Origin: Tridacna crocea
Taxonomy: Eukaryota > Mollusca > Bivalvia > Cardiida > Cardiidae
NCBI GenBank assembly: GCA_943736015.1
Contig: OX031057.1
Location: 52,653,001-52,717,000 of the forward strand
Direction: 5' to 3'
Length of the DNA stretch: 64,000 nt
Under the pieces are notes generated by a model. That model was not told where the DNA came from. It was given only the letters and a program-made list of their open reading frames with translations, and made no database searches. Of this stretch, positions 1 through 64,000 are shown piece by piece. The position numbers and the translations under genes were made by a program. Numbering within the stretch: position 1 is the stretch's first letter; the number at the start of each line of letters is the position of its first letter.

Positions 1-330
1 AGTGCACAGGCTTTATGTGAATTTCATTATACATGCACGATACATGTATGTCTATGGTTTAACACATGTTGGACTATAATTCTTGTTAATCATTAATGTG
101 ATAAAAAAGGCCCGCTTAATAACATTTTTGTGCCCTCGTTTAATAATTTTTATCTCAAAAACCAACTAATGTCAGATCCTATATATCTTAAAATTTATCC
201 TTATCGTTTGGTCTATCGCCTAGGCACAACAAGAGTTGCTTTTGCATACTCTGTTGATCAATAGATCAAGATCAGACAGCACAAAAGGTCCATTCTTATC
301 CTGGATCAACTCTATCCGGTATATTATATT
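1..330. other. Left edge; remnants of D- and G-type repeats, no gene
   Basis: Around 165-190 the sequence CAACTAATGTCAGATCCTAT resembles the end of the D insertion near 6635-6655. Around 262-310 there is a decayed G-family core (AGATCAAGATCAGACAGCAC). I see no coding frame. Confidence 0.4.
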
Positions 331-469
331 AAAAAACTAAGAAAAATAATAACTACCGGTATATCTTTCGTGGGCCGGCGACTGTCCCCTACTCTGACCC
401 CGTTTTCCCTCCAATTACCCTGTCACTATAGGAAGATGTATATGAAATACCTATGATATCTTTAGCTAA

Positions 470-705
470 CCAGCATAGCTCAGAAGGTAGAGTGTAGGAC
501 TTCTAAACACCAAGTCTTTGGTAGCTTGAGGGTGTGGATTCGAACCCCAGGGCTGACCATGAAAAATTACATAGTCTTTTGGATGGGAGGTTAAACCCAG
601 GTCCCAGAGGATGGTGCTATACATAGAGCACGTTAAAGAACCAGGCGTAACTTAGGATGGGTTTCGTCCCTGTATCTGCACTATCCCCTGTAACAAAATG
701 AACAG
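470..705 (+). mobile_element. tRNA-derived SINE (type 1)
   Basis: A tRNA-like head at 470-560 contains an A-box-like TAGCTCAGAAGGTAGAGTG and a B-box-like GGATTCGAACCCC, so it could be read by RNA polymerase III. A body with CACGTTAAAGAACC follows near 630-645, a motif I associate with conserved core domains of metazoan SINEs (from memory, not searched). It differs from the other SINEs in the window. Confidence 0.65.
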
Positions 706-778
706 TCTTCTTGAAAGGGAACGTCTCCGATGGACGACCCGTGGCGGCGATTAAGAAATGCAATCTCTATCAATCAAT

Positions 779-903
779 CTTTCCCACCATGTTTTCTACC
801 CTTCCCAAATCTAATTTCCATCCTTCAGTTACATTTATTTTGCCGTCTGCAAATGATTTCAATTTGGACCAGTCTAAAAATTTGTCGTTTTGTAAAGAGT
901 TTA
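779..903 (-). mobile_element. B element, right half only
   Basis: This begins at the outer hairpin arm (TCCCACCATGTTTTCTACCC) and ends in the B terminus TGTAAAGAGTTT. The left half is missing. Confidence 0.6.
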
Positions 904-904
904 T

Positions 905-1328
905 TGATCGACAGAGATTCTGGGAGAATAGAAAAATATCAGACTGATCTCACGTGCATTGATTGATTAGAGTGTGACACCGTTTTAATAGCTTAGGTCA
1001 TATCACGGCGGTTAGTGCATAGATCTATGTATGTCTTTAATTCTTGGCTTTCTAACATCGGTACAGGCACAACATTCTGTCCAAGTCACCGATTACCTTC
1101 TCACATGTATCAGAGACAAGAGGCGAAAAAAAATCAATGAAAAGAAAATTTGGCTCAACCGGGGCACATACGTGCATCTAATCTTGTTCTACGCTACCCG
1201 CAAAATAATCCATCCATGTCTGGTTATATGAACAGGATGCAAATTATATTACATCAAACGTCCTCGTTTTGTATCCCGTTTCCTTGTTCTAGCTGGTGAA
1301 CCAGGAAATTCAATCCCAAGTAATTTGG
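905..1328. other. No supported feature
   Basis: Unassigned sequence. Short open frames exist, but I recognise no domain, repeat or splice pattern. Confidence 0.4.
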
Positions 1329-1332
1329 TTAA

Positions 1333-1532
1333 CACTTTCCCAAATGGCAAATTTGGTACCAGACCAAAGTGAAAGCATTTTGCAGGTGACAAATTAAAAG
1401 TTGCTGAAAAGATGATTTTTCTATATGACAGATTAGAAAACATTGTGGGAAAATGAGAAAATGCTGGTTACCAAATGTTTTCAAAAGGGTTCTATTCCTG
1501 ACCCGTAATACCAGGGATTGTTTTGGAAAGGG
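1333..1532 (+). mobile_element. B element (TTAA flanked, internally shortened)
   Basis: TTAA at 1329-1332 and 1533-1536 flank ends ACACTTTCCCAAA and TTTGGAAAGGGT. The left hairpin arm GAGAAAATGCTGGTTACC is present, but most of the right arm has been deleted, giving 200 bp instead of about 220. Confidence 0.8.
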
Positions 1533-1786
1533 TTAAAGACAATACGTACAGGTAAGGACAACTTCCGTTAAAAAATCGTTATCATTTTTTTTTCAATTTC
1601 CTGTAGATTTTACACAGTGTCATATCTAAGGAAAAAAATCTCAGCGCACTTTTTTTTTGCGATCCGTAAAGCCAGAATGTATAGTGATTCACATCTTTTT
1701 CTATATCTTTTCATATGAAGAAATCTGTTTTCAAATCCTACGCAGAACTTTAAGCTTCCATGACATAAACTTTTAATTAATTTCCA

Positions 1787-2276
1787 TGTTTTCTTCGGAT
1801 GCTATGTTTAAAGCTTCGTCTGTGTATTTCCGGTATGTTAATGAGCGAGTTGTTCATGTAAAAATAGACATGCCGTGTTTCCCGTCGGTGTGGACCTGCG
1901 CTGTACATAGTCAATCTCTAATTTCTCCTCTTGTCAGATGGTTTTCGACTACTGAGTTTTTATGAATGAAAATTAACCCTTTCCCAAACAATCCCTGTTT
2001 TTACGGGTCAGGAATAGAAGCGTTTTGAAAACATTGTGAGAAAAGGAGAAAATGCTGGTTACCAGCATTTTCTCCTTTTCCCACAATGTTTTCTACCCTA
2101 TCATATACAAAAATCATCTTTTTAGCAACTATTAATTTGTTGTCTGCAAAATGCTTTCGATTTTGTCTTGTCCAAAATTTGCCGTTTGGGAAAGGGTTAA
2201 AAGGCTTTGGAAGTATAAGGACGACTTTTTTTGTATTTTTATAAATTTTTCGTACCAGAAGGGCCATCTTAACATA
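1787..2276 (+). mobile_element. E element remnant, split by a B insertion
   Basis: The left part (1787-1972) matches the 3' half of complete E copies at 13882 and 35204. The right part (2201-2276) continues the same alignment to the E terminus GGGCCATCTTAA. The break is exactly at a TTAA occupied by the B copy 1977-2196. Confidence 0.8.
1977..2196 (-). mobile_element. B element nested in E
   Basis: This is 220 bp between TTAA at 1973-1976 and 2197-2200. The ends are CCCTTTCCCAAAC and GTTTGGGAAAGGG. A hairpin GGAGAAAATGCTGGTTACCAGC and its complement is centred near 2062. Joining the flanks through one TTAA restores the sequence of other E copies. Confidence 0.9.
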
Positions 2277-2493
2277 TCTATGTAGGAGTTTTAGACATTT
2301 TTATAGATTACAAAAAAAAAGTGTTTACACTACTATAAGTCTATAGATACATGCCATACATTCAACTTAAATATAGTTAGGAAGATTTCGATAGAAAATT
2401 GAAATTCAATGGTTTTTTTTTTTGTAAAAGAACCTTACAAATTTCAGAAATGTAAACCGGCATATTTTCCGGGCGATGTGACATAAATCAATC

Positions 2494-2808
2494 CACCAGT
2501 TACCACGACGGAGAATCACGTGACACAACAACAACAACAATGTTATTGACGAGGAAACAAATTTTTTACCCTGGATAATTTGTTTGCTCGTCAATAACTT
2601 TTTTATCAGGTGTTGTTTAAAAAATCTAACACATCAAGCAAATCCCCGGAGTCCTTCCGCCTTCTCTGCCTTAAACCAAATTCCAATTGGTCACGTATTA
2701 ACGGAATTATTGAAGATTTTCTTACCTGAAGTTGGGGAATTTTTTCAAACAACGGACATTGTTGTTGTTGTTGTGTCACGTGATTCCCCGCCGTGAGTTA
2801 CGGCCGGG
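2494..2808. mobile_element. Foldback element P with CAA/TTG arms
   Basis: The left arm near 2508-2540 (AATCACGTGACACAACAACA and on) is the reverse complement of the right arm near 2754-2790, including (CAA)n against (TTG)n. A second inverted pair lies inside: GTTATTGACGAGG near 2541 and CTCGTCAATAAC near 2590. Both arms carry CACGTG. No transposase frame is seen. Confidence 0.7.
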
Positions 2809-2899
2809 GGATATGCTGGCTCCCATCATTCGAGGTGTGCCGAATGCAGCAAACCGTCTCTAATCCATTGTAAATTTTCCGGTAGCAAAGAAAGAGAGC

Positions 2900-3229
2900 G
2901 GTAAGACCCGTGTAATGCACTTCCGGTGAAAATTCTAATTGGTTGATAAATAAGGATAAATAAGAAATAATATATTTTCATATTTCTAACAGATCAGAAA
3001 TTCCGTTTATGTCTACCTTGAAATTATTTTTTGATACTTTTGTTAGTTTTCTGAAAAGGGAGGTAATTATTATCTCTTTTTGAATTGAGGATATAGTGGT
3101 TTTAGATTTATAAATGATAATTCAAAGAAGGAAAAAATGGGAAAAAATGAATAGGTGAAAGTAGTGCAATAATACTCATTTTGAATTATAGTTGTGGAAA
3201 TAGCTGTTTTCCATTACACAGGTCATACC
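2900..3229 (-). mobile_element. F element abutting an E element
   Basis: Ends GGTAAGACC and GGTCATACC are inverted repeats. The interior carries the F signature AAAGGGAGGTAATTATTATC near 3056. The right end is followed by TTAA (3230-3233), shared with the next E copy. TTAA is not preserved on the left. Confidence 0.8.
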
Positions 3230-3233
3230 TTAA

Positions 3234-3772
3234 AGGTGGCCCTTCAGATTTTGGGACGAAAATTTTACAAAAATGCAAAGAAGTCATCCTTATATTCCAA
3301 AAGTCTTTTAATTTGCGTTCATAAATCACCAGTAGTCGAAAACCATCCGACAACACGAGAAATTAGAGATTTACTACGGCCCAGGTTGACACCAACGGGA
3401 GACACGTTCTATTTTTAGATGATCAATTCTCTCATTTACATACAGGAATAAACAGACGAAGTTTCAAACCTAGCGTGCGAAGAAGACATTGTGGAAAATA
3501 ATTATTACATGTTTGTTATGTAACGGAATTTAAGAGTTATTAGTCACGTGCCAGTCACTTGACATTCCCACAATGCTTTATTGATTTTTGGCGCGAAATC
3601 TAAAAATACTTTAAGAGGCTATGTAGCCTTTTAAAGGAACACCATCCAAAAACATTTTTGGGGTAATTTTATGAGTCATTAATTATTGAAGATTTCTGTT
3701 ATTTTTTCATATAAATCTCAGTGATATATATATATTTTAATTTGGTGAGATGTAAAAATTCTATATACCCAC
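3234..3772 (-). mobile_element. E element, nearly full length, reverse
   Basis: It starts AGGTGGCCCTTCAG after TTAA 3230-3233 and runs in reverse through GGCTATGTAGCC to the E start (TGGTGAGATGTAAAAATTC). The far terminus is degenerate (ACCCACTGA) and lacks TTAA. Confidence 0.8.
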
Positions 3773-4078
3773 TGACTTTCTGTTTCGTCGATATAATCTG
3801 TAATACAGCGAAATGCAGTTAACTTTTAGGAACAAACATGACTAAAGACATATTATCAAACTCTTCATTACATGAAAAGCTTGTTGAAGTCATTTATAAC
3901 ATGTAAATCTCTGAAAAATCACTGATGAAATTTATTATAGGTGGTGGCCTTTTTGTGTGTTTTCGGGAACGTATACAACTCGAGTAGCCCAACACGATTT
4001 TGTCTTTTGTTGGGCGTTGAATTGAAAATCTTCGTAAATCAAACGAAGAATCGTTAAGTACGCAAGCAACAGGTATGT
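3773..4078. other. No supported feature
   Basis: Unassigned AT-rich sequence between E and B copies. No coding or structural signal recognised. Confidence 0.4.
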
Positions 4079-4082
4079 TTAA

Positions 4083-4302
4083 CACTTTACCAAAGAATCC
4101 CGGATTTTCACGACCCTGGAAAAGAATCTTTCTGAAAACATCATGGGAAAAGTAGAAAATGCTGGTATCCAGCATTTTCTACTTTTCCCACGATGTTTTT
4201 CTACCCTTCACAACCAAATTTCAACATTTGAGTCATATTAATTTTGTCGTCTGCAAATACTTCTGATTTGGACTTGTCCAAATTGTGTCGTTTGGTAAAG
4301 AA
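4083..4302 (-). mobile_element. B element, 220 bp
   Basis: TTAA at 4079-4082 and 4303-4306. The hairpin AGAAAATGCTGGTATCCAGC lies near 4153 with a matching arm. The inner arm GTCGTCTGCAAATAC marks reverse orientation. Confidence 0.85.
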
Positions 4303-4346
4303 TTAAATCTCAGCTTTGTACTTCATTTGCGAAATCATAAGACTAA

Positions 4347-4566
4347 CTCTTTACCACATGAGAAAATTTTACACTGGTCCAAATTGAAAGCATTTGCAGA
4401 TGACAAAATAAAGGTGACTAAAAAAAGAAATTTGTTCTGGGAAGGGTAGAAAACACCGTGGTAACAGGAGAAAATGCTGGTTTCCAGCATTTTCTCCTTT
4501 TCCCATAGTGTTTTCAAAAGGCTTCTTTCTTAGGGGCGTCAAAAGAAGGGATTGTTTGGTAATGGG
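4347..4566 (+). mobile_element. B element, 220 bp
   Basis: Flanks are CTAA (mutated) and TTAA 4567-4570. The left arm GAAAATTTTACACTGGTCC and the central hairpin GCTGGTTTCCAGC are present; one base of the palindrome centre has changed. Confidence 0.8.
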
Positions 4567-4984
4567 TTAAGGCTTTCAGCTGATTTGGTCTTGTTCGTCT
4601 CTGTATCTAGAGGCAACCAGTCAAATAGTAACATCTCCATTAGGGACAGTTATCTGTACTCGTAGCTTGTGTCTTAGTATATACTGCAAGCCGATACAAC
4701 AATGAGGATAAAAACAAAAAAAACAAAGGTTACAATGTTCACGTTTTCAATTCACTTTTGTTTTTTTTTTTGGTCACGTTTTCCAATGAAATTTTCCGCT
4801 TTTATTTTCCTTCTGAAATGTTAAATTTCATTTTCCGTTGAATTCCCCCCCTTTTTTTTTTCGTAAGCCTGGGCTTTCCAAACATGAACTCAATCCTAAT
4901 GACCTTTCTTCCCCTGCCCAATAACTGGAATGATTTCTTTGTGCCGAAAGTACAAACCGAAATTTTGACATTTTAAGGGTATGT

Positions 4985-5090
4985 TTTGGTGGACAGCATG
5001 TTCTTATTGGACAGGGTGGATCAAAGATCAGACTGCACGTTCTGTACAGTCTGATCCTTGATCTACACTGTCAGCAGAAGGAGCTAAAGA
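4985..5090. mobile_element. G element
   Basis: GGATCAAAGATCAGACTGCA pairs with CAGTCTGATCCTTGATCTAC in a hairpin. The lead-in (GTGGACAGCATGTTCTTATT) is shared with the G copy at 5380-5520, so these two are closely related. Confidence 0.7.
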
Positions 5091-5145
5091 AAGTGGAATG
5101 AGTTTTTTGAGCCGACACTAAAAACCGAAATTTTGTTATTTAAAA

Positions 5146-5368
5146 ACCATTACCACACAATCCCTACTTTTGACGACCCTGAGAAAGAAACCTTTAGAAA
5201 ACATTGTGGGTAAAGGAGAACATGCTGGTAACCAGCATTTTCTCCTTTTTTCACAATATTTTCTACCCTCCACTAAACATTTTTTCTAAATTTCCAGTCA
5301 CTTTTACTTTGTCGCCTGCAAATGCATTCGATTTGGACAAGCCTTAAATTCTGTCGTTTGGTAATGAG
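5146..5368 (-). mobile_element. B element between two related G copies
   Basis: Left end CCATTACCACACAATCCCTA; right end GTCGTTTGGTAATGAG followed by TTAA 5369-5372. The hairpin is GCTGGTAACCAGC near 5229. Confidence 0.8.
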
Positions 5369-5375
5369 TTAAAAG

Positions 5376-5520
5376 TTATATTTTGATGGACAGCATATCC
5401 TTATCGGACAATGTGGATCAAAGATCAAACTGCACATTCTGTGCAGCCTGATCTTGATCTACACTGTCCGCAAAAGGGTCGGTGAGTCACGCTTTGCATT
5501 TAAAGGGTGTATAAGTAATA
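5376..5520. mobile_element. G element
   Basis: Core GATCAAACTGCACATTCTGT with its complement. The tail CGCAAAAGGGTCGGTGAGTC leads to a TTTAAAGGGT terminus. Confidence 0.7.
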
Positions 5521-5827
5521 GCAAGAAAGCTTTTGAAAACATTTCTGTTTCATAACGCGCCTACAAGATTTTTATTTTCCATCTTCCATATTTTGCACCC
5601 CGAAAACCGCAGAGGCATGAAGTTTACTTTCTTCTTTAACCAAACGCCAAATACCACAATGTGGTCGTAAAATGGACTCTAAACACTTTTCCAAAAGCAA
5701 ATATGGCTGTGAACCCATAACAATGTTATATTAAATTTGCTTAAACGACAAAATTATACACAAGGGCATATTCATCGAATTCGCAGACGATGATAATATA
5801 ATAAATTTTTAATCAACAATATAACAT
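5521..5827. other. No supported feature
   Basis: Unassigned AT-rich sequence. Nothing recognised on either strand. Confidence 0.4.
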
Positions 5828-5831
5828 TTAA

Positions 5832-6697
5832 GGTAGTGAACCCGTAACACAAGAAGTGGAAGATGGAATAAAGTTTCTTCATAGTTGATAAATACGAACC
5901 TATACAGATATAATATTATTGCACATTTTTAAGAGACCAAAAATTCCTTTGATGTCTATCTTGAAATTATTTGCTGATTCTTTGTCAGTTTCCAGAAAAG
6001 GGAGGTAATTATCACCTCGCTTTGTAATGAGGATAAAGTGGTTTCAGATTTATAATAATAATTCTTGGGCGGACAAACAGGAAAAAGTGTCTCGGTTAAA
6101 GTAGTACAATAACACTCATTTTTAATCATAGCAAATTGTTTAAGATAATATTTTATTATAGATCTAGCAGTGAAATCCTGGAATTTCCCAGTGTCATAAA
6201 TTTTGATATCATCACTAGTGACGATATCAATTTTCACTTTCACTTCCTGGCCTAATTTAGGAACTACATTTTTTTAATTAAGCACTTATGTAGATAGTGT
6301 TAATTGTAAGTTCTATATTTTCAATCAGACAATCCAACTACTTTTCTCATTTCTGTTCTTTTGAATTATGTATTCATCCGCACTATGTCCCTGATTTCTT
6401 CTCTCTATCCAAAGTATTGATTTCGACTTTTAAACGAAAAATTAAAAATAAATGTTAAAAAGGTGTATAATAAATAGAATAATCAACTGGTTATTTTTTA
6501 TGTGAAAAATATCTCACTCGGATGCATTGTAAGGCATTAAAAAAACTCAAGCTGCGCACACCTAGCAAGGCATCATGGTGAGTTTTTTTTTTTATATCAA
6601 ATATAAATAGTTGATTATCCTCTATATCTCAAAAGCCAACTCTTGTCAGATCCTGTATATAGTGGAAATAACTGTTTTCTGTTACGGGTCCACTACC
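5832..6697 (-). mobile_element. F element split by insertion D
   Basis: TTAA at 5828-5831 and 6698-6701 flank the ends GGTAGTG and CACTACC. F sequence occupies 5832-6161 and 6663-6697. The rest is an unrelated insert. Confidence 0.8.
6162..6657. mobile_element. Insertion D (foldback-ended) inside F
   Basis: About 496 bp flanked by TATAG at 6157-6161 and 6658-6662, probably a 5-bp target duplication. Its right part carries a decayed hairpin around AATCAACTGGTTATTTTT (6481) and ATAGTTGATTATCC (6607). That hairpin is nearly perfect in the sister copy at 60112-60268. Confidence 0.65.
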
Positions 6698-6713
6698 TTA
6701 AACAGGAAATAAA

Positions 6714-7212
6714 TACGAGCCACGCTCTGGCAAAAGGGGGCTTAATGCATCTGCGTAAAGCAAGGTATCTGTCAAGTTACCGCACTATTGTAAATCCGTA
6801 ACCCTTTACCCCATAAGGCATTTCTATGGTATCTGTAACTTACCCTAAATAACAGCAAGGAAGAAGCAGTTTCTTATAACTATGTATATGACACCTTTTG
6901 ATAGCATGAAAAAAAAATGTGGCAAAAGGTGAAATTGCTCGTCACGAGCAATTTCACCTTTTGCCACAATATTTTCCAAAGGCTCCTTCAATCAATGCGT
7001 AGAAATGAGTATCTATGGAGTAAAGGGTTAATAGCCATATTTTAAAACAAATCGACTGAATTATGAGATAAAAAAGTCCTTGGTTATGCACCAATTAGAC
7101 CAATTTCCGAAACATTTCGGCCTATGTCAGCCTGCCTGGATTGACCAGGCTGACCTTGGACGATACTTTTCGCGGATGCATTAAGCCCCATTTTCATAGA
7201 GCACGGCTCATA
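6714..7212. mobile_element. I element split by a B2 insertion
   Basis: Left end CACGCTCTGGCAAAAGGGGG and right end GCATTAAGCCCCATTTTCAT are the inverted I termini. An inner hairpin GTCAGCCTGCCTGGATTGAC is present near 7127. A B2 copy at 6803-7027 separates the halves. Confidence 0.75.
6803..7027. mobile_element. B2 element (hairpin variant) nested in I
   Basis: Ends CCCTTTACCCCATAAGGC and GAGTAAAGGG, with GTAA on the left (mutated TTAA) and TTAA 7028-7031 on the right. The central hairpin is AAATTGCTCGTCACGAGCAA with long arms GGCAAAAGGTG / CACCTTTTGCC. Confidence 0.85.
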
Positions 7213-7260
7213 TTGGTTCAAAAACAAGTTTGGTTATAAACCCGTAATATGCTTGATTAA

Positions 7261-7455
7261 ATCTTCATCAAATAACAATAAAAGTTCATACTAGTCCAAA
7301 ATGAAAGTATTTGCAGATTACAAAACTAAATGTCGTTCAAATATTATACGATTTGTCTTTGATAGGTTTGAACACTTTGTGGAAAAAGAAGAAAATTCTG
7401 TTACCAGCATTTTCTTCTTTTCCCACAATGATTTTAAAAGCCATCTTTGTTGTTA
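7261..7455 (+). mobile_element. B element, degraded
   Basis: TTAA precedes it at 7257-7260. The inner arms (CATACTAGTCCAAAATGAAAG, CAGCATTTTCTTCTTTTCCC) are recognisable with many substitutions. The right terminus is lost. Confidence 0.6.
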
Positions 7456-7567
7456 AAACACAGATTTGATACAATGGACTATCCTAATTTGTAAAAGACA
7501 GTCACTATACTTACTTTATACCAGGTAATTTTTTCCTGAACTACATGTATGTCACAGAGTGGCTGGG

Positions 7568-7660
7568 GTCCACGATAAGACTCCACGTTCAGTGTGTAGA
7601 AGTCTGATCTTGATCTACACTGTTAGCAAAACGTTTCTAAGTTATGCTTATTTATTTTAA
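7568..7660. mobile_element. G element, degraded
   Basis: AGACTCCACGTTCAGTGTGT and AAGTCTGATCTTGATCTACA form the partly decayed palindrome. It is followed by GTTAGCAAAACG, as in other G copies. Confidence 0.55.
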
Positions 7661-8351
7661 GGGTTAGGTCGGTTTTGCATCAATAAGCACCATAATGAAG
7701 TTGCTTGAAATAATTATACATGTTTACACTCAAGCTACTGGAGAGTTGATTTCAGTGCTTATTGAGAAATAGGTTACGTAATTTTGAAATCAACCAGTCT
7801 TCCTCTATTCTTTTTCTTCTTCTTCTTCTTCTTCTTCTTCCAAACACCTTTGTAATGAATACAATATGAAGTAGGTATTATTAGCCATGGTCATTTGGGA
7901 ATTCAATTAATCTTTCAATACATTTTAAAATTGTTAACTCTAGAATCGCTAGACAAAATATCAAGTTGTAGATTTTCACTCCTGAGTTCGAGTGCCTGTG
8001 ATTTCAGTAAGAAAAAACTTATTTTTTTTTCGTTTCCTACGACTCTACCCACCTATTTCCCAAGCATTCATCATGGTTTTCTGAACCGACCACGCAATGA
8101 CAGATTGTCATATGCAAAATTTAATTTCCATATTTGTATAAAACTTATAAATGTACAATCACACCTACGATGATTTTTCCCCCTCTTTTTCAAGTTTTAA
8201 AGTGCAAGTCATATCTTAGAGGTTAAGATCTAAAACATTCGGGCATACTTTCTTTACAACGAATAGATTAAGATCTTAAATGTGTCTTGTATTATGCGAA
8301 CACTGAAGGAGTAAAGGGTTTGCAAATTATTTGTAAAGTGCAAGTTTCTAT
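7660..8351. other. No supported gene; contains a TTC microsatellite
   Basis: A (TTC)n run lies at 7814-7840. The rest, including a 92-codon open frame at 7895-8173, shows no recognisable domain or codon bias that I can judge. Confidence 0.4.
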
Positions 8352-8355
8352 AATT

Positions 8356-8617
8356 GGTCTGCAACACGCGAAAAGGGGCATTCGGACATTTGCGTAAAGT
8401 GTCCTCTCGGATCAGCCTGTGCAGTCCGCGCAGGCTAATCCGAGCCGACACTTTACGACTACATTACATTTTGTGCTACAATAGACTTGCTCAAAACAGA
8501 AAAAAATATATAAAGACGGAAAGTGTCTTTCGGATCAGCCTGCGCGGATTGCGCAGGCTGATCCGTGATGACACTTTACGCAAATGTCCGAATGTCCCTT
8601 TTCACGTGTTGGAAGCC
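8356..8617. mobile_element. H element, full length, 4-bp target duplication
   Basis: 262 bp flanked by AATT at 8352-8355 and 8618-8621. Termini GGTCTGCAACACGCGAAAA and TTTTCACGTGTTGGAAGCC are inverted repeats, extended by GGCATTCGGACATTTGCG and its complement. Two internal GC-rich hairpins (near 8410-8440 and 8535-8565) each pair GCCTG(C/T)GCAG with its complement. Confidence 0.85.
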
Positions 8618-8816
8618 AATTATTATACCTCCTAAATGGCTGAATTTATGAAATGAAATTTTCATGCCAATCATAATCAAAGTCCTGAAAGTACTGATGA
8701 CAAGGGGCAAGTGGAAAGTGCATATATATGTGCAATTTCCATTCAGTCATTAAATGTCCAGTTAAAAAGTAAAAGAAAAAAATATGGATGGCAATATTCC
8801 AATGTAGCTGCATTAA

Positions 8817-9107
8817 CTCTTTACCACATTATCCAGACTTTTACTGACACTAAGAAAAAAAAAAAAGCTTTTGAAAACAACTCTTTACCACATTATCCAG
8901 ACTTTTACTGACACTAAGAAAAATAAAAGCTTTTGAAAACATTGTGGGAAAAGGAGAAAATGCTGGTAACCAGCATTTTCTCCTTTTCCCACATTGTTTT
9001 CTAACTTTCCCAAATCAAATTTCAGTTTTTGATTCACATTTAATTTGTTGCCTGCAGTATTGCTTTCAATTTGGACTTATCCAAAATTTTGTCGCTTGTG
9101 TAAAGAG
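8817..9107 (-). mobile_element. B element with a 64-bp terminal duplication
   Basis: TTAA at 8813-8816. The first 64 bp (8817-8880) are repeated at 8881-8944 (CTCTTTACCACATTATCC and on), and only then comes the hairpin GCTGGTAACCAGC. The right end is GTAAAGAGTTGAA, a mutated TTAA. Confidence 0.8.
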
Positions 9108-9744
9108 TTGAATGAAAATATTAAGTTGAACAGCTGGGCATTACTGTGTCATGAATATTTAGATGTTTACCTGCCCTTAATTCATGGTTTCTCGTATGAT
9201 AGTTAAGAATTAGCCCAAGTTTAAAAGAAAAAATAATTGTAAGCAAGTACTTCAAGCTTGATGTAAATGTCTTCACTAATGACAATAATTACAAATATAT
9301 TGTAAAATATCAAAATATTTGAACATTCAAATTGAAAAAAAAAAGGTCACTTATAACTGTTTGAAGAACAAAATAATTTTATGGATCATACCTGCCCTTT
9401 TGTATGGTTTATCATATTGATAACTAACATCAGTCCCGGTTTGAAATAAATATCTTCAGTAATTAGTCTTAGCCTTATCTCTTGCAAATTCCTGTTTTCC
9501 TTTACATTAGCATGTTGAGGTTTACCCCATTCCATTGTCAAATGAGTAAAGTGTTGCTACATGAGTTTGTATTGTATCTTGAAGCCCATTCCAGTCCAAT
9601 CCAATCTGTTCCGGTCCATTCCGGTATTTCTATGCACAAGGAAAACAACGACTCAACTACTGCCCAATTTGCAAATGTATGTAGGGCTGACAAGGTAAAG
9701 GGTTTTGTCTTTTTCCACACAATATGTGTATACACACCATACAA
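9108..9744. other. No supported feature
   Basis: AT-rich. A 119-codon open frame (9482-9841) is present, but it runs into the I element and shows no domain. Near 9585-9630 CCATTCC/CCAATCC words recur. Confidence 0.4.
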
Positions 9745-10168
9745 GTCTGCGCAGGCTGACCTGAGTCGAAACTTGCCGATATTGGTCAATTTTCTGTACG
9801 TCGACGGACCAGTCTACCTGGTGATTAAGTCGGTTGATTAAAAAAAGAATGGATATCATGGACTCATAACCATGTGATGGCTTGTTTGGTTTGATGGATC
9901 ACGGAGCTGCATTAACCCTTTACCAAACGAGAAAGTTTTAGACTGGTCCAAATTAAAAGCACTTGCAGACGATGAAATAAATGTAACTAAAAGGTTAAAA
10001 TTTATTTCCAGCAGGAAGGAAAACATTGTAGAAATAGGAGAAAATGCTGGTTACCAGCATTTTCTCCTTTTCCCACATTGTTTTCAAAAGGCTTTTATCT
10101 CAGGGTCGTAAAAACCAGGGATTGTTTGATTAAGGGTTAAGCCCCCTTTTGCCAGAGTATGGTTCATA
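9745..10168. mobile_element. I element (left end missing) split by B
   Basis: Begins within the I hairpin (CTGCGCAGGCTGACCTGAGT) and continues to GGAGCTGCATTAA at 9915. It resumes as GCCCCCTTTTGCCAGAG at 10141. Other I copies have the uninterrupted junction GCATTAAGCCCCC. Confidence 0.8.
9916..10136 (+). mobile_element. B element, 221 bp, exact TTAA insertion in I
   Basis: TTAA at 9912-9915 and 10137-10140. Ends CCCTTTACCAAACGAG and GTTTGATTAAGGG; hairpin AATGCTGGTTACCAGCATT near 10052. The empty site is visible in other I copies (for example 14813-14822). Confidence 0.92.
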
Positions 10169-10185
10169 TGTTTCACTGGTCTATA

Positions 10186-10442
10186 CCGCCGACTCACGGT
10201 ACAGCTCAGTCGGTAGCGTGCAGGACTTGAGAACAGGAGGTCGTGAGTTCGATCCCTGGTTAGGTCAAATATCCTTCCGGACATCGATGATACTAGTAAT
10301 CATTTCGACAGGATTCATTCCTCTCCCACCGCTGACCATTATATCGACGATGGTTATGTGGGAAAGCAGCCAATGGAAAGAAAACTGTGTGGAGTATATG
10401 GACCTCCTGGGTAGGTGTTTCGAGCGTCAATCCTCGGAATGA
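10186..10442 (+). mobile_element. tRNA-derived SINE (type 2)
   Basis: The head has TACAGCTCAGTCGGTAGCGT and GTCGTGAGTTCGATCCCTGG (A and B box-like). The body GACAGGATTCATTCCTCTCC ... ATGGTTATGTGGGAAAGCAG is shared with copies at 21944, 40260 and 56525. The usual tail (GCGTTAAA, CAAT repeats) is absent. Confidence 0.8.
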
Positions 10443-10601
10443 ATTTGACTTATGTACGGCAGCGAACTAGCGACCTCTAGTCTGCACTCCCTGTCCATGC
10501 CAACGAATCGAACTGTCTTAGCCATGGTTCTCCCAAGAGATGAAACAGTACTTCCAAAATACAAATATTACCCTATTACGCGTGCCGTTTCCAGACCTCT
10601 G

Positions 10602-10725
10602 CCGGGCCTCAGTAGCTCAATCGGTAGCGTTCGGGACTCATGAAAGGAGGGCGTCACAGTTTCGATTTCCTGGGTAAGCAAACTTCTTTCCGAGGATTGG
10701 TGATAGTCAGAAGTTGTTTTACTTT
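10602..10725 (+). mobile_element. Second SINE head, truncated
   Basis: CTCAGTAGCTCAATCGGTAG ... GTCACAGTTTCGATTTCCTG repeats the tRNA-like head 400 bp after the previous one. It continues only to GATTGGTGATAGTCAG. Confidence 0.7.
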
Positions 10726-10733
10726 CAAATTAA

Positions 10734-11109
10734 GGTTAGACCTGTGTAATGGAAAACAGCTATTTCCACTAAAATATCATCCCGCAAAATTATCTATTCT
10801 GTAATTAAAAATGAGTATTACTGAACTACTTTTGCCGTTTCATTTTTTTTTTTTTTCCATTTTTCGCCTCCTTTGAATTATCATTTATAAATCCAAAACC
10901 ACTATATTCTGAATTCAACAAGAGATAATAATTACCTCCCTTTTAAGAAAACTAACAAAAGTATCAAAAAATATTTTCAGGACAGACATACACGGAATTT
11001 TTGATCCGTTAGAAATGTGCAAAAATATCATTTCTGAATAAATCCTTATTTATCCTTATTTATCAACCAATTAGAATTTTCACCGGAAGTGCATTACACA
11101 GGTCTTACC
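10734..11109 (+). mobile_element. F element, 376 bp, TTAA on both sides
   Basis: TTAA at 10730-10733 and 11110-11113. Ends GGTTAGACCTGTGTAATGG and CATTACACAGGTCTTACC are inverted repeats. The interior has GAGATAATAATTACCTCCC near 10921. Confidence 0.9.
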
Positions 11110-11113
11110 TTAA

Positions 11114-11333
11114 CTCTTTACCAAACTACAGAATTTTAGACTCGTCCAAATTTGAAGCACCTGCAGACGACAAAATAAATGTAACTCAAAATTGAAATTT
11201 GTTTCAAGCAGGGTAGAAAACATTGTGGGAAAAGAAGAAAATGCTGGTTACCGGCATTTTCTCCTTTTCCCACAATGTTTTCAAAAGGCCTTTATCTCAG
11301 GGTCGTAAAAACCTGGGATTGTTTGGTAAAGGG
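11114..11333 (+). mobile_element. B element sharing a TTAA with F
   Basis: 220 bp between TTAA 11110-11113 and 11334-11337. Hairpin AAATGCTGGTTACCGGCATTT near 11239. Confidence 0.9.
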
Positions 11334-11524
11334 TTAAAACATTTCTGGAAAACAGGACTCTGAACTTTTTAAAATTATTTTTAGTAAATACGAGCCCAGG
11401 TCTTTTTTTTTTCTTTTTTGGCAATGACACTAACAAGGTTTTAAAATAGTATCCACTTAAATCCAGTCAGAATAAGTAAATGAAACTAATAGTAGCAATA
11501 GTATAAAACCCAAATTACGCTGTT

Positions 11525-11663
11525 TCAAAGGTATAGGTATTATCCGGCAGAGAAGATATCTCCATGTCGGACAGTTTTGATTCAAGATCAGATTGCACTT
11601 TCCGTGCAGTATGATCTTAATCTACACAATCCGCAAAAAGTTCATAAATCTTAACCCAAAGGG
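11525..11663. mobile_element. G element
   Basis: Core TTCAAGATCAGATTGCAC and GTGCAGTATGATCTTAATCT. It ends AACCCAAAGGG followed by TTAA 11664-11667. Confidence 0.65.
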
Positions 11664-11888
11664 TTAAAAATGTCCGTTCCATGGGCTAAAAGTCCAAGGA
11701 GTTAAATAAAGATCTATAAATTCCATCATGAGTATAAGGTGTATTAAAAAATCAAGCTTATATAAATATTAAAAAACTCTTCAAGTTGCAGTATTTGGCT
11801 TTTACCCTTTTCAAAACAGCGCCAATTGTCATCAACCCTCAAAACAGAAGATTTTTTAAGTATTGTTGAAAAAGCAGAAATGTTATAT

Positions 11889-12150
11889 GGCTTGCAACAC
11901 GGGAAAAAGGTGCATTCGGACATTTGCGTAAAGTGTCGTCCCGGATTAGCCTGCGCCGTCCGCGCAGGCTAATCCGAGACGGCACTTTACGACTACATTA
12001 GATTTTGTGCTACAATAGACTTGTGTGAAACAGAAAATTACATAAACACGGAAAATGCCGTCCCGGATTAGCCTGCGCGGACTGCGCAGGCTAATCCGGG
12101 ACGACACTTTACGCAAATGTCCGAATGCCCCTTTTCGGGTGTTGCACTCC
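11889..12150. mobile_element. H element, 262 bp, 4-bp target duplication
   Basis: ATAT at 11885-11888 and 12151-12154. Termini GGCTTGCAACACGGGAAAA and CGGGTGTTGCACTCC. Two hairpins (AGCCTGCGCCGTCCGCGCAG and AGCCTGCGCGGACTGCGCAG) separated by about 110 bp. Confidence 0.88.
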
Positions 12151-12224
12151 ATATAGTAACCAGAAATAATGTTTTCTATATATCTTCCAAGAAAATTGAG
12201 CCAGACCAAATTAATTTTGTAGTC

Positions 12225-12425
12225 GTCATATGTCCCATCGCTGATTATCGTTTTGGTCATGGTCATGTGGGAAAGCAGCCCTGGGCGTGGAAAGAATGTC
12301 GTGCGGAGTACTAGTAAGAGAAACTCCATGAAAGCATGAATAGGTGCACTGGCCGAAATGATAAAACTGAAATTATGTTGAAAACAGCGTTAAACACCAA
12401 TCAATCAAACAATCAATCAATCAAT
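12225..12425 (+). mobile_element. SINE 3' part with CAAT tail
   Basis: GGTCATGTGGGAAAGCAGCC, then GGTGCACTGGCCG and GAAAACAGCGTTAAACACC, ending in (CAAT)n. The tRNA-like head is missing. Confidence 0.7.
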
Positions 12426-12504
12426 CAACCAACTGCAAACGCTTTCACTTTGAGTTAGTCTAAAATGTTGCCGGCTGGAAATGAACTTAAGTACAAATTA
12501 CCAT

Positions 12505-12745
12505 CTCTCTTTATAAGGGAATCATTATAAGTTTTAACGACATTGAGGAAGAATCCTTTTGAAAACATAATGACAAAAGGAGAAAATGCTGGTAACATGC
12601 ATTTTCTCTTTTTCCCACAATATTTCTACCTTCTCAAGGGCAAATCCCAGAATTTGAGCCACATTAGAATACATGTATAATCGTCTGCAAATGCTTTCAA
12701 TTCTGACAAGCCCACAGTTTTGTTTCTGAGTGGTTCAGAGCTAAC
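12505..12745 (-). mobile_element. B element, degraded
   Basis: Hairpin GGAGAAAATGCTGGTAAC/ATGCATTTTCTC and inner arm TCGTCTGCAAATGCTTTCAA. Termini have decayed. Confidence 0.6.
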
Positions 12746-12785
12746 GTTGTTTTCATCAATATTTAAGTTTTGTCACAGCTCTCAT

Positions 12786-12836
12786 GGATGTTTATCTATT
12801 TATTCATTTATTTATTCATTTATTTATTCATTTATG
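12786..12836. repeat. TTTA/TTCA microsatellite
   Basis: Alternating TTTATTTATTCA units. Confidence 0.85.
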
Positions 12837-13159
12837 TAAAGGCGGTTTTGTATACTGTATAAGTGGAATTTTATGCGACGTGGAATTTTTTGCGATTTCG
12901 CGAATTTGAAAATCTCAAACTTTTCTGTTCGTGTAATTGGTATACCAACAAATAAAACGGGCGTGTTAAATTCGCAAACATTTCCATACGCAAAATGTAC
13001 AGAGTCGGTAATACGCAGGGTTTTTTTCACGCCATTTGGGACTTACCAACACAAACACCTGGGCCAAATCTTTTCACTGTTGATCAGTGTTGCTGTATGT
13101 CCAAGGATCAGTCTACCTCATGATTGGTTGTTATAAAAAATGTAGCTATGATGAATCCA

Positions 13160-13648
13160 GCCCGCCCGGGTGGCTCAGTGATGAGCGTGTCGGACTTATG
13201 ACCTGGTGACTGTGAGTTCGATACCCGGTTGAGGCGAACTTTCTTTCCGGCTTATTTTCACCTCTCACCTCTGCTGAAGCATGTGAGAAAAGTAGTCGGT
13301 GGCTTTGGAAAGAAAGCAGTGTAAGTACCGGTGTGAGAAAGCCAGGAAACACATGTGCATTTCCGACCGCCATGATATGACCTTAGCTTTTAACCCTTTC
13401 CCAAACAAGCCCTGGTTTTTACGTGCCTACAGTAAAAGTCTTTTGAAAACATTGTGGGAAATGGAGAAATTGCTCGTAACGAGCAATTTCTCCTTTTCCC
13501 ACAGTGTTTTCTACCCTTTTTAAGAACTTTCTGCCATCTTCTCCAAATCAAAAACTGTCGTCTGCAAACTCTTTAGGTTTGGAAGAGTCCAAAATCTGTC
13601 GTTTGGGAAAGGGTTAAAGTGGCGTTAAACCCCAATACAACCAGCCAT
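13160..13648 (+). mobile_element. SINE with 12-bp target duplication, split by B
   Basis: Flanked by ATGATGAATCCA at 13148-13159 and 13649-13660. The head GGGTGGCTCAGTGATGAGCG ... GACTGTGAGTTCGATACCCG is tRNA-like. The tail (AGTGGCGTTAAACCCCAATA) follows the B copy. Without B the SINE is about 265 bp. GAGAAAGCCAGGAAACACA recurs near 19799. Confidence 0.88.
13394..13613 (-). mobile_element. B element (GCTCGTAACGAGC variant) nested in SINE
   Basis: TTAA at 13390-13393 and 13614-13617. Ends CCCTTTCCCAAACAAGCCC and GTCGTTTGGGAAAGGG. The hairpin reads ATTGCTCGTAACGAGCAAT, not the commoner ATGCTGG form. Confidence 0.9.
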
Positions 13649-13881
13649 ATGATGAATCCATAATTATGTGACAGCTGACTTGGTGTCACGCATTACGGCG
13701 ATTCAGTGAGCCCTGTTTTATTGCCAGGGCATGACTTGCAATTTTTGGTGTACTTTCTGATTAAGAAAAGTTCAAATGGATTTCAAAATTTAATCTCGTA
13801 ATGCTTTCAAACAAGCACGTAAAAATAGTTACGCAATCAGTTAAAGAAACTATCAAATCCCAACCCAACTTTACCCCTTAA

Positions 13882-14428
13882 AGGTGGGTATTTAGTTTTT
13901 TCACGTCACACCAAATTAAAAAAAAAAAAACCAAATATATCACTGAAATTTATATGAAAAAAAAAATGCAAATTATCAATAATTAAGAATCACGAAATTA
14001 CAAAAAAAAAAAAAATTGGGGGGTGGTATTCCCTTAAAAGGCTACGTAGCCTCTTAAGCTATTTTTAGATTTCCGGCCAAAATTTTAAAAAAGCATTGTG
14101 GGAATGTTAAGTGACTGACAGGTGACTAATGACTCTTAAATTCCATAACATAACAAACATGTGATTATTTTCCATAATATCTAGATCTTCGGACACTATG
14201 TTTGAAGCTTTGTCTGTGTATTTCCGGTATGTAAATGAACGAGTTGCTGATGTAAAAATAGACCATGTTTGCCTTCAGCGTTGACCTAAGCTGTTGTAAA
14301 TCTCTAATTTCTCTTGTTGTCGGATGGTTTTCGACTACTGGGTTTTTATGAATGAAAATTATATGGCTATGGGAGTATAACGATGCGTTTTTCGTAAAAT
14401 TTTCGCCCCAAGATCTGAAGGGCCACCT
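13882..14428 (+). mobile_element. E element, full length (547 bp)
   Basis: TTAA at 13878-13881 and 14429-14432; ends AGGTGGGTATTTAG and CTGAAGGGCCACCT. An internal palindrome GGCTACGTAGCC lies near 14039. No transposase frame, so non-autonomous. Confidence 0.9.
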
Positions 14429-14464
14429 TTAAGCATCATATGTATAGATTTTGATATTTTCCGC

Positions 14465-14535
14465 GGTCGGTGTAGATCAAGACCAGACTGTACAATCGTG
14501 CGGTCTGATCTTTGATCGGAACTGGCCGATCATTT
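14465..14535. mobile_element. G element, short
   Basis: GTGTAGATCAAGACCAGACT and GTCTGATCTTTGATC make the palindrome. Flanks are decayed. Confidence 0.6.
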
Positions 14536-14560
14536 TTGTTGAGACCTTTTGATATGAATT

Positions 14561-14839
14561 AGCCGTACTCTGTGAAAAAATAAAAGGAGGGGTGAGGTTT
14601 AATGCATCTGCGAAAAGTATCGACTCAGGTCAGCCTGCGCAGTGCGTGCAGGCTGACCTGGGCCGAAACTTTTCGAGATAGGTCAATTTTCTGTATGTCA
14701 AAGAACCAGTTTACCTCATGATCACGACGGATGTTGAAAAAAATATGACTATTATAGATTCATAACTATGTGGTGACTTCGGCTGCTGTTACGAATCACG
14801 GAGATGCATTAAGCCCCCTTTTCACAGAGCACGGTTCAA
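14561..14839. mobile_element. I element, full length
   Basis: Ends GTACTCTGTGAAAA and GCATTAAGCCCCCTTTTCAC. The inner hairpin pairs AGGTCAGCCTGCGCAGTGCG with GCAGGCTGACCTGGGCCG. Followed by TTTTCGAGATAGGTCAATTT and the sequence between. This copy shows the empty site used by B at 9912-10140. Confidence 0.85.
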
Positions 14840-14939
14840 ATTGTTTTGATATTGGATGGGCCTTTTTTTTGTCGCTGAAAGAGATGGCATTTTCAGTAGT
14901 TCTAGCGATGTCGTACAAATCTGTGACAAAATTAATTAA

Positions 14940-15155
14940 CTCATTACCAAAGGACAATGTTTTAGGCTTGTCCAAATCCAAAGAATTTGCAGACGGCAAA
15001 ATAAAAGAGGCTGAAAATTTGAAATCTGTTTTGTAAGGGGTAGAAAACTTTGTGGGAAAAGAGGAAAATGCTGGTATTTTCTCCTTTTACCACGATGCTT
15101 TTTTATAGGTTTCTTTCTCAGGGTCGTCAAAAGTATATGGATTGTGTGGGAATGA
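14940..15155 (+). mobile_element. B element with shortened hairpin
   Basis: TTAA at 14936-14939; right end GTGTGGGAATGAGTTA. The hairpin arm is truncated (GGAAAATGCTGGTATTTTCTCC). Confidence 0.8.
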
Positions 15156-15296
15156 GTTATCAAATTATAAGAAGAAAAAAATGTCAATAGGGAAATTAGT
15201 AAGGGAAAAGGAGCCATTCCTTGTTCCAAGGAACAGTTCCCTTTGAAAAAGGTGTGGCCAACAGGGATGTGCAAGTTTGCATATGCAAAGCGTTAA

Positions 15297-15440
15297 CCCT
15301 CATCCTACTAAGCGTAATAATGTATATCTTTGCGGACAGTGTAGATCAAGATCAGACTGCACAGAACGTGCAGTCTGATCTTGATCTACACTGACCGTTA
15401 CTAAGATATTTCTTCGCCTCCGAAATTTAAGAAAAATTAG
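15297..15440. mobile_element. G element
   Basis: TTAA at 15293-15296 then CCCTCATCCTACTAAGCG. Core AGACTGCACAGAACGTGCAG is a perfect palindrome with long arms. Confidence 0.8.
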
Positions 15441-16083
15441 GTACGTGGAATAGTATATATATTAACTTGTTACTCACCGCTTGAAAATCTCGATTTACTG
15501 CTGTACCAGGTAAAGGATTAAATTTAGATAAAAAAGTCGTGATGACGTCAGAGTAGGCAGTCTGCGCTGCGCTGCGCTTATATATAGAACAAATGTATTC
15601 GGCTTGTGTTGACATTCATACCTGTAAAACCACGTGATGAACATTTAAATTTGAGACTACAGCTTTTAAACAAGTGGTATTTGACAACTTTAAAACAAGT
15701 GACATTTTTAAAATTGATAAACCTTGAGGAAGTTACATGAAACAAAAACGGGTGTTTTACGAGTAATATTTTCGACGAGCAGAATTTAATAAAACGAAAA
15801 TAAAAGGTAAAAAAAAACACCATTGAATAGTTACCAAATACGGAGTAAATCATATCTTTTTTTTTATTTATTAATAATACTGTAAAATAGTTACATTTTC
15901 GTGACTTTTGTTTCTTTCTTTTATATTGTCATCGAAATTACAATCTAACAGAATCGATGGGAAAAAAAAAGACGGTGTTTTACGGGAAAATATTTGACAA
16001 ATCAAATCGAATCAATGTTTATAAATGGGTAATTATCATATTTGAACCATTGTGAGTTAAATATAGTCCATAACTGACTAATG
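15441..16083. other. No supported gene
   Basis: AT-rich. TGACGTCA, a CRE-like octamer, lies near 15543, but nothing ties it to a gene. Two short reverse open frames show no domain. Confidence 0.4.
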
Positions 16084-16087
16084 CTAA

Positions 16088-16309
16088 ATCCTTTACCGTA
16101 CAAGGCAGATTTTAAACGACACAGAGAATGAAGCCTTTTGAAAACATTATGGAAAAAGGAGAAAATGCTGGTAACCAGCATTTTCTCCTTTTTTCATAAT
16201 GTTTTTTATTCTGTCAAAGAAAAATGGCATCATTTGAACCACATTGAAATTGATGTCTGAAATGCTTTCAAATTGAAAAATAGCTACAACTTTGTCCTAA
16301 GGTAAAGGG
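16088..16309 (-). mobile_element. B element immediately upstream of the C1q promoter region
   Basis: CTAA on the left and TTCA 16310-16313 on the right (both one change from TTAA). Hairpin GCTGGTAACCAGC near 16168. Its right end lies about 20 bp before the candidate TATA box of the C1q gene. Confidence 0.8.
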
Positions 16310-16330
16310 TTCAAGACCCTGCAGATATAC

Positions 16331-16338
16331 TATAAATA
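16331..16338 (+). promoter_or_regulatory. Candidate TATA box of the C1q gene
   Basis: TATAAATA lies 135 bp before the first possible ATG. A start site about 30 bp downstream would give a 5' leader of roughly 100 bases. No transcript evidence is available. Confidence 0.4.
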
Positions 16339-16465
16339 AACGTATTTAAACAAACTTTTGATACAGGATTACAACATACCAGGTCAACACTATCGATAAC
16401 AGATTTATCTACAGAGCCAGTACAATTGAAATATTATCATCATCATCATCGAATAACGACGAAAT

Positions 16466-17608
16466 ATGATCATTTTTGCCACAATGTCTCGACTCACCTG
16501 GTTATTAGTTACTGTAACAACCATTCTTTTGAACGTTCCAATGTTGCTCGGTAAGATTTTATTTCTACTTTCTGTCTACGAGCTGATAAGTCAGTCTGTT
16601 AATCATTCATTCATTCATTCATTTATTTATTTATTTATTTATCTGTCACTAAAACGTGAAGTTTGGTGCGTAAACGTGCAGTCTATTGATCGATTGACGT
16701 CGCCATTTTGGATGTTGTGTTGCAATTATAGTGATGTTTACGGGGCGCTCAAAACGGAAACCGGCTTTACTTGGTTTTTGCCAGGGTAAATGAAATATTC
16801 TTTGTCGATGTAATGCAGAGAAATGACCCTCCCCTACAAAATGACCCATGGGTCATTTCTCTACGTAGATGAATGACCCATGGGTCATTTCTCTACGTAG
16901 GATAGTGACCCGGGTCATTCCTCCACCTAGTGAAATGACTTTTGGGGTCATTTCTCTACGTAGATGAATGACCCGGGTCATTTTGTAGGGGAGGTCATTT
17001 CTGGCAATGTTTTCAAATACCACCTTCAACTCGGGATTGCATTGTAAAGATTTCTTTTTACAGTCAGTTATCTTTTTCTTCAAGGATATTTTCTTCGTAC
17101 TTTTTTTTTTGGTTGCATTGATATGTTATCATAAGTATTTCTACAGCCATTTTTGTTCCACATTTCAGGCGCGCACCACCATGGAAGGGTAGCTTTCCAA
17201 GCAGTGCGAAAAGAACCGATACGGGCAGAACTAGATGACATTCTAAAATTCGACGAGGTAGCCACGAACATTGGCATGCATTATAATGTGCACACTGGCG
17301 AATTTACGGCACCTGTCGCAGGGATTTATGTGTTCTACCTCCAAGTCGTGGCAAGTGATGGCACCTTCCTCAAAGTAAGCATTCAAAAGACTGCCTCGGC
17401 CTCCAAATACACTCATTATAGAGAAGTCGTGACCGCAGTCAGTGATAAGATGGGACCGGATAAGACTCTGGGTGGACAGGGTACGGCTTCCGCTGTTCTA
17501 CGGCTCAGAAGGGGCCAGAGAGTGACTACAATTATCAAGTGGATTTCTGGTAAAAAGGAGATAGACGGTGGAAGAACGACTAGTTTTTCAGGATATCTCT
17601 TACACTGA
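16466..17608 (+). CDS. Secreted C1q-domain protein (two exons)
   Basis: Globular C1q-domain proteins are secreted lectin-like recognition molecules that assemble as trimers; in bivalves many are linked to innate immunity. Exon 1 (16466-16550) encodes an N-terminal hydrophobic segment (LLVTVTTILLNVPMLLG) typical of a signal peptide. Exon 2 (17169-17608) encodes the whole C1q domain. The intron starts GTAAGA, ends TTTCAG and splits a glycine codon (phase 1). The joined frame has 174 residues. C1q hallmarks, in order: VAFQAV, FDEVATNIGMHYN, TGEFTAPVAGIYVFYLQV, GGQGTASAVLRLRRGQRV and a final FSGYLL. There is no collagen stretch or coiled coil, so this is the short sC1q type. A second in-frame ATG at 16484 also has A at -3 and would leave a shorter signal peptide. 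I see no AATAAA soon after the stop. Ligand unknown. Confidence 0.9.
16551..17168 (+). other. Intron of the C1q gene, with microsatellite and K element
   Basis: 618 bp, GTAAGA...CATTTCAG. It contains an ATTC/ATTT microsatellite at 16603-16643, the K repeat at 16811-17003, and a T-rich tract at 17099-17112. Confidence 0.85.
16811..17003. mobile_element. K element in the C1q intron
   Basis: Starts TAATGCAGAGAAATGACCCT and ends ATTTTGTAGGGGAGGTCATT, an inverted pair. Between them ATGACCCATGGGTCATTTC and CTACGTAG units recur, each nearly palindromic. Sister copies lie at 17909-18049 and 53878-54010. Confidence 0.8.
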
Positions 17609-17673
17609 GGTTCTATATAAGGTCTTATATCTTATGCTCTTGCAAAAAAGGAGAGGGTGTGGAGGGCGTTTAA

Positions 17674-17893
17674 CCCTTAACTCCATAGATACTCATTTCT
17701 ACGCATTGTTTGTAGGAGCCTTTGGAAAACATAGTGGCAAAAGGTGAAATTGCTCGTGACGAGCAATTTCACCTTTTGCCACAATGTTTTCTATGCTATC
17801 AAAAGGTGTCACATACACATAAGAAATAACTTCATCATTGCTGTTATTTAGGGTCAATTAAAGATACCATAGAAATACCTTACGGGATAAAGG
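17674..17893. mobile_element. B2 element just after the C1q stop
   Basis: TTAA at 17670-17673 and 17894-17897. Hairpin AAATTGCTCGTGACGAGCAA near 17747. It begins 62 bp after the C1q stop codon, so it probably lies in or next to the 3' untranslated region. Confidence 0.85.
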
Positions 17894-17908
17894 CTTAATG
17901 CGCCGGTC

Positions 17909-18049
17909 TAATGCAGAGAAACGACCCCCATTACAAAATGATCCACGGGTCATTTCTCTACATAGAGGAATAACCCGTGGGTCATTTTTTTTTCTACGTA
18001 GAATAATGACCCGGGTCATTTTGTAGGGTAGGGTCATTTCTCTGCACTA
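17909..18049. mobile_element. K element
   Basis: TAATGCAGAGAAACGACCCC at the left and GTCATTTCTCTGCACTA at the right form terminal inverted repeats. The middle has GGGTCATTTCTCTACATAG-type units. Confidence 0.8.
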
Positions 18050-18065
18050 CACCGGCGTGATGTAT

Positions 18066-18336
18066 GAAATATTTCATGCTCTGGCAAAACGGGGGCTTCA
18101 CGTATCTCCGTTATACACGATACTAGCCCGAATCATCACATTATTATAGATCCAAAGGAGCCACTTTTTTCGATAACCGGCATAATCATGACATAGATTG
18201 GTCCTTTGACAAACAGAAAATTGACTGGTACCGAAAAGTTTCGGCCCAGGTCAGCCTGCGCGGACTGCGCAGGCTGGCCTTGGTCGATACTTTTCGCAGA
18301 TGCATTAAACCCCCTTTTCACATAGTAGGGCTCATG
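18066..18336. mobile_element. I element, full length, reverse of 14561
   Basis: Ends CATGCTCTGGCAAAACGGGG and GCATTAAACCCCCTTTTCAC. Hairpin GGTCAGCCTGCGCGGACTGC near 18249. The hairpin lies at the right end, so orientation is opposite to the 14561 copy. Confidence 0.85.
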
Positions 18337-18463
18337 AAAAGTTATAATTTGCTATCGGAAAGGTAGAAACATTACCATCATTTTCTCCCTTTCCCACAAT
18401 GTTTTCTAGAGCCTTTTCTAAAAAGTTATTAGCGGTCAAAAGTCGTCATTGTGTGGTAAAGGG
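18337..18463 (+). mobile_element. B element, 3' half, abutting F
   Basis: AAAGGTAGAAACATTACC, then CATTTTCTCCCTTTCCCAC and the end GTCATTGTGTGGTAAAGGG, followed by TTAA 18464-18467 shared with F. Confidence 0.7.
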
Positions 18464-18467
18464 TTAA

Positions 18468-18838
18468 GGTAGAAGACCCCCCTGTAGGACAACGGCTATT
18501 TCCACTTTAATATGATATTACAAAATTTACAAAGTTTTCTGTGATAAAAAGTGCTATTTTAGCCTACTATTTTAATCAGACCACTTTTTCCTTTCTTTTT
18601 CCCTATATTTATCATTTATCAATTTAAAACCACTATATTCTCATTACAAAGGGAGATAATACTTACCTCCCTTTTCAGGAAACTAACAAATGTATCAACA
18701 AATGGTTTCAAGATAGACATCAAAGGAATTTCTGATCTGTCAGAAATGATCAAAAATATTATATCAGTATAAATCCTTACTTATCAGCTAACAAGAAATT
18801 TTATTCCATGTTCAACCGGTTACGATAAGGGGTCTACC
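18468..18838 (+). mobile_element. F element
   Basis: Starts GGTAGAAGACC after TTAA 18464-18467. Interior GGGAGATAATACTTACCTCC near 18650. Ends GGGGTCTACC without TTAA, next to a run of A. Confidence 0.8.
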
Positions 18839-19135
18839 AAAAAAAAAAAGAAGTAGAGCGATTCAGCTTGTTAGGGGTCTCTTGTGATAAGATCCTGATG
18901 TGAGGCTTCAAGTCAGCTTTGGCCTGACGCATTTCGTCTCACTGATTTCTAACGTCTAGTCAATGTGTGTTTAGTTTTGTTAAAGATGCAGTGAACAAGT
19001 TAATGTTTTTATTTTCTTTCAACAAAAATCCAAAATGATTTTGACTGACTTGCCATTGATGAAGATGATAAACTACGAGAGAAATTTACCTCTTGAGACT
19101 GTTACCTTAATTACCCATCCACAGCTTTCATTAAC
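18839..19135. other. No supported feature
   Basis: Unassigned. Nothing recognised. Confidence 0.4.
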
Positions 19136-19139
19136 AACG

Positions 19140-19225
19140 GGTGTTTGCGGACGACATAGATCAAGATCAGACTGCACAAAATTTGTACTCTGATCTTGGA
19201 TCTATATCGTCTGCTTGTTTGGTGA
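19140..19225. mobile_element. G element
   Basis: GATCAAGATCAGACTGCAC and TCTGATCTTGGATCTATAT. A half-copy (TGTGCAGTCTGATCTTGGAC) follows at about 19333-19370. Confidence 0.65.
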
Positions 19226-19498
19226 CTTATAAGATATTTCTTTTGTTTTGAAATTCAAAAGGGAGTGTATTTCATCTGTCTTTAAAAGGTCGAGTTATCC
19301 GGTAGACAACTAAGCTCGACTTCAGGACGTTGTGCAGTCTGATCTTGGACCCAAACTGCCTGAAAAGTTTAAGGTTATTGCACCAATTTAGCAAGTTAAA
19401 ATCTCACTAGTGAACGAACAAACTACACTTTTTTCATAAGCTAATGACGGGCTTTCGCTTCAAGATAAAGAAACAATTTGGTCATAATCTAGTATAAT

Positions 19499-19580
19499 TT
19501 TAAGTGGACAGTGTAGATCAGAGATCAGACTGCACATTCTGTGCAGTCTTATCTTGATCTACATTGTCCACTAAAAGCTT
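19499..19580. mobile_element. G element
   Basis: AGTGGACAGTGTAGATCAGA paired with TCTTGATCTACATTGTCCAC, centre CATTCTGTGCAG. Confidence 0.7.
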
Positions 19581-19964
19581 TTTTTTGTGTGTGACGTCTA
19601 CAGTGATGATATAATCAAGGGTTACTTTTAAGTTTTTTAACAAATACATGTAGTTCGAATTTTTAGGGAAACACCATTGGGGAATTTTTTTTTTAGACTT
19701 TATTTATGTCTTGAATTAATTACTATCTTTGAACGAAACTTTCTGTGTTTTCTCCCTCCTTAAGGATAAGTGGAAGGTAAGTTGTGTCTGTACTGGGTTG
19801 AGAAAGCCAGGAAACACACTGGTGCGTCACAATACGAAACATCGGTACAAACCAAACCAAGATTTTTATAAGCTAAAAGGGAAACAGTTTTGTTTCGCCA
19901 CTAGCACTTACTTCTTGCCCTGTATTTACATTCCATGTCGCTCGAACACCAACGAGTTCGAATT
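19581..19964. other. No gene; SINE fragment near 19775-19840
   Basis: GTACTGGGTTGAGAAAGCCAG GAAACACA matches the body of the SINE at 13160. The rest is unassigned. Confidence 0.45.
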
Positions 19965-19969
19965 CGAAC

Positions 19970-20045
19970 GATCGAATGAATGAATGAATGAATGAATGCA
20001 TGAATGAATGCATGAATGAATTAAATTAATTTATTAATTAATGCT
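19970..20045. repeat. GAAT microsatellite
   Basis: (GAAT)n with CATGAATG variants. Confidence 0.85.
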
Positions 20046-20139
20046 TGTTTGTTTATTTTAAGAATTCAAATTTCAGACTCATCCATTCCCAAGGATTCGC
20101 AGACAACACGTTAAACGTGGTATAAGTTTGAGAAATGCT

Positions 20140-20260
20140 CCAAGAAAAGGGGGCTAAATGCATCTGCGAAAAGCATCGACCAAGGATAGCCTGCGCTGTT
20201 CGAACAGCGCAGGCTGACCTGAGCCGAAACTTTTCGCTATTGGACAATTTTCTGCATAAC
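20140..20260. mobile_element. I element, partial
   Basis: Left end AAGGGGGCTAAATGCATCTG and hairpin GCCTGCGCTGTTCGAACAGC through TTCGCTATTGGACAATTTTC. The right half is missing. Confidence 0.75.
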
Positions 20261-20299
20261 TTAGGACAAGTGTGCAGCATGATTCAATCAGTTATTTGA

Positions 20300-20830
20300 C
20301 GAAATGTACTCTGTACGTTGATAGTTGTATGCGCATGTCATATTCTTCGAAGATTCGGCCAGTGTCCTTTGACGCTTCACGCATTCCTGTATACTGTGGG
20401 AAATTATAGGGCTTATACCGAAGCTATTCACCCATTACCACACAATCCCTACTTTTGACGCCCCTGAGAAACAAGCCTTTAGAAAACATTGTGGGAAAAG
20501 GAGAAAATGCTGGTAACCAGCATTTTCTCCTTTTCCCACAATGTTTTCTACCCTTCACAAAACAAAATTCAAATTTTCAGTCACTTTTATTTTGTCGTCT
20601 CCAAATGCTTTCAATTTAGACCAGTCTAAAATATTGTCGTTTGGTAATGGGTTAACCTATAACCCAAGTATGTATAGATCTATGCTGTTTTGATAAATGG
20701 CCGGTGCATAAGCTACATGCTGAATGAATCGCACCAGGTAGCGTTTTATTGACCAAATTAGATAGATGTATTTGTTGAATGCCATCTAGCGGGAGATGAT
20801 ACTATATAGATCCATGGTCATGTTCTAACT
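20300..20830 (+). mobile_element. J element split by B
   Basis: CGCATGTCATATTCTTCGAA and GGGCTTATACCGAAG precede the B copy. AATGGCCGGTGCATAAGC, GAATCGCACCAGGTAGCGTT and GCCATCTAGCGGGAGATGAT follow, in the order of uninterrupted J copies (39590, 51935). Confidence 0.75.
20431..20651 (-). mobile_element. B element nested in J
   Basis: TTCA 20427-20430 and TTAA 20652-20655 flank it. Left end CCCATTACCACACAATCCC, right end GTCGTTTGGTAATGGG. Hairpin AATGCTGGTAACCAGCATT. Confidence 0.88.
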
Positions 20831-20849
20831 TTGATGGTATCATGCACCA

Positions 20850-21295
20850 AGAAGCCCGCTTTTGCCGGAGCATAGCTCATTTGTTTGTTTGTTTGTTTTA
20901 AATGTTTTTTTTTGTTTGTTTATTTTTTGGTATTGTGTTTAACACCGTTCTCCACGTTATTTCATTTGTAAAGCCGCAGATTACGTGAACTAAGTCGTTA
21001 CCTCGAGTATTGCATTCCATTGTTTTTTTCATGTATGATGTAGTTTGTTATGTAAAAAGAATCCTTCATATATATATATATATATTTTTTTTTTTGTTTT
21101 ATTGATGTTCCACTTCGAATTGCTTATTCATTATTACAAAAAATAAAAAAAAAGATAAAAAAAAAAGCCACATATATCGTTGTTATTGAAGGTTATTGAC
21201 ATATCGTTATCACTGTCATCATTATCTTTATTATTAGTGGTATTAGTAGTAGCATCTTATCACAGATAAGATGTCAATCAACAAAGCACCAGATA
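20850..21295. other. Simple repeats, no gene
   Basis: An I-end fragment (CCCGCTTTTGCCGGAGCATA) near 20851, (TTGT)n at 20881-20900, and (TA)n with a T run at 21070-21095. No coding frame. Confidence 0.6.
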
Positions 21296-21475
21296 TATAA
21301 TGGAGTAATTATATTCTAAATCCATTATTTCAATTTCAAACCCTATATTGTGGGTACTCATTAGAATCGTCTCAATGAGACGATTCTAATGAGTACCCAT
21401 AATATAGGGTTGGGAGGACATAATAATTAATATGTTCAATTTTGAAATCAAAATCACTCCCTTTATCTGGAGTTC
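21296..21475. mobile_element. L element (near-perfect hairpin)
   Basis: GGGTACTCATTAGAATCGTC pairs with GACGATTCTAATGAGTACCC around 21382, extended outward by AAACCCTATATTG/TAATATAGGGTT and by ATTTCAATTTC/CAATTTTGAAATC. The sister copy is at 23100-23275. Confidence 0.8.
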
Positions 21476-21542
21476 TGAATCAATCTAATCAATGGAAAGG
21501 GAACACAAAAATGGTGTATCTGAAAAAAAAGAGTCATACTAT

Positions 21543-21787
21543 TTTAAAAGGGGGCTTAATGCATTTGCAAAGAGTATCGACCCAGGTCAGCTTGCATAAT
21601 CCTAACAGGCTTAATTCTACCAAAGTCATTTTGTTTTTCGGTAGAATTTATGCATGTCAAAGGACCTTTTTACCTCATCATTCAATATGCTGTTATACAT
21701 GACGGGTTATATATAGGAATGTATAACACTGTGTTGGCTTGCTTAGTAGCATGCATCAAGCCCCCTTATGCCATGGGCCTGGCTCGA
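21543..21787. mobile_element. I element, diverged
   Basis: Ends AAGGGGGCTTAATGCATTTG and GCATCAAGCCCCCTTATGCC. The inner hairpin has been altered (GGTCAGCTTGCATAATCC). Confidence 0.75.
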
Positions 21788-21903
21788 ATTTAGACATGAA
21801 AGTTCGTGTAAAGGCTGCAGGAATTGACCTGATAGGGCGGAGCTTTGTTACAGGTCTCTGCATTTTGGATTGAGGTAGGCCTGACAAGAGGAAATTTTAG
21901 TTG

Positions 21904-22345
21904 ATTGATTGAATTGTATTTTACACCGCTCTTAACATCATTTAAATAACTGATTGATTGATTAATTGATTGATTGATTGATTGATTGTTTGTATGATGT
22001 TTAAAGCCGTTTTCAACATTATTTCAGTTATATCGGGGCGGCCAGTGCACCTACCCATGCGTTCCTGGAGCTTCTTTTACAAGTATTTCGCAGAATTTCC
22101 TTTCCAAGCCACTGGTTGCTTTCCCACATGATCATCGTCGAAACAATGGTCCGCAGTCGGAGAGGAACAAATCCTGTTGTAATGATTATCATCAATTCTC
22201 GGAAAGAAATTAGCCGATCCAGGGCTCGTAGCCAGGAATCGAGCCTTACACCTCATTTTCCAAAGTCCTGCACGCTACCGACTGAGCTACCGTGCCTCGG
22301 CTCATTTCAATGATATCACGGCGATAGCTCACATATTAACGTAGC
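21904..22345 (-). mobile_element. Outer SINE fragments around an inner SINE
   Basis: 21904-21943 (TTTTACACCGCTCTTAACAT) and 22302-22345 (TCATTTCAATGATATCACGG) are the two sides of one reverse SINE 3' region. They are split at TCATTT. Confidence 0.7.
21944..22301 (-). mobile_element. Full-length SINE (type 2), reverse
   Basis: Read on the minus strand: tRNA-like head (GGCACGGTAGCTCAGTCGGT ... AGGCTCGATTCCTGGCTACG), body GTGGGAAAGCAACCAGTGGC and an ATTG/CAAT tail. Flanked by TCATTT at 21938-21943 and 22302-22307. Confidence 0.85.
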
Positions 22346-22831
22346 AAATAGGGAGACCCCGGGGTATCCGAGGATGACTAAATACACGCAGTATAAGAAT
22401 CTTTTCACTTGTGTTCTGATTACGTGTGATATGACTTCTCTCAATCAGTCATCTCTATTTGAAAAAAAAAAACCGTTATACGGTACACATTTTAATTTAA
22501 TTTGGTGAGACGTGAAAAATCTAAATATCCACCTTTAAGTAATGGTTTAAATGACATAAAACTTAGCAAATTCTATTTTTGTTACCGTCGTAGGTTGATA
22601 TATGAAGTCATGAAATGCTTATCTCAAGTTTAAGATTCGTAAGTACTAAAAACAGATTTTTATGACCAACCTTAGCAAATACAGTGGCAACCCTTCCCCC
22701 TTTTCTTCTTGTGATAAAAATAAATACTACTAATATTTTCAACCACGGCAATTAGGTTTTAAGGTATTCTACATACCAAGATTTTTATCATGGGAAAACC
22801 AAAAGTAAAACTAACAAGTTCCTGGCAAAGC
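22346..22831. other. No gene; E fragment at 22486-22540
   Basis: TAATTTGGTGAGACGTGAAA AATC and ATATCCACCT before TTAA (22541-22544) is the reverse E terminus. The remainder is unassigned. Confidence 0.5.
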
Positions 22832-23075
22832 AGACAGTGTACATGTAGGTCCAAGATCAGGGCCCGTATTCAACAACCATTCTTGAGGAATATTCTTAGT
22901 CTTCTTCTCCAAGGATTTATAGATTTGTAGGTAACACAACTTCTGATTGGCTAAACCGAATGGTTTAGCCAATCAGAAGATGTGTTACCTACAAATGTTG
23001 AAAATTCTGGAGAATGAAACAAAGAACGTTCCTAAGAATGGTTGGTGAATACGAGCACAGAACACACATGTCATA
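22832..23075. mobile_element. G element interrupted by M
   Basis: GACAGTGTACATGTAGGTCC AAGATCAG breaks at 22860. CACAGAACACACATG resumes after 23055, consistent with a G palindrome opened near its centre. Confidence 0.55.
22861..23055. mobile_element. M element (palindromic)
   Basis: Ends GGGCCCGTATTCAACAACCA and TGGTTGGTGAATACGAGC. The centre GATTGGCTAAACCGAATGGT TTAGCCAATC is a tight hairpin. The sister copy is at 49669-49908. Confidence 0.8.
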
Positions 23076-23099
23076 TAATCTGTTGTTAAGTAACTCAGA

Positions 23100-23275
23100 G
23101 CTCCAGATAAAGTGATCGTATTCTAAAGTCATTATTTCTGTTCGAAACCCTATGTTCTGGGTACTCATTGGAATCGTCTGGGTGAGACGATTCTAATGAA
23201 TACACACAATATAGGGTCTATGAAGAACAATTTCATACTTTCAATTTTGAAATCAAAATCACTAAAGCTTTCCTC
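23100..23275. mobile_element. L element
   Basis: GGGTACTCATTGGAATCGTC with GACGATTCTAATGAATAC, and outer arms AAACCCTATG/ATATAGGGT as at 21296. Confidence 0.75.
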
Positions 23276-23363
23276 TTGTCCCACAAAGTTTTCAAAAGTC
23301 TATGAGAAATATTGGCAGAGAAAGAAAATAAAAACAAGATATTTTTTAAAGACGGTGACGGAA

Positions 23364-23409
23364 GGGGGGGGGGGGTGATCCTATCTATCTATCTATCTAT
23401 CTATCTATA
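23364..23409. repeat. G run and CTAT microsatellite
   Basis: A G-rich run near 23364-23375 followed by (CTAT)n to 23408. Confidence 0.85.
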
Positions 23410-23566
23410 ATTAATGTCGATGAATTTTAGGGAACAGGGCTATTTTAAGCAATTATCACAAAATCAAACTGAAAATTAGGATAGGTATGTGCGACATCAT
23501 AAAATAAATATGCGAGAAATGATCAATTTTGTAATAGTCGTGAGTTAATTACCAATACATTTATAA

Positions 23567-24284
23567 GAGCCATGCTCTGTGAAAAGGGGGATTAAAACAT
23601 GACCGTAATTTATTTCATGCTTTCCGGAAGGATATCTAGAAATAACAGTGAAAATATTTTTCAATATGCCACGGGTAAAACCAGCGAAAATACCAATTTT
23701 CTATATTCTAATTACCTAGGCAAAATGCACGTGACTCACAATCAGATGGAAATATGACATAATATACCTTACATTTCTCGCGCTTGACGTAATATCGTAA
23801 AGCGTTGCTTTGCGGAGGGGTACGCCACGGGAAAGAACTGTACTGGATTTTGATAACGTTCCTCCTAGAAAGGGTTAAAACCACGAATTGAACAGAAAAT
23901 TTGTTGGTTTTTTTTTGTGAAAGATCGAAATTTATTTCATATCGTGAACACCATCGGTAATATTTTAACTCGTGGCTGCGCCACTCGTGAAAATATTATT
24001 TACAGATGATGTTCAATAGATGAAATAAGTTTCGATCTCTCCCCGAAAAAATAAAAGAAATATCTACTAGATCTATATTTAAAATCAAGCAATCATCATA
24101 TGGATCCATAAAAACCACTTTGCACAACAACCTATTGAGTAATTTGGTAGAATGGTCCTTTGATACACATAGGATTGACCAACAACAAAAAATTTCGGCC
24201 GAGGTCAGCCTGCGCAGAATGCACAGGCTGATCTGAGTCGATATTTTTCGCAGATGCATTAAGCTCCCTATTCACGAGTTCCAC
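23567..24284. mobile_element. I element split by N
   Basis: Left end GAGCCATGCTCTGTGAAAAG GGGG at 23570. The right part (24060-24284) has TGGTCCTTTGATACACATAG, the hairpin GAGGTCAGCCTGCGCAGAAT and GCAGATGCATTAAGCTCCC. Confidence 0.7.
23597..24056 (-). mobile_element. N element with terminal hairpin
   Basis: The body starts TTTATTTCATGCTTTCCGGA. The hairpin part (23900-24050) pairs GAAAGATCGAAATTTATTTC with GAAATAAGTTTCGATCTCTC around GTGGCTGCGCCAC. The copy at 46448-46905 is the reverse complement of this layout. Confidence 0.75.
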
Positions 24285-25199
24285 TTTGTACTAATCTATC
24301 CTCTTTATAAACAAACTAGAAATAAATAAATAAATACACAAGTTTTAATATACTCCATCATCTTTGTACAAATTTTAGACTTTATTTATGAAAACTGTTG
24401 ATTAAAAATAACTACACATAATTAAAATAAATATATATGAATGGCCAACGATAAACGTCAGAGTAACAAATGAATAGGACAGAAATCTTTAAAATAATTA
24501 AAATGTTAAGGTTTGAACACATATTGTACTTTTCTCGAACTGTTATAGTCCAAAGATGCTCGTAAAAGCTATAGATTGAAACTGCTATGTTATGTGATAA
24601 ACTTTGTTATGTATTGTACAATTATTTTTTTGTATAATAGCAACAAGGTTGTATTGTGTTATACTTATAAAATATTGATTGATTGATAATTAGAATGAGG
24701 TTATTTAACATGCTTGACCATATTTTGGACGACGCTGTTTTTGAAGTTGCTTTTTTTACAACGGACTTCGGTAGAAGTCTACTACTCTCCAAAATATAGA
24801 CTGGTTTTGAAATGTACGAATCCAATTCAATCCAGTGTTGTGCCCAAGCATGTGAAATGACCTCTTTATTTGGACCGGAAGTGTACAGCGTCTAATGAAG
24901 GCTAAGATAGTCTGTATTCACGTGGTGGTATGACGATTTAGCTGGACGTTAAATTGCAGGTGTGAAATAAATCTAAATGCCGCCCAGATTTGCACAATAA
25001 TTTGGGATTGTATACATGCATGCACACATTCGATCCCTGTTTTACCGCAGGTATAAATATATATTTATGACGTATAGACTACATATAAATATCTTATAAT
25101 ACTAACTTTCTTTTTCCTTCTTACGTGTGGTCATGCGACATACACAATCATATTTACTCTCATCGTAAAGTTGTGCAATCTAGTGGAACTTATTTTTAG
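24285..25199. other. No supported feature (915 bp)
   Basis: AT-rich with an (AAAT)n patch near 24323. No domain, repeat family or splice pattern recognised. Confidence 0.4.
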
Positions 25200-26042
25200 A
25201 ATGAATGTTCTCATATCTCAACGTTGGCACGTGACTAATGACGCATAATGTCTTCTTCGGACGCTACGTTTGAAGCTTCGTCTCTGTTTTGCCGGTAGGT
25301 AAATGAGCGAGTTGCTCATGTGAAAATACACCGTGTTTCCCGTCGGTGTCGACCTGGGCCGTAGTAAATCTCTTAAAGGTGGGTATTTAGAATTTTCACA
25401 TCACACCAAATTGAAAAATATATATTGAAATCTATACGACAAAATAATACAAATCATCAATAATTAAGATTCATAAAATTACAAAGAAAAATTTTTTTGA
25501 TGGTATTCCCTTAAAAGGCTACGTAGCCTCTTAAGCTATTTCTAGATTTCGCGCCAAAAATCAATAAAGCGTTGTGGGAATGTCAAGTGACTGGCATGTG
25601 ACTAATAACGCTTAAATTCCATTACATAACAAACGTGTAATAATTATTTTCCATAATGTCTTCTTCGGACGGATGTTTGAAGCTTTGTCTGTGTTTTCCT
25701 GTATTTAAATGAGAGAACTGATAATCTAAAAATAGAACGTGTCTCCCGTTGGTGTCAACCTGGTCCGTAATAAATCTCTAATTTCTCGTGTTATCGGACG
25801 GTTTTCGACTGCTTGGGTTTTATGAACGAAAATTATAAGGGTTTAGGAGTATAAGGATGATTTTTTTGTACTCTTGCAAAATTTTCGTCCCAAAATCTGA
25901 AGGGCCACCTTTAATTTCTCTTATTGTCGGATGGTTTTCGACTACTGTGGTTTTATGAATGAAATTAAAAGGCTTCGGGAGTATAAAGATATTCTTTTTG
26001 TATTTTTGTAAAATTTTCGTCATAAAATCTGAATGGTCACCT
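25200..26042 (+). mobile_element. Outer E element, split by a second E
   Basis: 25200-25372 and 25915-26042 are consecutive parts of E (GTAGTAAATCTC then TTTCTCTTATTGTCGGATGG). The 5' half is missing and the 3' end is decayed (CACCTTTACG). Confidence 0.85.
25377..25910 (+). mobile_element. Inner E element, full length, nested in E
   Basis: 534 bp between TTAA 25373-25376 and 25911-25914. Ends AGGTGGGTATTTAG and CTGAAGGGCCACCT. Same orientation as the host copy. Confidence 0.9.
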
Positions 26043-26451
26043 TTACGATGAGGTAAAACGTTCTGAAGTCTAGTTTAGTGTGACGTGCGCTTTATCTGGG
26101 CGTATGTCTCCACAATATCAAATTACGGTTGATCACGATTTGTATTGCTCGCGAAAGGGTTAATTTGAAGCCCGCCTCTATCCACGCATCTACGCCCATG
26201 ATTATTGAAGTTACGCAAACATAGAAAATGAAATAACGCCCATAACACCGTCACAAATAATCGTTCTTTTTTTCCAAACAAATGTTTTATCAATGCTGTG
26301 TAGCACCTATACTGTGAACAGTAGGCCTATGCACGCGCATATAACGGATTCCGCCACCGAAGCTGTAAATCACAATAATCTATACATACATAGCATACAG
26401 CACTCGAAAAAGGGTAATTCGGACAATTGCTTCAAGTGCCCCCCGCCCGGG

Positions 26452-26452
<1 letters not shown>
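26043..26452. other. No supported feature
   Basis: Unassigned; a possible decayed H remnant (CACTCGAAAAAGGGTAATTC) near 26401. Confidence 0.35.

Positions 26453-26500
<48 letters not shown>
26453..26500. repeat. CT microsatellite
   Basis: Uninterrupted (CT)n of about 46 bp after CCCGCCCGGGCC. Confidence 0.95.
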
Positions 26501-26503
<3 letters not shown>

Positions 26504-26587
26504 TATAAGCTATTAATCAATCGCAACAAAAGATTACGAAAAGGACTGAAACGGAAGTATAAAACTTTGCATTGGTTCCTCTCGCTG

Positions 26588-26680
26588 AAAACAGTCGGTT
26601 TACTTAAAAAACCTCCTAACGTATACAGCTTGAAACAAGCTGTAGTTACGAGATTTTTCAAGTATACTGACGACATGGTA
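26588..26680. mobile_element. O element hairpin
   Basis: GTCGGTTTACTTAAAAAACC with its decayed complement around AGCTTGAAACAAGCT. Related copies lie at 39931-40017 and 43787-43850. Confidence 0.65.
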
Positions 26681-26774
26681 TAGATTTGAAGTAAACCAAA
26701 TAAAATATTCAAAAAAATATTGACTAATTGAGAACATTTGAGTTGGAGACAGCGAAAAGTGAAGTAAGAAAAAG

Positions 26775-26900
26775 GGAATAGAAAACTTTTCGGAAAAAAT
26801 TATGGGCAAAGGAGAAAATGCTGGTTACCAGCATTTTCTCCTTTTCCCAAAATGTCTGAAAAAGTCATTTTCCTTGGGTTCGTCAAAACTCGGGAATGAT
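26775..26900 (+). mobile_element. B element core
   Basis: The hairpin GGAGAAAATGCTGGTTACCA with full arms is kept. The termini are lost. Confidence 0.65.
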
Positions 26901-27084
26901 TAATTCGTCTTAGATGAGACACGAATCAATGCAATTTGAATATTGCGTTATCGATAAAATCTGAGCAAAGCTGACACTGAGAATGAAACACCAGATTGCA
27001 AGTTTTTTTGCAGTCTAGTCTCAATGGCAAGAGAAGCAGCTAAATTTGCCAAAGGCACTCTAAAAATGAAGAGATCGATCGATC

Positions 27085-27319
27085 AATTGATTGATTGATT
27101 TATTGATGTTTCACGCCACTTTCAACATTACTTCAGTGATATCACGGCGACAGCACACATTATCATGTGTTTCCTAGGTTTCAAAAGCATTAGGCTGCGG
27201 CTCTGAAGCGTATTGTCGAGAGACACTCCGACGTAGGACCAAATGGATCCACTGAGCCTTGAACCTGGGACCTCAGGATTACGAGTCCGTCACTTTACCG
27301 CTGTATCACCCAGGACCCC
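27085..27319 (-). mobile_element. SINE, reverse
   Basis: On the minus strand the head GGGTGATACAGCGGTAAAGT ... AGGTCCCAGGTTCAAGGCTC is tRNA-like. The tail side has GGCGTGAAACATCAATAA. It ends directly at the TTAA (27320-27323) used by the following B2. Confidence 0.75.
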
Positions 27320-27323
27320 TTAA

Positions 27324-27505
27324 ACCTTTACTCCATAAGGCATTTCTATGGATCTCTAGTTGACCCTAAATAACAGCAAGGATGAAGATGTTTCTTATGA
27401 CACCTTTTGATAGCATAGAAAACATTGTGGCAAAAGGTGAAATTGCTCGTCACGAGCACTTTCACATTTTGCCACAATGTTTTCCAAAGGCTCCTACAAG
27501 CAGTG
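27324..27505. mobile_element. B2 element, right end lost
   Basis: TTAA 27320-27323, then ACCTTTACTCCATAAGGC. Hairpin GAAATTGCTCGTCACGAGCA near 27440. It stops at CAAGCAGTGCGTCG. Confidence 0.75.
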
Positions 27506-27529
27506 CGTCGATTTCATCCAGATTCTTAA

Positions 27530-27846
27530 GATCGTAATAGAAAACAGCTATTTCTACTAATTATTATCTTACAAAATTTGCTATGAATAAAAATTGGTAT
27601 TATTGTAGAAATTACATTTATATATCTAAAGCGGCTATATTCTCATTACAAAGGGAGACAATAAGCATCTCCCTTTTCTGGAAAAAAAAACAAAACTATC
27701 AACAAATAATTTCTAGATAGACAGCAAAGGAATTTCTGGTCGGTTAAAAATGCGTAAAACGGTGTTATATCTGTATAAATCCGTATTTATCAACTATCAA
27801 GAATGTTTGTTCCATGTTACACCTGAAGTGTTACGGGTCTACTTCC
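27530..27846 (+). mobile_element. F element
   Basis: TTAA at 27526-27529 and 27847-27850. Interior GGGAGACAATAAGCATCTCC near 27652. Ends GATCGTAATAG and TTACGGGTCTACTTCC. Confidence 0.8.
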
Positions 27847-27850
27847 TTAA

Positions 27851-28230
27851 CCGTCTTTTTTTCTTTGTTTTGTTAAACTATAGTCATTCTTGTACCTTCA
27901 TGACAAATTTTTGTCCCTGATAGTTGCGAGGTTGCACAAATTACGGTAGATAGAAAATACATTTCATTCTATTGCGACTAGCCATACGTATAACAACCAC
28001 GGTATCCGGGTTAAATCGAAGATAAATCCCTGGAGTTCCTTTTCACCCATACACCTTATATTGATTGTTTTCCATCTACGTTTTCGCAACTGACTAGATT
28101 ATAGCATCGTCAAGTCAGTTGCTAGGTTTTGTTTACTCTCTGGTTGTAAATATGTCTCTTTGAGGATAGTCTCTTCGGTACAGTGAAATCGATAGGTGGG
28201 TCCTGAATTGTTAATGAGTCGTCTTAAATT
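27851..28230. other. No supported feature
   Basis: Unassigned. No open frame with a recognisable product. Confidence 0.4.
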
Positions 28231-28259
28231 GAGCAATGCTCTGTGAAAAGGGAGTTTAA

Positions 28260-28456
28260 CTCTTTCCCAAACGACAAATTTTAGACTCTTCCAAACTCAA
28301 AGAGTTTGCAGACGACAATTTCAAATTTGATAAAAATGGCAGAAAGTTCCCCAAATGGGTTGAAAACACTCGTTGAGTGCAATTTCTCCTTTTCCCAGTC
28401 TTTTCAAAAGACTTGCACTGCAGACACGTAAAAACTAGTGCTTGTTTGGGTAAGGG
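28260..28456 (+). mobile_element. B element (short hairpin) nested in I
   Basis: TTAA at 28256-28259 and 28457-28460. Ends CTCTTTCCCAAACGACAAA and GCTTGTTTGGGTAAGGG. The left hairpin arm is mostly deleted. Confidence 0.8.
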
Positions 28457-28585
28457 TTAAAGAATCTTTTTAAGAAAAAAAAGTATCCACTCATGTCAGC
28501 CTGTGCTGATTACGCAGGCTGAAATGGGTCGAAACTTTTTGCTATGAATTGTGAAAATACTATGCGTGCTCAAGGAACATATTTC

Positions 28586-28851
28586 CTCATGGTACGGTCG
28601 GTCGCTATACAAAACCATTTTTTATTGATGCATAATCCGTTTTCATGAGAACTCATGGTACGGTCGGTCGCTATACAAAACCATTTTTTATTGATGCATA
28701 ATCCATAATTATGAGAACTCATGGTACGGTCGGTCGCTATACAAAACCATTTTTTATTGATGCATAATCCATAATTATGAGAACTCATGGTACGGTCGGT
28801 CGCTATACAAAACCATTTTTTATTGATGCATAATCCATAATTATGAGAACT
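28586..28851. repeat. 66-bp tandem repeat, 4 copies
   Basis: Copies begin at 28591, 28657, 28723 and 28789 (GGTACGGTCGGTCGCTATAC), almost identical. 66 is a multiple of 3, which creates an artificial open reverse frame of 22-residue repeats (28570-28899). Confidence 0.95.
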
Positions 28852-29119
28852 TGTTTGATATAATACATCGCGGAAATTAATTAAACCCCCTTTTGCCATG
28901 GCATGGCAAATGTGGGTTTTTTTTTTTTAATGCCGCACGACACAAGCTAAAAAAGGAATGTTTAATTGGCCAAACCTGGTACATGGCTAGACTTTGGTGG
29001 GAACATGTAACAGTATACATTTGCAATCTAATTTAATTCAATTACTTTGACACTTAGCAAGGATCCGTCTTCATACATTTCAGATAAAGTCTGTCTCAAT
29101 GATAAACTCTATTGGCTCT

Positions 29120-29205
29120 TTGCGGCGTAGGGGTTGTGAGGTAGACTGTCTGCCTCGTAGCCATAACGTCCCGAGTTCGATACACGCGAGAGGGTGTCAA
29201 ATTTG
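29120..29205 (+). mobile_element. SINE head fragment
   Basis: GCGTAGGGGTTGTGAGGTAG ... CCCGAGTTCGATACACGCG, tRNA-like with a B-box-like motif. No body recognised. Confidence 0.5.
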
Positions 29206-29275
29206 AAAAAGTTTTTTGGCGATTATGATTACTGGTGTAAATTTAAGAAATCAAAATCGGGAGAAGATTGGTTAA

Positions 29276-29490
29276 CCCTTTACCTCATTATTCCGACTTT
29301 CAACGACCCTTGGAAAGAAAGCTTTTGAAATCATTGTGTGAAAAGGAGAAAATGCTGGTTACCAGGATTTTCTCATTTACCCACAATGTTGTATACGCTA
29401 TCATAGACAAATTTCTATCATTTGAGACACTCAAGTTGACGCTGCAAGTGCTTTGAATTTGGGCAAGACTTTACCTATGTCGTTTAGTAA
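29276..29490 (-). mobile_element. B element
   Basis: TTAA 29272-29275; left end CCCTTTACCTCATTATTCCG. Hairpin AATGCTGGTTACCAGGATT. The right end (TCGTTTAGTAATCC) is decayed. Confidence 0.75.
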
Positions 29491-29514
29491 TCCTTTTGCT
29501 AATAAGCAAGACTG

Positions 29515-29602
29515 AGAACCCTTTGAGGACAGCGTAGATCAAGATCAGACTGCACAAAACGTGCAGTCTGATCTTGGATCTACACTATCCGAAGAGGAAA
29601 TG
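29515..29602. mobile_element. G element
   Basis: AGCGTAGATCAAGATCAGAC with GTCTGATCTTGGATCTACAC, centre CAAAACGTGCAG. Confidence 0.75.
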
Positions 29603-29698
29603 ATTTTCCTCCTACAAATACTTTTCAAATAACAAAAGTTTGCTTTTTCCTACCGAATGAAAAGTTTCATTAGCATTATTTAACCTATTAAGTGTTAA

Positions 29699-29918
29699 CC
29701 CATTACCACACAATCCCTACTTTTGACTCCCCAGAGAAAGAAGCTTTAGAAAACGTTGTGGGAAAAGGAGAAAATCCTGGTAGTCAGCATTTTCTCCTTT
29801 TCCCACTATGTTTTCTACCCTTTACAAAACAAATTTCAAATTTTTAGTCACTTTTATTTTGTCGTCTGCAAATGCTTTCGATTTGGACAAACGTAAAATT
29901 TTGTCGTTTGGTAATGAG
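29699..29918 (-). mobile_element. B element, 220 bp
   Basis: TTAA at 29695-29698 and 29919-29922. Ends CCCATTACCACACAATCCC and GTCGTTTGGTAATGAG. Confidence 0.88.
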
Positions 29919-30089
29919 TTAATTGTCTTTACTCTTAGCAAGGGTCTGTCTGAATAAATGTAAGATAAACCTGTCCTGTTGTGAAGCTGTATCAAACAAA
30001 TAATACCTGTTTTTCCTTGACCTGCTGAATGAATGAAATAGACATTTCTACACGATAGTAAAAGCCAATTTTTTGCTCCTTCAAAAGTA

Positions 30090-30215
30090 TTTCCAAAGGG
30101 AAGATCTCCTTACCGGACAGCGTTGATCCAAGATTGGACTGCACGTTCTGTGCAGTCTGATCGTGATCTACTCAGTCCGCAAAAGGTCACTGAGTTATGC
30201 ATAGCAGCCTAAAGG
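30090..30215. mobile_element. G element
   Basis: Core GGACTGCACGTTCTGTGCAG. The tail GTCACTGAGTTATGCATAGC AGCC precedes TAAAGGG. Confidence 0.7.
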
Positions 30216-30444
30216 GTATTTCAAACAAAGATGGTGTGCTTTTGAATTTTCTTCCATTACAGTCAGTTTTATTGAAAAGAAAATGGTAGCAAGGAAATGT
30301 ATATGTCTTTTGCGAGCTCTTTTTGAAGGCTTCAAAGGCATGAAAGTACTTGTTTCGTATAGCTTAAACTGTTTATCTGCGATCGCTGCAACCCTTATAA
30401 AATCTAGGCACAATATAAGTAGCATGTGTTTTCGGACAGTAAAG

Positions 30445-30768
30445 AGTCGCGCAGGCTAACCTGGACAGAAACTTTTCACTATTGGTCAAGTTTGTGTACG
30501 TCGAAGTCGATATTGGTTAAGTTTCTGTACGCCGATATCGCAATTGTTCAAGTTTCTATACGCCGAAGTCGCTATTGGTCAAGTTTCTGTACGCCGAAGT
30601 CGCTATTGGTCAAGTTTCTGTGCATCGAAGGACCAGGTCTACCTTGTGATTATGTCAGTTTTATAAAAGTAACTGCTATGGATCAATAATTATCTGATGG
30701 CTTGATTGGTGTAATGCATAACTGAAATACATTTACCCTATCCCTTTTGCCAGAGCAAGGCTCAATTT
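30445..30768. mobile_element. I element with a 31-bp tandem expansion
   Basis: GCAGGCTAACCTGGACAGAAACTTTTC is the right half of the I hairpin. The right end is CTTTTGCCAGAGCAAGG. The TATTGGTCAAGTTTCTGTAC segment after the hairpin has been multiplied. Confidence 0.75.
30481..30635. repeat. 31-bp tandem repeat, 5 copies
   Basis: Copies start at 30481, 30512, 30543, 30574 and 30605 (ATTGGTCAAGTTTCTGTACG). All lie inside an I element. Confidence 0.92.
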
Positions 30769-31647
30769 TATACCAGACCAAAACAAACGATGTCAAGAAA
30801 ATTTGATAACATCTTCTTTGCAACTGGACCGACCGACCATGTACGATCAAGAGACAGCAATATCTGCATTTTTATTATCAGCAACGGTGTGTGCATCTTT
30901 GTTATCTATAAGAATGTCTGCATCGTAAGTGTTTACATTCGTGTCCGTATCTTTGACGTCAACAGCCGTGTTTGCATCTTTGGCGTCAACAACGGTGTCT
31001 GCATCTTTGGCATCAACAACGGTGTTTGTATCTTTGATGTCAATAACGGTGTCTGCATCTTTGGCGTCAACAACGGTGTTTGCATCTTTGGCGTAAATAA
31101 CGGTGTCTGCATCTTTGACGTCAATAACGGTGTCTGCATCTTTGGTGTCAACAACGGTGTGTGAATCTTTGGTGTCAACAATTTTGTCTGCATCTTTGAT
31201 GTCTATAACGGTGTTTGCATCTTTGGTGTCAACAACGGTGTGTGAATCTTTGGTGTCTACGACTGAGTCTGCATCTTTGGTGTCAACAACAGTGGCTGCA
31301 CCTTTTCATGAAAACAACGGTGTCTGTATTTTTGGTATCAGTAAAGGTGTTTGCATCTATTGTGTAAACAACGCTGTGTGCATCTCTCCTGTCAACAACG
31401 GTGCCTGCAACTATGGTTTAAACAAAGGCGTTTGCATCTATTTTGTCAGCAAAGATTTTAGCATCTTTGATGTCGAAAACGGTGTTTGCATCTTTGGTGT
31501 CAACAATGGTGCGTGCATCTTTGGCGTAGAGAACGGTGTCTGCATCTTTAGTGTCAACAACGGTGTCTGTGTCTTTGATGTCTACAACGGTGTCTGTGAC
31601 TTTAATATCAACAACGGTGTCTGCATCCTTGGTCTTAAAAACACTGT

Positions 31648-32221
31648 GTGCATCTTTGCTGTTTACAACGGTGTCTGTGTCTTTGAACACATGTCAACAA
31701 CAGTGGTGGCATGTTTGATGTCAACAATGGTGTCTGCATCATTTCGTGTAAACAGCAGTGTCTTCATCTTTGGTATCAATAAAGGTGTGTGCATCTTTGG
31801 TGTCAACAAAAGTGTCTGCGTCTTTGGTGTCAACAACAGTGTGTGCATCTTTACTGTCATAAACGATGTCTGTATCTTTGGTGTCAACACCGGTGTCTGC
31901 ATCTTTGGTGTAAACATTGGTGTCTGCATCTGTGGTATCAGCAATGTTTTTTTTTTTTTTTTTTTTTTTTTTTGCAGCTTTGGTTTAAACAACGGTGTCT
32001 GCATCTTTCGTGCCAAAAAAGGTTTGTGCATCTTTGATATCAATAAAGGAGTCTTTTGAGTAAACAACGATGTGTTCATCTCTACTATCGAAGACGGTGT
32101 CAGCTATTTGGTGTCAGAGAAGGTGTGTGAATTTTTGATGACAACAAAGGTGTCTGCATGTTTAATGTCAACAAAGGTTTGTACAATTTTGGTGTCAACA
32201 ACAGTGTGTGCAACAACAGTG
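31648..32221 (+). repeat. Segmental duplication inside the minisatellite, copy 1
   Basis: This matches 32275-32835 almost base for base (for example ACACATGTCAACAACAGTGG at 31686 and 32313). It contains a run of 27 T (31947-31973). Confidence 0.88.
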
Positions 32222-32274
32222 ACTTTAATATCAACAACGGTGTCTACATCCTTCGTGTTAAAAACACTGTACAC

Positions 32275-32835
32275 GTGCATCTTTGCTGTTTACAACGGTG
32301 TCTGTGTCTTTGAACACATGTCAACAACAGTGGTGGCATGTTTGATGTCAACAATGGTGTCTGCATCTTTTCGTGTAAACAGCAGTGTCTGCATCTTTGG
32401 TATCAATAAAGGTGTGTTCATCTTTGGTGTCAACAAAAGTGTCTGCGTCTTTGGTGTCAACAACAGTGTGTGCATCTTTACTGTCATAAACGATGTCTGT
32501 ATCTTTGGTGTCAACACCGGTGTCTGCATCTTTGGTGTAAACATTGGTGTCTGCATCTGTGGTATCAGCAATGTTTTTTTTTTTTTCTGCAGCTTTGGTT
32601 TAAACAATGGTGTCTGCATCTTTCGTGTCAAAAAAGGTTTGTGCATCTTTGGTATCAATAAAGGAGTCTTTTGAGTAAACAACGATGTGTTCATCTCTAC
32701 TATCGAAGACGGTGTCAGCTATTTGGTGTCAGAGAAGGTGTGTGAATTTTTGGTGACAACAAAGGTGTCTATATGTTTAGTGTCAACAAAGGTTTGTACA
32801 TTTTTGGTGTCAACAACAGTGTGTGCAACAACAGT
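32275..32835 (+). repeat. Segmental duplication inside the minisatellite, copy 2
   Basis: Offset from copy 1 is 627 bp before the T run and 613 bp after it, because the T run here is 13 long. A few point differences separate the copies. Confidence 0.88.
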
Positions 32836-35121
32836 GTGTGCATCTTTTGTATCAATAAGGTGAGTGCATCTTTGGTGTAAACATTGGCGTATGTACATGT
32901 ACCTTTGTCAACAACATTGCATCTTTTGTTTAAACAACAGTGTCTGCATCTTTAATTTAAACAACGGTGTCTGCATCTTTGATGTGAACAAAGGTGTGTG
33001 TGCATCAATAAAGGTTTTGCCTTTTTGGTGTAAACAACAGTATCTGCATCTATTGTATCAATAAAGCTGTGTGTATCCTTGGTTTTAATAAAGGTGTGTG
33101 CACCATTGGTGTCAGCAACGGTGTCTGCATCTTTGGTGTAAACAACGGTGTCTGCATCTTTGGTATCAACAACGGTGTCTGCATCTTCGATGTTAACAAC
33201 GATGTCGGCATCTTTGGGGTCAACCACGGTGTCTGCATCTTTGATGTCAGCAACGGAATATGCATCTTTGGTGTCAACATCGGTGTCTGCATTTTAGTAT
33301 CAACAACAATGTCTGCATCTTCGGTTTCAACTATGGTGTGTGCATCTTTATAGTCAACAACAGTGTCTGCAACTTTTGTGTCAACAATGGTGTCTGCATC
33401 TTTTGCGTCAAGAACGGTGTTTGCATCTTTGGTGATAACAACATTGTCTGCATCTATTGTGTCAAAAACGTTGTCTGCGTCTCTGATGTTAACAACAGTA
33501 TCTGCATCTCTTGTGTAAAAACTGTGAGTGCATCTTTTATGTAAACAATTGTGTCTACATCTTTGATGTCGACAACAGTGTCTGCGTACTTGTTTTCATC
33601 AACGGTGTCTGTATCTTCGGTTTCAAAAAAGGCTTGAGCATCTTTAATGTCAACAAACGTGTTTGAATCTAAGCGTCAACAAAGTTGCCGAAATCTTTGG
33701 TGTCAAAACCGATTTCTGCATCATTGGTGTCAATAACGTTGTCTGAATTTTTCCATAAACAATCGTGTCCGTATCTTTGTTGTCAAAAATGGTGTATGCA
33801 TTTTTTGAGTCAACAACCGTGTCTGCATCTTTGGTGTAAACAACAGTGTCTGCATCTAAAGCGTAAACAACGATGTCTTCATCTTTGGTATAAAAAACGG
33901 TGTCTGTATCTTCGGTTTAAAGAACAATGTAATCTTTGGTGTCAAAAACTGCGTCTGCGTCTTTGGTGTCAACAGCGGTGTCTGCATCCTTGGTGTAAAC
34001 AATTTTGTTTGTGTCTTTTGTGTCAACAACGTTGTCACTTCTTTTTTGTCAAAAACTATGTCTGCGTCTTTGGTGTCATCAACAGTGTCTGCGTCTTTGG
34101 TTTCAACAACAGTGTTTGCATCTTTGGCGTCAACAACGGTGTTTGTGTCTTTGGTGTCAACAACGGTGTGTGCATCTTTGGTGTCAAACTATGAGTGTGT
34201 ATCTTTGATATCTACTGTCTTTTGGGTCAACAACAGTCTCTGCATCTTTTATGTGAATAAAGTTGTGTGCATCTTCGATGTCAACAATGGTGCGTGTATC
34301 TTTGGTGTCAACAACAATGCCTTTATCTATAGTTGAACCAACAGTGTCTGAAAGTTTGTGGTTTACAATGGTGCTCCTCTCTCGATGTCAACAAAGTTGT
34401 CTGCATCTTTGGAGTCAACAACAGAGTCTGCATATTTGGTGTCAACAACGGTGTTTGCATCTTTGGTGTTCATAAAGATGTCTGCATCCTTGGTGTCAAA
34501 AACGTGGTCTGCGTCTTTCGATTAAACGACGGTGTCTGCATCTTTTTGTCAACAAGACTGTCGGCATCTTTTGTGTAATAACGGTGTCTGCGTCGTTGGT
34601 GTAGAGAACAATGTTTGCATCTTTGGTGTCAAGAAACGGTGTCTGCATCTATGGTGTAGAGAACGATGTTTGCATTTTTTGTGTCAATAACGGTGTAATC
34701 GTCTTTGGAGTCAACAAAGTTGTTCACATCTTTTGTGTCAATGTCGGTGTCTGCATCTTTATTGTCAACAACAATGTCCGCATCTTTGGTGTCAACAACG
34801 GCGTCTGCGTCGTTTGTGTAGAGAACGAAGTTTGCATCTTTGGTGTCAAGAACGATGTCTCCGTCTTTGTTGTCAAGAACAGTGTCTGCCTCTTTGATTT
34901 AGAGAACGATTTTTGCATTTTTGGTGTAAGTAATGGTGTCTGCGTCTTTGGAGACAATAAGGTGTGTGAATCTTTAGTGTCGACATCGGTGTCTGCATCT
35001 TTGATGTTATCAACGGTGTCTGTGTTCTTGGTGTCAACAACAGTGTGTGAACCTTTCGTATCAACAATGGTGTCTGCGTCCTTGGTGTCAACAACGATGT
35101 GTGATCGATAGCGAGTGAATT

Positions 35122-35178
35122 TACCTACAGGCTGCAGAATGCGACATAGTGACCTTTTGCGGACAGTGTAGATATACA
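35122..35178. mobile_element. G element, left half
   Basis: TACAGGCTGCAGAATGCGAC ATAGTGACCTTTTGCGGACAGTGTAGAT is the G terminus and left arm. The right arm is absent. Confidence 0.65.
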
Positions 35179-35203
35179 GTTTATTTCATCAGCTTGTGGT
35201 TAA

Positions 35204-35747
35204 AGGTGGGTACATAGAATTTTCACATCACACCAAATAAAAATATATATATATCACTGTAATTTATATGAAAAAAACAATACAAATCATTAATAATTAA
35301 GAATCATAAAATTACACTCCAAAATTTTTTTGATGGTATTCACTTAAAAGGCTACGTAGCCTCTTAAGCTATTTTTAGATTTCGCGCCACAAATAAAAAA
35401 ATGCATTGTGGGAATGTTAAGTGACTGGCACTGACTAATGACGCTTAAATTCCATTACATAACAAACATGTGATTATTTTTCATAATACCGGTATCTTCT
35501 TCGGACGCTATGTTTGAATCTTCGTCTGTGTATTTCCGGTATGTAAATGAGCGAGTTGTTCATGTAAAAATAGAACGTGTTTCCCGTCGATGTCGACCTT
35601 GGCCGTAGTAAATCTCTAATTTCTCGTGTTGTCGGATGGTTTTGGACTACTGGGGTTTTATGAATGACGATTGTAAGGTTTTGGGAGTAGAAGGATGATA
35701 TTTTGTATTTTTGTAAAATTTTCGTCCCAAATTCTGAAGGGCCACCT
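35204..35747 (+). mobile_element. E element, full length (544 bp)
   Basis: TTAA at 35200-35203 and 35748-35751. Ends AGGTGGGTACATAG and CTGAAGGGCCACCT. Internal GGCTACGTAGCC. Confidence 0.9.
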
Positions 35748-35750
35748 TTA

Positions 35751-35868
35751 ATATGGGGAAATATATGCTGAAAAAAGGGAAAGGTATGTGAAAATAACGA
35801 GTGCCGTGAGGCATGAGCTATTTTCGCGGACCTCTCTCTTTTGAGGCAAATATTTCCCCATTTTAACT
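35751..35868. repeat. Hairpin Q
   Basis: ATATGGGGAAATAT and ATATTTCCCCATTTT are outer arms. GAAAATAACGAGTGCCGTGA with GCATGAGCTATTTTC forms an inner pair. Confidence 0.6.
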
Positions 35869-36269
35869 ACAAGCTGTTGAAATAAATTATTTATTTCCTC
35901 TGATTATTTTGTCAACGAATTCCACTTAAGTCAATTAACCGGATAACCGATATTTTCAAAAAAGGTAGTTCCAGATTTTCGGCAGGAGGAAATTATTCAC
36001 TGTGACGGGAAAATAATTCCCCCACTCCTTAAATTACGACATTTCTTTCCATACCATTTCGAAAAATAGACCCATGAAATATAATAGTATTATCAGTAGT
36101 ATCAGTATAATTCTAGTCTGATATTTGGATCTACATAGTACGAGAAAGAAATTTTTCACCCCACATGATTACCTTTTAAAACAGCAAAATTTGTTGTTTT
36201 CCCATCGGCTGAAAATTTGCAATTTTTATCATTATTTAGGAGGTTAAGAGCAAATATATTATTTCGTGC
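35869..36269. other. No supported feature
   Basis: Unassigned AT-rich sequence. Confidence 0.4.
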
Positions 36270-36273
36270 TTAA

Positions 36274-36491
36274 ATCTTTGCCAAACGCTAAGATTTTGGT
36301 GTAGTCGAATTTAAAAGCAAATGCAGACGACAAAACATGAATAAAACAATTGAAATTTGATTTGGGAAGGGCAGAAAACCTTGTGGGAAAAGGAGAAAAT
36401 GCTGGTTATCAGCATTTTCTCCTTTTCCCTCAATGTTTTCAAAAGGCTTTTTATTCAGGGTCGTTAAAACTCGTCGTTGTGTGGTAAAGGG
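36274..36491 (+). mobile_element. B element
   Basis: TTAA 36270-36273; TTCA 36492-36495. Hairpin AATGCTGGTTATCAGCATT. Inner arm GCAAATGCAGACGACAAAAC. Confidence 0.82.
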
Positions 36492-36599
36492 TTCAAAAGT
36501 CTAAAGTGCTTTAGTCCAAAACATGCATTACGATGTAGGAAAACATAATGACACATCCTTGTCTAAGGAGGCACGCGCATTCCGTCGGGTTTTCTTTAA

Positions 36600-36817
36600 C
36601 TCATTACCAAACGACAAAATTTTAGGTTTGCCCAAATCGAAAGCATTTGCAGACGACAAAACAAAAGTGACTGAAAATTTGAAGTATTTTTGTATTGTGA
36701 AGGGTAGAAAACATTGTACAACTGAAAGGAGAGAATGCTGGTTACCAGCATTTTCTCCTTTCAGTCCCACAATATTTTCTAAACAGGTTTCTTTCTCAGG
36801 GATTGTAAAGTAAAGGG
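36600..36817 (+). mobile_element. B element
   Basis: TTAA 36596-36599; ends CTCATTACCAAACGACAAA and TAAAGTAAAGGGCAA. Hairpin arms are GAAAGGAGAGAATGCTGG / CCAGCATTTTCTCCTTTC. Confidence 0.8.
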
Positions 36818-36899
36818 CAACCTCTCTCAGCGACAAATAAATAAACTCGACCTCTGTCAACAGCTATAGATAAAATTCCTTGAAACTTACAAAGATTGT

Positions 36900-36995
36900 G
36901 ATTGTTAAGGCTTGACTGCACAAGCGGGCGGTATACATAAAAGATCAGACCGCACATTATGTGCATTCTGATCTTGACCTATGCCTCTGCAAAAG
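36900..36995. mobile_element. G element, diverged
   Basis: AAAGATCAGACCGCACATTA with TGTGCATTCTGATCTTGACC. Confidence 0.6.
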
Positions 36996-37380
36996 TCACT
37001 GTTTTAATCCATGTTAATGAAAGGGTTTGAAGGTCTTTTATTGTTATGCACTTCCGTTTTAAGACGATTCGTGATTTAAAAGCATTTCTGCGTTTAATTT
37101 TTATTTTATCCTTGTGTTTGCTAAAATTACCTTTCAAAATTATTTAGAATACATAAGACCACCTACCCAAAATACAAAAAAAATCATAAATGTCATATAC
37201 TTAGAGTGAATTTTATATGATAACATAATATGCACTATAACTTAGAGTATCGATGGTATTTTCTGATGTCAGAGGATAGATTATATAAGTTGTCTAAATA
37301 TTTATACATCCTATACAATATATTACAACATTTACTTGATTATGGCATTGATTCGTACAAAAAGTACACTTGTAAAAAGG
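36996..37380. other. No supported feature
   Basis: AT-rich, unassigned. Confidence 0.4.
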
Positions 37381-37660
37381 GGCTTTTGTGAAAGGCATAG
37401 ATCAAGATCAGACAGCAAAGGACCCTCATTTCAATCATGAATCCATACCATGCGCTTGCACACACACACACGTATAATTATATATATCTGCTTTTCTGGA
37501 AGCCAGAGATCAAGATCAGACTACATAGAGCGTGCACTGCGATCCCGAATCCGTACCATGCGCTTGCATATATATAGTAATTATCATTGGCTTTTGTGGA
37601 GGGCATAGATCAAGATCAGACTGCAGCCCATAGATCTTGATCGAATATAGCTCAGTTCTA
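37381..37660. repeat. Tandem array of G-derived half units (~115 bp)
   Basis: GGCATAGATCAAGATCAGAC recurs near 37394, 37506 (variant) and 37605. CCATACCATGCGCTTGCA / CCGTACCATGCGCTTGCA recur near 37446 and 37552. A CA microsatellite lies at 37459-37470. Confidence 0.65.
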
Positions 37661-38194
37661 TAACTGCACCGAGGGGGAAATGAGTTTGATAGTCTGGGTT
37701 CTAATATCCCTTTTTTTTATTTCCTTTTTTTCTAAAGAAACTGCTCGGGTGGATGGGATAAGACCACTTGCTGCCGTAACAGCAAATGAACAAACAACAA
37801 CAAGCAAAATAAGCAAACAAACATATTACCTTCTGTTTTAGCTACGTGTAGCTTTGACCCAACATTTCGTTATTTTAAAATGATTTCATATTTTGCAGGG
37901 TAGCTATCTCTCCCACCTAATCCTTTCACTGGTGGGATGAGAACTAGCCCCTAGTGGTCCCGGTTTTAGCCCCCCCCCCCCCACAACTTTGTGCTCAGGG
38001 AGAGTTTTGTGAGAGTGCTGTTTTTCCATCGTGCATCGTCTGTAGTGCACTGTGCGCCAGTGCCTCGTCCAGGCGTCAACGAATACCCTGTCTACACTCT
38101 TAAAGCGCAATTTCCAGTACAAAGCTCATTCAACTTTATCAGAATGTTTTTTCTTGATAATATCTTTGATATTTGGTCTTGTTGTGCGAACGAG
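37661..38194. other. No supported gene; C run and possible SINE-like piece
   Basis: 37645-37720 weakly resembles a SINE head (ATAGCTCAGTTCTATAACTG). A run of 14 C lies near 37968-37981. Short open frames show no domain. Confidence 0.35.
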
Positions 38195-39560
38195 TTGGTG
38201 TACCAGGTCCAGTCTTAGAAAAACCTTGTGTGCTTTCTAGTAGCCACATTTTAAGCCTAATATTTCTCAGACGTGGTCAGGATGTTTGACGATGATGTGT
38301 CACTTCGGGTCAATCAATAGGCCCAATCTTAGAAAAACCCTGTGTGCACTCTAGAGGCCATTTTCAGTTTGATACTCATTAACCCTTCACCCCATAAGGC
38401 ATTTCTATGGTATCTCTACTTGACCCTAAATAACAATAAGGATGAAGCCTTTTCTTATGTGTATTATGACGCCTTTTGAAAGCACAGAAAACATTTTGAC
38501 AAAAGGTGAAATTGCTCGTCACGAGCAATTTCACCTTTTGTCACAATGTTTTCAAAAGGCTTCTACAAGCAATGTGTAGAAATGAGTATCTATGGAGTAA
38601 AGGATAAACTTAGAATAAATATATTTGTCTATGTGGTATCTCGAATAATTTTGATATTGGGTCACTTCAGGACAAAAAGTAGGTCATTGGGCCAAATCAA
38701 ATTATGTCTGATACTCTGGAAACTTGGACGAATGTTTGTCTTGATGACATCTCCGACAAGTCTGAAACTGGGTCCCTTCTGGTAAAAAAGTAGGTCAACA
38801 GGCCAAATCTTGAAAATGCCCTGTGCACTCTACAGCCACATTTTCAGGCCGATACTCATGGAATTAAGTTAGAATGTTTTCTTGATAATATCTGGTACAG
38901 GTATAAAAATTTGGTCACATCAGCTCAGAAAATAGGTCTCGGGGCCATTGATACTTCGGATATCTCAGACAAACTCGAAATTGGAGTTATGTGAGATCAA
39001 AAAGTTGGTCACTGTGCCAAATCTTAAATAAAGGTTTTATGCACTCTAGAGGCCGCGTTTCAGTTATGCTGATACTGATGAAACTAGGTCATTTATCTTT
39101 TGTCTTGATAAGATTTAAGCTCAAAATTGGGCTATGTCGAGCCAATAAAGTAGGTCATTGCACCAAATTATAGAAAAACCTTGTGTCCAGTCTACAGGTC
39201 GCATCATCATGATATTCATGAACATTATTAAGAATCTCTGTTTCGATGATATCTCATACACGTTCGAGATAGAGTTATGTAAGCTCAAAACTAGCTCATA
39301 AGGTCAAATCTTAGGAAATCCTTGTGTGCATTATAGAGGCTAAATTTTCAGCAGGTTACTTTTGAGACTTGGTCAAAATGTTCGTCCCAACGATAGTTTG
39401 ATAGTTTGAACAGGATCGAAATTGTGTCATGTCCGGTCAAAAGAAAGCCAAGTGGGCCAAACCTTTGTAAAACCATGTGTGCAGTCTTGGTTTCTTGGTT
39501 TGAAATCAGGTCATTTCCTATCAAAAAGTAGATCACTGGGCCAAATCTTTAAAAAAAAAG
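38195..39560. repeat. Degenerate AGGTCA-rich satellite, units ~110-215 bp
   Basis: Recurring blocks read GGCCAAATCTTAGAAAAACC, TTGTGTGCACTCTAGAGGCC, TTCATGATACTCATGAAACT, GATGATATCT and GGGTCA...AAAAAGTAGGTCA. About eight diverged units are visible; AAAAACCTTGTGTGC-type blocks lie near 38218, 38331, 39025, 39172, 39313 and 39467. No unit retains an open frame across the array. Confidence 0.8.
38383..38603. mobile_element. B2 element nested in the satellite
   Basis: TTAA 38379-38382, then CCCTTCACCCCATAAGGC. Right end TATGGAGTAAAGGATAA. Hairpin AAATTGCTCGTCACGAGCAA near 38511. Confidence 0.85.
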
Positions 39561-39589
39561 TGGTTACATGCTTGACATAATGATTTACA

Positions 39590-39930
39590 ACGTCGTCTGT
39601 GCATGTCAAATTCTTCGAAGATTCGACTTGTATGCTGTGACGAATCACCCATCTCATTGTGAAGGGGAAAAGTAGGGATTATACCAAAGTATCTATTACC
39701 TAAGCCTGTAGGGACTGTTTTAATAAATGGCCGTTGCATAGATTACATGCTAGGTGACCATAGCTGAATGAATCGCACCAGGTTGCGTTTTGTTGAGTAA
39801 CGTGTATTTTATTTTGAAATTCAACGTAACGATTATTGTTGGAAAAGTAGTCCGGTTCTGTACCGAGAAGTCCTTAGATAGATGTGTATTTGTAGTCCTA
39901 ATACCATCTAGTGGAAGAAAATGATCGGGA
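39590..39930 (+). mobile_element. J element
   Basis: GTGCATGTCAAATTCTTCGA, TACCTAAGCCTGTAGGGACT, TGAATGAATCGCACCAGGTT and ATACCATCTAGTGGAAG occur in the J order. Confidence 0.75.
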
Positions 39931-40017
39931 AATCGTCGGTTTACTTCAAAAACCTTGTAACTACAGCTTGAAACAAGCTTTTTTTTTTTCGAGGTTTTAG
40001 AAGTAAACCGACGAAAT
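39931..40017. mobile_element. O element hairpin
   Basis: GTCGGTTTACTTCAAAAACC pairs with GGTTTTAGAAGTAAACCGAC around AGCTTGAAACAAGCT. Confidence 0.75.
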
Positions 40018-40234
40018 GTGCTCAATTTGTACAAATCCAACCTTTATTGTTTTGTAGAGGAAAGTAACAAACATGGTGTTGGTTATTGTAACTGTAAAAC
40101 ATTTTTGCAACGGTTAAATATCAGTTACGTAAGTGAAAATCAAGCACACCTTACACAATGGGTGCAGATAACATACCAATGACAAACATTTTACTTGTCC
40201 AATCGCCCCGGAGCATTCCTTGTTTGTTACATGG

Positions 40235-40485
40235 TGATAAATAATTATCATGACGATGTTGTTGTTGTTGTTCTGAGGATTGATGGTAATCATTGCGACA
40301 AAAGTCATTCCTCCCTCACCGCTCACCATTGTTTCGACGGAAAGCAACCAGTGGCTTGGAAAGAACACTGTGCGGAGTACTGGTTAAAGAAAATCCAGTA
40401 AAGCATAAATAGGAGCACTGGTCCGCGCGATATAACTGAAATGATGTTAAAAACTGCGTAAAGTACAATAATTCAATCAATCCAA
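40235..40485 (+). mobile_element. SINE, head replaced or missing
   Basis: CATTCCTCCCTCACCGCTCA CCATTG, GGAAAGCAACCAGTGGCTTG and AAAACTGCGTAAAGTACAAT match the SINE body and tail. It is preceded by (TTG)n at 40257-40271. Confidence 0.7.
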
Positions 40486-40569
40486 AACATGAAAGGCATT
40501 GTCAGTTCGTCTTGATCTTTGCAACCTTCCAGAGATCAGGGGGTCATATTTGGCACGACGATACAAGAA

Positions 40570-40642
40570 CTTCATCCTAGCTTTATGAACGGCCTATCCG
40601 TCTTAAAGAAGGATAGGGCGTTCATACAGCTAGGATGAAATG
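40570..40642. repeat. Hairpin R
   Basis: TTCATCCTAGCTTTATGAAC GGCCTATCC pairs with GGATAGGGCGTTCATACAGC TAGGATGAA. Confidence 0.7.
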
Positions 40643-40701
40643 GGTTAAAAACTAAATGAAAATGGTTTGAAAAGTGAGTATAGATTATGATATATCTTTA
40701 A

Positions 40702-40922
40702 CCCTTTCCCAAACGACAAACTTTTGGACTAGACCAAATTGAAAGCGTTTACAGACGACAATTCAACTCTTGCTGAAAAGATAATTTCTGTCTATGATAG
40801 GGTAGAAAACATTGTGGGAAAAGGAGAAAATGCTGGTTACCAGCATTTTCTCCTTTTCCCACAATGTTTTCAAAAGGCTACTATTCCAGATCCGTAAAAA
40901 CCAGGGATTGTTTGCGAAAGGG
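40702..40922 (+). mobile_element. B element, 221 bp
   Basis: TTAA at 40698-40701 and 40923-40926. Ends CCCTTTCCCAAACGACAAA and GTTTGCGAAAGGG. Perfect central hairpin. Confidence 0.9.
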
Positions 40923-41144
40923 TTAATCTGTCCATATCACTATATCTGTGGCAAGGTAACACCTTGCCGGAAACGGTGGGAGAGGGTTAAGTCATTGGGT
41001 TTTCTTTTACCTAAAAAAGCCTTTGATTTAATTCCCGTTGGCGACGCTGTCTGTTTCGGAATGAACATCGGCCAATCACCGTAAAGCCTCAACCTAGTAG
41101 TGGTGAGACACGGAAGAGACGTGGATAGCGTTGTTGTATACGAC

Positions 41145-41312
41145 ACGACAAAATTTTGTACTCTGACAAATAGGAACCATTGACAGACAACAAATCACAT
41201 GCATTTCAAATGCTGATTTCTGTTTTCGATAGGGTAAAAAAACATACTGGGAAAAGGAGGCGTTGCCGATTACCAGCATCCTGTAATCACGATCTTCTTT
41301 GCCTACAAAAAC
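41145..41312 (+). mobile_element. B element, heavily degraded
   Basis: CGACAAAATTTTGTACTCTG, GGGAAAAGGAGGCGTTGCCG and ATTACCAGCATCC can be aligned. Termini not found. Confidence 0.45.
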
Positions 41313-41458
41313 GCTCTGATTGGCGCTTTGAATTTCAAGGGTTGAGAGTTTGTTTAAATCAAGCCCCATCATGAATTGCTGTCATACTTGAACGTTATCT
41401 GAGTGTCTAGAGTACTTGGTGGTTCAGTGGTCTACACACGAAATTTGTCATCTGTTAA

Positions 41459-41676
41459 CCCATAACATAAAGAAAAAAATTTAGTTTTGTCAAAATTGAA
41501 AGGTATTGCAGACGACAAAATAAAAGTGAAAATTTGAAATTTGTTTTGTGAAGGGTAGAAAACATTGTGGGAAATGGCGAAAATGCTGGTTACCAGCATT
41601 TTCTCCTTTTCCCACAATGTTTTCTAAAGGCTTCTTTCCCAGGGGCGTCAAAAGTAGGGATTTGTGTGGAAATGGG
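41459..41676 (+). mobile_element. B element, 218 bp
   Basis: TTAA at 41455-41458 and 41677-41680. Hairpin AATGCTGGTTACCAGCATT near 41592. Confidence 0.88.
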
Positions 41677-41784
41677 TTAATCTTAGTTCCACTCCCACTG
41701 CCGACGCTGGTATCATGGGAGTGCCTCTGGGAAAGGGTCTACTCTGGCAATGTTCTGTAATGCCTCTATAAGACAGGCTTAAAC

Positions 41785-42123
41785 GGTAGTGGATCCGTAA
41801 TGGAAAACAGCTATTTTGTAATGAAATATTATCCTGTAATACTTGCTATTATTAAAATGAAAATTACTTTACTTCTTTAACCGAGCCACTTAGAAGTATC
41901 ATTTATAAATCTAAAACCAGTATATTCTCATTACCAAGGGAGATAATAACTACCTCCCTTTTCTGAAAACTAACAAATCTATCGACAAACAATTTCAAGA
42001 TAGACATCAAAGGAGTTTCTGGTCGGTTAAAAATGTGCAAAATCTGTACAAGTTCTTATTAATTTTAACAATTATCTAGGAATTTTATTCCATAGTGCAC
42101 TAGAAGCATTAGGGGCTACTACC
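41785..42123 (+). mobile_element. F element abutting B
   Basis: GGTAGTGGATCCGTAATGG at the left, GGGGCTACTACC at the right. Interior GGGAGATAATAACTACCTCC. The joint with B reads TGAA in place of TTAA. Confidence 0.82.
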
Positions 42124-42127
42124 TGAA

Positions 42128-42349
42128 CCCTTTACCAAACAAACCCTGGTTTTCATGACCCCCCTAGGATGCAGCCTTTTCAAAACATTGCGGGAAAAGG
42201 AGAAAATGCTGGTTACCAGCATTTTCTCCTTTTCCCACACTGTTTTCTACCCTTCCAAAGCAAAGTTTTAGTTTTGAGTCACATTTATTTTGTCGCCTGC
42301 AAATGCTCCCAATTTGGACCAGACTAAGTTTTTGTCGTTTGGTACAGGG
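42128..42349 (-). mobile_element. B element
   Basis: Left end CCCTTTACCAAACAAACCC, right end GTCGTTTGGTACAGGG then TTAA 42350-42353. Hairpin AATGCTGGTTACCAGCATT. Confidence 0.85.
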
Positions 42350-42591
42350 TTAACGCGCCATGATTAAGTACACGTCACTCACGTCAAACCCATTCCGAAA
42401 ATAGAACTCCGGAACTACATTGACAACTGGGTACGTGTATAGAATTTATTTCAGCTTCTCTCATTGGCCAGACAAGCGTGACGTAACATAGTCGTGTCGG
42501 GAAACAGGCAAAGATTTGTCATGAAGGTAATTTATATTGCGTAAAACAAAACAAAAATAAACTTCAGTGAGAAATGAATTGCATCATATAA

Positions 42592-42810
42592 CCCTTTTCA
42601 TAAACGACAGATAGATCAGTCCTTTGCAAAGTGACAGTATGTTCGGGCGTGAAATTAGAAATTACTACAAACTAACTGAACCAATTTGATTGAAATAAAA
42701 ACATTTTTCGACACGGAAAAATTGCTTGTAACAAGCGATTTCTCCGTTTCCTACCATAGTTTCAAAGGGCTTATTGTATGCACATCTAAAACCAAGGGAT
42801 GAACGTTGTA
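42592..42810. mobile_element. B-like element, degraded, GCTTGTAACAAGC centre
   Basis: CCCTTTTCATAAACGACAG, hairpin GAAAAATTGCTTGTAACAAG CG and CTAAAACCAAGGGATG keep the B layout. The hairpin centre is yet another paired variant. Confidence 0.6.
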
Positions 42811-42897
42811 CCTATCTGACAGGCCACAAGCACATCCCATCGTAGTAAATTATGCAAGGAGGAAAAACACCTTCTTAGGTTTTCTGTTGTGAATTAG

Positions 42898-43012
42898 CGT
42901 TTAGGATGCTAAATGCGACTCACTGACCTTTTGCGGAAAGTGTAAATCAAGATCAGACTGCACAGAACATGCAGTCTGATCTTGGATCCAGACTGTCCGT
43001 CACAGAGGTATT
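42898..43012. mobile_element. G element
   Basis: TTTAGGATGCTAAATGCGAC then GATCAGACTGCACAGAACAT and its complement. Confidence 0.75.
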
Positions 43013-43134
43013 TTTCTCCTAAAAGAAAGTTTGAAAAAAAAAGGGACAAATTCCTCGGATTTTTATATCGGCTTGAAAGTTCCAAAATTTTAATGTTACA
43101 ATAAAGGCTAAGTGTAAACAAGGTGAGTGCTTAA

Positions 43135-43240
43135 AGGTGGGAATTTAGATTTTCCAGATTTCATCAAATTAAAAAACATATATACGTATATAAGTGAAAT
43201 TTGTATGGAAAAAAAAAACGTGATGCAAACCAGTGTAATG
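43135..43240 (+). mobile_element. E element, 5' fragment
   Basis: TTAA 43131-43134 followed by AGGTGGGAATTTAG and TTCATCAAATTAAAAAACAT. Confidence 0.7.
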
Positions 43241-43311
43241 ACGTCATATCTGACATTATAAAAATAAACGGAGTCGTCCAAATTGCAAAGGAGTAGTCCT
43301 ATCTCATTACA

Positions 43312-43500
43312 TAACTCTTTAGCAAACGACAAAATGTTTCATGTGACATGCTCATCAAAACTAGGATGCTGCGTGACTAAAATAATTAGATTGTCTTTGA
43401 AAAAAGAGAACACATTGTAGAAAAATGGAAATTAAAAAAAAAAGAAACCTGGTTAATCATACTTGATGTTGTCTAAAAAGCTTTCTTCGATAAAGGGTTA
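43312..43500 (+). mobile_element. B element, degraded
   Basis: AACTCTTTAGCAAACGACAA at the left and TCGATAAAGGGTTAG at the right. The hairpin has collapsed into an A run. Confidence 0.5.
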
Positions 43501-44538
43501 GGCCTATAAAAACTCTGGATGTTTCGTAAAAGTTTAGATTTTGAAATCACATCTTATTACTGAATGTTTACGGGTTCTGTACTCTTGCGGAGAAAAACTA
43601 TTTAATCGTATTTATCGTTGTTATATATAAAAGAAAATAACTTATTGATAGACCCAATTAATATTAAGTAGATCTAGATCTGATTAATATCGAACGACAA
43701 AATCTTATACCTGCCCAAAGTCAGAGCTTCTGCACATGTCAAAACAGTTAGATCTACGATTCGAAATACAAATTCGCATAATTTATGGAATGATAAATAT
43801 AACAGCCTTCTTTCGAGCTGTAGTTACGGTGTTTTTAAAGTAAACCGATGTTATGTTGATATTGCAGCCTATTGAGCAATGGGCATGGGATCCAGCAAAA
43901 ATTGAAGAAAAATCAAAGCGTTGAGAACGCTGAAGTAGTATTTGTCGAGGAAACCATTGCGCGGAATTAACAATTTGAAAGAAAAATATCCAAGGCCAAT
44001 CAAATGGAGTAGACTGCATTCATGGGATGAATGAGCCAAGGGACGAACAGGTTTCGGAACGAAAAAGGCTTGGACCAAGCGATCGCTACACAAATTATGT
44101 ATCATTGCGCCAATAGAAGGCTATGAGCTTGTGAAACTAGTTTAATCAAAAATTAGTATTTCCACGATCGATGGCCTCAGCAATTGTATTTTAACATGTC
44201 ATTTTCAGTTACATAATCTGAGTGTTACTGAAAAAACTCATTTGCCTGAGAAACAATGAGTATAAATGGGTTTATTTCCTTCGGCTTTGCACAAAATACG
44301 ATACATGGTCTTCAAAATTCAATATTGAATTCATAGTGGTATTGGCTTCGACAAATACCACAAAAATGAAGTGTGCAGCTTCCCACGCTTCCCTATTTAT
44401 CATACAAGTTTGAATACAATCAACTGTCTTAACTTTTAGCCTTTATTATGTTAAATAGTGAAATGAAACTTTCAAATCGATTGTAAAAAAAAAGTCCAAA
44501 CTGTGATTTTTCAAATGTGATTTTTGGGAAAAGATATC
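43501..44538. other. No supported gene; O fragment at 43787-43850
   Basis: CTTTCGAGCTGTAGTTACGG ... AAAGTAAACCG is the right half of O. A reverse open frame (43783-44105 region) overlaps this repeat and shows no domain. Confidence 0.45.
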
Positions 44539-44539
44539 T

Positions 44540-44640
44540 CCTTATCGGACAATGTAGATCAAGATCAGACTGCACATTCTGTGCTGTCTTGATCTACACT
44601 GTCCTCAGTGAGTCACGCTTATACAGCAGCCTTTTGCTTA
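44540..44640. mobile_element. G element, right arm shortened
   Basis: GTAGATCAAGATCAGACTGC ACATTC then CTTGATCTACACTGTCC; the GTGCAGTCTGAT part is reduced. Confidence 0.65.
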
Positions 44641-44733
44641 AAGTGCAATGATATGAATAAAGGTACTCAACATCGTGATTTTGGAACAGATTCAAATATT
44701 TGCCGGGATAAACCTTGTTTAATTATCTCTTAA

Positions 44734-44931
44734 CTCCTCACCAAACGACAAAATACTAGACCGATCCAAAATGAAAACACTTGCAGATGACAAAATAAAC
44801 GTAACTTTAAAATTGATATTTGTTTCCAGCAGGTAGAAAACCATGTGGGAAAAGGAGAAAATGCTGGTTACAATGTTTTCAGAAGGCTTGTATCTCAGGA
44901 TCGTGAAAGCCAGGGATTGTCTGGTAAAGGA
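44734..44931 (+). mobile_element. B element, hairpin right arm deleted (198 bp)
   Basis: TTAA at 44730-44733 and 44932-44935. GGAGAAAATGCTGGTTAC is followed directly by AATGTTTTCAG. Confidence 0.85.
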
Positions 44932-45257
44932 TTAAGGCGCATACCAAGACTCCACTCTCCTTTTAAGTCTCAGTGAAGATTAAGATCAGACTTCGTGAAA
45001 CATACAAGTCTTATCTTATCAGCAGTGTTCGTTTCTCTACGAATGAGGTATTACAACAACGGCAGAAGCTTAAAACTGCTTCTTAATGTTTTACTTTTTG
45101 AATGGAAAAAACGTCTATGATTTTAGATTTATTTAGTACTTTCAAGGTAAACGTTGGACGGCTTTCCACATTCTTTTCCCATGATTGGTTAAATTAAGGT
45201 CCTATCCAACACTTTCGATGACAAGATAACCAGTTTGTCCTTTAACGATGTCCCAGA

Positions 45258-45518
45258 ATGCGCCATGCTCTAGTAAAAGGGGGCTTAATGCATCTCCGTG
45301 ATGCATTTTACTAGGCAAGTCATGGTATATAATTATGGAACCCTTTGAATCCATTTCGTCTCGCAGCCGACTGGAGCGCATGGTAGAATTGTCCTTTGAC
45401 ATGCAGAAAATTTAACGATAGCAAAAAGGTTTGACCCATGTCAGCATGCGCGGACTGCGCATGCTGACATGGGTCAATACTTTTTGCAGATGCTTTAAGC
45501 CGCCTTTTCACACACGTT
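45258..45518. mobile_element. I element, full length
   Basis: GCCATGCTCTAGTAAAAGGG GGC at the left, GATGCTTTAAGCCGCCTTTT at the right. Hairpin CCATGTCAGCATGCGCGGAC with its complement is nearly perfect. Confidence 0.82.
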
Positions 45519-46447
45519 GTTATATAATACCAGCTCTGGCTATGTTTTGCTTCTAAGTCTTGATCGATCCAAGCAGGCAACCCAATCTATTATTGCTACC
45601 TAAATCGCTCGTGTCTCTTGAACTGTATTCATTTTCTAAAAATGACAATAGCTGCCGAAAATTAACAAAACGGATATAGATATTATTGTGAAGACGACAA
45701 TCTGTTATTGTATAGACGGTCTAAGTGTCGCTGCCAGAGAAATTAATTCTAAAACTAGCTTAAACGTTTCCAGGTCACTTTATCTTTTGTTTACCTTTTG
45801 AGTGGTTTCGAAATTCATTTTTTCTGCCAGCAAGTAAAACATGGGCCTACCACACGATAACATATTATCATTTTTCTCAATATTTTCATAGTTTTGCATG
45901 GTATCATTTAAATCTAAATTCGTTTTACCACCTCCACTGTATTTTTTTGGTAGGTATAGGACATGTAATTAGTCTGTTTGGAGCACATGATCAAAAGCAG
46001 GCGTCGATTATGCGGAATCATTTTTAAATACAAAGATATTTGTGTATTGCTTTTCTTGTATATAAGTTTGGGTCATATCCATATAAAACATTTTCAAAAA
46101 GTTCATTAAATTTTGTAGCATTTTTTGTCATGGAGTTTTTCCACTATCCCCGTGACCATGATGACGTTATTTCTGATCTCATAAAAGTAGCGACAGCACC
46201 AAGATCATTCCGATATTTAAGCGCCAAACTAGCAACACTTCCTTGAATGTTACCTCCGAGTACCTTTACGCTTACCGAGAAATACAGAAGCTAGTATCAA
46301 TATTTTTCATAGAGAAAAAAATGCTGTCCAATCAGAAAACAACTAAGTTTTCATTTTAGTATATTACAATTATTTTCCTCTCGAAAAGCATGTCATTACT
46401 CTGTGCCGAGAAAATAATAGTATTCATAGATGATATTTGTTGTTGTT
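45519..46447. other. No supported feature (930 bp)
   Basis: AT-rich. A 68-codon open frame (46040-46246) has no recognisable domain. Confidence 0.4.
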
Positions 46448-46905
46448 GGTTTTTTTTTCGGTGAAAGATCGAAATTCATTTCATCGAGTGAACACCAACG
46501 GTAATATTTTTACAAGTGGCGCAGTCAGTCGTGAAAATATTTACGATGGTGTTCACGAGATGAAAATGAAATAAATTTTTGATCTTTCACCGAAAAAAAT
46601 TTTTTTTCATTATTTCATGCTTTTAATCCTCTCTGGACGGAGCTTCATCAGAATCCAGTATGGATCTTTTCCGTTATTCCCTATGGCGTGGCCCTTCCGC
46701 ATAGCAACGCATTGCAATATTACGTAAAGCGCGAGAAATGTAAGGTAGGCCTAAATGACGTCATATTTCCAATTGGTTGTGAGGTACGCGCAATTTACCT
46801 AGGCATCATGAACATGAAAATCGGTTGTAATATCGAAAAATATTTTCACTGATATTTCTCGATATCCTACCGGAAAGCATGAAATAAATGAATTTTGTAG
46901 GAAAC
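46448..46905 (+). mobile_element. N element
   Basis: GGTGAAAGATCGAAATTCAT pairs with TTTTTGATCTTTCACCG across GTGGCGCAGTCAGTCGTG. Body GTAAAGCGCGAGAAATGTAA through TACCGGAAAGCATGAAATAA matches the reverse complement of 23597-23900. Confidence 0.75.
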
Positions 46906-47258
46906 CACTAATTTGTCAATTTTTTTTAAAGAAAACTCTGATTCATAGCAAATTAATCAAAATAAGCACTTTAAAACGAAACAGATTTTTTTAAATTCAA
47001 ATATGCACTTTAAAAACTAAATAGATTTTTTTTTTGGTTAAAAACACTTTAAAAGTTCACACGCATTCATAATCGCTTAAACCTTGGCCTAGTCCCAGCT
47101 AATGGGACAATTGTGCGGTGTAGAGGAAGATTACGACAGACGCTTTAAAGTAGCTAAACTGCTCTAAGAAAGGCGTTGAAAATATGGCTTTGACAAGTCG
47201 AAAATGTAAGCACCTACGAAAAAGAACCCGTAGACTGCTAAGCGCTACTCGTAGACAT
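46906..47258. other. No supported feature
   Basis: AT-rich with recurring CACTTTAAAA words (46971, 47002, 47045). No gene seen. Confidence 0.4.
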
Positions 47259-47259
47259 T

Positions 47260-47361
47260 TTACGGACGGTGTAGATTCAGATCGGACTGATCATTTAAGC
47301 AGCCTGATCTTAATCTGCACTGCCCGCCAAGGTTTTTGAGTCTCGCTTATGAGCTAAAGGG
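47260..47361. mobile_element. G element abutting B
   Basis: ACGGTGTAGATTCAGATCGG with CTGATCTTAATCTGCACTG. Its AAAGGG end touches the TTAA (47362-47365) of the next B. Confidence 0.65.
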
Positions 47362-47365
47362 TTAA

Positions 47366-47586
47366 CCCATTACCACACGAGAAAATTTTAGACTGGTTCA
47401 AATTGAAAGCATTTGCAGACGAAAAAATAAAGGTGACTGAAAAATTGAAATTTGTTCTGGGAAGGGTAGAAAACACTGTGGGAAAAGGAGAAAATGCTGG
47501 TTACCAGCATTTTCTCCTTTTCCCACAGTGTTTTCAAAAGGCTTCTTTCTCAGGGGCGTCAAAAGTAGGGATTGTGTGGTAATGGG
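47366..47586 (+). mobile_element. B element, 221 bp
   Basis: TTAA at 47362-47365 and 47587-47590. All arms intact, and among the least decayed copies in the window. Confidence 0.92.
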
Positions 47587-47682
47587 TTAATACGTCGTTA
47601 GTGGAACAAGTTTTCACAAGTTATGATATAAACAGTTGAAGCTCTATTTGCAACAACAGTTGCTTCTACGCTTCTACGGCCA

Positions 47683-47752
47683 ATGTAGATCAAGATCAGA
47701 CTGCACAAAATGTGCAGTATGATCTTTGATTCACACTGTCCACCTAGCTGGA
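47683..47752. mobile_element. G element
   Basis: ATGTAGATCAAGATCAGACT and GTGCAGTATGATCTTTGATT. Confidence 0.7.
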
Positions 47753-47780
47753 ATAGTCTGAACAAGAGCATCCTTTTTAA

Positions 47781-47990
47781 CCCTTATCCTGCAAAATAAC
47801 TAAAATGAAATTTTCATTTTGATAGTGAAACCCCCAAATATTGCTGTATCAAAGTTATGTCGTAGGGAATAATACCTTCCTATCGGGCGGTGTAGATCAA
47901 AGATCAGACTGCACGTTCTGTGCAGTCTGATCTTGATCTACACTGTCCGCAAAAGATCAGTGAGTCGCGCTTAGCAGCTTAAGGAATAAT
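47781..47990. mobile_element. G element, near full length
   Basis: TTAA then CCCTTATCCTGCAAAATA at the left. Core AAAGATCAGACTGCACGTTC. Right part GTGAGTCGCGCTTAGCAGCT TAAGG. Confidence 0.75.
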
Positions 47991-48090
47991 TGAGTCATAC
48001 TGTGGCAAAAGGGGGCTTAAGGCTTCTACGTTGCATGATATCAAGCAACTTATCAAAGTACTCAACCACTTTAAAAACGCAACACTATTT

Positions 48091-48351
48091 GGAGTGCAAC
48101 ACGCGAAAAGGTGCATTCGGACATTTGCGTAAAGTGTCGTCTCGGATTAGCCTGCGCAGTCCGCGCAGGCTAATCCGAGACGGCACTTTACGACTACATT
48201 AGATTTTGTGTTACAGTAGACTTGCGTAAAACAGAAAATCACATAAAATCGGAAAGTATCGTTTTGGATTAGCCTGTGCGGACTGCAAACGCTGATTAGA
48301 GACGACACTTTACGCAAATGTCCGAATGACCCTTTTCGCGTGTTGCACTCC
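48091..48351. mobile_element. H element nested in the Tc1 terminus
   Basis: 261 bp, flanked by ATTT at 48087-48090 and 48352-48355. Ends GGAGTGCAACACGCGAAAA and CGCGTGTTGCACTCC. Removing it together with one ATTT restores the Tc1 terminal repeat, as judged from the right end. Confidence 0.93.
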
Positions 48352-48622
48352 ATTTCATGAAGCATATTGCGTTTCGTTTTTGGTTACTCGTGTTTTTGTA
48401 TTAAGGCATGACTTATCAACCGCATTTTAAATAAAGAATTTAAGTAAATCACTTGCTCAGTGAAGCGTGACGCCAACTGCACAAAAAAGTGATTTGAGCA
48501 AAGAAAGGCTCGTGCTTATGAGACGCGCACGAAATTCCACTGATTTTTTTTTTTCAATTGTTTGTCGAACGATAGCCAATCTGATAAAAACATTTTAACG
48601 TTTTCGATTCGACTGTTACAAG

Positions 48623-48982
48623 ATGCCTAGACTAAGCGAAAATGAAAGGAATCGGGCATTAGGAATGGTTGAAGCCAACGTCAGCATCCGCCGTGTGGCT
48701 AGACACTTCCGCTGTCATCGATCAAGCATTACCAGACCTTTGGTCCACTTTTTGCAGATCAGTCAAGTGAATGTTATGGACTGGCCATCGCTCTCTCCGG
48801 ATCTTGCTCCGATAGAGCATCTTTGGGACGAACTTGGACGTCGAGTGTATGTATTCCAACCCCCACCAGCTAACGTGAATCAGTTGCAACGTGCACTCGC
48901 TCAGGAATGGCAACGCATACCTCAACAAAAATTCGGACTGTCATCCTGTCAATGCGAAGAGGTGGTGCCAGGCTTGCATTAA
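48623..48982 (+). pseudogene. Tc1-like transposase, internally deleted and frameshifted
   Basis: Residues 1-38 (MPRLSENERNRALGMVEANV, RRVARHFRCHRSSITR) are the first helix-turn-helix of a Tc1 transposase. The frame then jumps to the C-terminal catalytic end, with VNVMDWPSLSPDLAPIEHLW giving the third acidic position of the DDE/D triad. The second DNA-binding helix set and the first two catalytic aspartates are missing. A full Tc1 transposase is about 340 residues; this frame has 119. After IPQQK the frame shifts by one base: the usual ILSMRR tail is readable in another frame near 48935-48965. It cannot be catalytically active, though the terminal repeats are intact. Confidence 0.9.
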
Positions 48983-49202
48983 CGCACTTGGAGGACATAC
49001 GCGCAACTGAGAAATTTGAAAACTTGTTGCATTGAAGACAATCTTGCACATGCGCAAAGGCTTCGTGCAAACAGGCTAAATTGGATCGCTCTGAACACCT
49101 CGTTTGTGTACGAGTTTATTCTTTGAAATGAATGATATTGCTCAATAAATGACCGGCAATATGTTTTATGAAACAGTGTTGCGTTTTTAAAGTGGTTGAG
49201 TA

Positions 49203-49668
49203 TATTATACGTCCCTAATAGAGATTTGCGGCCAAGAACGAAGATGAAGAACGGACGTCGAGGTTCGGTGTACAATGAGGGGTTGTCTCAAAGCTGTCAA
49301 GTATTTTATATGCAAGGCCAAGCAAAATAAAATGGTTGTCTGTCTGACAACTCAAACAACTTATCGATGAAATATTCATTTTCAGTGCATTTTTCACTAG
49401 CGGAGTTTTAACTTATTCCGAGAATTTATATCAATTTTAGAATCGTTTTGTGATGAAATTATTGCACGATACTTAGCTGGTTATTTCAAAGTAATTTAGA
49501 TAAAGGTTTGCTTCTTTGACGAGCTGTGACTGACAAGAAACATCACCATCGAAAGATACATTATGATTAGCAATATTTTATCCCAGGTTACAGCACTCCC
49601 TCCTTGTCTAATGGCCGATTCCGACCTAGATGGAGGCTCTGCAACTATTGGTCTACAAAAAAAGACCT
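49203..49668. other. No supported feature
   Basis: Unassigned. No repeat family or gene recognised. Confidence 0.4.
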
Positions 49669-49908
49669 GGGCCCGTATTCACCAATCATTCTTAAGAACA
49701 TTCTTAGTCTTATTCTACATAATTTTGTCAATGTGAAAGTAACAGAACTTTTGAGTTGATAAACTATTTGGTTTAGCCAATCAGAAGTTCTGGTTCTGAT
49801 TTGCTAAACCATTTGGTTTAGCCATTCAGAAGTTCTGTTACATTCACAGTCCGAAAATTTTGAAGATCACGACAAAGAACGTTCTTAAGAATGGTTGGTG
49901 AATACGGT
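49669..49908. mobile_element. M element with duplicated hairpin arms
   Basis: Ends GGGCCCGTATTCACCAATCA and TGGTTGGTGAATACGGTGC. TTTGGTTTAGCCAATCAGAA and TTTGGTTTAGCCATTCAGAA flank TTCTGATTTGCTAAACC, so one arm is present twice. Confidence 0.8.
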
Positions 49909-51205
49909 GCCTGCGGTCTTTTCACGAACGGTAAACCCGAACGAGTTACAGGCGTGACGTTCGCCCAGTATTAGCATTTTCACTGGCCTACATCCAGAGA
50001 CACGTACGCTTACTGAATTAAAACAACTACATGTACATGAAAATGTACGCAAGTATTTAATTTTCATCGCATTTTTCAATAACCTGCGAAGTCCATCTTA
50101 CATGTATAGGTATAGGGCGAGCTTAAAAGGGTTGGATGCTATTCCTTGTAAAGGGTTTACCTATTTGTGAAAACAACTCTCACGCAAGTACACTATTTGT
50201 GCCCGTCTACTGTTTTTACAGTAAAACATCATTTTTTTGAGGACTGCATCTCATTTATGTTTTACCGTTTTTTGTTTTGCTTAATTTTTAACGGTTCAAA
50301 GACTTGCACGCACTTGTGTTTACACGTTTTCTTTTCCTTGACAAAGCATGAAACCCAGTCAAAAGTTGGCTCAAATTATGTGGTATCAGTCTCACTCGAT
50401 TAATTAATTCTTCATTTCCTCCATAATTGAAGATTACAAACAAATCAAAGACATTTATACATTCTGTATTAAAAAAAAAAACAAAAAAACTGGTTCATCG
50501 AGTAAGAATAATATAGCATACAAAACTAATAAGCTCCAAAGTATTGTTGTAGACTATTTTTTTTCTGTCAAAGGGACACGGCATCTTTAAGATTACCACC
50601 CTATGATAGTGACAAAAATGCATTCGAGCTACGTTTGGGCGAACAAAATTCATTGCAAAATCAATTAAAATCAAACCATGGAAGAAGACCTTTGATTCTA
50701 AGCGTCAGGTGGTTTCGTACACATATTTCAACAGAAGTGATATAAAACATGAAGTCATGTCGAAAATAAGATTGAGGCCAAATCTTTGAGAACACCATGT
50801 AAGAAAACACTGGACAAACAATTTTAGACTTCAAAGATTTGTATAAAAGTGACCAAATTAACATTTAATTTAAGGTATACATAGAACCATATATTATTTG
50901 TTGGGCCTCAAAAAAGAATTTGGGCCTCATATTGAACTAAAGTGAGATGCTTAAATCATGCAACTGATCAGTTATATTTGCTGTTCTGGTCACTGTGCGA
51001 AACCCTTAGGAATGGGTTTAACTCCAGAACGAAAAGTTAACACAAATGAAATTGGTTATACGATCTTTCTTGCCGGAGAAAAATTGTAACTATCGTTAGG
51101 AGAGTAGGTAAGGTCATTTTAAAAGAGTTTGAAAAGTTTCATAAAAATTGATCAGAATTTTTCAAGTTAAATCAAAATTAAGGCCCCCCCACCCCCTAAA
51201 CTTCC
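49909..51205. other. No supported feature (1.3 kb)
   Basis: Largest unassigned stretch. There is an A run near 50471 and a C run near 51186. Open frames at 50167-50403 (+) and 50661-50864 (-) lack recognisable domains. Confidence 0.4.
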
Positions 51206-51208
51206 AAT

Positions 51209-51288
51209 TCCAACTGCGCAGGCTGACATGGGTCGTTACTTTTCGCAAATGCATTAAGATCTCTTTTCACAGGATATTGCTCAATCTC
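51209..51288. mobile_element. I element, end fragment
   Basis: ACTGCGCAGGCTGACATGGG, CTTTTCGCAAATGCATTAAG and CTTTTCACAGGATATTGC are the right end of I. Confidence 0.65.
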
Positions 51289-51424
51289 ACTAGGATTACT
51301 TCGATCTAGTTTCAAGACTGTACTCGTAAGTGCCTGTTGGGTTTATCCCGCGCTGTGAGAGTAAATGACTCTCTGTGAAAGCTTCCTGGAAACTTAACAA
51401 AGTGCTGGGACCGATTTAAGTTGC

Positions 51425-51505
51425 CATCGCGGACAGTATAGATCAAGATCAGACTGCACAGAACGTGCAGTCTGATCTTGAATCTACACTGTCCGCTACT
51501 GTGTT
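51425..51505. mobile_element. G element
   Basis: GGACAGTATAGATCAAGATC paired with GATCTTGAATCTACACTGTC; the centre CACAGAACGTG is palindromic. Confidence 0.78.
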
Positions 51506-51930
51506 AAATATTCTCGACATAACAACACTGAGAATTCGGTATTCCGGTTGTTTTACGACCTTCAGATGGTGCATTGACCTTTCTCATCGGATGTTGTGAA
51601 AAGCTTACGCTCGACTGTCTCCCACACTGTGCTTAGTTAGAAAGGAGTGACGCAGTAATTTAATGTCAGCATCTTGCACTTTTCAAAAGAAAAACCATTT
51701 CCATGACTCATTTATGAAAGTGAGTATTTTTATTTCTGAGTTCAATGCAAAACTTTGTGACTAATCGCTTTCACATTCTAGGTACCTGCTTGTCAAGGAG
51801 GATAGACAGAAAATACATCGTTGTTATAAACTATCATCAAGGTGCGTGGGAAAACATGGTCTCACGACACGCCACCAAAAAAAGAACTTACGCAACGAGA
51901 TACAACTCAGAGATATTTACCAGATATTTA
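51506..51930. other. No supported feature
   Basis: Unassigned. Overlapping open frames start here and run into J. Confidence 0.35.
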
Positions 51931-51934
51931 CTAT

Positions 51935-52155
51935 TTTCTGTGCATGTCATATTCTCCGACGATCCGGCCTGTCGCATCACCCATCCCACATACTCGGGAA
52001 AGTATGGCTTATATACCCGAGTAGGTAATACCTAAGCCTGTAGAAGGCTGATTTACTAAATGGCCAATGCATACGTTAGATGCTAGCTGATCATAGCTGA
52101 ATAATTCGCAACTGATAGTGTTTTATTGGTTAAAGGTTTATTTGACATTGAAATG
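51935..52155 (+). mobile_element. J element, partial
   Basis: GTGCATGTCATATTCTCCGA, TATATACCCGAGTAGGTAAT, CTAAATGGCCAATGCATACG and AATTCGCAACTGATAGTG occur in J order. Confidence 0.7.
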
Positions 52156-52159
52156 CAAG

Positions 52160-52470
52160 GCGTTATCTGCGCTTGTCACATTCTTCGAAGATTCGACTGT
52201 CTTATGTGACGCATCACTACCAGACCCGAAAGCGGGCTGACTGTAATATTACGCTCTATGTTGAAAATAGCTTTTACGTATCAATACGTTTGAGGAGAAA
52301 TGAGACCTACTTTAGCAACAGATTTCTCTAAACTGGTGATCATAGTCGAGTAAATTGCACGAGGTAGCGTTTTATTGGGTAAAACTTTTTTTTGTTTTGA
52401 ATTCAAAGTAACGGTTGTCGCGTAGGAAAGTGGTTCGGTTCTGTACCCAGGATGCCCATATCAGATAGCA
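52160..52470 (+). mobile_element. J element, second copy with unrelated insert
   Basis: CTTGTCACATTCTTCGAAGA near 52169. Then, after about 130 bp of other sequence, GTGATCATAGTCGAGTAAAT TGCACGAGGTAGCG and GGTTCGGTTCTGTACCCAGG. Confidence 0.6.
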
Positions 52471-53437
52471 ATCTCCGAGCAGAGTTGTCGTTCGTTACCT
52501 CACATACATCTCTGCGATGGGCTAAATGACAAGAATCTTGTCAAACCGAGGAAAAGATGTTTTGTTACTGTTTAGCTGTTTCATATGTAAAATTGTAAGT
52601 TAGACAAAGGAAATATGATTCTGAATACATTATAGGTGCGTTCAAACTGATGAGTTTACCTGTATAAAATGGAACTATTTTTTTCGAGCCCCTTCACTTT
52701 TCAGAATCTTACGCCGATCTTAACAAAAATGGCTGCGCCCATGAATGATGACAACTGCTTTGACACACCGCTGGATCTAAGTTTGTACGATTAAAAATCA
52801 AGTTATCGTCCTTTAAAGATATTTAGGCTTTTCAGAAAATCCTTCTTTTGTTCATTTCCTATCACTAAGTCTGATTGGTCCCATGCTGTTTGAACAGCAC
52901 ACGAAACAATCGATATTGGTCTTTCTTTTACCGGCGTTTGTGTAGCCATTTTGAGTTATGGTCATGTGACAAAAATATGACGTAATGACGGGCTACTTTC
53001 TCAGCCCACTACAGAGGTGAATGTAATGATCCGGAGTGCAAGAGAGTGATCAGATAGATGAGTATTTATAGAATGCCATCTAGCGGAAGATAATGACGAT
53101 TGTCGATTTAAAAAGTAGTCCGGTTCCGTACCCAGAATGCACAAATTGTAGACTGTCATCTAGCTGGTGATAATGGGGTATTTTTTATTTACAATAACTG
53201 TATCTTCCATCTATATAACTAAATTTCTAATACCAGATTATTACAATTGTGAAAATTTTATTGGTAATGGTAAGAAATCGAAAACAACTACCGGGTGAAA
53301 AAAAAACATGAGTGACGGTTGAAGATTATGACGCAATCTTTGGCCATTTAAATTAGCAACCAACCTGAAAGTTGCGTGTGACTGCGTGTTGCGTCATCAT
53401 ACTAGTCCCATATTCAGGACTGTTTTCGACACTGTAA
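52471..53437. other. No gene; J end fragments at 53055-53170
   Basis: GAATGCCATCTAGCGGAAGA and AGTAGTCCGGTTCCGTACCC are J pieces. ACTGTCATCTAGCTGGTGAT follows. The rest is unassigned. Confidence 0.45.
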
Positions 53438-53441
53438 TAAT

Positions 53442-53703
53442 TGGCTTGGAACACGTGAAAAGGGTAATTCGGACATTTGCGTAAAATGCCGTCTCGGATC
53501 AGCCTGCGCAGTCCGCGCAGGCTAATCCGAGACGGCACTTTACGATTTCATTACATTTTATGCTACAATAGAGATTTACGTACAACAGAATATTTGCTTA
53601 AAAATAGAAAGTGTCGTTCAGATAAGCCTACGCGGACTGCACAGGCTGATCCGAGACGACACTTTACGGGAATGTCCGAATGACCCTTTTCGCGTGTTGT
53701 GGC
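53442..53703. mobile_element. H element, 262 bp
   Basis: AATT precedes it (53438-53441). The right flank reads GAAT, one change from a duplication. Ends GGCTTGGAACACGTGAAAA and TTTTCGCGTGTTGTGGCC; two hairpins as in other H copies. Confidence 0.82.
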
Positions 53704-53877
53704 CCGAATGGAAACCGATCTATTTTTCTGCGTGGTTGGATGCACTGGCTTTGGACAGACTTCTTGCTAACGATACCAATGAGTAGATGGTAATGTGCGA
53801 TTGGTAAAAAATGTGCAAGTGTTAATTGACTGGCCCTGCTGCAATATTTGCTCAAACATCTATGAAACCACTATCTA

Positions 53878-54010
53878 CACGGCATTTCTCTACGTTAAAC
53901 AAAGACCCGGGTCATTGCTCTACGTCGTGAAATGACTTCTGGGGTAATTTCTCTACGTAGAAAAATGACCCGAGTCATATTGTAGGGGAGGGTCGGTTCT
54001 CTATATTACA
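53878..54010. mobile_element. K element
   Basis: CGGCATTTCTCTACGTTAAA, GACCCGGGTCATTGC, CTTCTGGGGTAATTTCTCTA and TATTGTAGGGGAGGGTCGGT match the intronic K copy. Confidence 0.72.
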
Positions 54011-54029
54011 CAGGCTAATTTCTGTGAAT

Positions 54030-54150
54030 CGTGCTCTGGTGAAAAGGGGTCTAATGCAATCCGTGTTGTGTGATACCAAGCAATGGATCACATATTTGGC
54101 TTGCGACATGCAAAAAAGGGACATTCGAACATTTGTGTAAAATCTCTTTT
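54030..54150. mobile_element. I left-end fragment followed by H left-end fragment
   Basis: CGTGCTCTGGTGAAAAGGGG and TGTGATACCAAGCAATGG match the start of the I-type sequence at 47995-48058. GGCTTGCGACATGCAAAAAA GGGACATTCGAAC is an H terminus. Confidence 0.55.
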
Positions 54151-54198
54151 CTTTTGAACGCTTAGCGATTGTGGTGTTGATGGGCGCCGCCATATTAA

Positions 54199-54425
54199 AC
54201 TTTTTAACAAACGACAAAATTTTCGACTCATCCAAATTGAAAGAATTTGCAGATGATAGATTTAAAGTGACTCAAAAACTGAAAGTTTTCTTGGGGGGGG
54301 GGGGAAGCATTGTGGGAAATGGAGAAAATGCTGGGCTGGTGATCAGCATTTTCTCCTTTTCCCACAATGTTTTCAAAAGCTTTCTTTCTCATGGTTGTTA
54401 AAAGTCCGGATTGTGTTGTAAAGTG
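54199..54425 (+). mobile_element. B element
   Basis: TTAA 54195-54198. Left arm AACGACAAAATTTTCGACTC. The hairpin loop is enlarged (AATGCTGGGCTGGTGATCAG). The right end GTTGTAAAGTG is decayed. A run of G lies near 54294-54303. Confidence 0.75.
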
Positions 54426-54584
54426 TAAAGTATAGCTCAGCTTGATTCCCAACGATTGTTGTGATTGGATATAGACAAGTAAAAGATAGAAATGACGGCT
54501 TATTTGTAATAAAAGAAGCTTAAAATTTCTCAAAGAAAAAAAATATATCCTGCCAGATGATATTCTAAAAATACACAGTCGAAC

Positions 54585-54615
54585 CTTCGAAGGATATGAC
54601 ATGCGCAGACAACGC
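54585..54615 (-). mobile_element. J terminal fragment
   Basis: CTTCGAAGGATATGACATGC GCAGACAACG repeats the end of the J copy at 54805-55143. Confidence 0.6.
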
Positions 54616-54804
54616 AAAGAAAAACTGAGATCAGAAATCAAAATGCATCATGAATAATTCATGAGAACGAGGAAGCGCCAGCGAAATAATCCATGGCCGA
54701 TTTCAGAACGAATCGAAACTGGTTCACCCAGGATCTTATCTAGAATTAATTCCTAGTCACGCCTTATTGTTTGACGTGCTCCGTGTATGGTACCGCCACA
54801 CGGA

Positions 54805-55143
54805 ACGTTGATTTATCCATTATCTTCCGCAAGATGGCATTCTACAAATACACATCTATCTAATTTGCGTATCCAGGGTACAGAACCGGGCTACATTTAA
54901 AATCGACAACCGTTACTTTAAATATCAAAATGAAATGAACGTTTACTCAATAAAACGCTATCTGGTGCGATTCATTCAACTATGATCGGCTTGCATGTAA
55001 CCAATGCTCCGGTCATTTATTAAAACAGCCCCTACAGGCTTATTTAATAGACTCGATTTAAAAGACCCTCCTTTTCTCTGGAATCGGTGATACGTCATTA
55101 ACAGACAGGTCGATCTCCGAAGAATATGACATGCGCAGACAAC
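54805..55143 (-). mobile_element. J element, full length, reverse
   Basis: Starts ATTATCTTCCGCAAGATGGC and ends CGAAGAATATGACATGCGCA GACAACG. Between them lie AACGCTATCTGGTGCGATTC and CAGCCCCTACAGGCTTATTT. Confidence 0.78.
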
Positions 55144-55600
55144 GTTGGTTTATCTTCTTCATTCGAAGTGCTATTCATGATTTTATATGGCCAAAAACCA
55201 AACCGTCAGGTGACCCAAAACTTGACGTTTTCAAGTCCTACGCTCTACCACGTGAGCAACGTGGATTGGCCTATAAGTCCTAACCTTTATATTTTCTTTT
55301 TCGTTTTGTATCTATAGTTTGACAGCCATGGATCACCTATTCAATGATGTATCATTTTGTTTTAACTTTGGTGAGATTATAAAACAAATCTGACCAATCC
55401 TCTCTTACACTGAAAATTGATCGTTGCCAAGTCAATGTTAAGGATGATTTGATACTAGATTCTATTCTTCATTTGGTTTACGAGTCTCGTACTTACAAAT
55501 GGGTTTTCCTGATTATTTCACCCACCATCTTTCCTCCCCACCCCCTCAACCCATGCAATAAAAACCCAAACTTTCAGTTGATGAGATAACACTTACCCTG
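55144..55600. other. No supported feature
   Basis: Unassigned; a 63-codon open frame (55126-55317) shows no domain. Confidence 0.4.
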
Positions 55601-55639
55601 TCAAATAACGTAAAATGGAATTTAAAACCGATATTAACC

Positions 55640-55795
55640 ACACAATTATTACTAATACAAAGGCATTCTTTATGGAAATGATATCCCAACATCGGACAGT
55701 GTAGATCCAAGATCAGACTGCACGTTACGTGCAGTCTGATCTTGATCTGCACTGTCCGCAAAAGGTCCTTGATTCATATGTGGTAGCCAAAGCGT
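55640..55795. mobile_element. G element
   Basis: GGACAGTGTAGATCCAAGAT with ATCTTGATCTGCACTGTCCG; core GACTGCACGTTACGTGCAGT. It is followed by GCAAAAGGTCCTTGATTC. Confidence 0.8.
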
Positions 55796-55879
55796 TAAAA
55801 CTTTCCCTTTTACTTTATCAAACAAAATGTCAACCCGTTATCAAATACTAGTAATCCCATGTTTCATTGAAACGCCCTA

Positions 55880-55985
55880 CTATGAGAGAAGGCTTTTGAA
55901 ATTTTGAAAACACTATTGGAAATGACGAAAACGTTTGGTGAGCCAGCATTATCTCCTTTCTGCATAATGTTTTCTAACCTGTGCA
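55880..55985 (+). mobile_element. B element fragment
   Basis: GGCTTTTGAAATTTTGAAAA CACT and GCCAGCATTATCTCC ... AATGTTTTCTAACC are an eroded B core lying directly against the next B. Confidence 0.5.
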
Positions 55986-55992
55986 GGCTTAA

Positions 55993-56211
55993 CCCATTAC
56001 CACACAATTCCTACTTTGGACGACCCTGAGAAAGAAGCCTTTAGAAAACATTATGGAAAAAGGGTAAATGCTGGTAACCAGCATTTTCTCCTTTTCCCAC
56101 AATGTTTTCTACCCTTCAGAAAACAAATTTCAAATTTTCAGTCAACTTTATTTTGTTGTCTGCAAATATTTTCGATTCTGACTAGCCTAAATTTTGTCGT
56201 TTGGTAAAGAG
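55993..56211 (-). mobile_element. B element, 219 bp
   Basis: TTAA at 55989-55992 and 56212-56215. Ends CCCATTACCACACAATTCC and GTCGTTTGGTAAAGAG. Confidence 0.88.
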
Positions 56212-56424
56212 TTAATTTGGCATAATTTGAACCTGACGTAATTTGTGGTCTGCAAACGTTAAATAAATTTGGTCAAGTATCAAATTTTTACACTTGACAA
56301 AATGTAAATAACCGTCATTCGGCGAAATAGGTTTTATGCTGTGTGTATTTTCAGCGAAATGGAAAAACGACCTTGTAGATGTACTTCCTGAGATGACATA
56401 ACAAATATTTCCGTCTCTAACTTA

Positions 56425-56500
56425 CAGACGCTGTTGATAAAGATCAGGTTGCAAGTTCTGTGCAGTCTGATTTTGATCTACACTGTCCGGAAAAAAAGCA
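56425..56500. mobile_element. G element, SINE inserted after it
   Basis: GATAAAGATCAGGTTGCAAG with GTGCAGTCTGATTTTGATCT ACACTGTCCG. Confidence 0.65.
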
Positions 56501-56524
56501 ACTGTTATTGCCAACAAGACGCAA

Positions 56525-56815
56525 GCCCAGCCCCGGTAACTCAGTCGAAAGCCAGCAATACTTGAAAACAGGATGTCGCTGGTTAGATCCCTGACTCGGC
56601 CAATGTCTTTCGTAGGATTAATGATAGTAATTGTGACAGGATTCATTCCTCTCCCAGCGCTAACCATTGTCCCGGCGATGGTTATAAGGGAAAGCAGCCA
56701 GTGGCTTGCAAAGAAAATTGGTGCTGTAAAAGGGACTCGAGAAAAAAATAGATAGGTGCACTGGTCGCTGTTGAAATCGGCGTTAAAAACCATATTATCA
56801 TTCAATAAACCATAC
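56525..56815 (+). mobile_element. Full-length SINE (type 2), 7-bp target duplication
   Basis: Flanked by GACGCAA at 56518-56524 and 56816-56822. The head CCGGTAACTCAGTCGAAAGC ... CGCTGGTTAGATCCCTGACT, the body GACAGGATTCATTCCTCTCC and the tail GGCGTTAAAAACC are all present. Confidence 0.88.
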
Positions 56816-56849
56816 GACGCAAATCATCTATGACTCATGTGATGATTTA

Positions 56850-56888
56850 TGTGTGTGTGTGTGTGTGTGTTGGGTGGGGGGGGGGGTA
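56850..56888. repeat. GT microsatellite and G run
   Basis: (GT)n at 56850-56870, then TGGGTGGG and a G run. Confidence 0.9.
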
Positions 56889-57109
56889 ATTTAATTATTG
56901 CGCACCAAATTTGGATAACGTATCATCAAAGAAAGACGGGACATTTGATCTCATTGTTGATTATTAGGCTGTAACGTGTAACTCAATTATTTGTTGCAGA
57001 CAGTGTGATCAAATTCAGTCTGCACATATTTTTCTTTGCAATTTGATTAGTAATTGGGAGGTCGTTTTTCAACTTTTTACACTAAGAACACTTCTTTTTC
57101 TTTATTCAA

Positions 57110-57230
57110 CCTTTAGGCTGCGGAGGGTTACTTATGCACCTTTTGCGGACAATATAGATCAAGATCAGACTGCACAGAACGTGCAGTCTGATCTTGATCT
57201 AGACTGTCCGATATATAGATGCCCTTACCC
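57110..57230. mobile_element. G element, near full length
   Basis: CTTTAGGCTGCGGAGGGTTA CTTATGCACCTTTTGCGGAC leads into GATCAAGATCAGACTGCACA and the complementary arm. Confidence 0.8.
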
Positions 57231-58017
57231 AAAACATAACATTTAAATAGCAAAATTTGTGTTTATTTCTCATCGATTTGAAAATTTCAGTTTAGTTACT
57301 CAGCAGGATGAGGGTGAAAAGTTAATCGTCTGTTTCGTGCGTTTCACCTTAATCTCAAAATTGGCTTTTTGGTAAACCTCAGGGGAGCCGTTCATTTCGT
57401 TGGTAGAGTGACATAATTCTGCCACCAGATACGAGACAAAGCTGACGTGACCTTGGATGTTTGTTGGTCAGACGTAAAACTTTACGAAATCGACCGAGTT
57501 GCTACGAGTGGGGTATTCGGCTGAGAAACGTAGGGCAAACTTCGGGTGATTCGTTGACCAAGTTGATCAATCGGCCGAGTTGTGACAAGCTGCTGACGGA
57601 TTCTTGTTTGGATGAACAATAACGTACATGACGTATGAAGTATTTCACTGGTTCCGCGTTGACATTCTACAGTTATGGAAAACCACTGTTATGTCTGGCC
57701 TAATTTTAGTAACAACCTCCAAAATATGGCGTCATGTAGACTCATTGGTGGAGAGTTTTTACTAGAAACGTGAAATGTGCTTGGCTGAACAATCGCGCCT
57801 GGCTCACGTTATGGAAGCTACATTTGAAGTGTGTTGGCAATATTTGTCACGCGCTGGCTCTAATATCAGGCAGCACATTCTACTCAATGCGACCTCGATC
57901 CATTCTGCTTGCATAAGGTGGTGACATCTAGATGTATACTGTCAACAAAAACCGCGAGATGAGTGCTAAGGGTAAATTAATTTACTGATAAGATCGTCTA
58001 ATTTGCAGGTATTCAGG
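57231..58017. other. No supported feature
   Basis: 57460-57600 repeats the motif ACCGAGTTGC/GCCGAGTTGTGAC. I cannot link it to a known gene or repeat. Confidence 0.35.
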
Positions 58018-58023
58018 CAATAG

Positions 58024-58610
58024 TACGGAGCCCGTTACGTGTCATTTCTACACAATTATTTTTATTCCGAAGTAACGAAATCTTAAATCGTTCAAACGGA
58101 ATACCATTTCGTGAAAACGAAATACTTAATCATTAAAACAAAATACCATTTCGAGAAAACGAAATAAAAAATCGTTCAAACGAAATGCTAATTCGAGAAA
58201 ACAAAATGGGTATGTTCAGAACACTTGCGTGCCATCGTATGTACAGATTGACATATAGTCACTCATCTCACATGGCCATGCCGGACGATAACAATCAAGT
58301 GTACCGAACATACCAACGTTGTTGTCTCGAATTGGCATTTCGTTTTATCGAAATAGCATTTCGTTTGAACGATTTAGCATTTCGTTTATCGAAATAGTAT
58401 TTCCGTTTTATCGAAATAGCATTTCGTTTCAACGATTAAGTATTTTATTTTCTCGAAATACATGTAGCATTTCGTTTTCTGGAATTAGCATTTCGTTCTA
58501 ATGATTTAGTATTTCGTTTTCTCGAAATAGTATTCCGTTAGAACGATTTAGGATTTCGTTATTTCGAAATTAAAAACATGTGCAGAACAGGACACCTACA
58601 GGGCTCTTTA
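58024..58610. mobile_element. Foldback element S with repetitive arms
   Basis: 587 bp flanked by CAATAG at 58018-58023 and 58611-58616. Termini GGAGCCCGTTACGTGTC and GACACCTACAGGGCTC are inverted. Left-arm units (TTTCGAGAAAACGAAAT, AAATCGTTCAAACG) occur as reverse complements many times in the right arm (GCATTTCGTTTTATCGAAAT). The centre has a smaller inverted pair, GGTATGTTC and GAACATACC. Confidence 0.88.
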
Positions 58611-58689
58611 CAATAGTGGATACGCATTACTTACCTTGACTCAGGCTTTCCTCCACTAAAGCTTCTGGTCAACACGGTATATAGTTTTT

Positions 58690-59017
58690 TTTTTTGCTGT
58701 TAGATTGTTGAGAATCTAGAGTTAGTCAAAACTTTTAAACACTTTTAAGCATCCAGAATTTCCTTAAATGTCTATCTAAAAAGTTTTTTCTGTTCATACC
58801 TGTATTACTTTTTTTTGTAAAGGGAGGTCATAATAATCAACCATTGAATTGAAGATATAGTGATCGAAAATGAAAATGATACTAGTAATTCAATGAAGAC
58901 AAAACATTCAAAAATGGTTCCGTTAAGTTGCTACAATTGTGATGATTCTTAATGACATCATATTTCCATAGTAAAATTAGAGTAGAAATAGATGTTCCGA
59001 TTCAGGGTAGAAATACC
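58690..59017 (-). mobile_element. F element, diverged, abutting B
   Basis: AAAGGGAGGTCATAATAATC near 58820 is the F signature. The right end GGGTAGAAATACC precedes TTAA 59018-59021. The left end is eroded. Confidence 0.7.
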
Positions 59018-59021
59018 TTAA

Positions 59022-59241
59022 CCCTTTACTGTACACAATTCCGATTTTTGGCCACTTTGAGATAGAAGACGTTTGAAAACAGTAAGGCAAAGCAGAAAAT
59101 ACTCGTAACCAACACTTTCTCCTTTTCCCACAATGATTTCTGTCCTATAAAAGTCAACTTCCAAAATTCTAGCCACATTTAATCAGATGTCTGCAACTTT
59201 ATTTTTAGTTCTGACAAGTTCAAAATTTGTCGTGTTATAGG
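59022..59241 (-). mobile_element. B element
   Basis: Left end CCCTTTACTGTACACAATTC after TTAA 59018-59021. The hairpin is weak (GAAAATACTCGTAACCAACA). The right end is TTTGTCGTGTTATAGG. Confidence 0.7.
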
Positions 59242-59650
59242 TTTTCAGACGACAAGAGTTTTCACTTATCCAAACTTTATTGCCTTTGCAGACGACATCT
59301 GGCCTGCAACGCGCGAAAAGGGGCCTTACGACTATATTAGATTTTGTGCTACAGTGAACCGGCGCAAAACAGAAAATTACAGAAGAACGGGAAGTGTCGT
59401 CTAGGATTAGTATGAGTGGATTGTGCACGCTGATCATCTCAGGCGGAACATTGGGCAAATGCCCGAATGCTCCTTTTCGCCTGTTGTAAACCATATAGAA
59501 TGTAGCTCCAATGGTGCAATTTACTTTTTGAACGGGTAGAAAACATTGTTAGAAAAGGAGAAAATGCTGGTAACCAGCATTTTCTCCTTTTCCAATAATG
59601 AATTAAAACAGCAGTTCTTTTATTGGGTTGTTAAAGTTTGGGGTTAATGG
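59242..59650 (+). mobile_element. B element split by H
   Basis: The left piece (59242-59296) ends TTGCAGACGACAT. The right piece (59493-59650) starts near ATAGAATGTAGC and carries AAAATGCTGGTAACCAGCAT. TTAA follows at 59651-59654. Confidence 0.72.
59301..59492. mobile_element. H element, one hairpin deleted, nested in B
   Basis: Ends GGCCTGCAACGCGCGAAAA and TTTTCGCCTGTTGTAAACC, flanked by ATCT and ATAT. The first hairpin is missing: GGGGCC joins directly to TTACGACTATATTAG. Confidence 0.78.
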
Positions 59651-59654
59651 TTAA

Positions 59655-59790
59655 TAAATTCTTGAGAAAGGATTTGTTTTTGAAATGGTAGAAAACATTG
59701 TGGAGAAAGGAAAAAAATCCTGGTTACCAGCTTCCCAACAACATTTTAAAAAGTTCGTTGAAACTCGGGGGTATATGGTAAGTGGTTCAG
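59655..59790 (+). mobile_element. B element fragment
   Basis: GGTAGAAAACATTGTGGAGA, ATCCTGGTTACCAGC and TATGGTAAGTGGTTCA. The left arm is missing. Confidence 0.55.
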
Positions 59791-60108
59791 TATAATTTCT
59801 TTACAAAAGGATTTTTTGTTTGGGTAGTTGGAAGTCGAAATAGTATAGTAAATGGCTAGATCTAATTACAGAAATATGTAAATATAGTATTTCCTAAAAC
59901 GACACTATATTTCAAACTATACACACACACACACACAAAAAACGTATTTTCGTGCAAATATAAAAATGTTTGGTGATGATTCTTTCAGTGTTAAATATGT
60001 TATAAAAAGCTTAAAACGTTTCTTCCGTAGTGTAAATCGAGATCTTACGTCACCGGACATGCAATCGGATCTCAGTTAATTTACAAAATCCGAAACCCGA
60101 TACATAGA
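59791..60108. other. No gene; AC microsatellite near 59921-59936
   Basis: Otherwise unassigned. A decayed G-type piece (GTAAATCGAGATCTTACG) lies near 60032. Confidence 0.4.
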
Positions 60109-60400
60109 GGATAATCAACTGGTTATTTTTGATATGAAAAATATCTCACGAGGATGCGTCGTAAGGCGTTGAAAAAACGAGTGCGAAGCACGAGTTTTTT
60201 TAACGCCTTACGACGCATCCGAGTGAGAGATTTTTCATATCAAAAATAACCAGTTGATTATTCTATTTATTATATACCTTATTAACATTATTATTTTTAA
60301 TTTTTCGTTCGAAAGTCGAAATCAATACTTTGGATAGAGAACAGAAATCGGGGACATAGTGCGGATGAATACATAATTTAAAAGAACAAAACGAGACTTC
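60109..60400. mobile_element. D element with near-perfect 150-bp hairpin
   Basis: AATCAACTGGTTATTTTTGA at 60116 is matched by TCAAAAATAACCAGTTGATT ending near 60260; arms include GATGCGTCGTAAGGCGTT and AACGCCTTACGACGCATC. The following 60270-60400 is the reverse complement of 6360-6480. Confidence 0.85.
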
Positions 60401-61300
60401 ACAAAACAAAAGAAGTCGCCATTTTTTTCAGTTGAAGCGGATAAGTTGTGCTTTTTCTTTTTGTGTATTCCGTGCCATAAATACGTAATGGATATGTGGA
60501 TTTATTTAAAAGTGAATATTTTGAGATTCTCATCACTACAGGTAGCTTTGTATGCAATGACATTCTGTGTGAATCGTGATTTCATCGTGGAAATGACTGG
60601 ACCAGTGGCAATTTCAATCAGCTGATTTGGAAGATTCCGGGAGGGGGAAACGGACAGATTCAGTGGTCAAGATGAAGCACAATTTTGTAAAAATAGGAAA
60701 AGCAATTTCTTTATCTTTACCACTGATTTGGTTAAAGTAAAACGACCGTAAATAAATGCTTTAACTTTTAATTATCCGTTTCAGTTAACATGACTGTATG
60801 CATCTCATTCTAAAAATAGCACATTAACGTGTGTAGAGCGACAGTTCAAGGACGGTTCAGCAGAGTGCACATTGTTCGGTCCCCCTAAACACAGAACCTA
60901 ACCGAACCTTAGCTATTTTTGCCGAACCTAAGTTGTTTTGGGGCCATACCGTGTTTGTATGACCTTAACAAGTATATTTTCTATTTCAGAAACAGTTTGA
61001 TAGTTATAATTCGAAAGAAAATGCAGCCTTTTGTGATATATAACGATATATTTGGACCATATCGTTCAACGAACCTAAAAACTCGCAGGACTGTCCGCCA
61101 TATTGGAGGCTATTATAACCCGGGAATGCTATATACACCGGTAACAGCCCGTTTTTCCCGGATATTGTATATTGCATTGTTTCCATCCACTTCAAATTTT
61201 CAGTCTTTTTTTTAATCAGAGTAGCAGTCGAATTCACTAAATACAATGCATCTTGATGAAATTGTGGAATTTCTAAATCTGAATGAATTCTTTAATTTTC
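60401..61300. other. No supported feature (900 bp)
   Basis: Unassigned. A 98-codon open frame (60919-61215) has no recognisable domain. Confidence 0.4.
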
Positions 61301-61301
61301 T

Positions 61302-61636
61302 AACCCATTTCCAAACACCAATTTCTACACAGTCCGAAATCGAAAGTATTTGCAGACGACAATGTTTATTAAGGTAGAAACTATGCAGTTTTATGTGGAG
61401 TATGGGAAATTTAGAAGGTGTTATTGTAGAGCTTTTTCGCCTTTTCTCACAATGTTGTCCAAAATTGAAAGTATTTGCAGATGACAACGTTAATTTAATG
61501 CTGATAGAATTTGAAAGTATTTGCAGAAGACAATATTTACGCTTATACAAATCAGTTTTATATAGTATAGGAATAAGAGTCTGTTGGAAATTTGAGAAGT
61601 TGGTATTGTAGAGCAATTTCTCCTTTCTCACAATGT
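61302..61636. mobile_element. B-derived, rearranged
   Basis: AACCCATTTCCAAACACCAA at the left. GAAAGTATTTGCAGACGACA recurs near 61340, 61466 and 61512. AGAGC(AA)TTTCTCCTTTCTCAC recurs. This looks like several partly duplicated B pieces. Confidence 0.5.
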
Positions 61637-61690
61637 GGTCATGAGTGTTTCATGTCAAGGTCAACTTAAAAGGAGTATCATTAATTCTAA

Positions 61691-61942
61691 CCCTTTCCCA
61701 AACGTCAAATTTTACACTCTTCCAAACAGGACGAGTTTGTACACAAAAAATTCATTGGAGAAAAAAAAAAATGACAGAAATTCTCCAAATGGGTAGAAAA
61801 CACTGTGGGAAAAGGAGGAATTGCTCGTTATGAGCTATTCCTCCTTTTCCCACAATTAACGAGCAATTCCTCCTTTTCCCACAGTGTTTTCAAAAGACTT
61901 GTACTGCAGACACGTGAAAACGAGGGCTTGTTTGGGAAAGGG
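61691..61942 (+). mobile_element. B element (GCTCGTTA variant) with duplicated arm
   Basis: Ends CCCTTTCCCAAACGTCAAA and TTGTTTGGGAAAGGG; flanks CTAA and TTGA. The hairpin GGAGGAATTGCTCGTTATGA is followed by two right arms (ATTCCTCCTTTTCCCACA twice). Confidence 0.8.
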
Positions 61943-62002
61943 TTGATGATTGAATGGGAAATGGGGGAAGGGGTATGTTGACAATTAGAGAAAAATATCT
62001 TT

Positions 62003-62416
62003 CTATTTATTTTGTGGCCCTGAAAAGGGCCGAAGTCTGTAAAGCTTAAGGCCGGCTTTCAAATAATTCTTCACGTTCAGGGATAAAACAACTTCTGATC
62101 CGACTCTTAGTCTTTTCTTGCTGCATGCGAAATGTATATATTGGCGCTACATCCTGCTGAGCCCTTGATCTTTGATGCTCGACAGGGCGTCTTTAGTAGT
62201 GCCGTGACAACAGTAGCGGACATCAACTTCTGATAGAATTCTGACTGCTATCTTCTCTAAGGAGATTGGTGCGCTGTGTCCTGAGCCTGCTCTGATGTAG
62301 GTGTTGCAGGTTGATAAAAACAATCTCTGTTTGTCTTTTGGCTGTTTGATGACATCCGATAGCTGGCGTTTTGTTATATTGAATTTATCCAAAATATGCT
62401 GTACTCTAACGTAACC
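62003..62416 (-). pseudogene. Tpt1/KptA-type RNA 2'-phosphotransferase fragment with in-frame stop
   Basis: Members of this family remove a splice-junction 2'-phosphate from RNA using NAD+; animal homologues are called TRPT1. The minus-strand frame reads GYVRVQHILDKF, then DKQRLFLS, YIRAGSGHS, CCHGTTKDALSSIKDQGLSRM. A TAG at 62149-62147 is followed in the same frame by RQYIHFA and SEVVLSLNVKNYLKAGLKLY. These match the family's GYVRV, DKQRF, RAxxGHS, HGT, GLxxM and HIHFA blocks in order. The N-terminal LRH block is not in this frame; it begins after TAA at 62419-62417, possibly at a splice acceptor (AATTAAG). The frame ends at 62003-62005 in the histone-type stem-loop region, before the family's last strand. 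I call it a pseudogene; a sequencing error at one base or a missing exon are alternatives. Confidence 0.82.
62016..62031 (-). promoter_or_regulatory. Histone-mRNA-type 3' stem-loop
   Basis: On the minus strand GGCCCTTTTCAGGGCC forms a 6-bp stem with a TTTC loop, the exact layout of the metazoan replication-dependent histone 3' signal. ACA follows directly, and a purine-rich AGAAAGA lies 11 bases downstream (61998-62004), where a U7-binding element is expected. No histone frame lies upstream; the Tpt1 relic does. Confidence 0.7.
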
Positions 62417-62905
62417 TTAATTATCAAAAGGAGCAGACGAATCATGTCCGAGGTAGAAGACTATCCTTCTGGATAACGTTTCCATCATTTTTGGCTAGCT
62501 TGTAAATTGTATGTATGTATATATCTGCAAGGTGTCAATTCAGATCGGATAATCATAATTCATTCAACGGAAACAAGGGAGATACAGTATATCACTGTAC
62601 TTCTAATTGTTTCTTTAATTGTTTCTTTAAGTAACACGTTACTCCGGAAAACACAATAGCCGCTGCAAGACAGATTTGCAACGCTGTTTGATAACAATAC
62701 TTGACACAAGACTTGAATCAACCTAAATTTATATTAAACCCTTGATCTTTCCATACACATGCCTATGGTGCCTAGAAAACAATGTTGAAAAAGAAGTATT
62801 TGTTCATTTTTATTGTACAAAGAAAATAAAAGTTAGTTGTATTCATGAAAAATCTTTTGCACGCTTATGCCTTCCATTCTGAACATGGGTTACAAAACCA
62901 GAGGT
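62417..62905. other. No supported feature
   Basis: Unassigned. No further Tpt1 exon that I can recognise. Confidence 0.4.
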
Positions 62906-62908
62906 ACA

Positions 62909-62938
62909 AACCCCCCCCCCCCCCCCAAAAAAAAAATA
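62909..62938. repeat. C run followed by A run
   Basis: About 18 C then about 9 A. Confidence 0.9.
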
Positions 62939-63144
62939 TAAAGTAGAAACATTGTACGAAAAGATGGGTTTGAAAGTCTTGTACTTCTTTTCCCACGCAA
63001 TCGTTGCAAGACTCTTAAATTAGTTCTTTGATAAGGGGAAATGATCGTAATACAACGTTCCAAGTCTTCAGCTGCTGACTATTGAACACATTTTAGGAGA
63101 CGGAAAACAGACAATTTCTTTTTTTTCCCACACTGTTCCATATG
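62939..63144. mobile_element. B remnants, host of element T
   Basis: GTAGAAACATTGTACGAAAA and TTTTCCCACACTGTTCCATA TGCTATCATG resemble the middle of B. The last part is the insertion site of element T. Confidence 0.45.
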
Positions 63145-63152
63145 CTATCATG

Positions 63153-63932
63153 GGTTTAATCCCACTTGGTCTACTCCCATTTCGTCTAAAGATTTTTTTG
63201 TGTAGTCAGTCCCATTTCGTCTAATCTCATTTCGTCTACACCCATATTGTCTATAGTATGTTTGAATGTATTTGTATAAATTAACTTTGAAAATCAATTT
63301 GAATGTCTCATTTAAATTTTTTATATATTTTTTTCTTATTTTGTGCTTTTACTTGTACAAATCTACAAATAAATAGAAATTTGTAGATACAAGTGTCTTA
63401 ATCATCGGAGTTATTGTATTAAGTCATGATACATTTATATTATCCATACAAAAAGTAAATAGATAAAATAATAAATGAATAAAACACTTTGGTAATAATT
63501 AAGATAATTTTAAAATGATTACATTGTTTATGTTCATCATTAATCAAAAGTTTAGCTTCAAAGTATGGAATGTCTTTAATGACAATTACCTGAAAGTTTG
63601 ATACTTCATGCACTTTAAACAACATGGTGTGAGAAGTGTCATAATCCCTTCTCAACACCTGTCTTGTCTCAGTCTGCATAGGTGTTAATGCATCAATAGA
63701 AACTATCAACAAAATTGCAGTACAAATTAAAAAAAGATAATATCTAAATCATATTTTTGGGAGTAAAAAGTGGAAATAAATAATTTATTAGTCAAAAACA
63801 TCAAGAAAAAATAGAATGTAGACGAAATGGGACTACTGGGCAAAATAGGTGTAGACGAAATGGGACTGTTGCGCAAATTTGTAGACGAAATGGGAGTAGA
63901 CGAAATGGGAGTAGACCAACTGGGATGTTACC
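63153..63932. mobile_element. Element T: 780-bp DNA transposon-like unit, 8-bp target duplication
   Basis: CTATCATG at 63145-63152 and 63933-63940 flank it. Termini start GGTTTAATCCCACTTGGTCT and end in AGACCAACTGGGATGTTACC, inverted over more than 30 bp. CCCATTTCGTCTA (left) and TAGACGAAATGGG (right) repeat several times next to each end. An AT-rich interior holds a 90-codon reverse open frame (63440-63712) with no recognisable domain and a possible C-terminal hydrophobic stretch. The superfamily is not determined; 8-bp duplications with GG ends would suit Merlin or related groups. Confidence 0.88.
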
Positions 63933-63973
63933 CTATCATGAGTGTGTTGTATGCAGGTTCTCTAAATATTTAA

Positions 63974-64000
63974 CCCTGTCCCATACAACACAATTTTCCA
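63974..64000 (+). mobile_element. B element, cut by the window edge
   Basis: TTAA 63970-63973, then CCCTGTCCCATACAACACAA TTTTCC, a B left end. Confidence 0.6.

Follow-up and report, generated by a model that had tools for sequence, protein, structure and literature searches.

A histone-type 3' stem-loop follows transposon-borne Tpt1/KptA genes in the genome of Tridacna crocea

The hairpin signal at the 3' end of replication-dependent histone mRNAs is otherwise the means by which animals finish histone messages, and its binding protein, SLBP, needs U at loop positions 1 and 3; to our knowledge, the pathway that it serves is otherwise thought to be reserved for histones. Mutator-like transposons, for their part, leave target duplications of 8 to 11 bp, usually 9. 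Such elements (MULEs) are named, in an excerpt of PMC10294476, among the DNA elements present in all mollusc genomes analysed there. For the bivalve Lucina pectinata, an excerpt of PMC6210712 describes a palindrome on all histone mRNAs, with purine-rich elements nearby in four genes only, and an H1_B gene without these conserved sequences, and in Hydractinia histone genes the distance from stop codon to hairpin is given as 6-17 bases in a passage of PMC5011920.

The window analysed here, a stretch of 64,000 nucleotides (C2:52653001-52717000), contains a histone-type stem-loop of this kind in a position where Tpt1/KptA, a gene of RNA-repair type, rather than a histone coding region, lies upstream (Table 1). 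Judged from the copies compared below, the hairpin is part of a Tpt1 gene carried by a transposon and has three aligned features in common with the ends of host histone genes, across lineages that are saturated at synonymous positions. From these features we infer that the element's Tpt1 gene probably uses the host replication-dependent histone 3'-end pathway. Elsewhere, the window holds a long degenerate 27-bp tandem array (TCTGCATCTTTGGTGTCAACAACGGTG) at 30863-35100, with 122.7 copies over 30863-34187 and open frames on both strands, a C1q-domain ORF at 17153-17608 (Pfam 2.7e-19), the remains of a Tc1-type transposase (helix-turn-helix and DDE pieces) at 48623-48982, and a large palindrome at 60126-60250 whose hinge lies, by eye, near 60186.

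Table 1. Coordinates, within the window, of the Tpt1-hairpin element and its parts
Feature	Position	Strand	Remarks
Mutator-like transposon copy, 5.3 kb	60877-66174 (window holds 60877-64000)	minus	edges and target-site duplication; right end in L079
Left terminal inverted repeat, ~290 bp	60877-61166		91% identical to the right one
Target-site duplication CACATTGTT, 9 bp	60868-60876		repeated just right of 66174
Nested foldback insertion, GTAGACGAAATGGGA arms	63153-63932 (borders +/- a few bases)		flanked by CTATCATG
Tpt1/KptA frame, intronless	62488-62036	minus	PF01885; in-frame stops at 62419-62417 (TAA) and 62149-62147 (TAG)
91-bp deletion junction	62033/62032	minus	last codons and stop gone; shared by L002 (the window copy), L005, L012, L013
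Histone-type stem-loop GGCCCTTTTCAGGGCC	62031-62016	minus	6 bp, loop TTTC; RF00032 match
ACA directly 3' of stem	62015-62013	minus	predicted cleavage just beyond
AATAAA, possible poly(A) signal overlapping the 3' end region	62011-62006	minus	from sequence
TAG now closing the frame	62005-62003	minus	beyond the predicted cleavage site
AGAAAGA, purine stretch resembling the histone downstream element	62004-61998	minus	starts at +12
ATTGTC at +31	61985-61980	minus	also present 3' of host histone stem-loops

Read on the minus strand, the site runs CTTC-GGCCCTTTTCAGGGCC-ACAAAATAAATAGAAAGATATTTTTCTCTAATTGTCAAC, and, according to an excerpt of PMC7807067, human transcripts have been searched for stem-loop sequences that include GGCCCTTTTCAGGGCC. 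The hairpin matched the Rfam model Histone3 (RF00032), the sole Rfam family at gathering level within the window, over the whole model length. Its score of 35.2 bits (E = 1.7e-6, taking 64 kb and 4227 families into account) clears the cut-off of 34 by just 1.2 bits, which counts against the favoured explanation. The original prediction that stem-loop, ACA and AGAAAGA match a histone 3' signal was confirmed, and only the offset of the purine stretch needed correction, from +11 to +12. Folding energy alone was unremarkable (z = -1.87; 6 of 200 shuffles folded equally well). The degenerate pattern GGYYYTTYTNARRRCC turned up in 3 of 100 shuffled windows, an expectation of 0.03 per window, the chance of AGAAAGA in 20 nt of window sequence is 0.0018, and a third-order Markov model gave per-window chances of 1.8e-5 for the exact 16-mer and 3.7e-7 for the 19-mer. 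A scan for bacterial-type terminators gave no terminator-like site at the hairpin, and the exact 19-mer was absent from the viral contigs searched, a set which may leave out records near the window's genome.

The exact 16-mer was then sought across the 1.05 Gb of the window's own genome, where it occurs at 14 sites, the reversed pattern occurring at none. Chance, which had been called unlikely from the outset, is ruled out by this difference together with the Rfam score, the shuffles and the Markov expectation. Eleven of the 14 sites follow Tpt1/KptA frames (hereafter class A), one follows H2A.X (L010, 95% identical to the H2A query and with an SQEF tail by eye) and two, L003 and L006, follow neither, their 3-kb pieces giving matches neither to Tpt1 nor to the four histones at E 1; in both, the 16-mer sits in another repeat context, TTTCAGGGCCATCATGGCCC. 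Each class A copy carries AGAAAGA at +12 and ATTGTC at +31, and AC follows the stem in all except L005, which has AAA. The longer form of the 3' end, present in 7 of the 11, places TAA 8 nt 5' of the hairpin (in L004, ...GNRDGFIKPQYFKSIYLKQ and stop), while a frameshift near the C-terminus of L001, L007 and L008 causes the open frame to miss the normal stop. AATAAA was present in most class A copies read and absent from L004, L011, L047 and L052; given this motif, most class A copies could be polyadenylated.

This shared end bears directly on the proposal that a histone gene end had landed beside the window's Tpt1 copy. In favour of such a fragment, or of a chance match, no histone gene was found nearby and the junction in the window copy sits at the stem base. 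The predicted absence of a histone gene from the window was indeed upheld, none of four typed histone queries being convincing by tblastn (best E = 0.30), and the upstream frame proved to be Tpt1, as had been stated (PF01885, 2.8e-23, 83.3 bits against a cut-off of 26, profile covered to 167 of 177); Tpt1 was also the one Pfam domain found in the three minus-strand frames of the adjoining 1.1 kb. A local event is, however, ruled out by 11 paralogous Tpt1 copies which share the same end at 11 places, diverged copies having related ends, and the junction itself represents a 91-bp deletion inside a dispersed unit. With the 19-mer's chance expectation also against it, we give this reading practically no weight.

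The deletion, common to the window copy and three others which lack 91 bp at the 3' end, is evident as an alignment break at 62033/62032 against L009, L011, L014, L039, L040 and L049, with no break against L012, L013 and L037. Because it removed the normal stop, the window frame now reads through the hairpin to the terminal TAG; a stop past the predicted cleavage site holds for the window's subfamily and counts against the favoured explanation. Two premature stops, coupled with this displaced one, suggest that the window copy is probably dead, and its 3' end retains an AATAAA. The suggestion that Tpt1 employs histone-type 3' processing is supported at the level of the family, in which paralogues have the hairpin, the purines and in many cases ATTGTC, and is not supported for the window copy with its stops and deletion.

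The whole Tpt1-hairpin unit is a transposon, a point absent from the original prediction. The left edge of the window element lies at 60877 (CGGTCCCCCTAAACACAGAACC...), its nested foldback insertion is absent from L013 and L037, and target duplications of 8-10 bp, allowing a few bases of slide, flank L009, L012, L062, L063 and L064. The terminal inverted repeat (TIR) of class D is related yet distinct (CGGTCCTACTAAAACACGCC...), so that two TIR lineages carry Tpt1 and hairpins. As to the transposase, L069 contains a 243-aa frame divergent from Tpt1 and without a Pfam match, for which 44 genomic matches were found, one of them, at 64% identity, within an open frame of 1041 aa; of this frame, 500 residues were read, and they matched the MULE domain PF10551 (E = 6.1e-6) with 27.0 bits against a cut-off of 27.6. 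With the reservation that this domain falls just under its cut-off, the Tpt1 copies appear to constitute a dispersed family in Mutator-like DNA transposons. Other vehicles were considered and rejected. A Helitron hairpin end does not fit, as CTAAT, judged by eye, stands farther from the hairpin than is usual for Helitrons, and the element is bounded by TIRs and target duplications. A retrocopy with template switching was also set aside, since DNA-transposon edges explain the mobility of the unit, whose longest flanking direct repeat, at 10 nt, is of a length that random pairs also show. A MITE-like dispersed family is represented by a 35-nt inverted repeat of the CTGTGGGAAAAGGAGGAATTGCTCGTTA type at 61796-61891 and more than 20 other sites in the window, and this type also occurs inside class A elements.

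A protein search of the same genome returned at least 139 Tpt1 matches (150 of 167 candidates scored), and a PF01885 search returned 77. Thirty-three distinct Tpt1-like loci were read, the host TRPT1 exon apart, and 24 of these have a 16-nt hairpin with at least five of six pairs 3' of the frame. Thirteen had been fetched for their hairpin (the 11 exact 16-mer copies, L055 and L067), and the fair sample is consequently the other 20, in which GGYYYTTYTNARRRCC occurs exactly in 7 and with one mismatch in 4, three (L058-L060) have a shortened 15-nt hairpin and six have none, namely L053, L056 and L057, where the 3' part of Tpt1 is missing, and L065, L066 and L072. In random 230-nt pieces of the window, a near-consensus stem lies close to the start in 0.05%, and a bare five-of-six stem in 28%; since the latter is so common, the consensus match alone is informative. 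The hairpin-less L065, L066 and L072 and the shortened L058-L060 count against the favoured explanation. Inspection of the paralogues, which the original prediction had advised, thus found the hairpin kept in the 11 exact copies and in many diverged ones, those three loci lacking it.

Histone-type hairpins are retained by diverged Tpt1 copies of approximately 50% identity and in some of these stand two or three in a row: L069 has three at a spacing of ~26 nt, L070 two, and in L061-L064 the arrays are degenerate. The Tpt1 stop TAA lies inside the first array hairpin of L061, L062, L063 and L069, which makes that hairpin partly coding and places its loop also under coding constraint. Among 16 hairpins beyond the first coding-overlapping one, a count that excludes class A (all TTTC), the first coding-overlapping hairpins and one unrelated L069 stem with loop AAAA, T was found at loop position 1 in 16 and at position 3 in 14. 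In L055 and L067, the stem is compensated (GGCTCT/AGAGCC).

A pattern with the loop left free, GGCCCTNNNNAGGGCC, occurs at 262 genomic sites against one for its reversed control, many of the sites counted being near-identical copies and not independent events. In the first 50 of these (C1-C7), a same-strand Tpt1 match precedes the site by no more than 400 nt in 31 cases and follows it within that distance in none; the loops of these 31 have T at position 1 in every case, T at position 3 in 29, and C, T or A at position 2. The census of Histone3 matches above the cut-off (75 of 323,229 candidates scored) gave 47, of which 34 belong to the C13 histone array, one to H2A.X and 12 lie 3' of Tpt1, so that a Histone3 match is no proof of a histone gene; the C13 assignment was made by position, 10 kb of the array and parts of the 3-kb pieces L023-L034 having been read. 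That array, at C13:7.05-7.47 Mb, is tandem, with a spacing of mostly ~9.4-9.7 kb, and its matches switch strand twice (10 kb = L074). Host histones that agree at 100% of positions with the typed H3 and H4 queries suggest, together with the C1q-domain ORF of the window, an animal genome and probably that of a bivalve.

Six host stem-loops served for comparison: those of H2A, H1, H3 and H4 (L074; H1 by eye), of H2A.X (L010) and of the L068 basic protein. L068, in which a basic protein tail, KASPKRRRRARRVK, precedes a histone stem-loop, may by eye be a sperm nuclear protein gene. In five of the six histone or histone-like genes, ATTGTC stands at +29 to +32, H3 having GTTGTC. Class A, L052, L069, L070 (first hairpin), L067, L061, L063, L049 and L058-L060 have the same motif at offsets between +31 and +33, and an altered motif, or none, follows the hairpins of L047, L050/L071, L051, L062, L064 and L055 and the second hairpin of L070. 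The random rate of ATTGTC for +20 to +50 is ~1%, and because this motif played no part in picking the loci it constitutes independent evidence for histone-type ends. The comparison with host histone 3' ends which had been proposed as a check on the original prediction showed the same motif at the same spacing in most host genes and in many elements. A search for U7 snRNA in the genome with RF00066 gave no match, and control searches likewise gave none.

The hairpins might alternatively serve the transposon at the DNA or RNA level, as subterminal transposase sites or as RNA structure for another protein, their likeness to histone ends being convergent. The tandem arrays, with their ~26-nt period in L069, would suit such a role, single hairpins being found in the host histone genes read. 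Set against this are the placement of the hairpins at the Tpt1 stop, away from the TIRs, and 3' of Tpt1 in 31 of the 50 listed sites and 5' in none, and the match of ACCA, purines and ATTGTC spacing to histones; we consider convergence rather improbable.

With respect to selection, the open frames of L069 (C16:41964064) and L070 (C2:16176616) gave dN 0.18 and dS 0.97 (omega 0.18), and comparison of class A with class B gave pS 0.83-0.90, synonymous sites being saturated, and pN 0.33-0.36. Such purifying selection between two old lineages suggests that Tpt1 did something for the element. Young class A pairs had omega values of 0.28-0.96, the pair at 0.96 including a frameshifted tail in its compared stretch, and selection within class A would thus appear near neutral at the top of this range. 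The latter result favours another possibility, namely that an ancestral Tpt1 transposon took up a histone 3' end on a single occasion and that this end has been copied since without use, the RNAs being made and ended otherwise; the shortened hairpins of the class E copies L058-L060 and the AATAAA of most class A copies are also in its favour. The hairpin and, in many copies, ATTGTC nevertheless persist across synonymously saturated lineages, and the compensated stems of L055 and L067 likewise argue against disuse. We consider this account unlikely, if not negligibly so.

The host TRPT1 is a separate gene, with an exon at C3:20568651 bordered, by eye, by AG and GT (L077). Against PDB chains, the element Tpt1 (L008) scored 35.6 bits with the best, a "probable RNA 2'-phosphotransferase", and 24.5 with 7yw2, tRNA 2'-phosphotransferase 1, which several chains of the former name outscored. 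Residues R14-H15, R66 and R115 of L005 correspond to the Arg-His-Arg-Arg set of Tpt1, one residue of which seems, by eye, changed in L069 and in L070. Phage KptA was ~30% identical (56 records), and no Tpt1 relatives were confirmed in other genome contigs or in viral contigs, sets which may leave out records near the window's genome.

Many diverged members, then, have the layout of host histone ends: one or more stem-loops, ACA or ACCA, a purine-rich stretch and ATTGTC approximately 31-33 nt after the stem. The element probably acquired its 3' signal long ago by taking up the 3' end of a histone gene. Under the favoured explanation, use of the histone pathway by the transposon, SLBP on the stem-loop and U7 snRNP on the purine stretch would process the element's Tpt1 transcripts, cleavage would fall a few bases 3' of the stem, and the transcripts would lack a poly(A) tail; most Tpt1 protein would consequently be produced during S phase, the time at which a DNA transposon profits most from transposition. 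Further points against this explanation are the AATAAA of most class A copies, the coding constraint on the first array hairpins, the near-identity of many counted sites, the near-neutral upper omega values within class A and the altered or absent ATTGTC of several loci. Candidate roles of Tpt1 for the element include 2'-phosphate removal from RNA, or the capping or ADP-ribosylation of ends. The full proposal, that the transposon family took over the histone 3'-end pathway to make a stem-loop-ended, poly(A)-less S-phase Tpt1 mRNA whose enzyme serves the element, for example in RNA or DNA end modification, is tentative, and we place its chances slightly below even.

If true, this would represent a non-histone, mobile-element use of the histone 3'-end pathway, in which the hairpin signal may tie a jumping gene's output to cell division, and it would point to a way in which an element can coordinate its expression with DNA replication. 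It would also show that a DNA transposon can have Tpt1/KptA as a resident accessory gene, and SLBP/U7 processing could be followed outside histone genes by means of a natural reporter, a multi-copy transposon gene bearing the histone signal. Among the open-access titles and abstract openings listed, none dealt with a histone stem-loop behind a transposon gene or Tpt1.

Compared with the replication-dependent histone mRNA 3' end (RF00032), the element end shares the 16-nt stem-loop, ACA or ACCA, purines near +12 and the host-type ATTGTC; it differs in that its hairpin follows a transposon Tpt1 gene, stands in arrays of two or three in several diverged copies and has a predicted mode of processing. 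The 8-nt distance from stop to hairpin in the Tpt1 copies is within the 6-17 bases given for Hydractinia histone genes in the passage of PMC5011920 cited above. The element copies resemble the RNA 2'-phosphotransferase Tpt1/KptA (PF01885) in their domain and, in L005, in the Arg-His-Arg-Arg residues, but are transposon-borne and intronless, unlike the spliced TRPT1 exon of the host. With MULEs and Pack-MULEs they share the 9-bp target duplication, the long inverted ends and one ORF related to a candidate MULE-domain transposase; Tpt1, however, given its presence in two TIR lineages and the purifying selection upon it, has the look of an old resident gene rather than of a recent host-gene capture.
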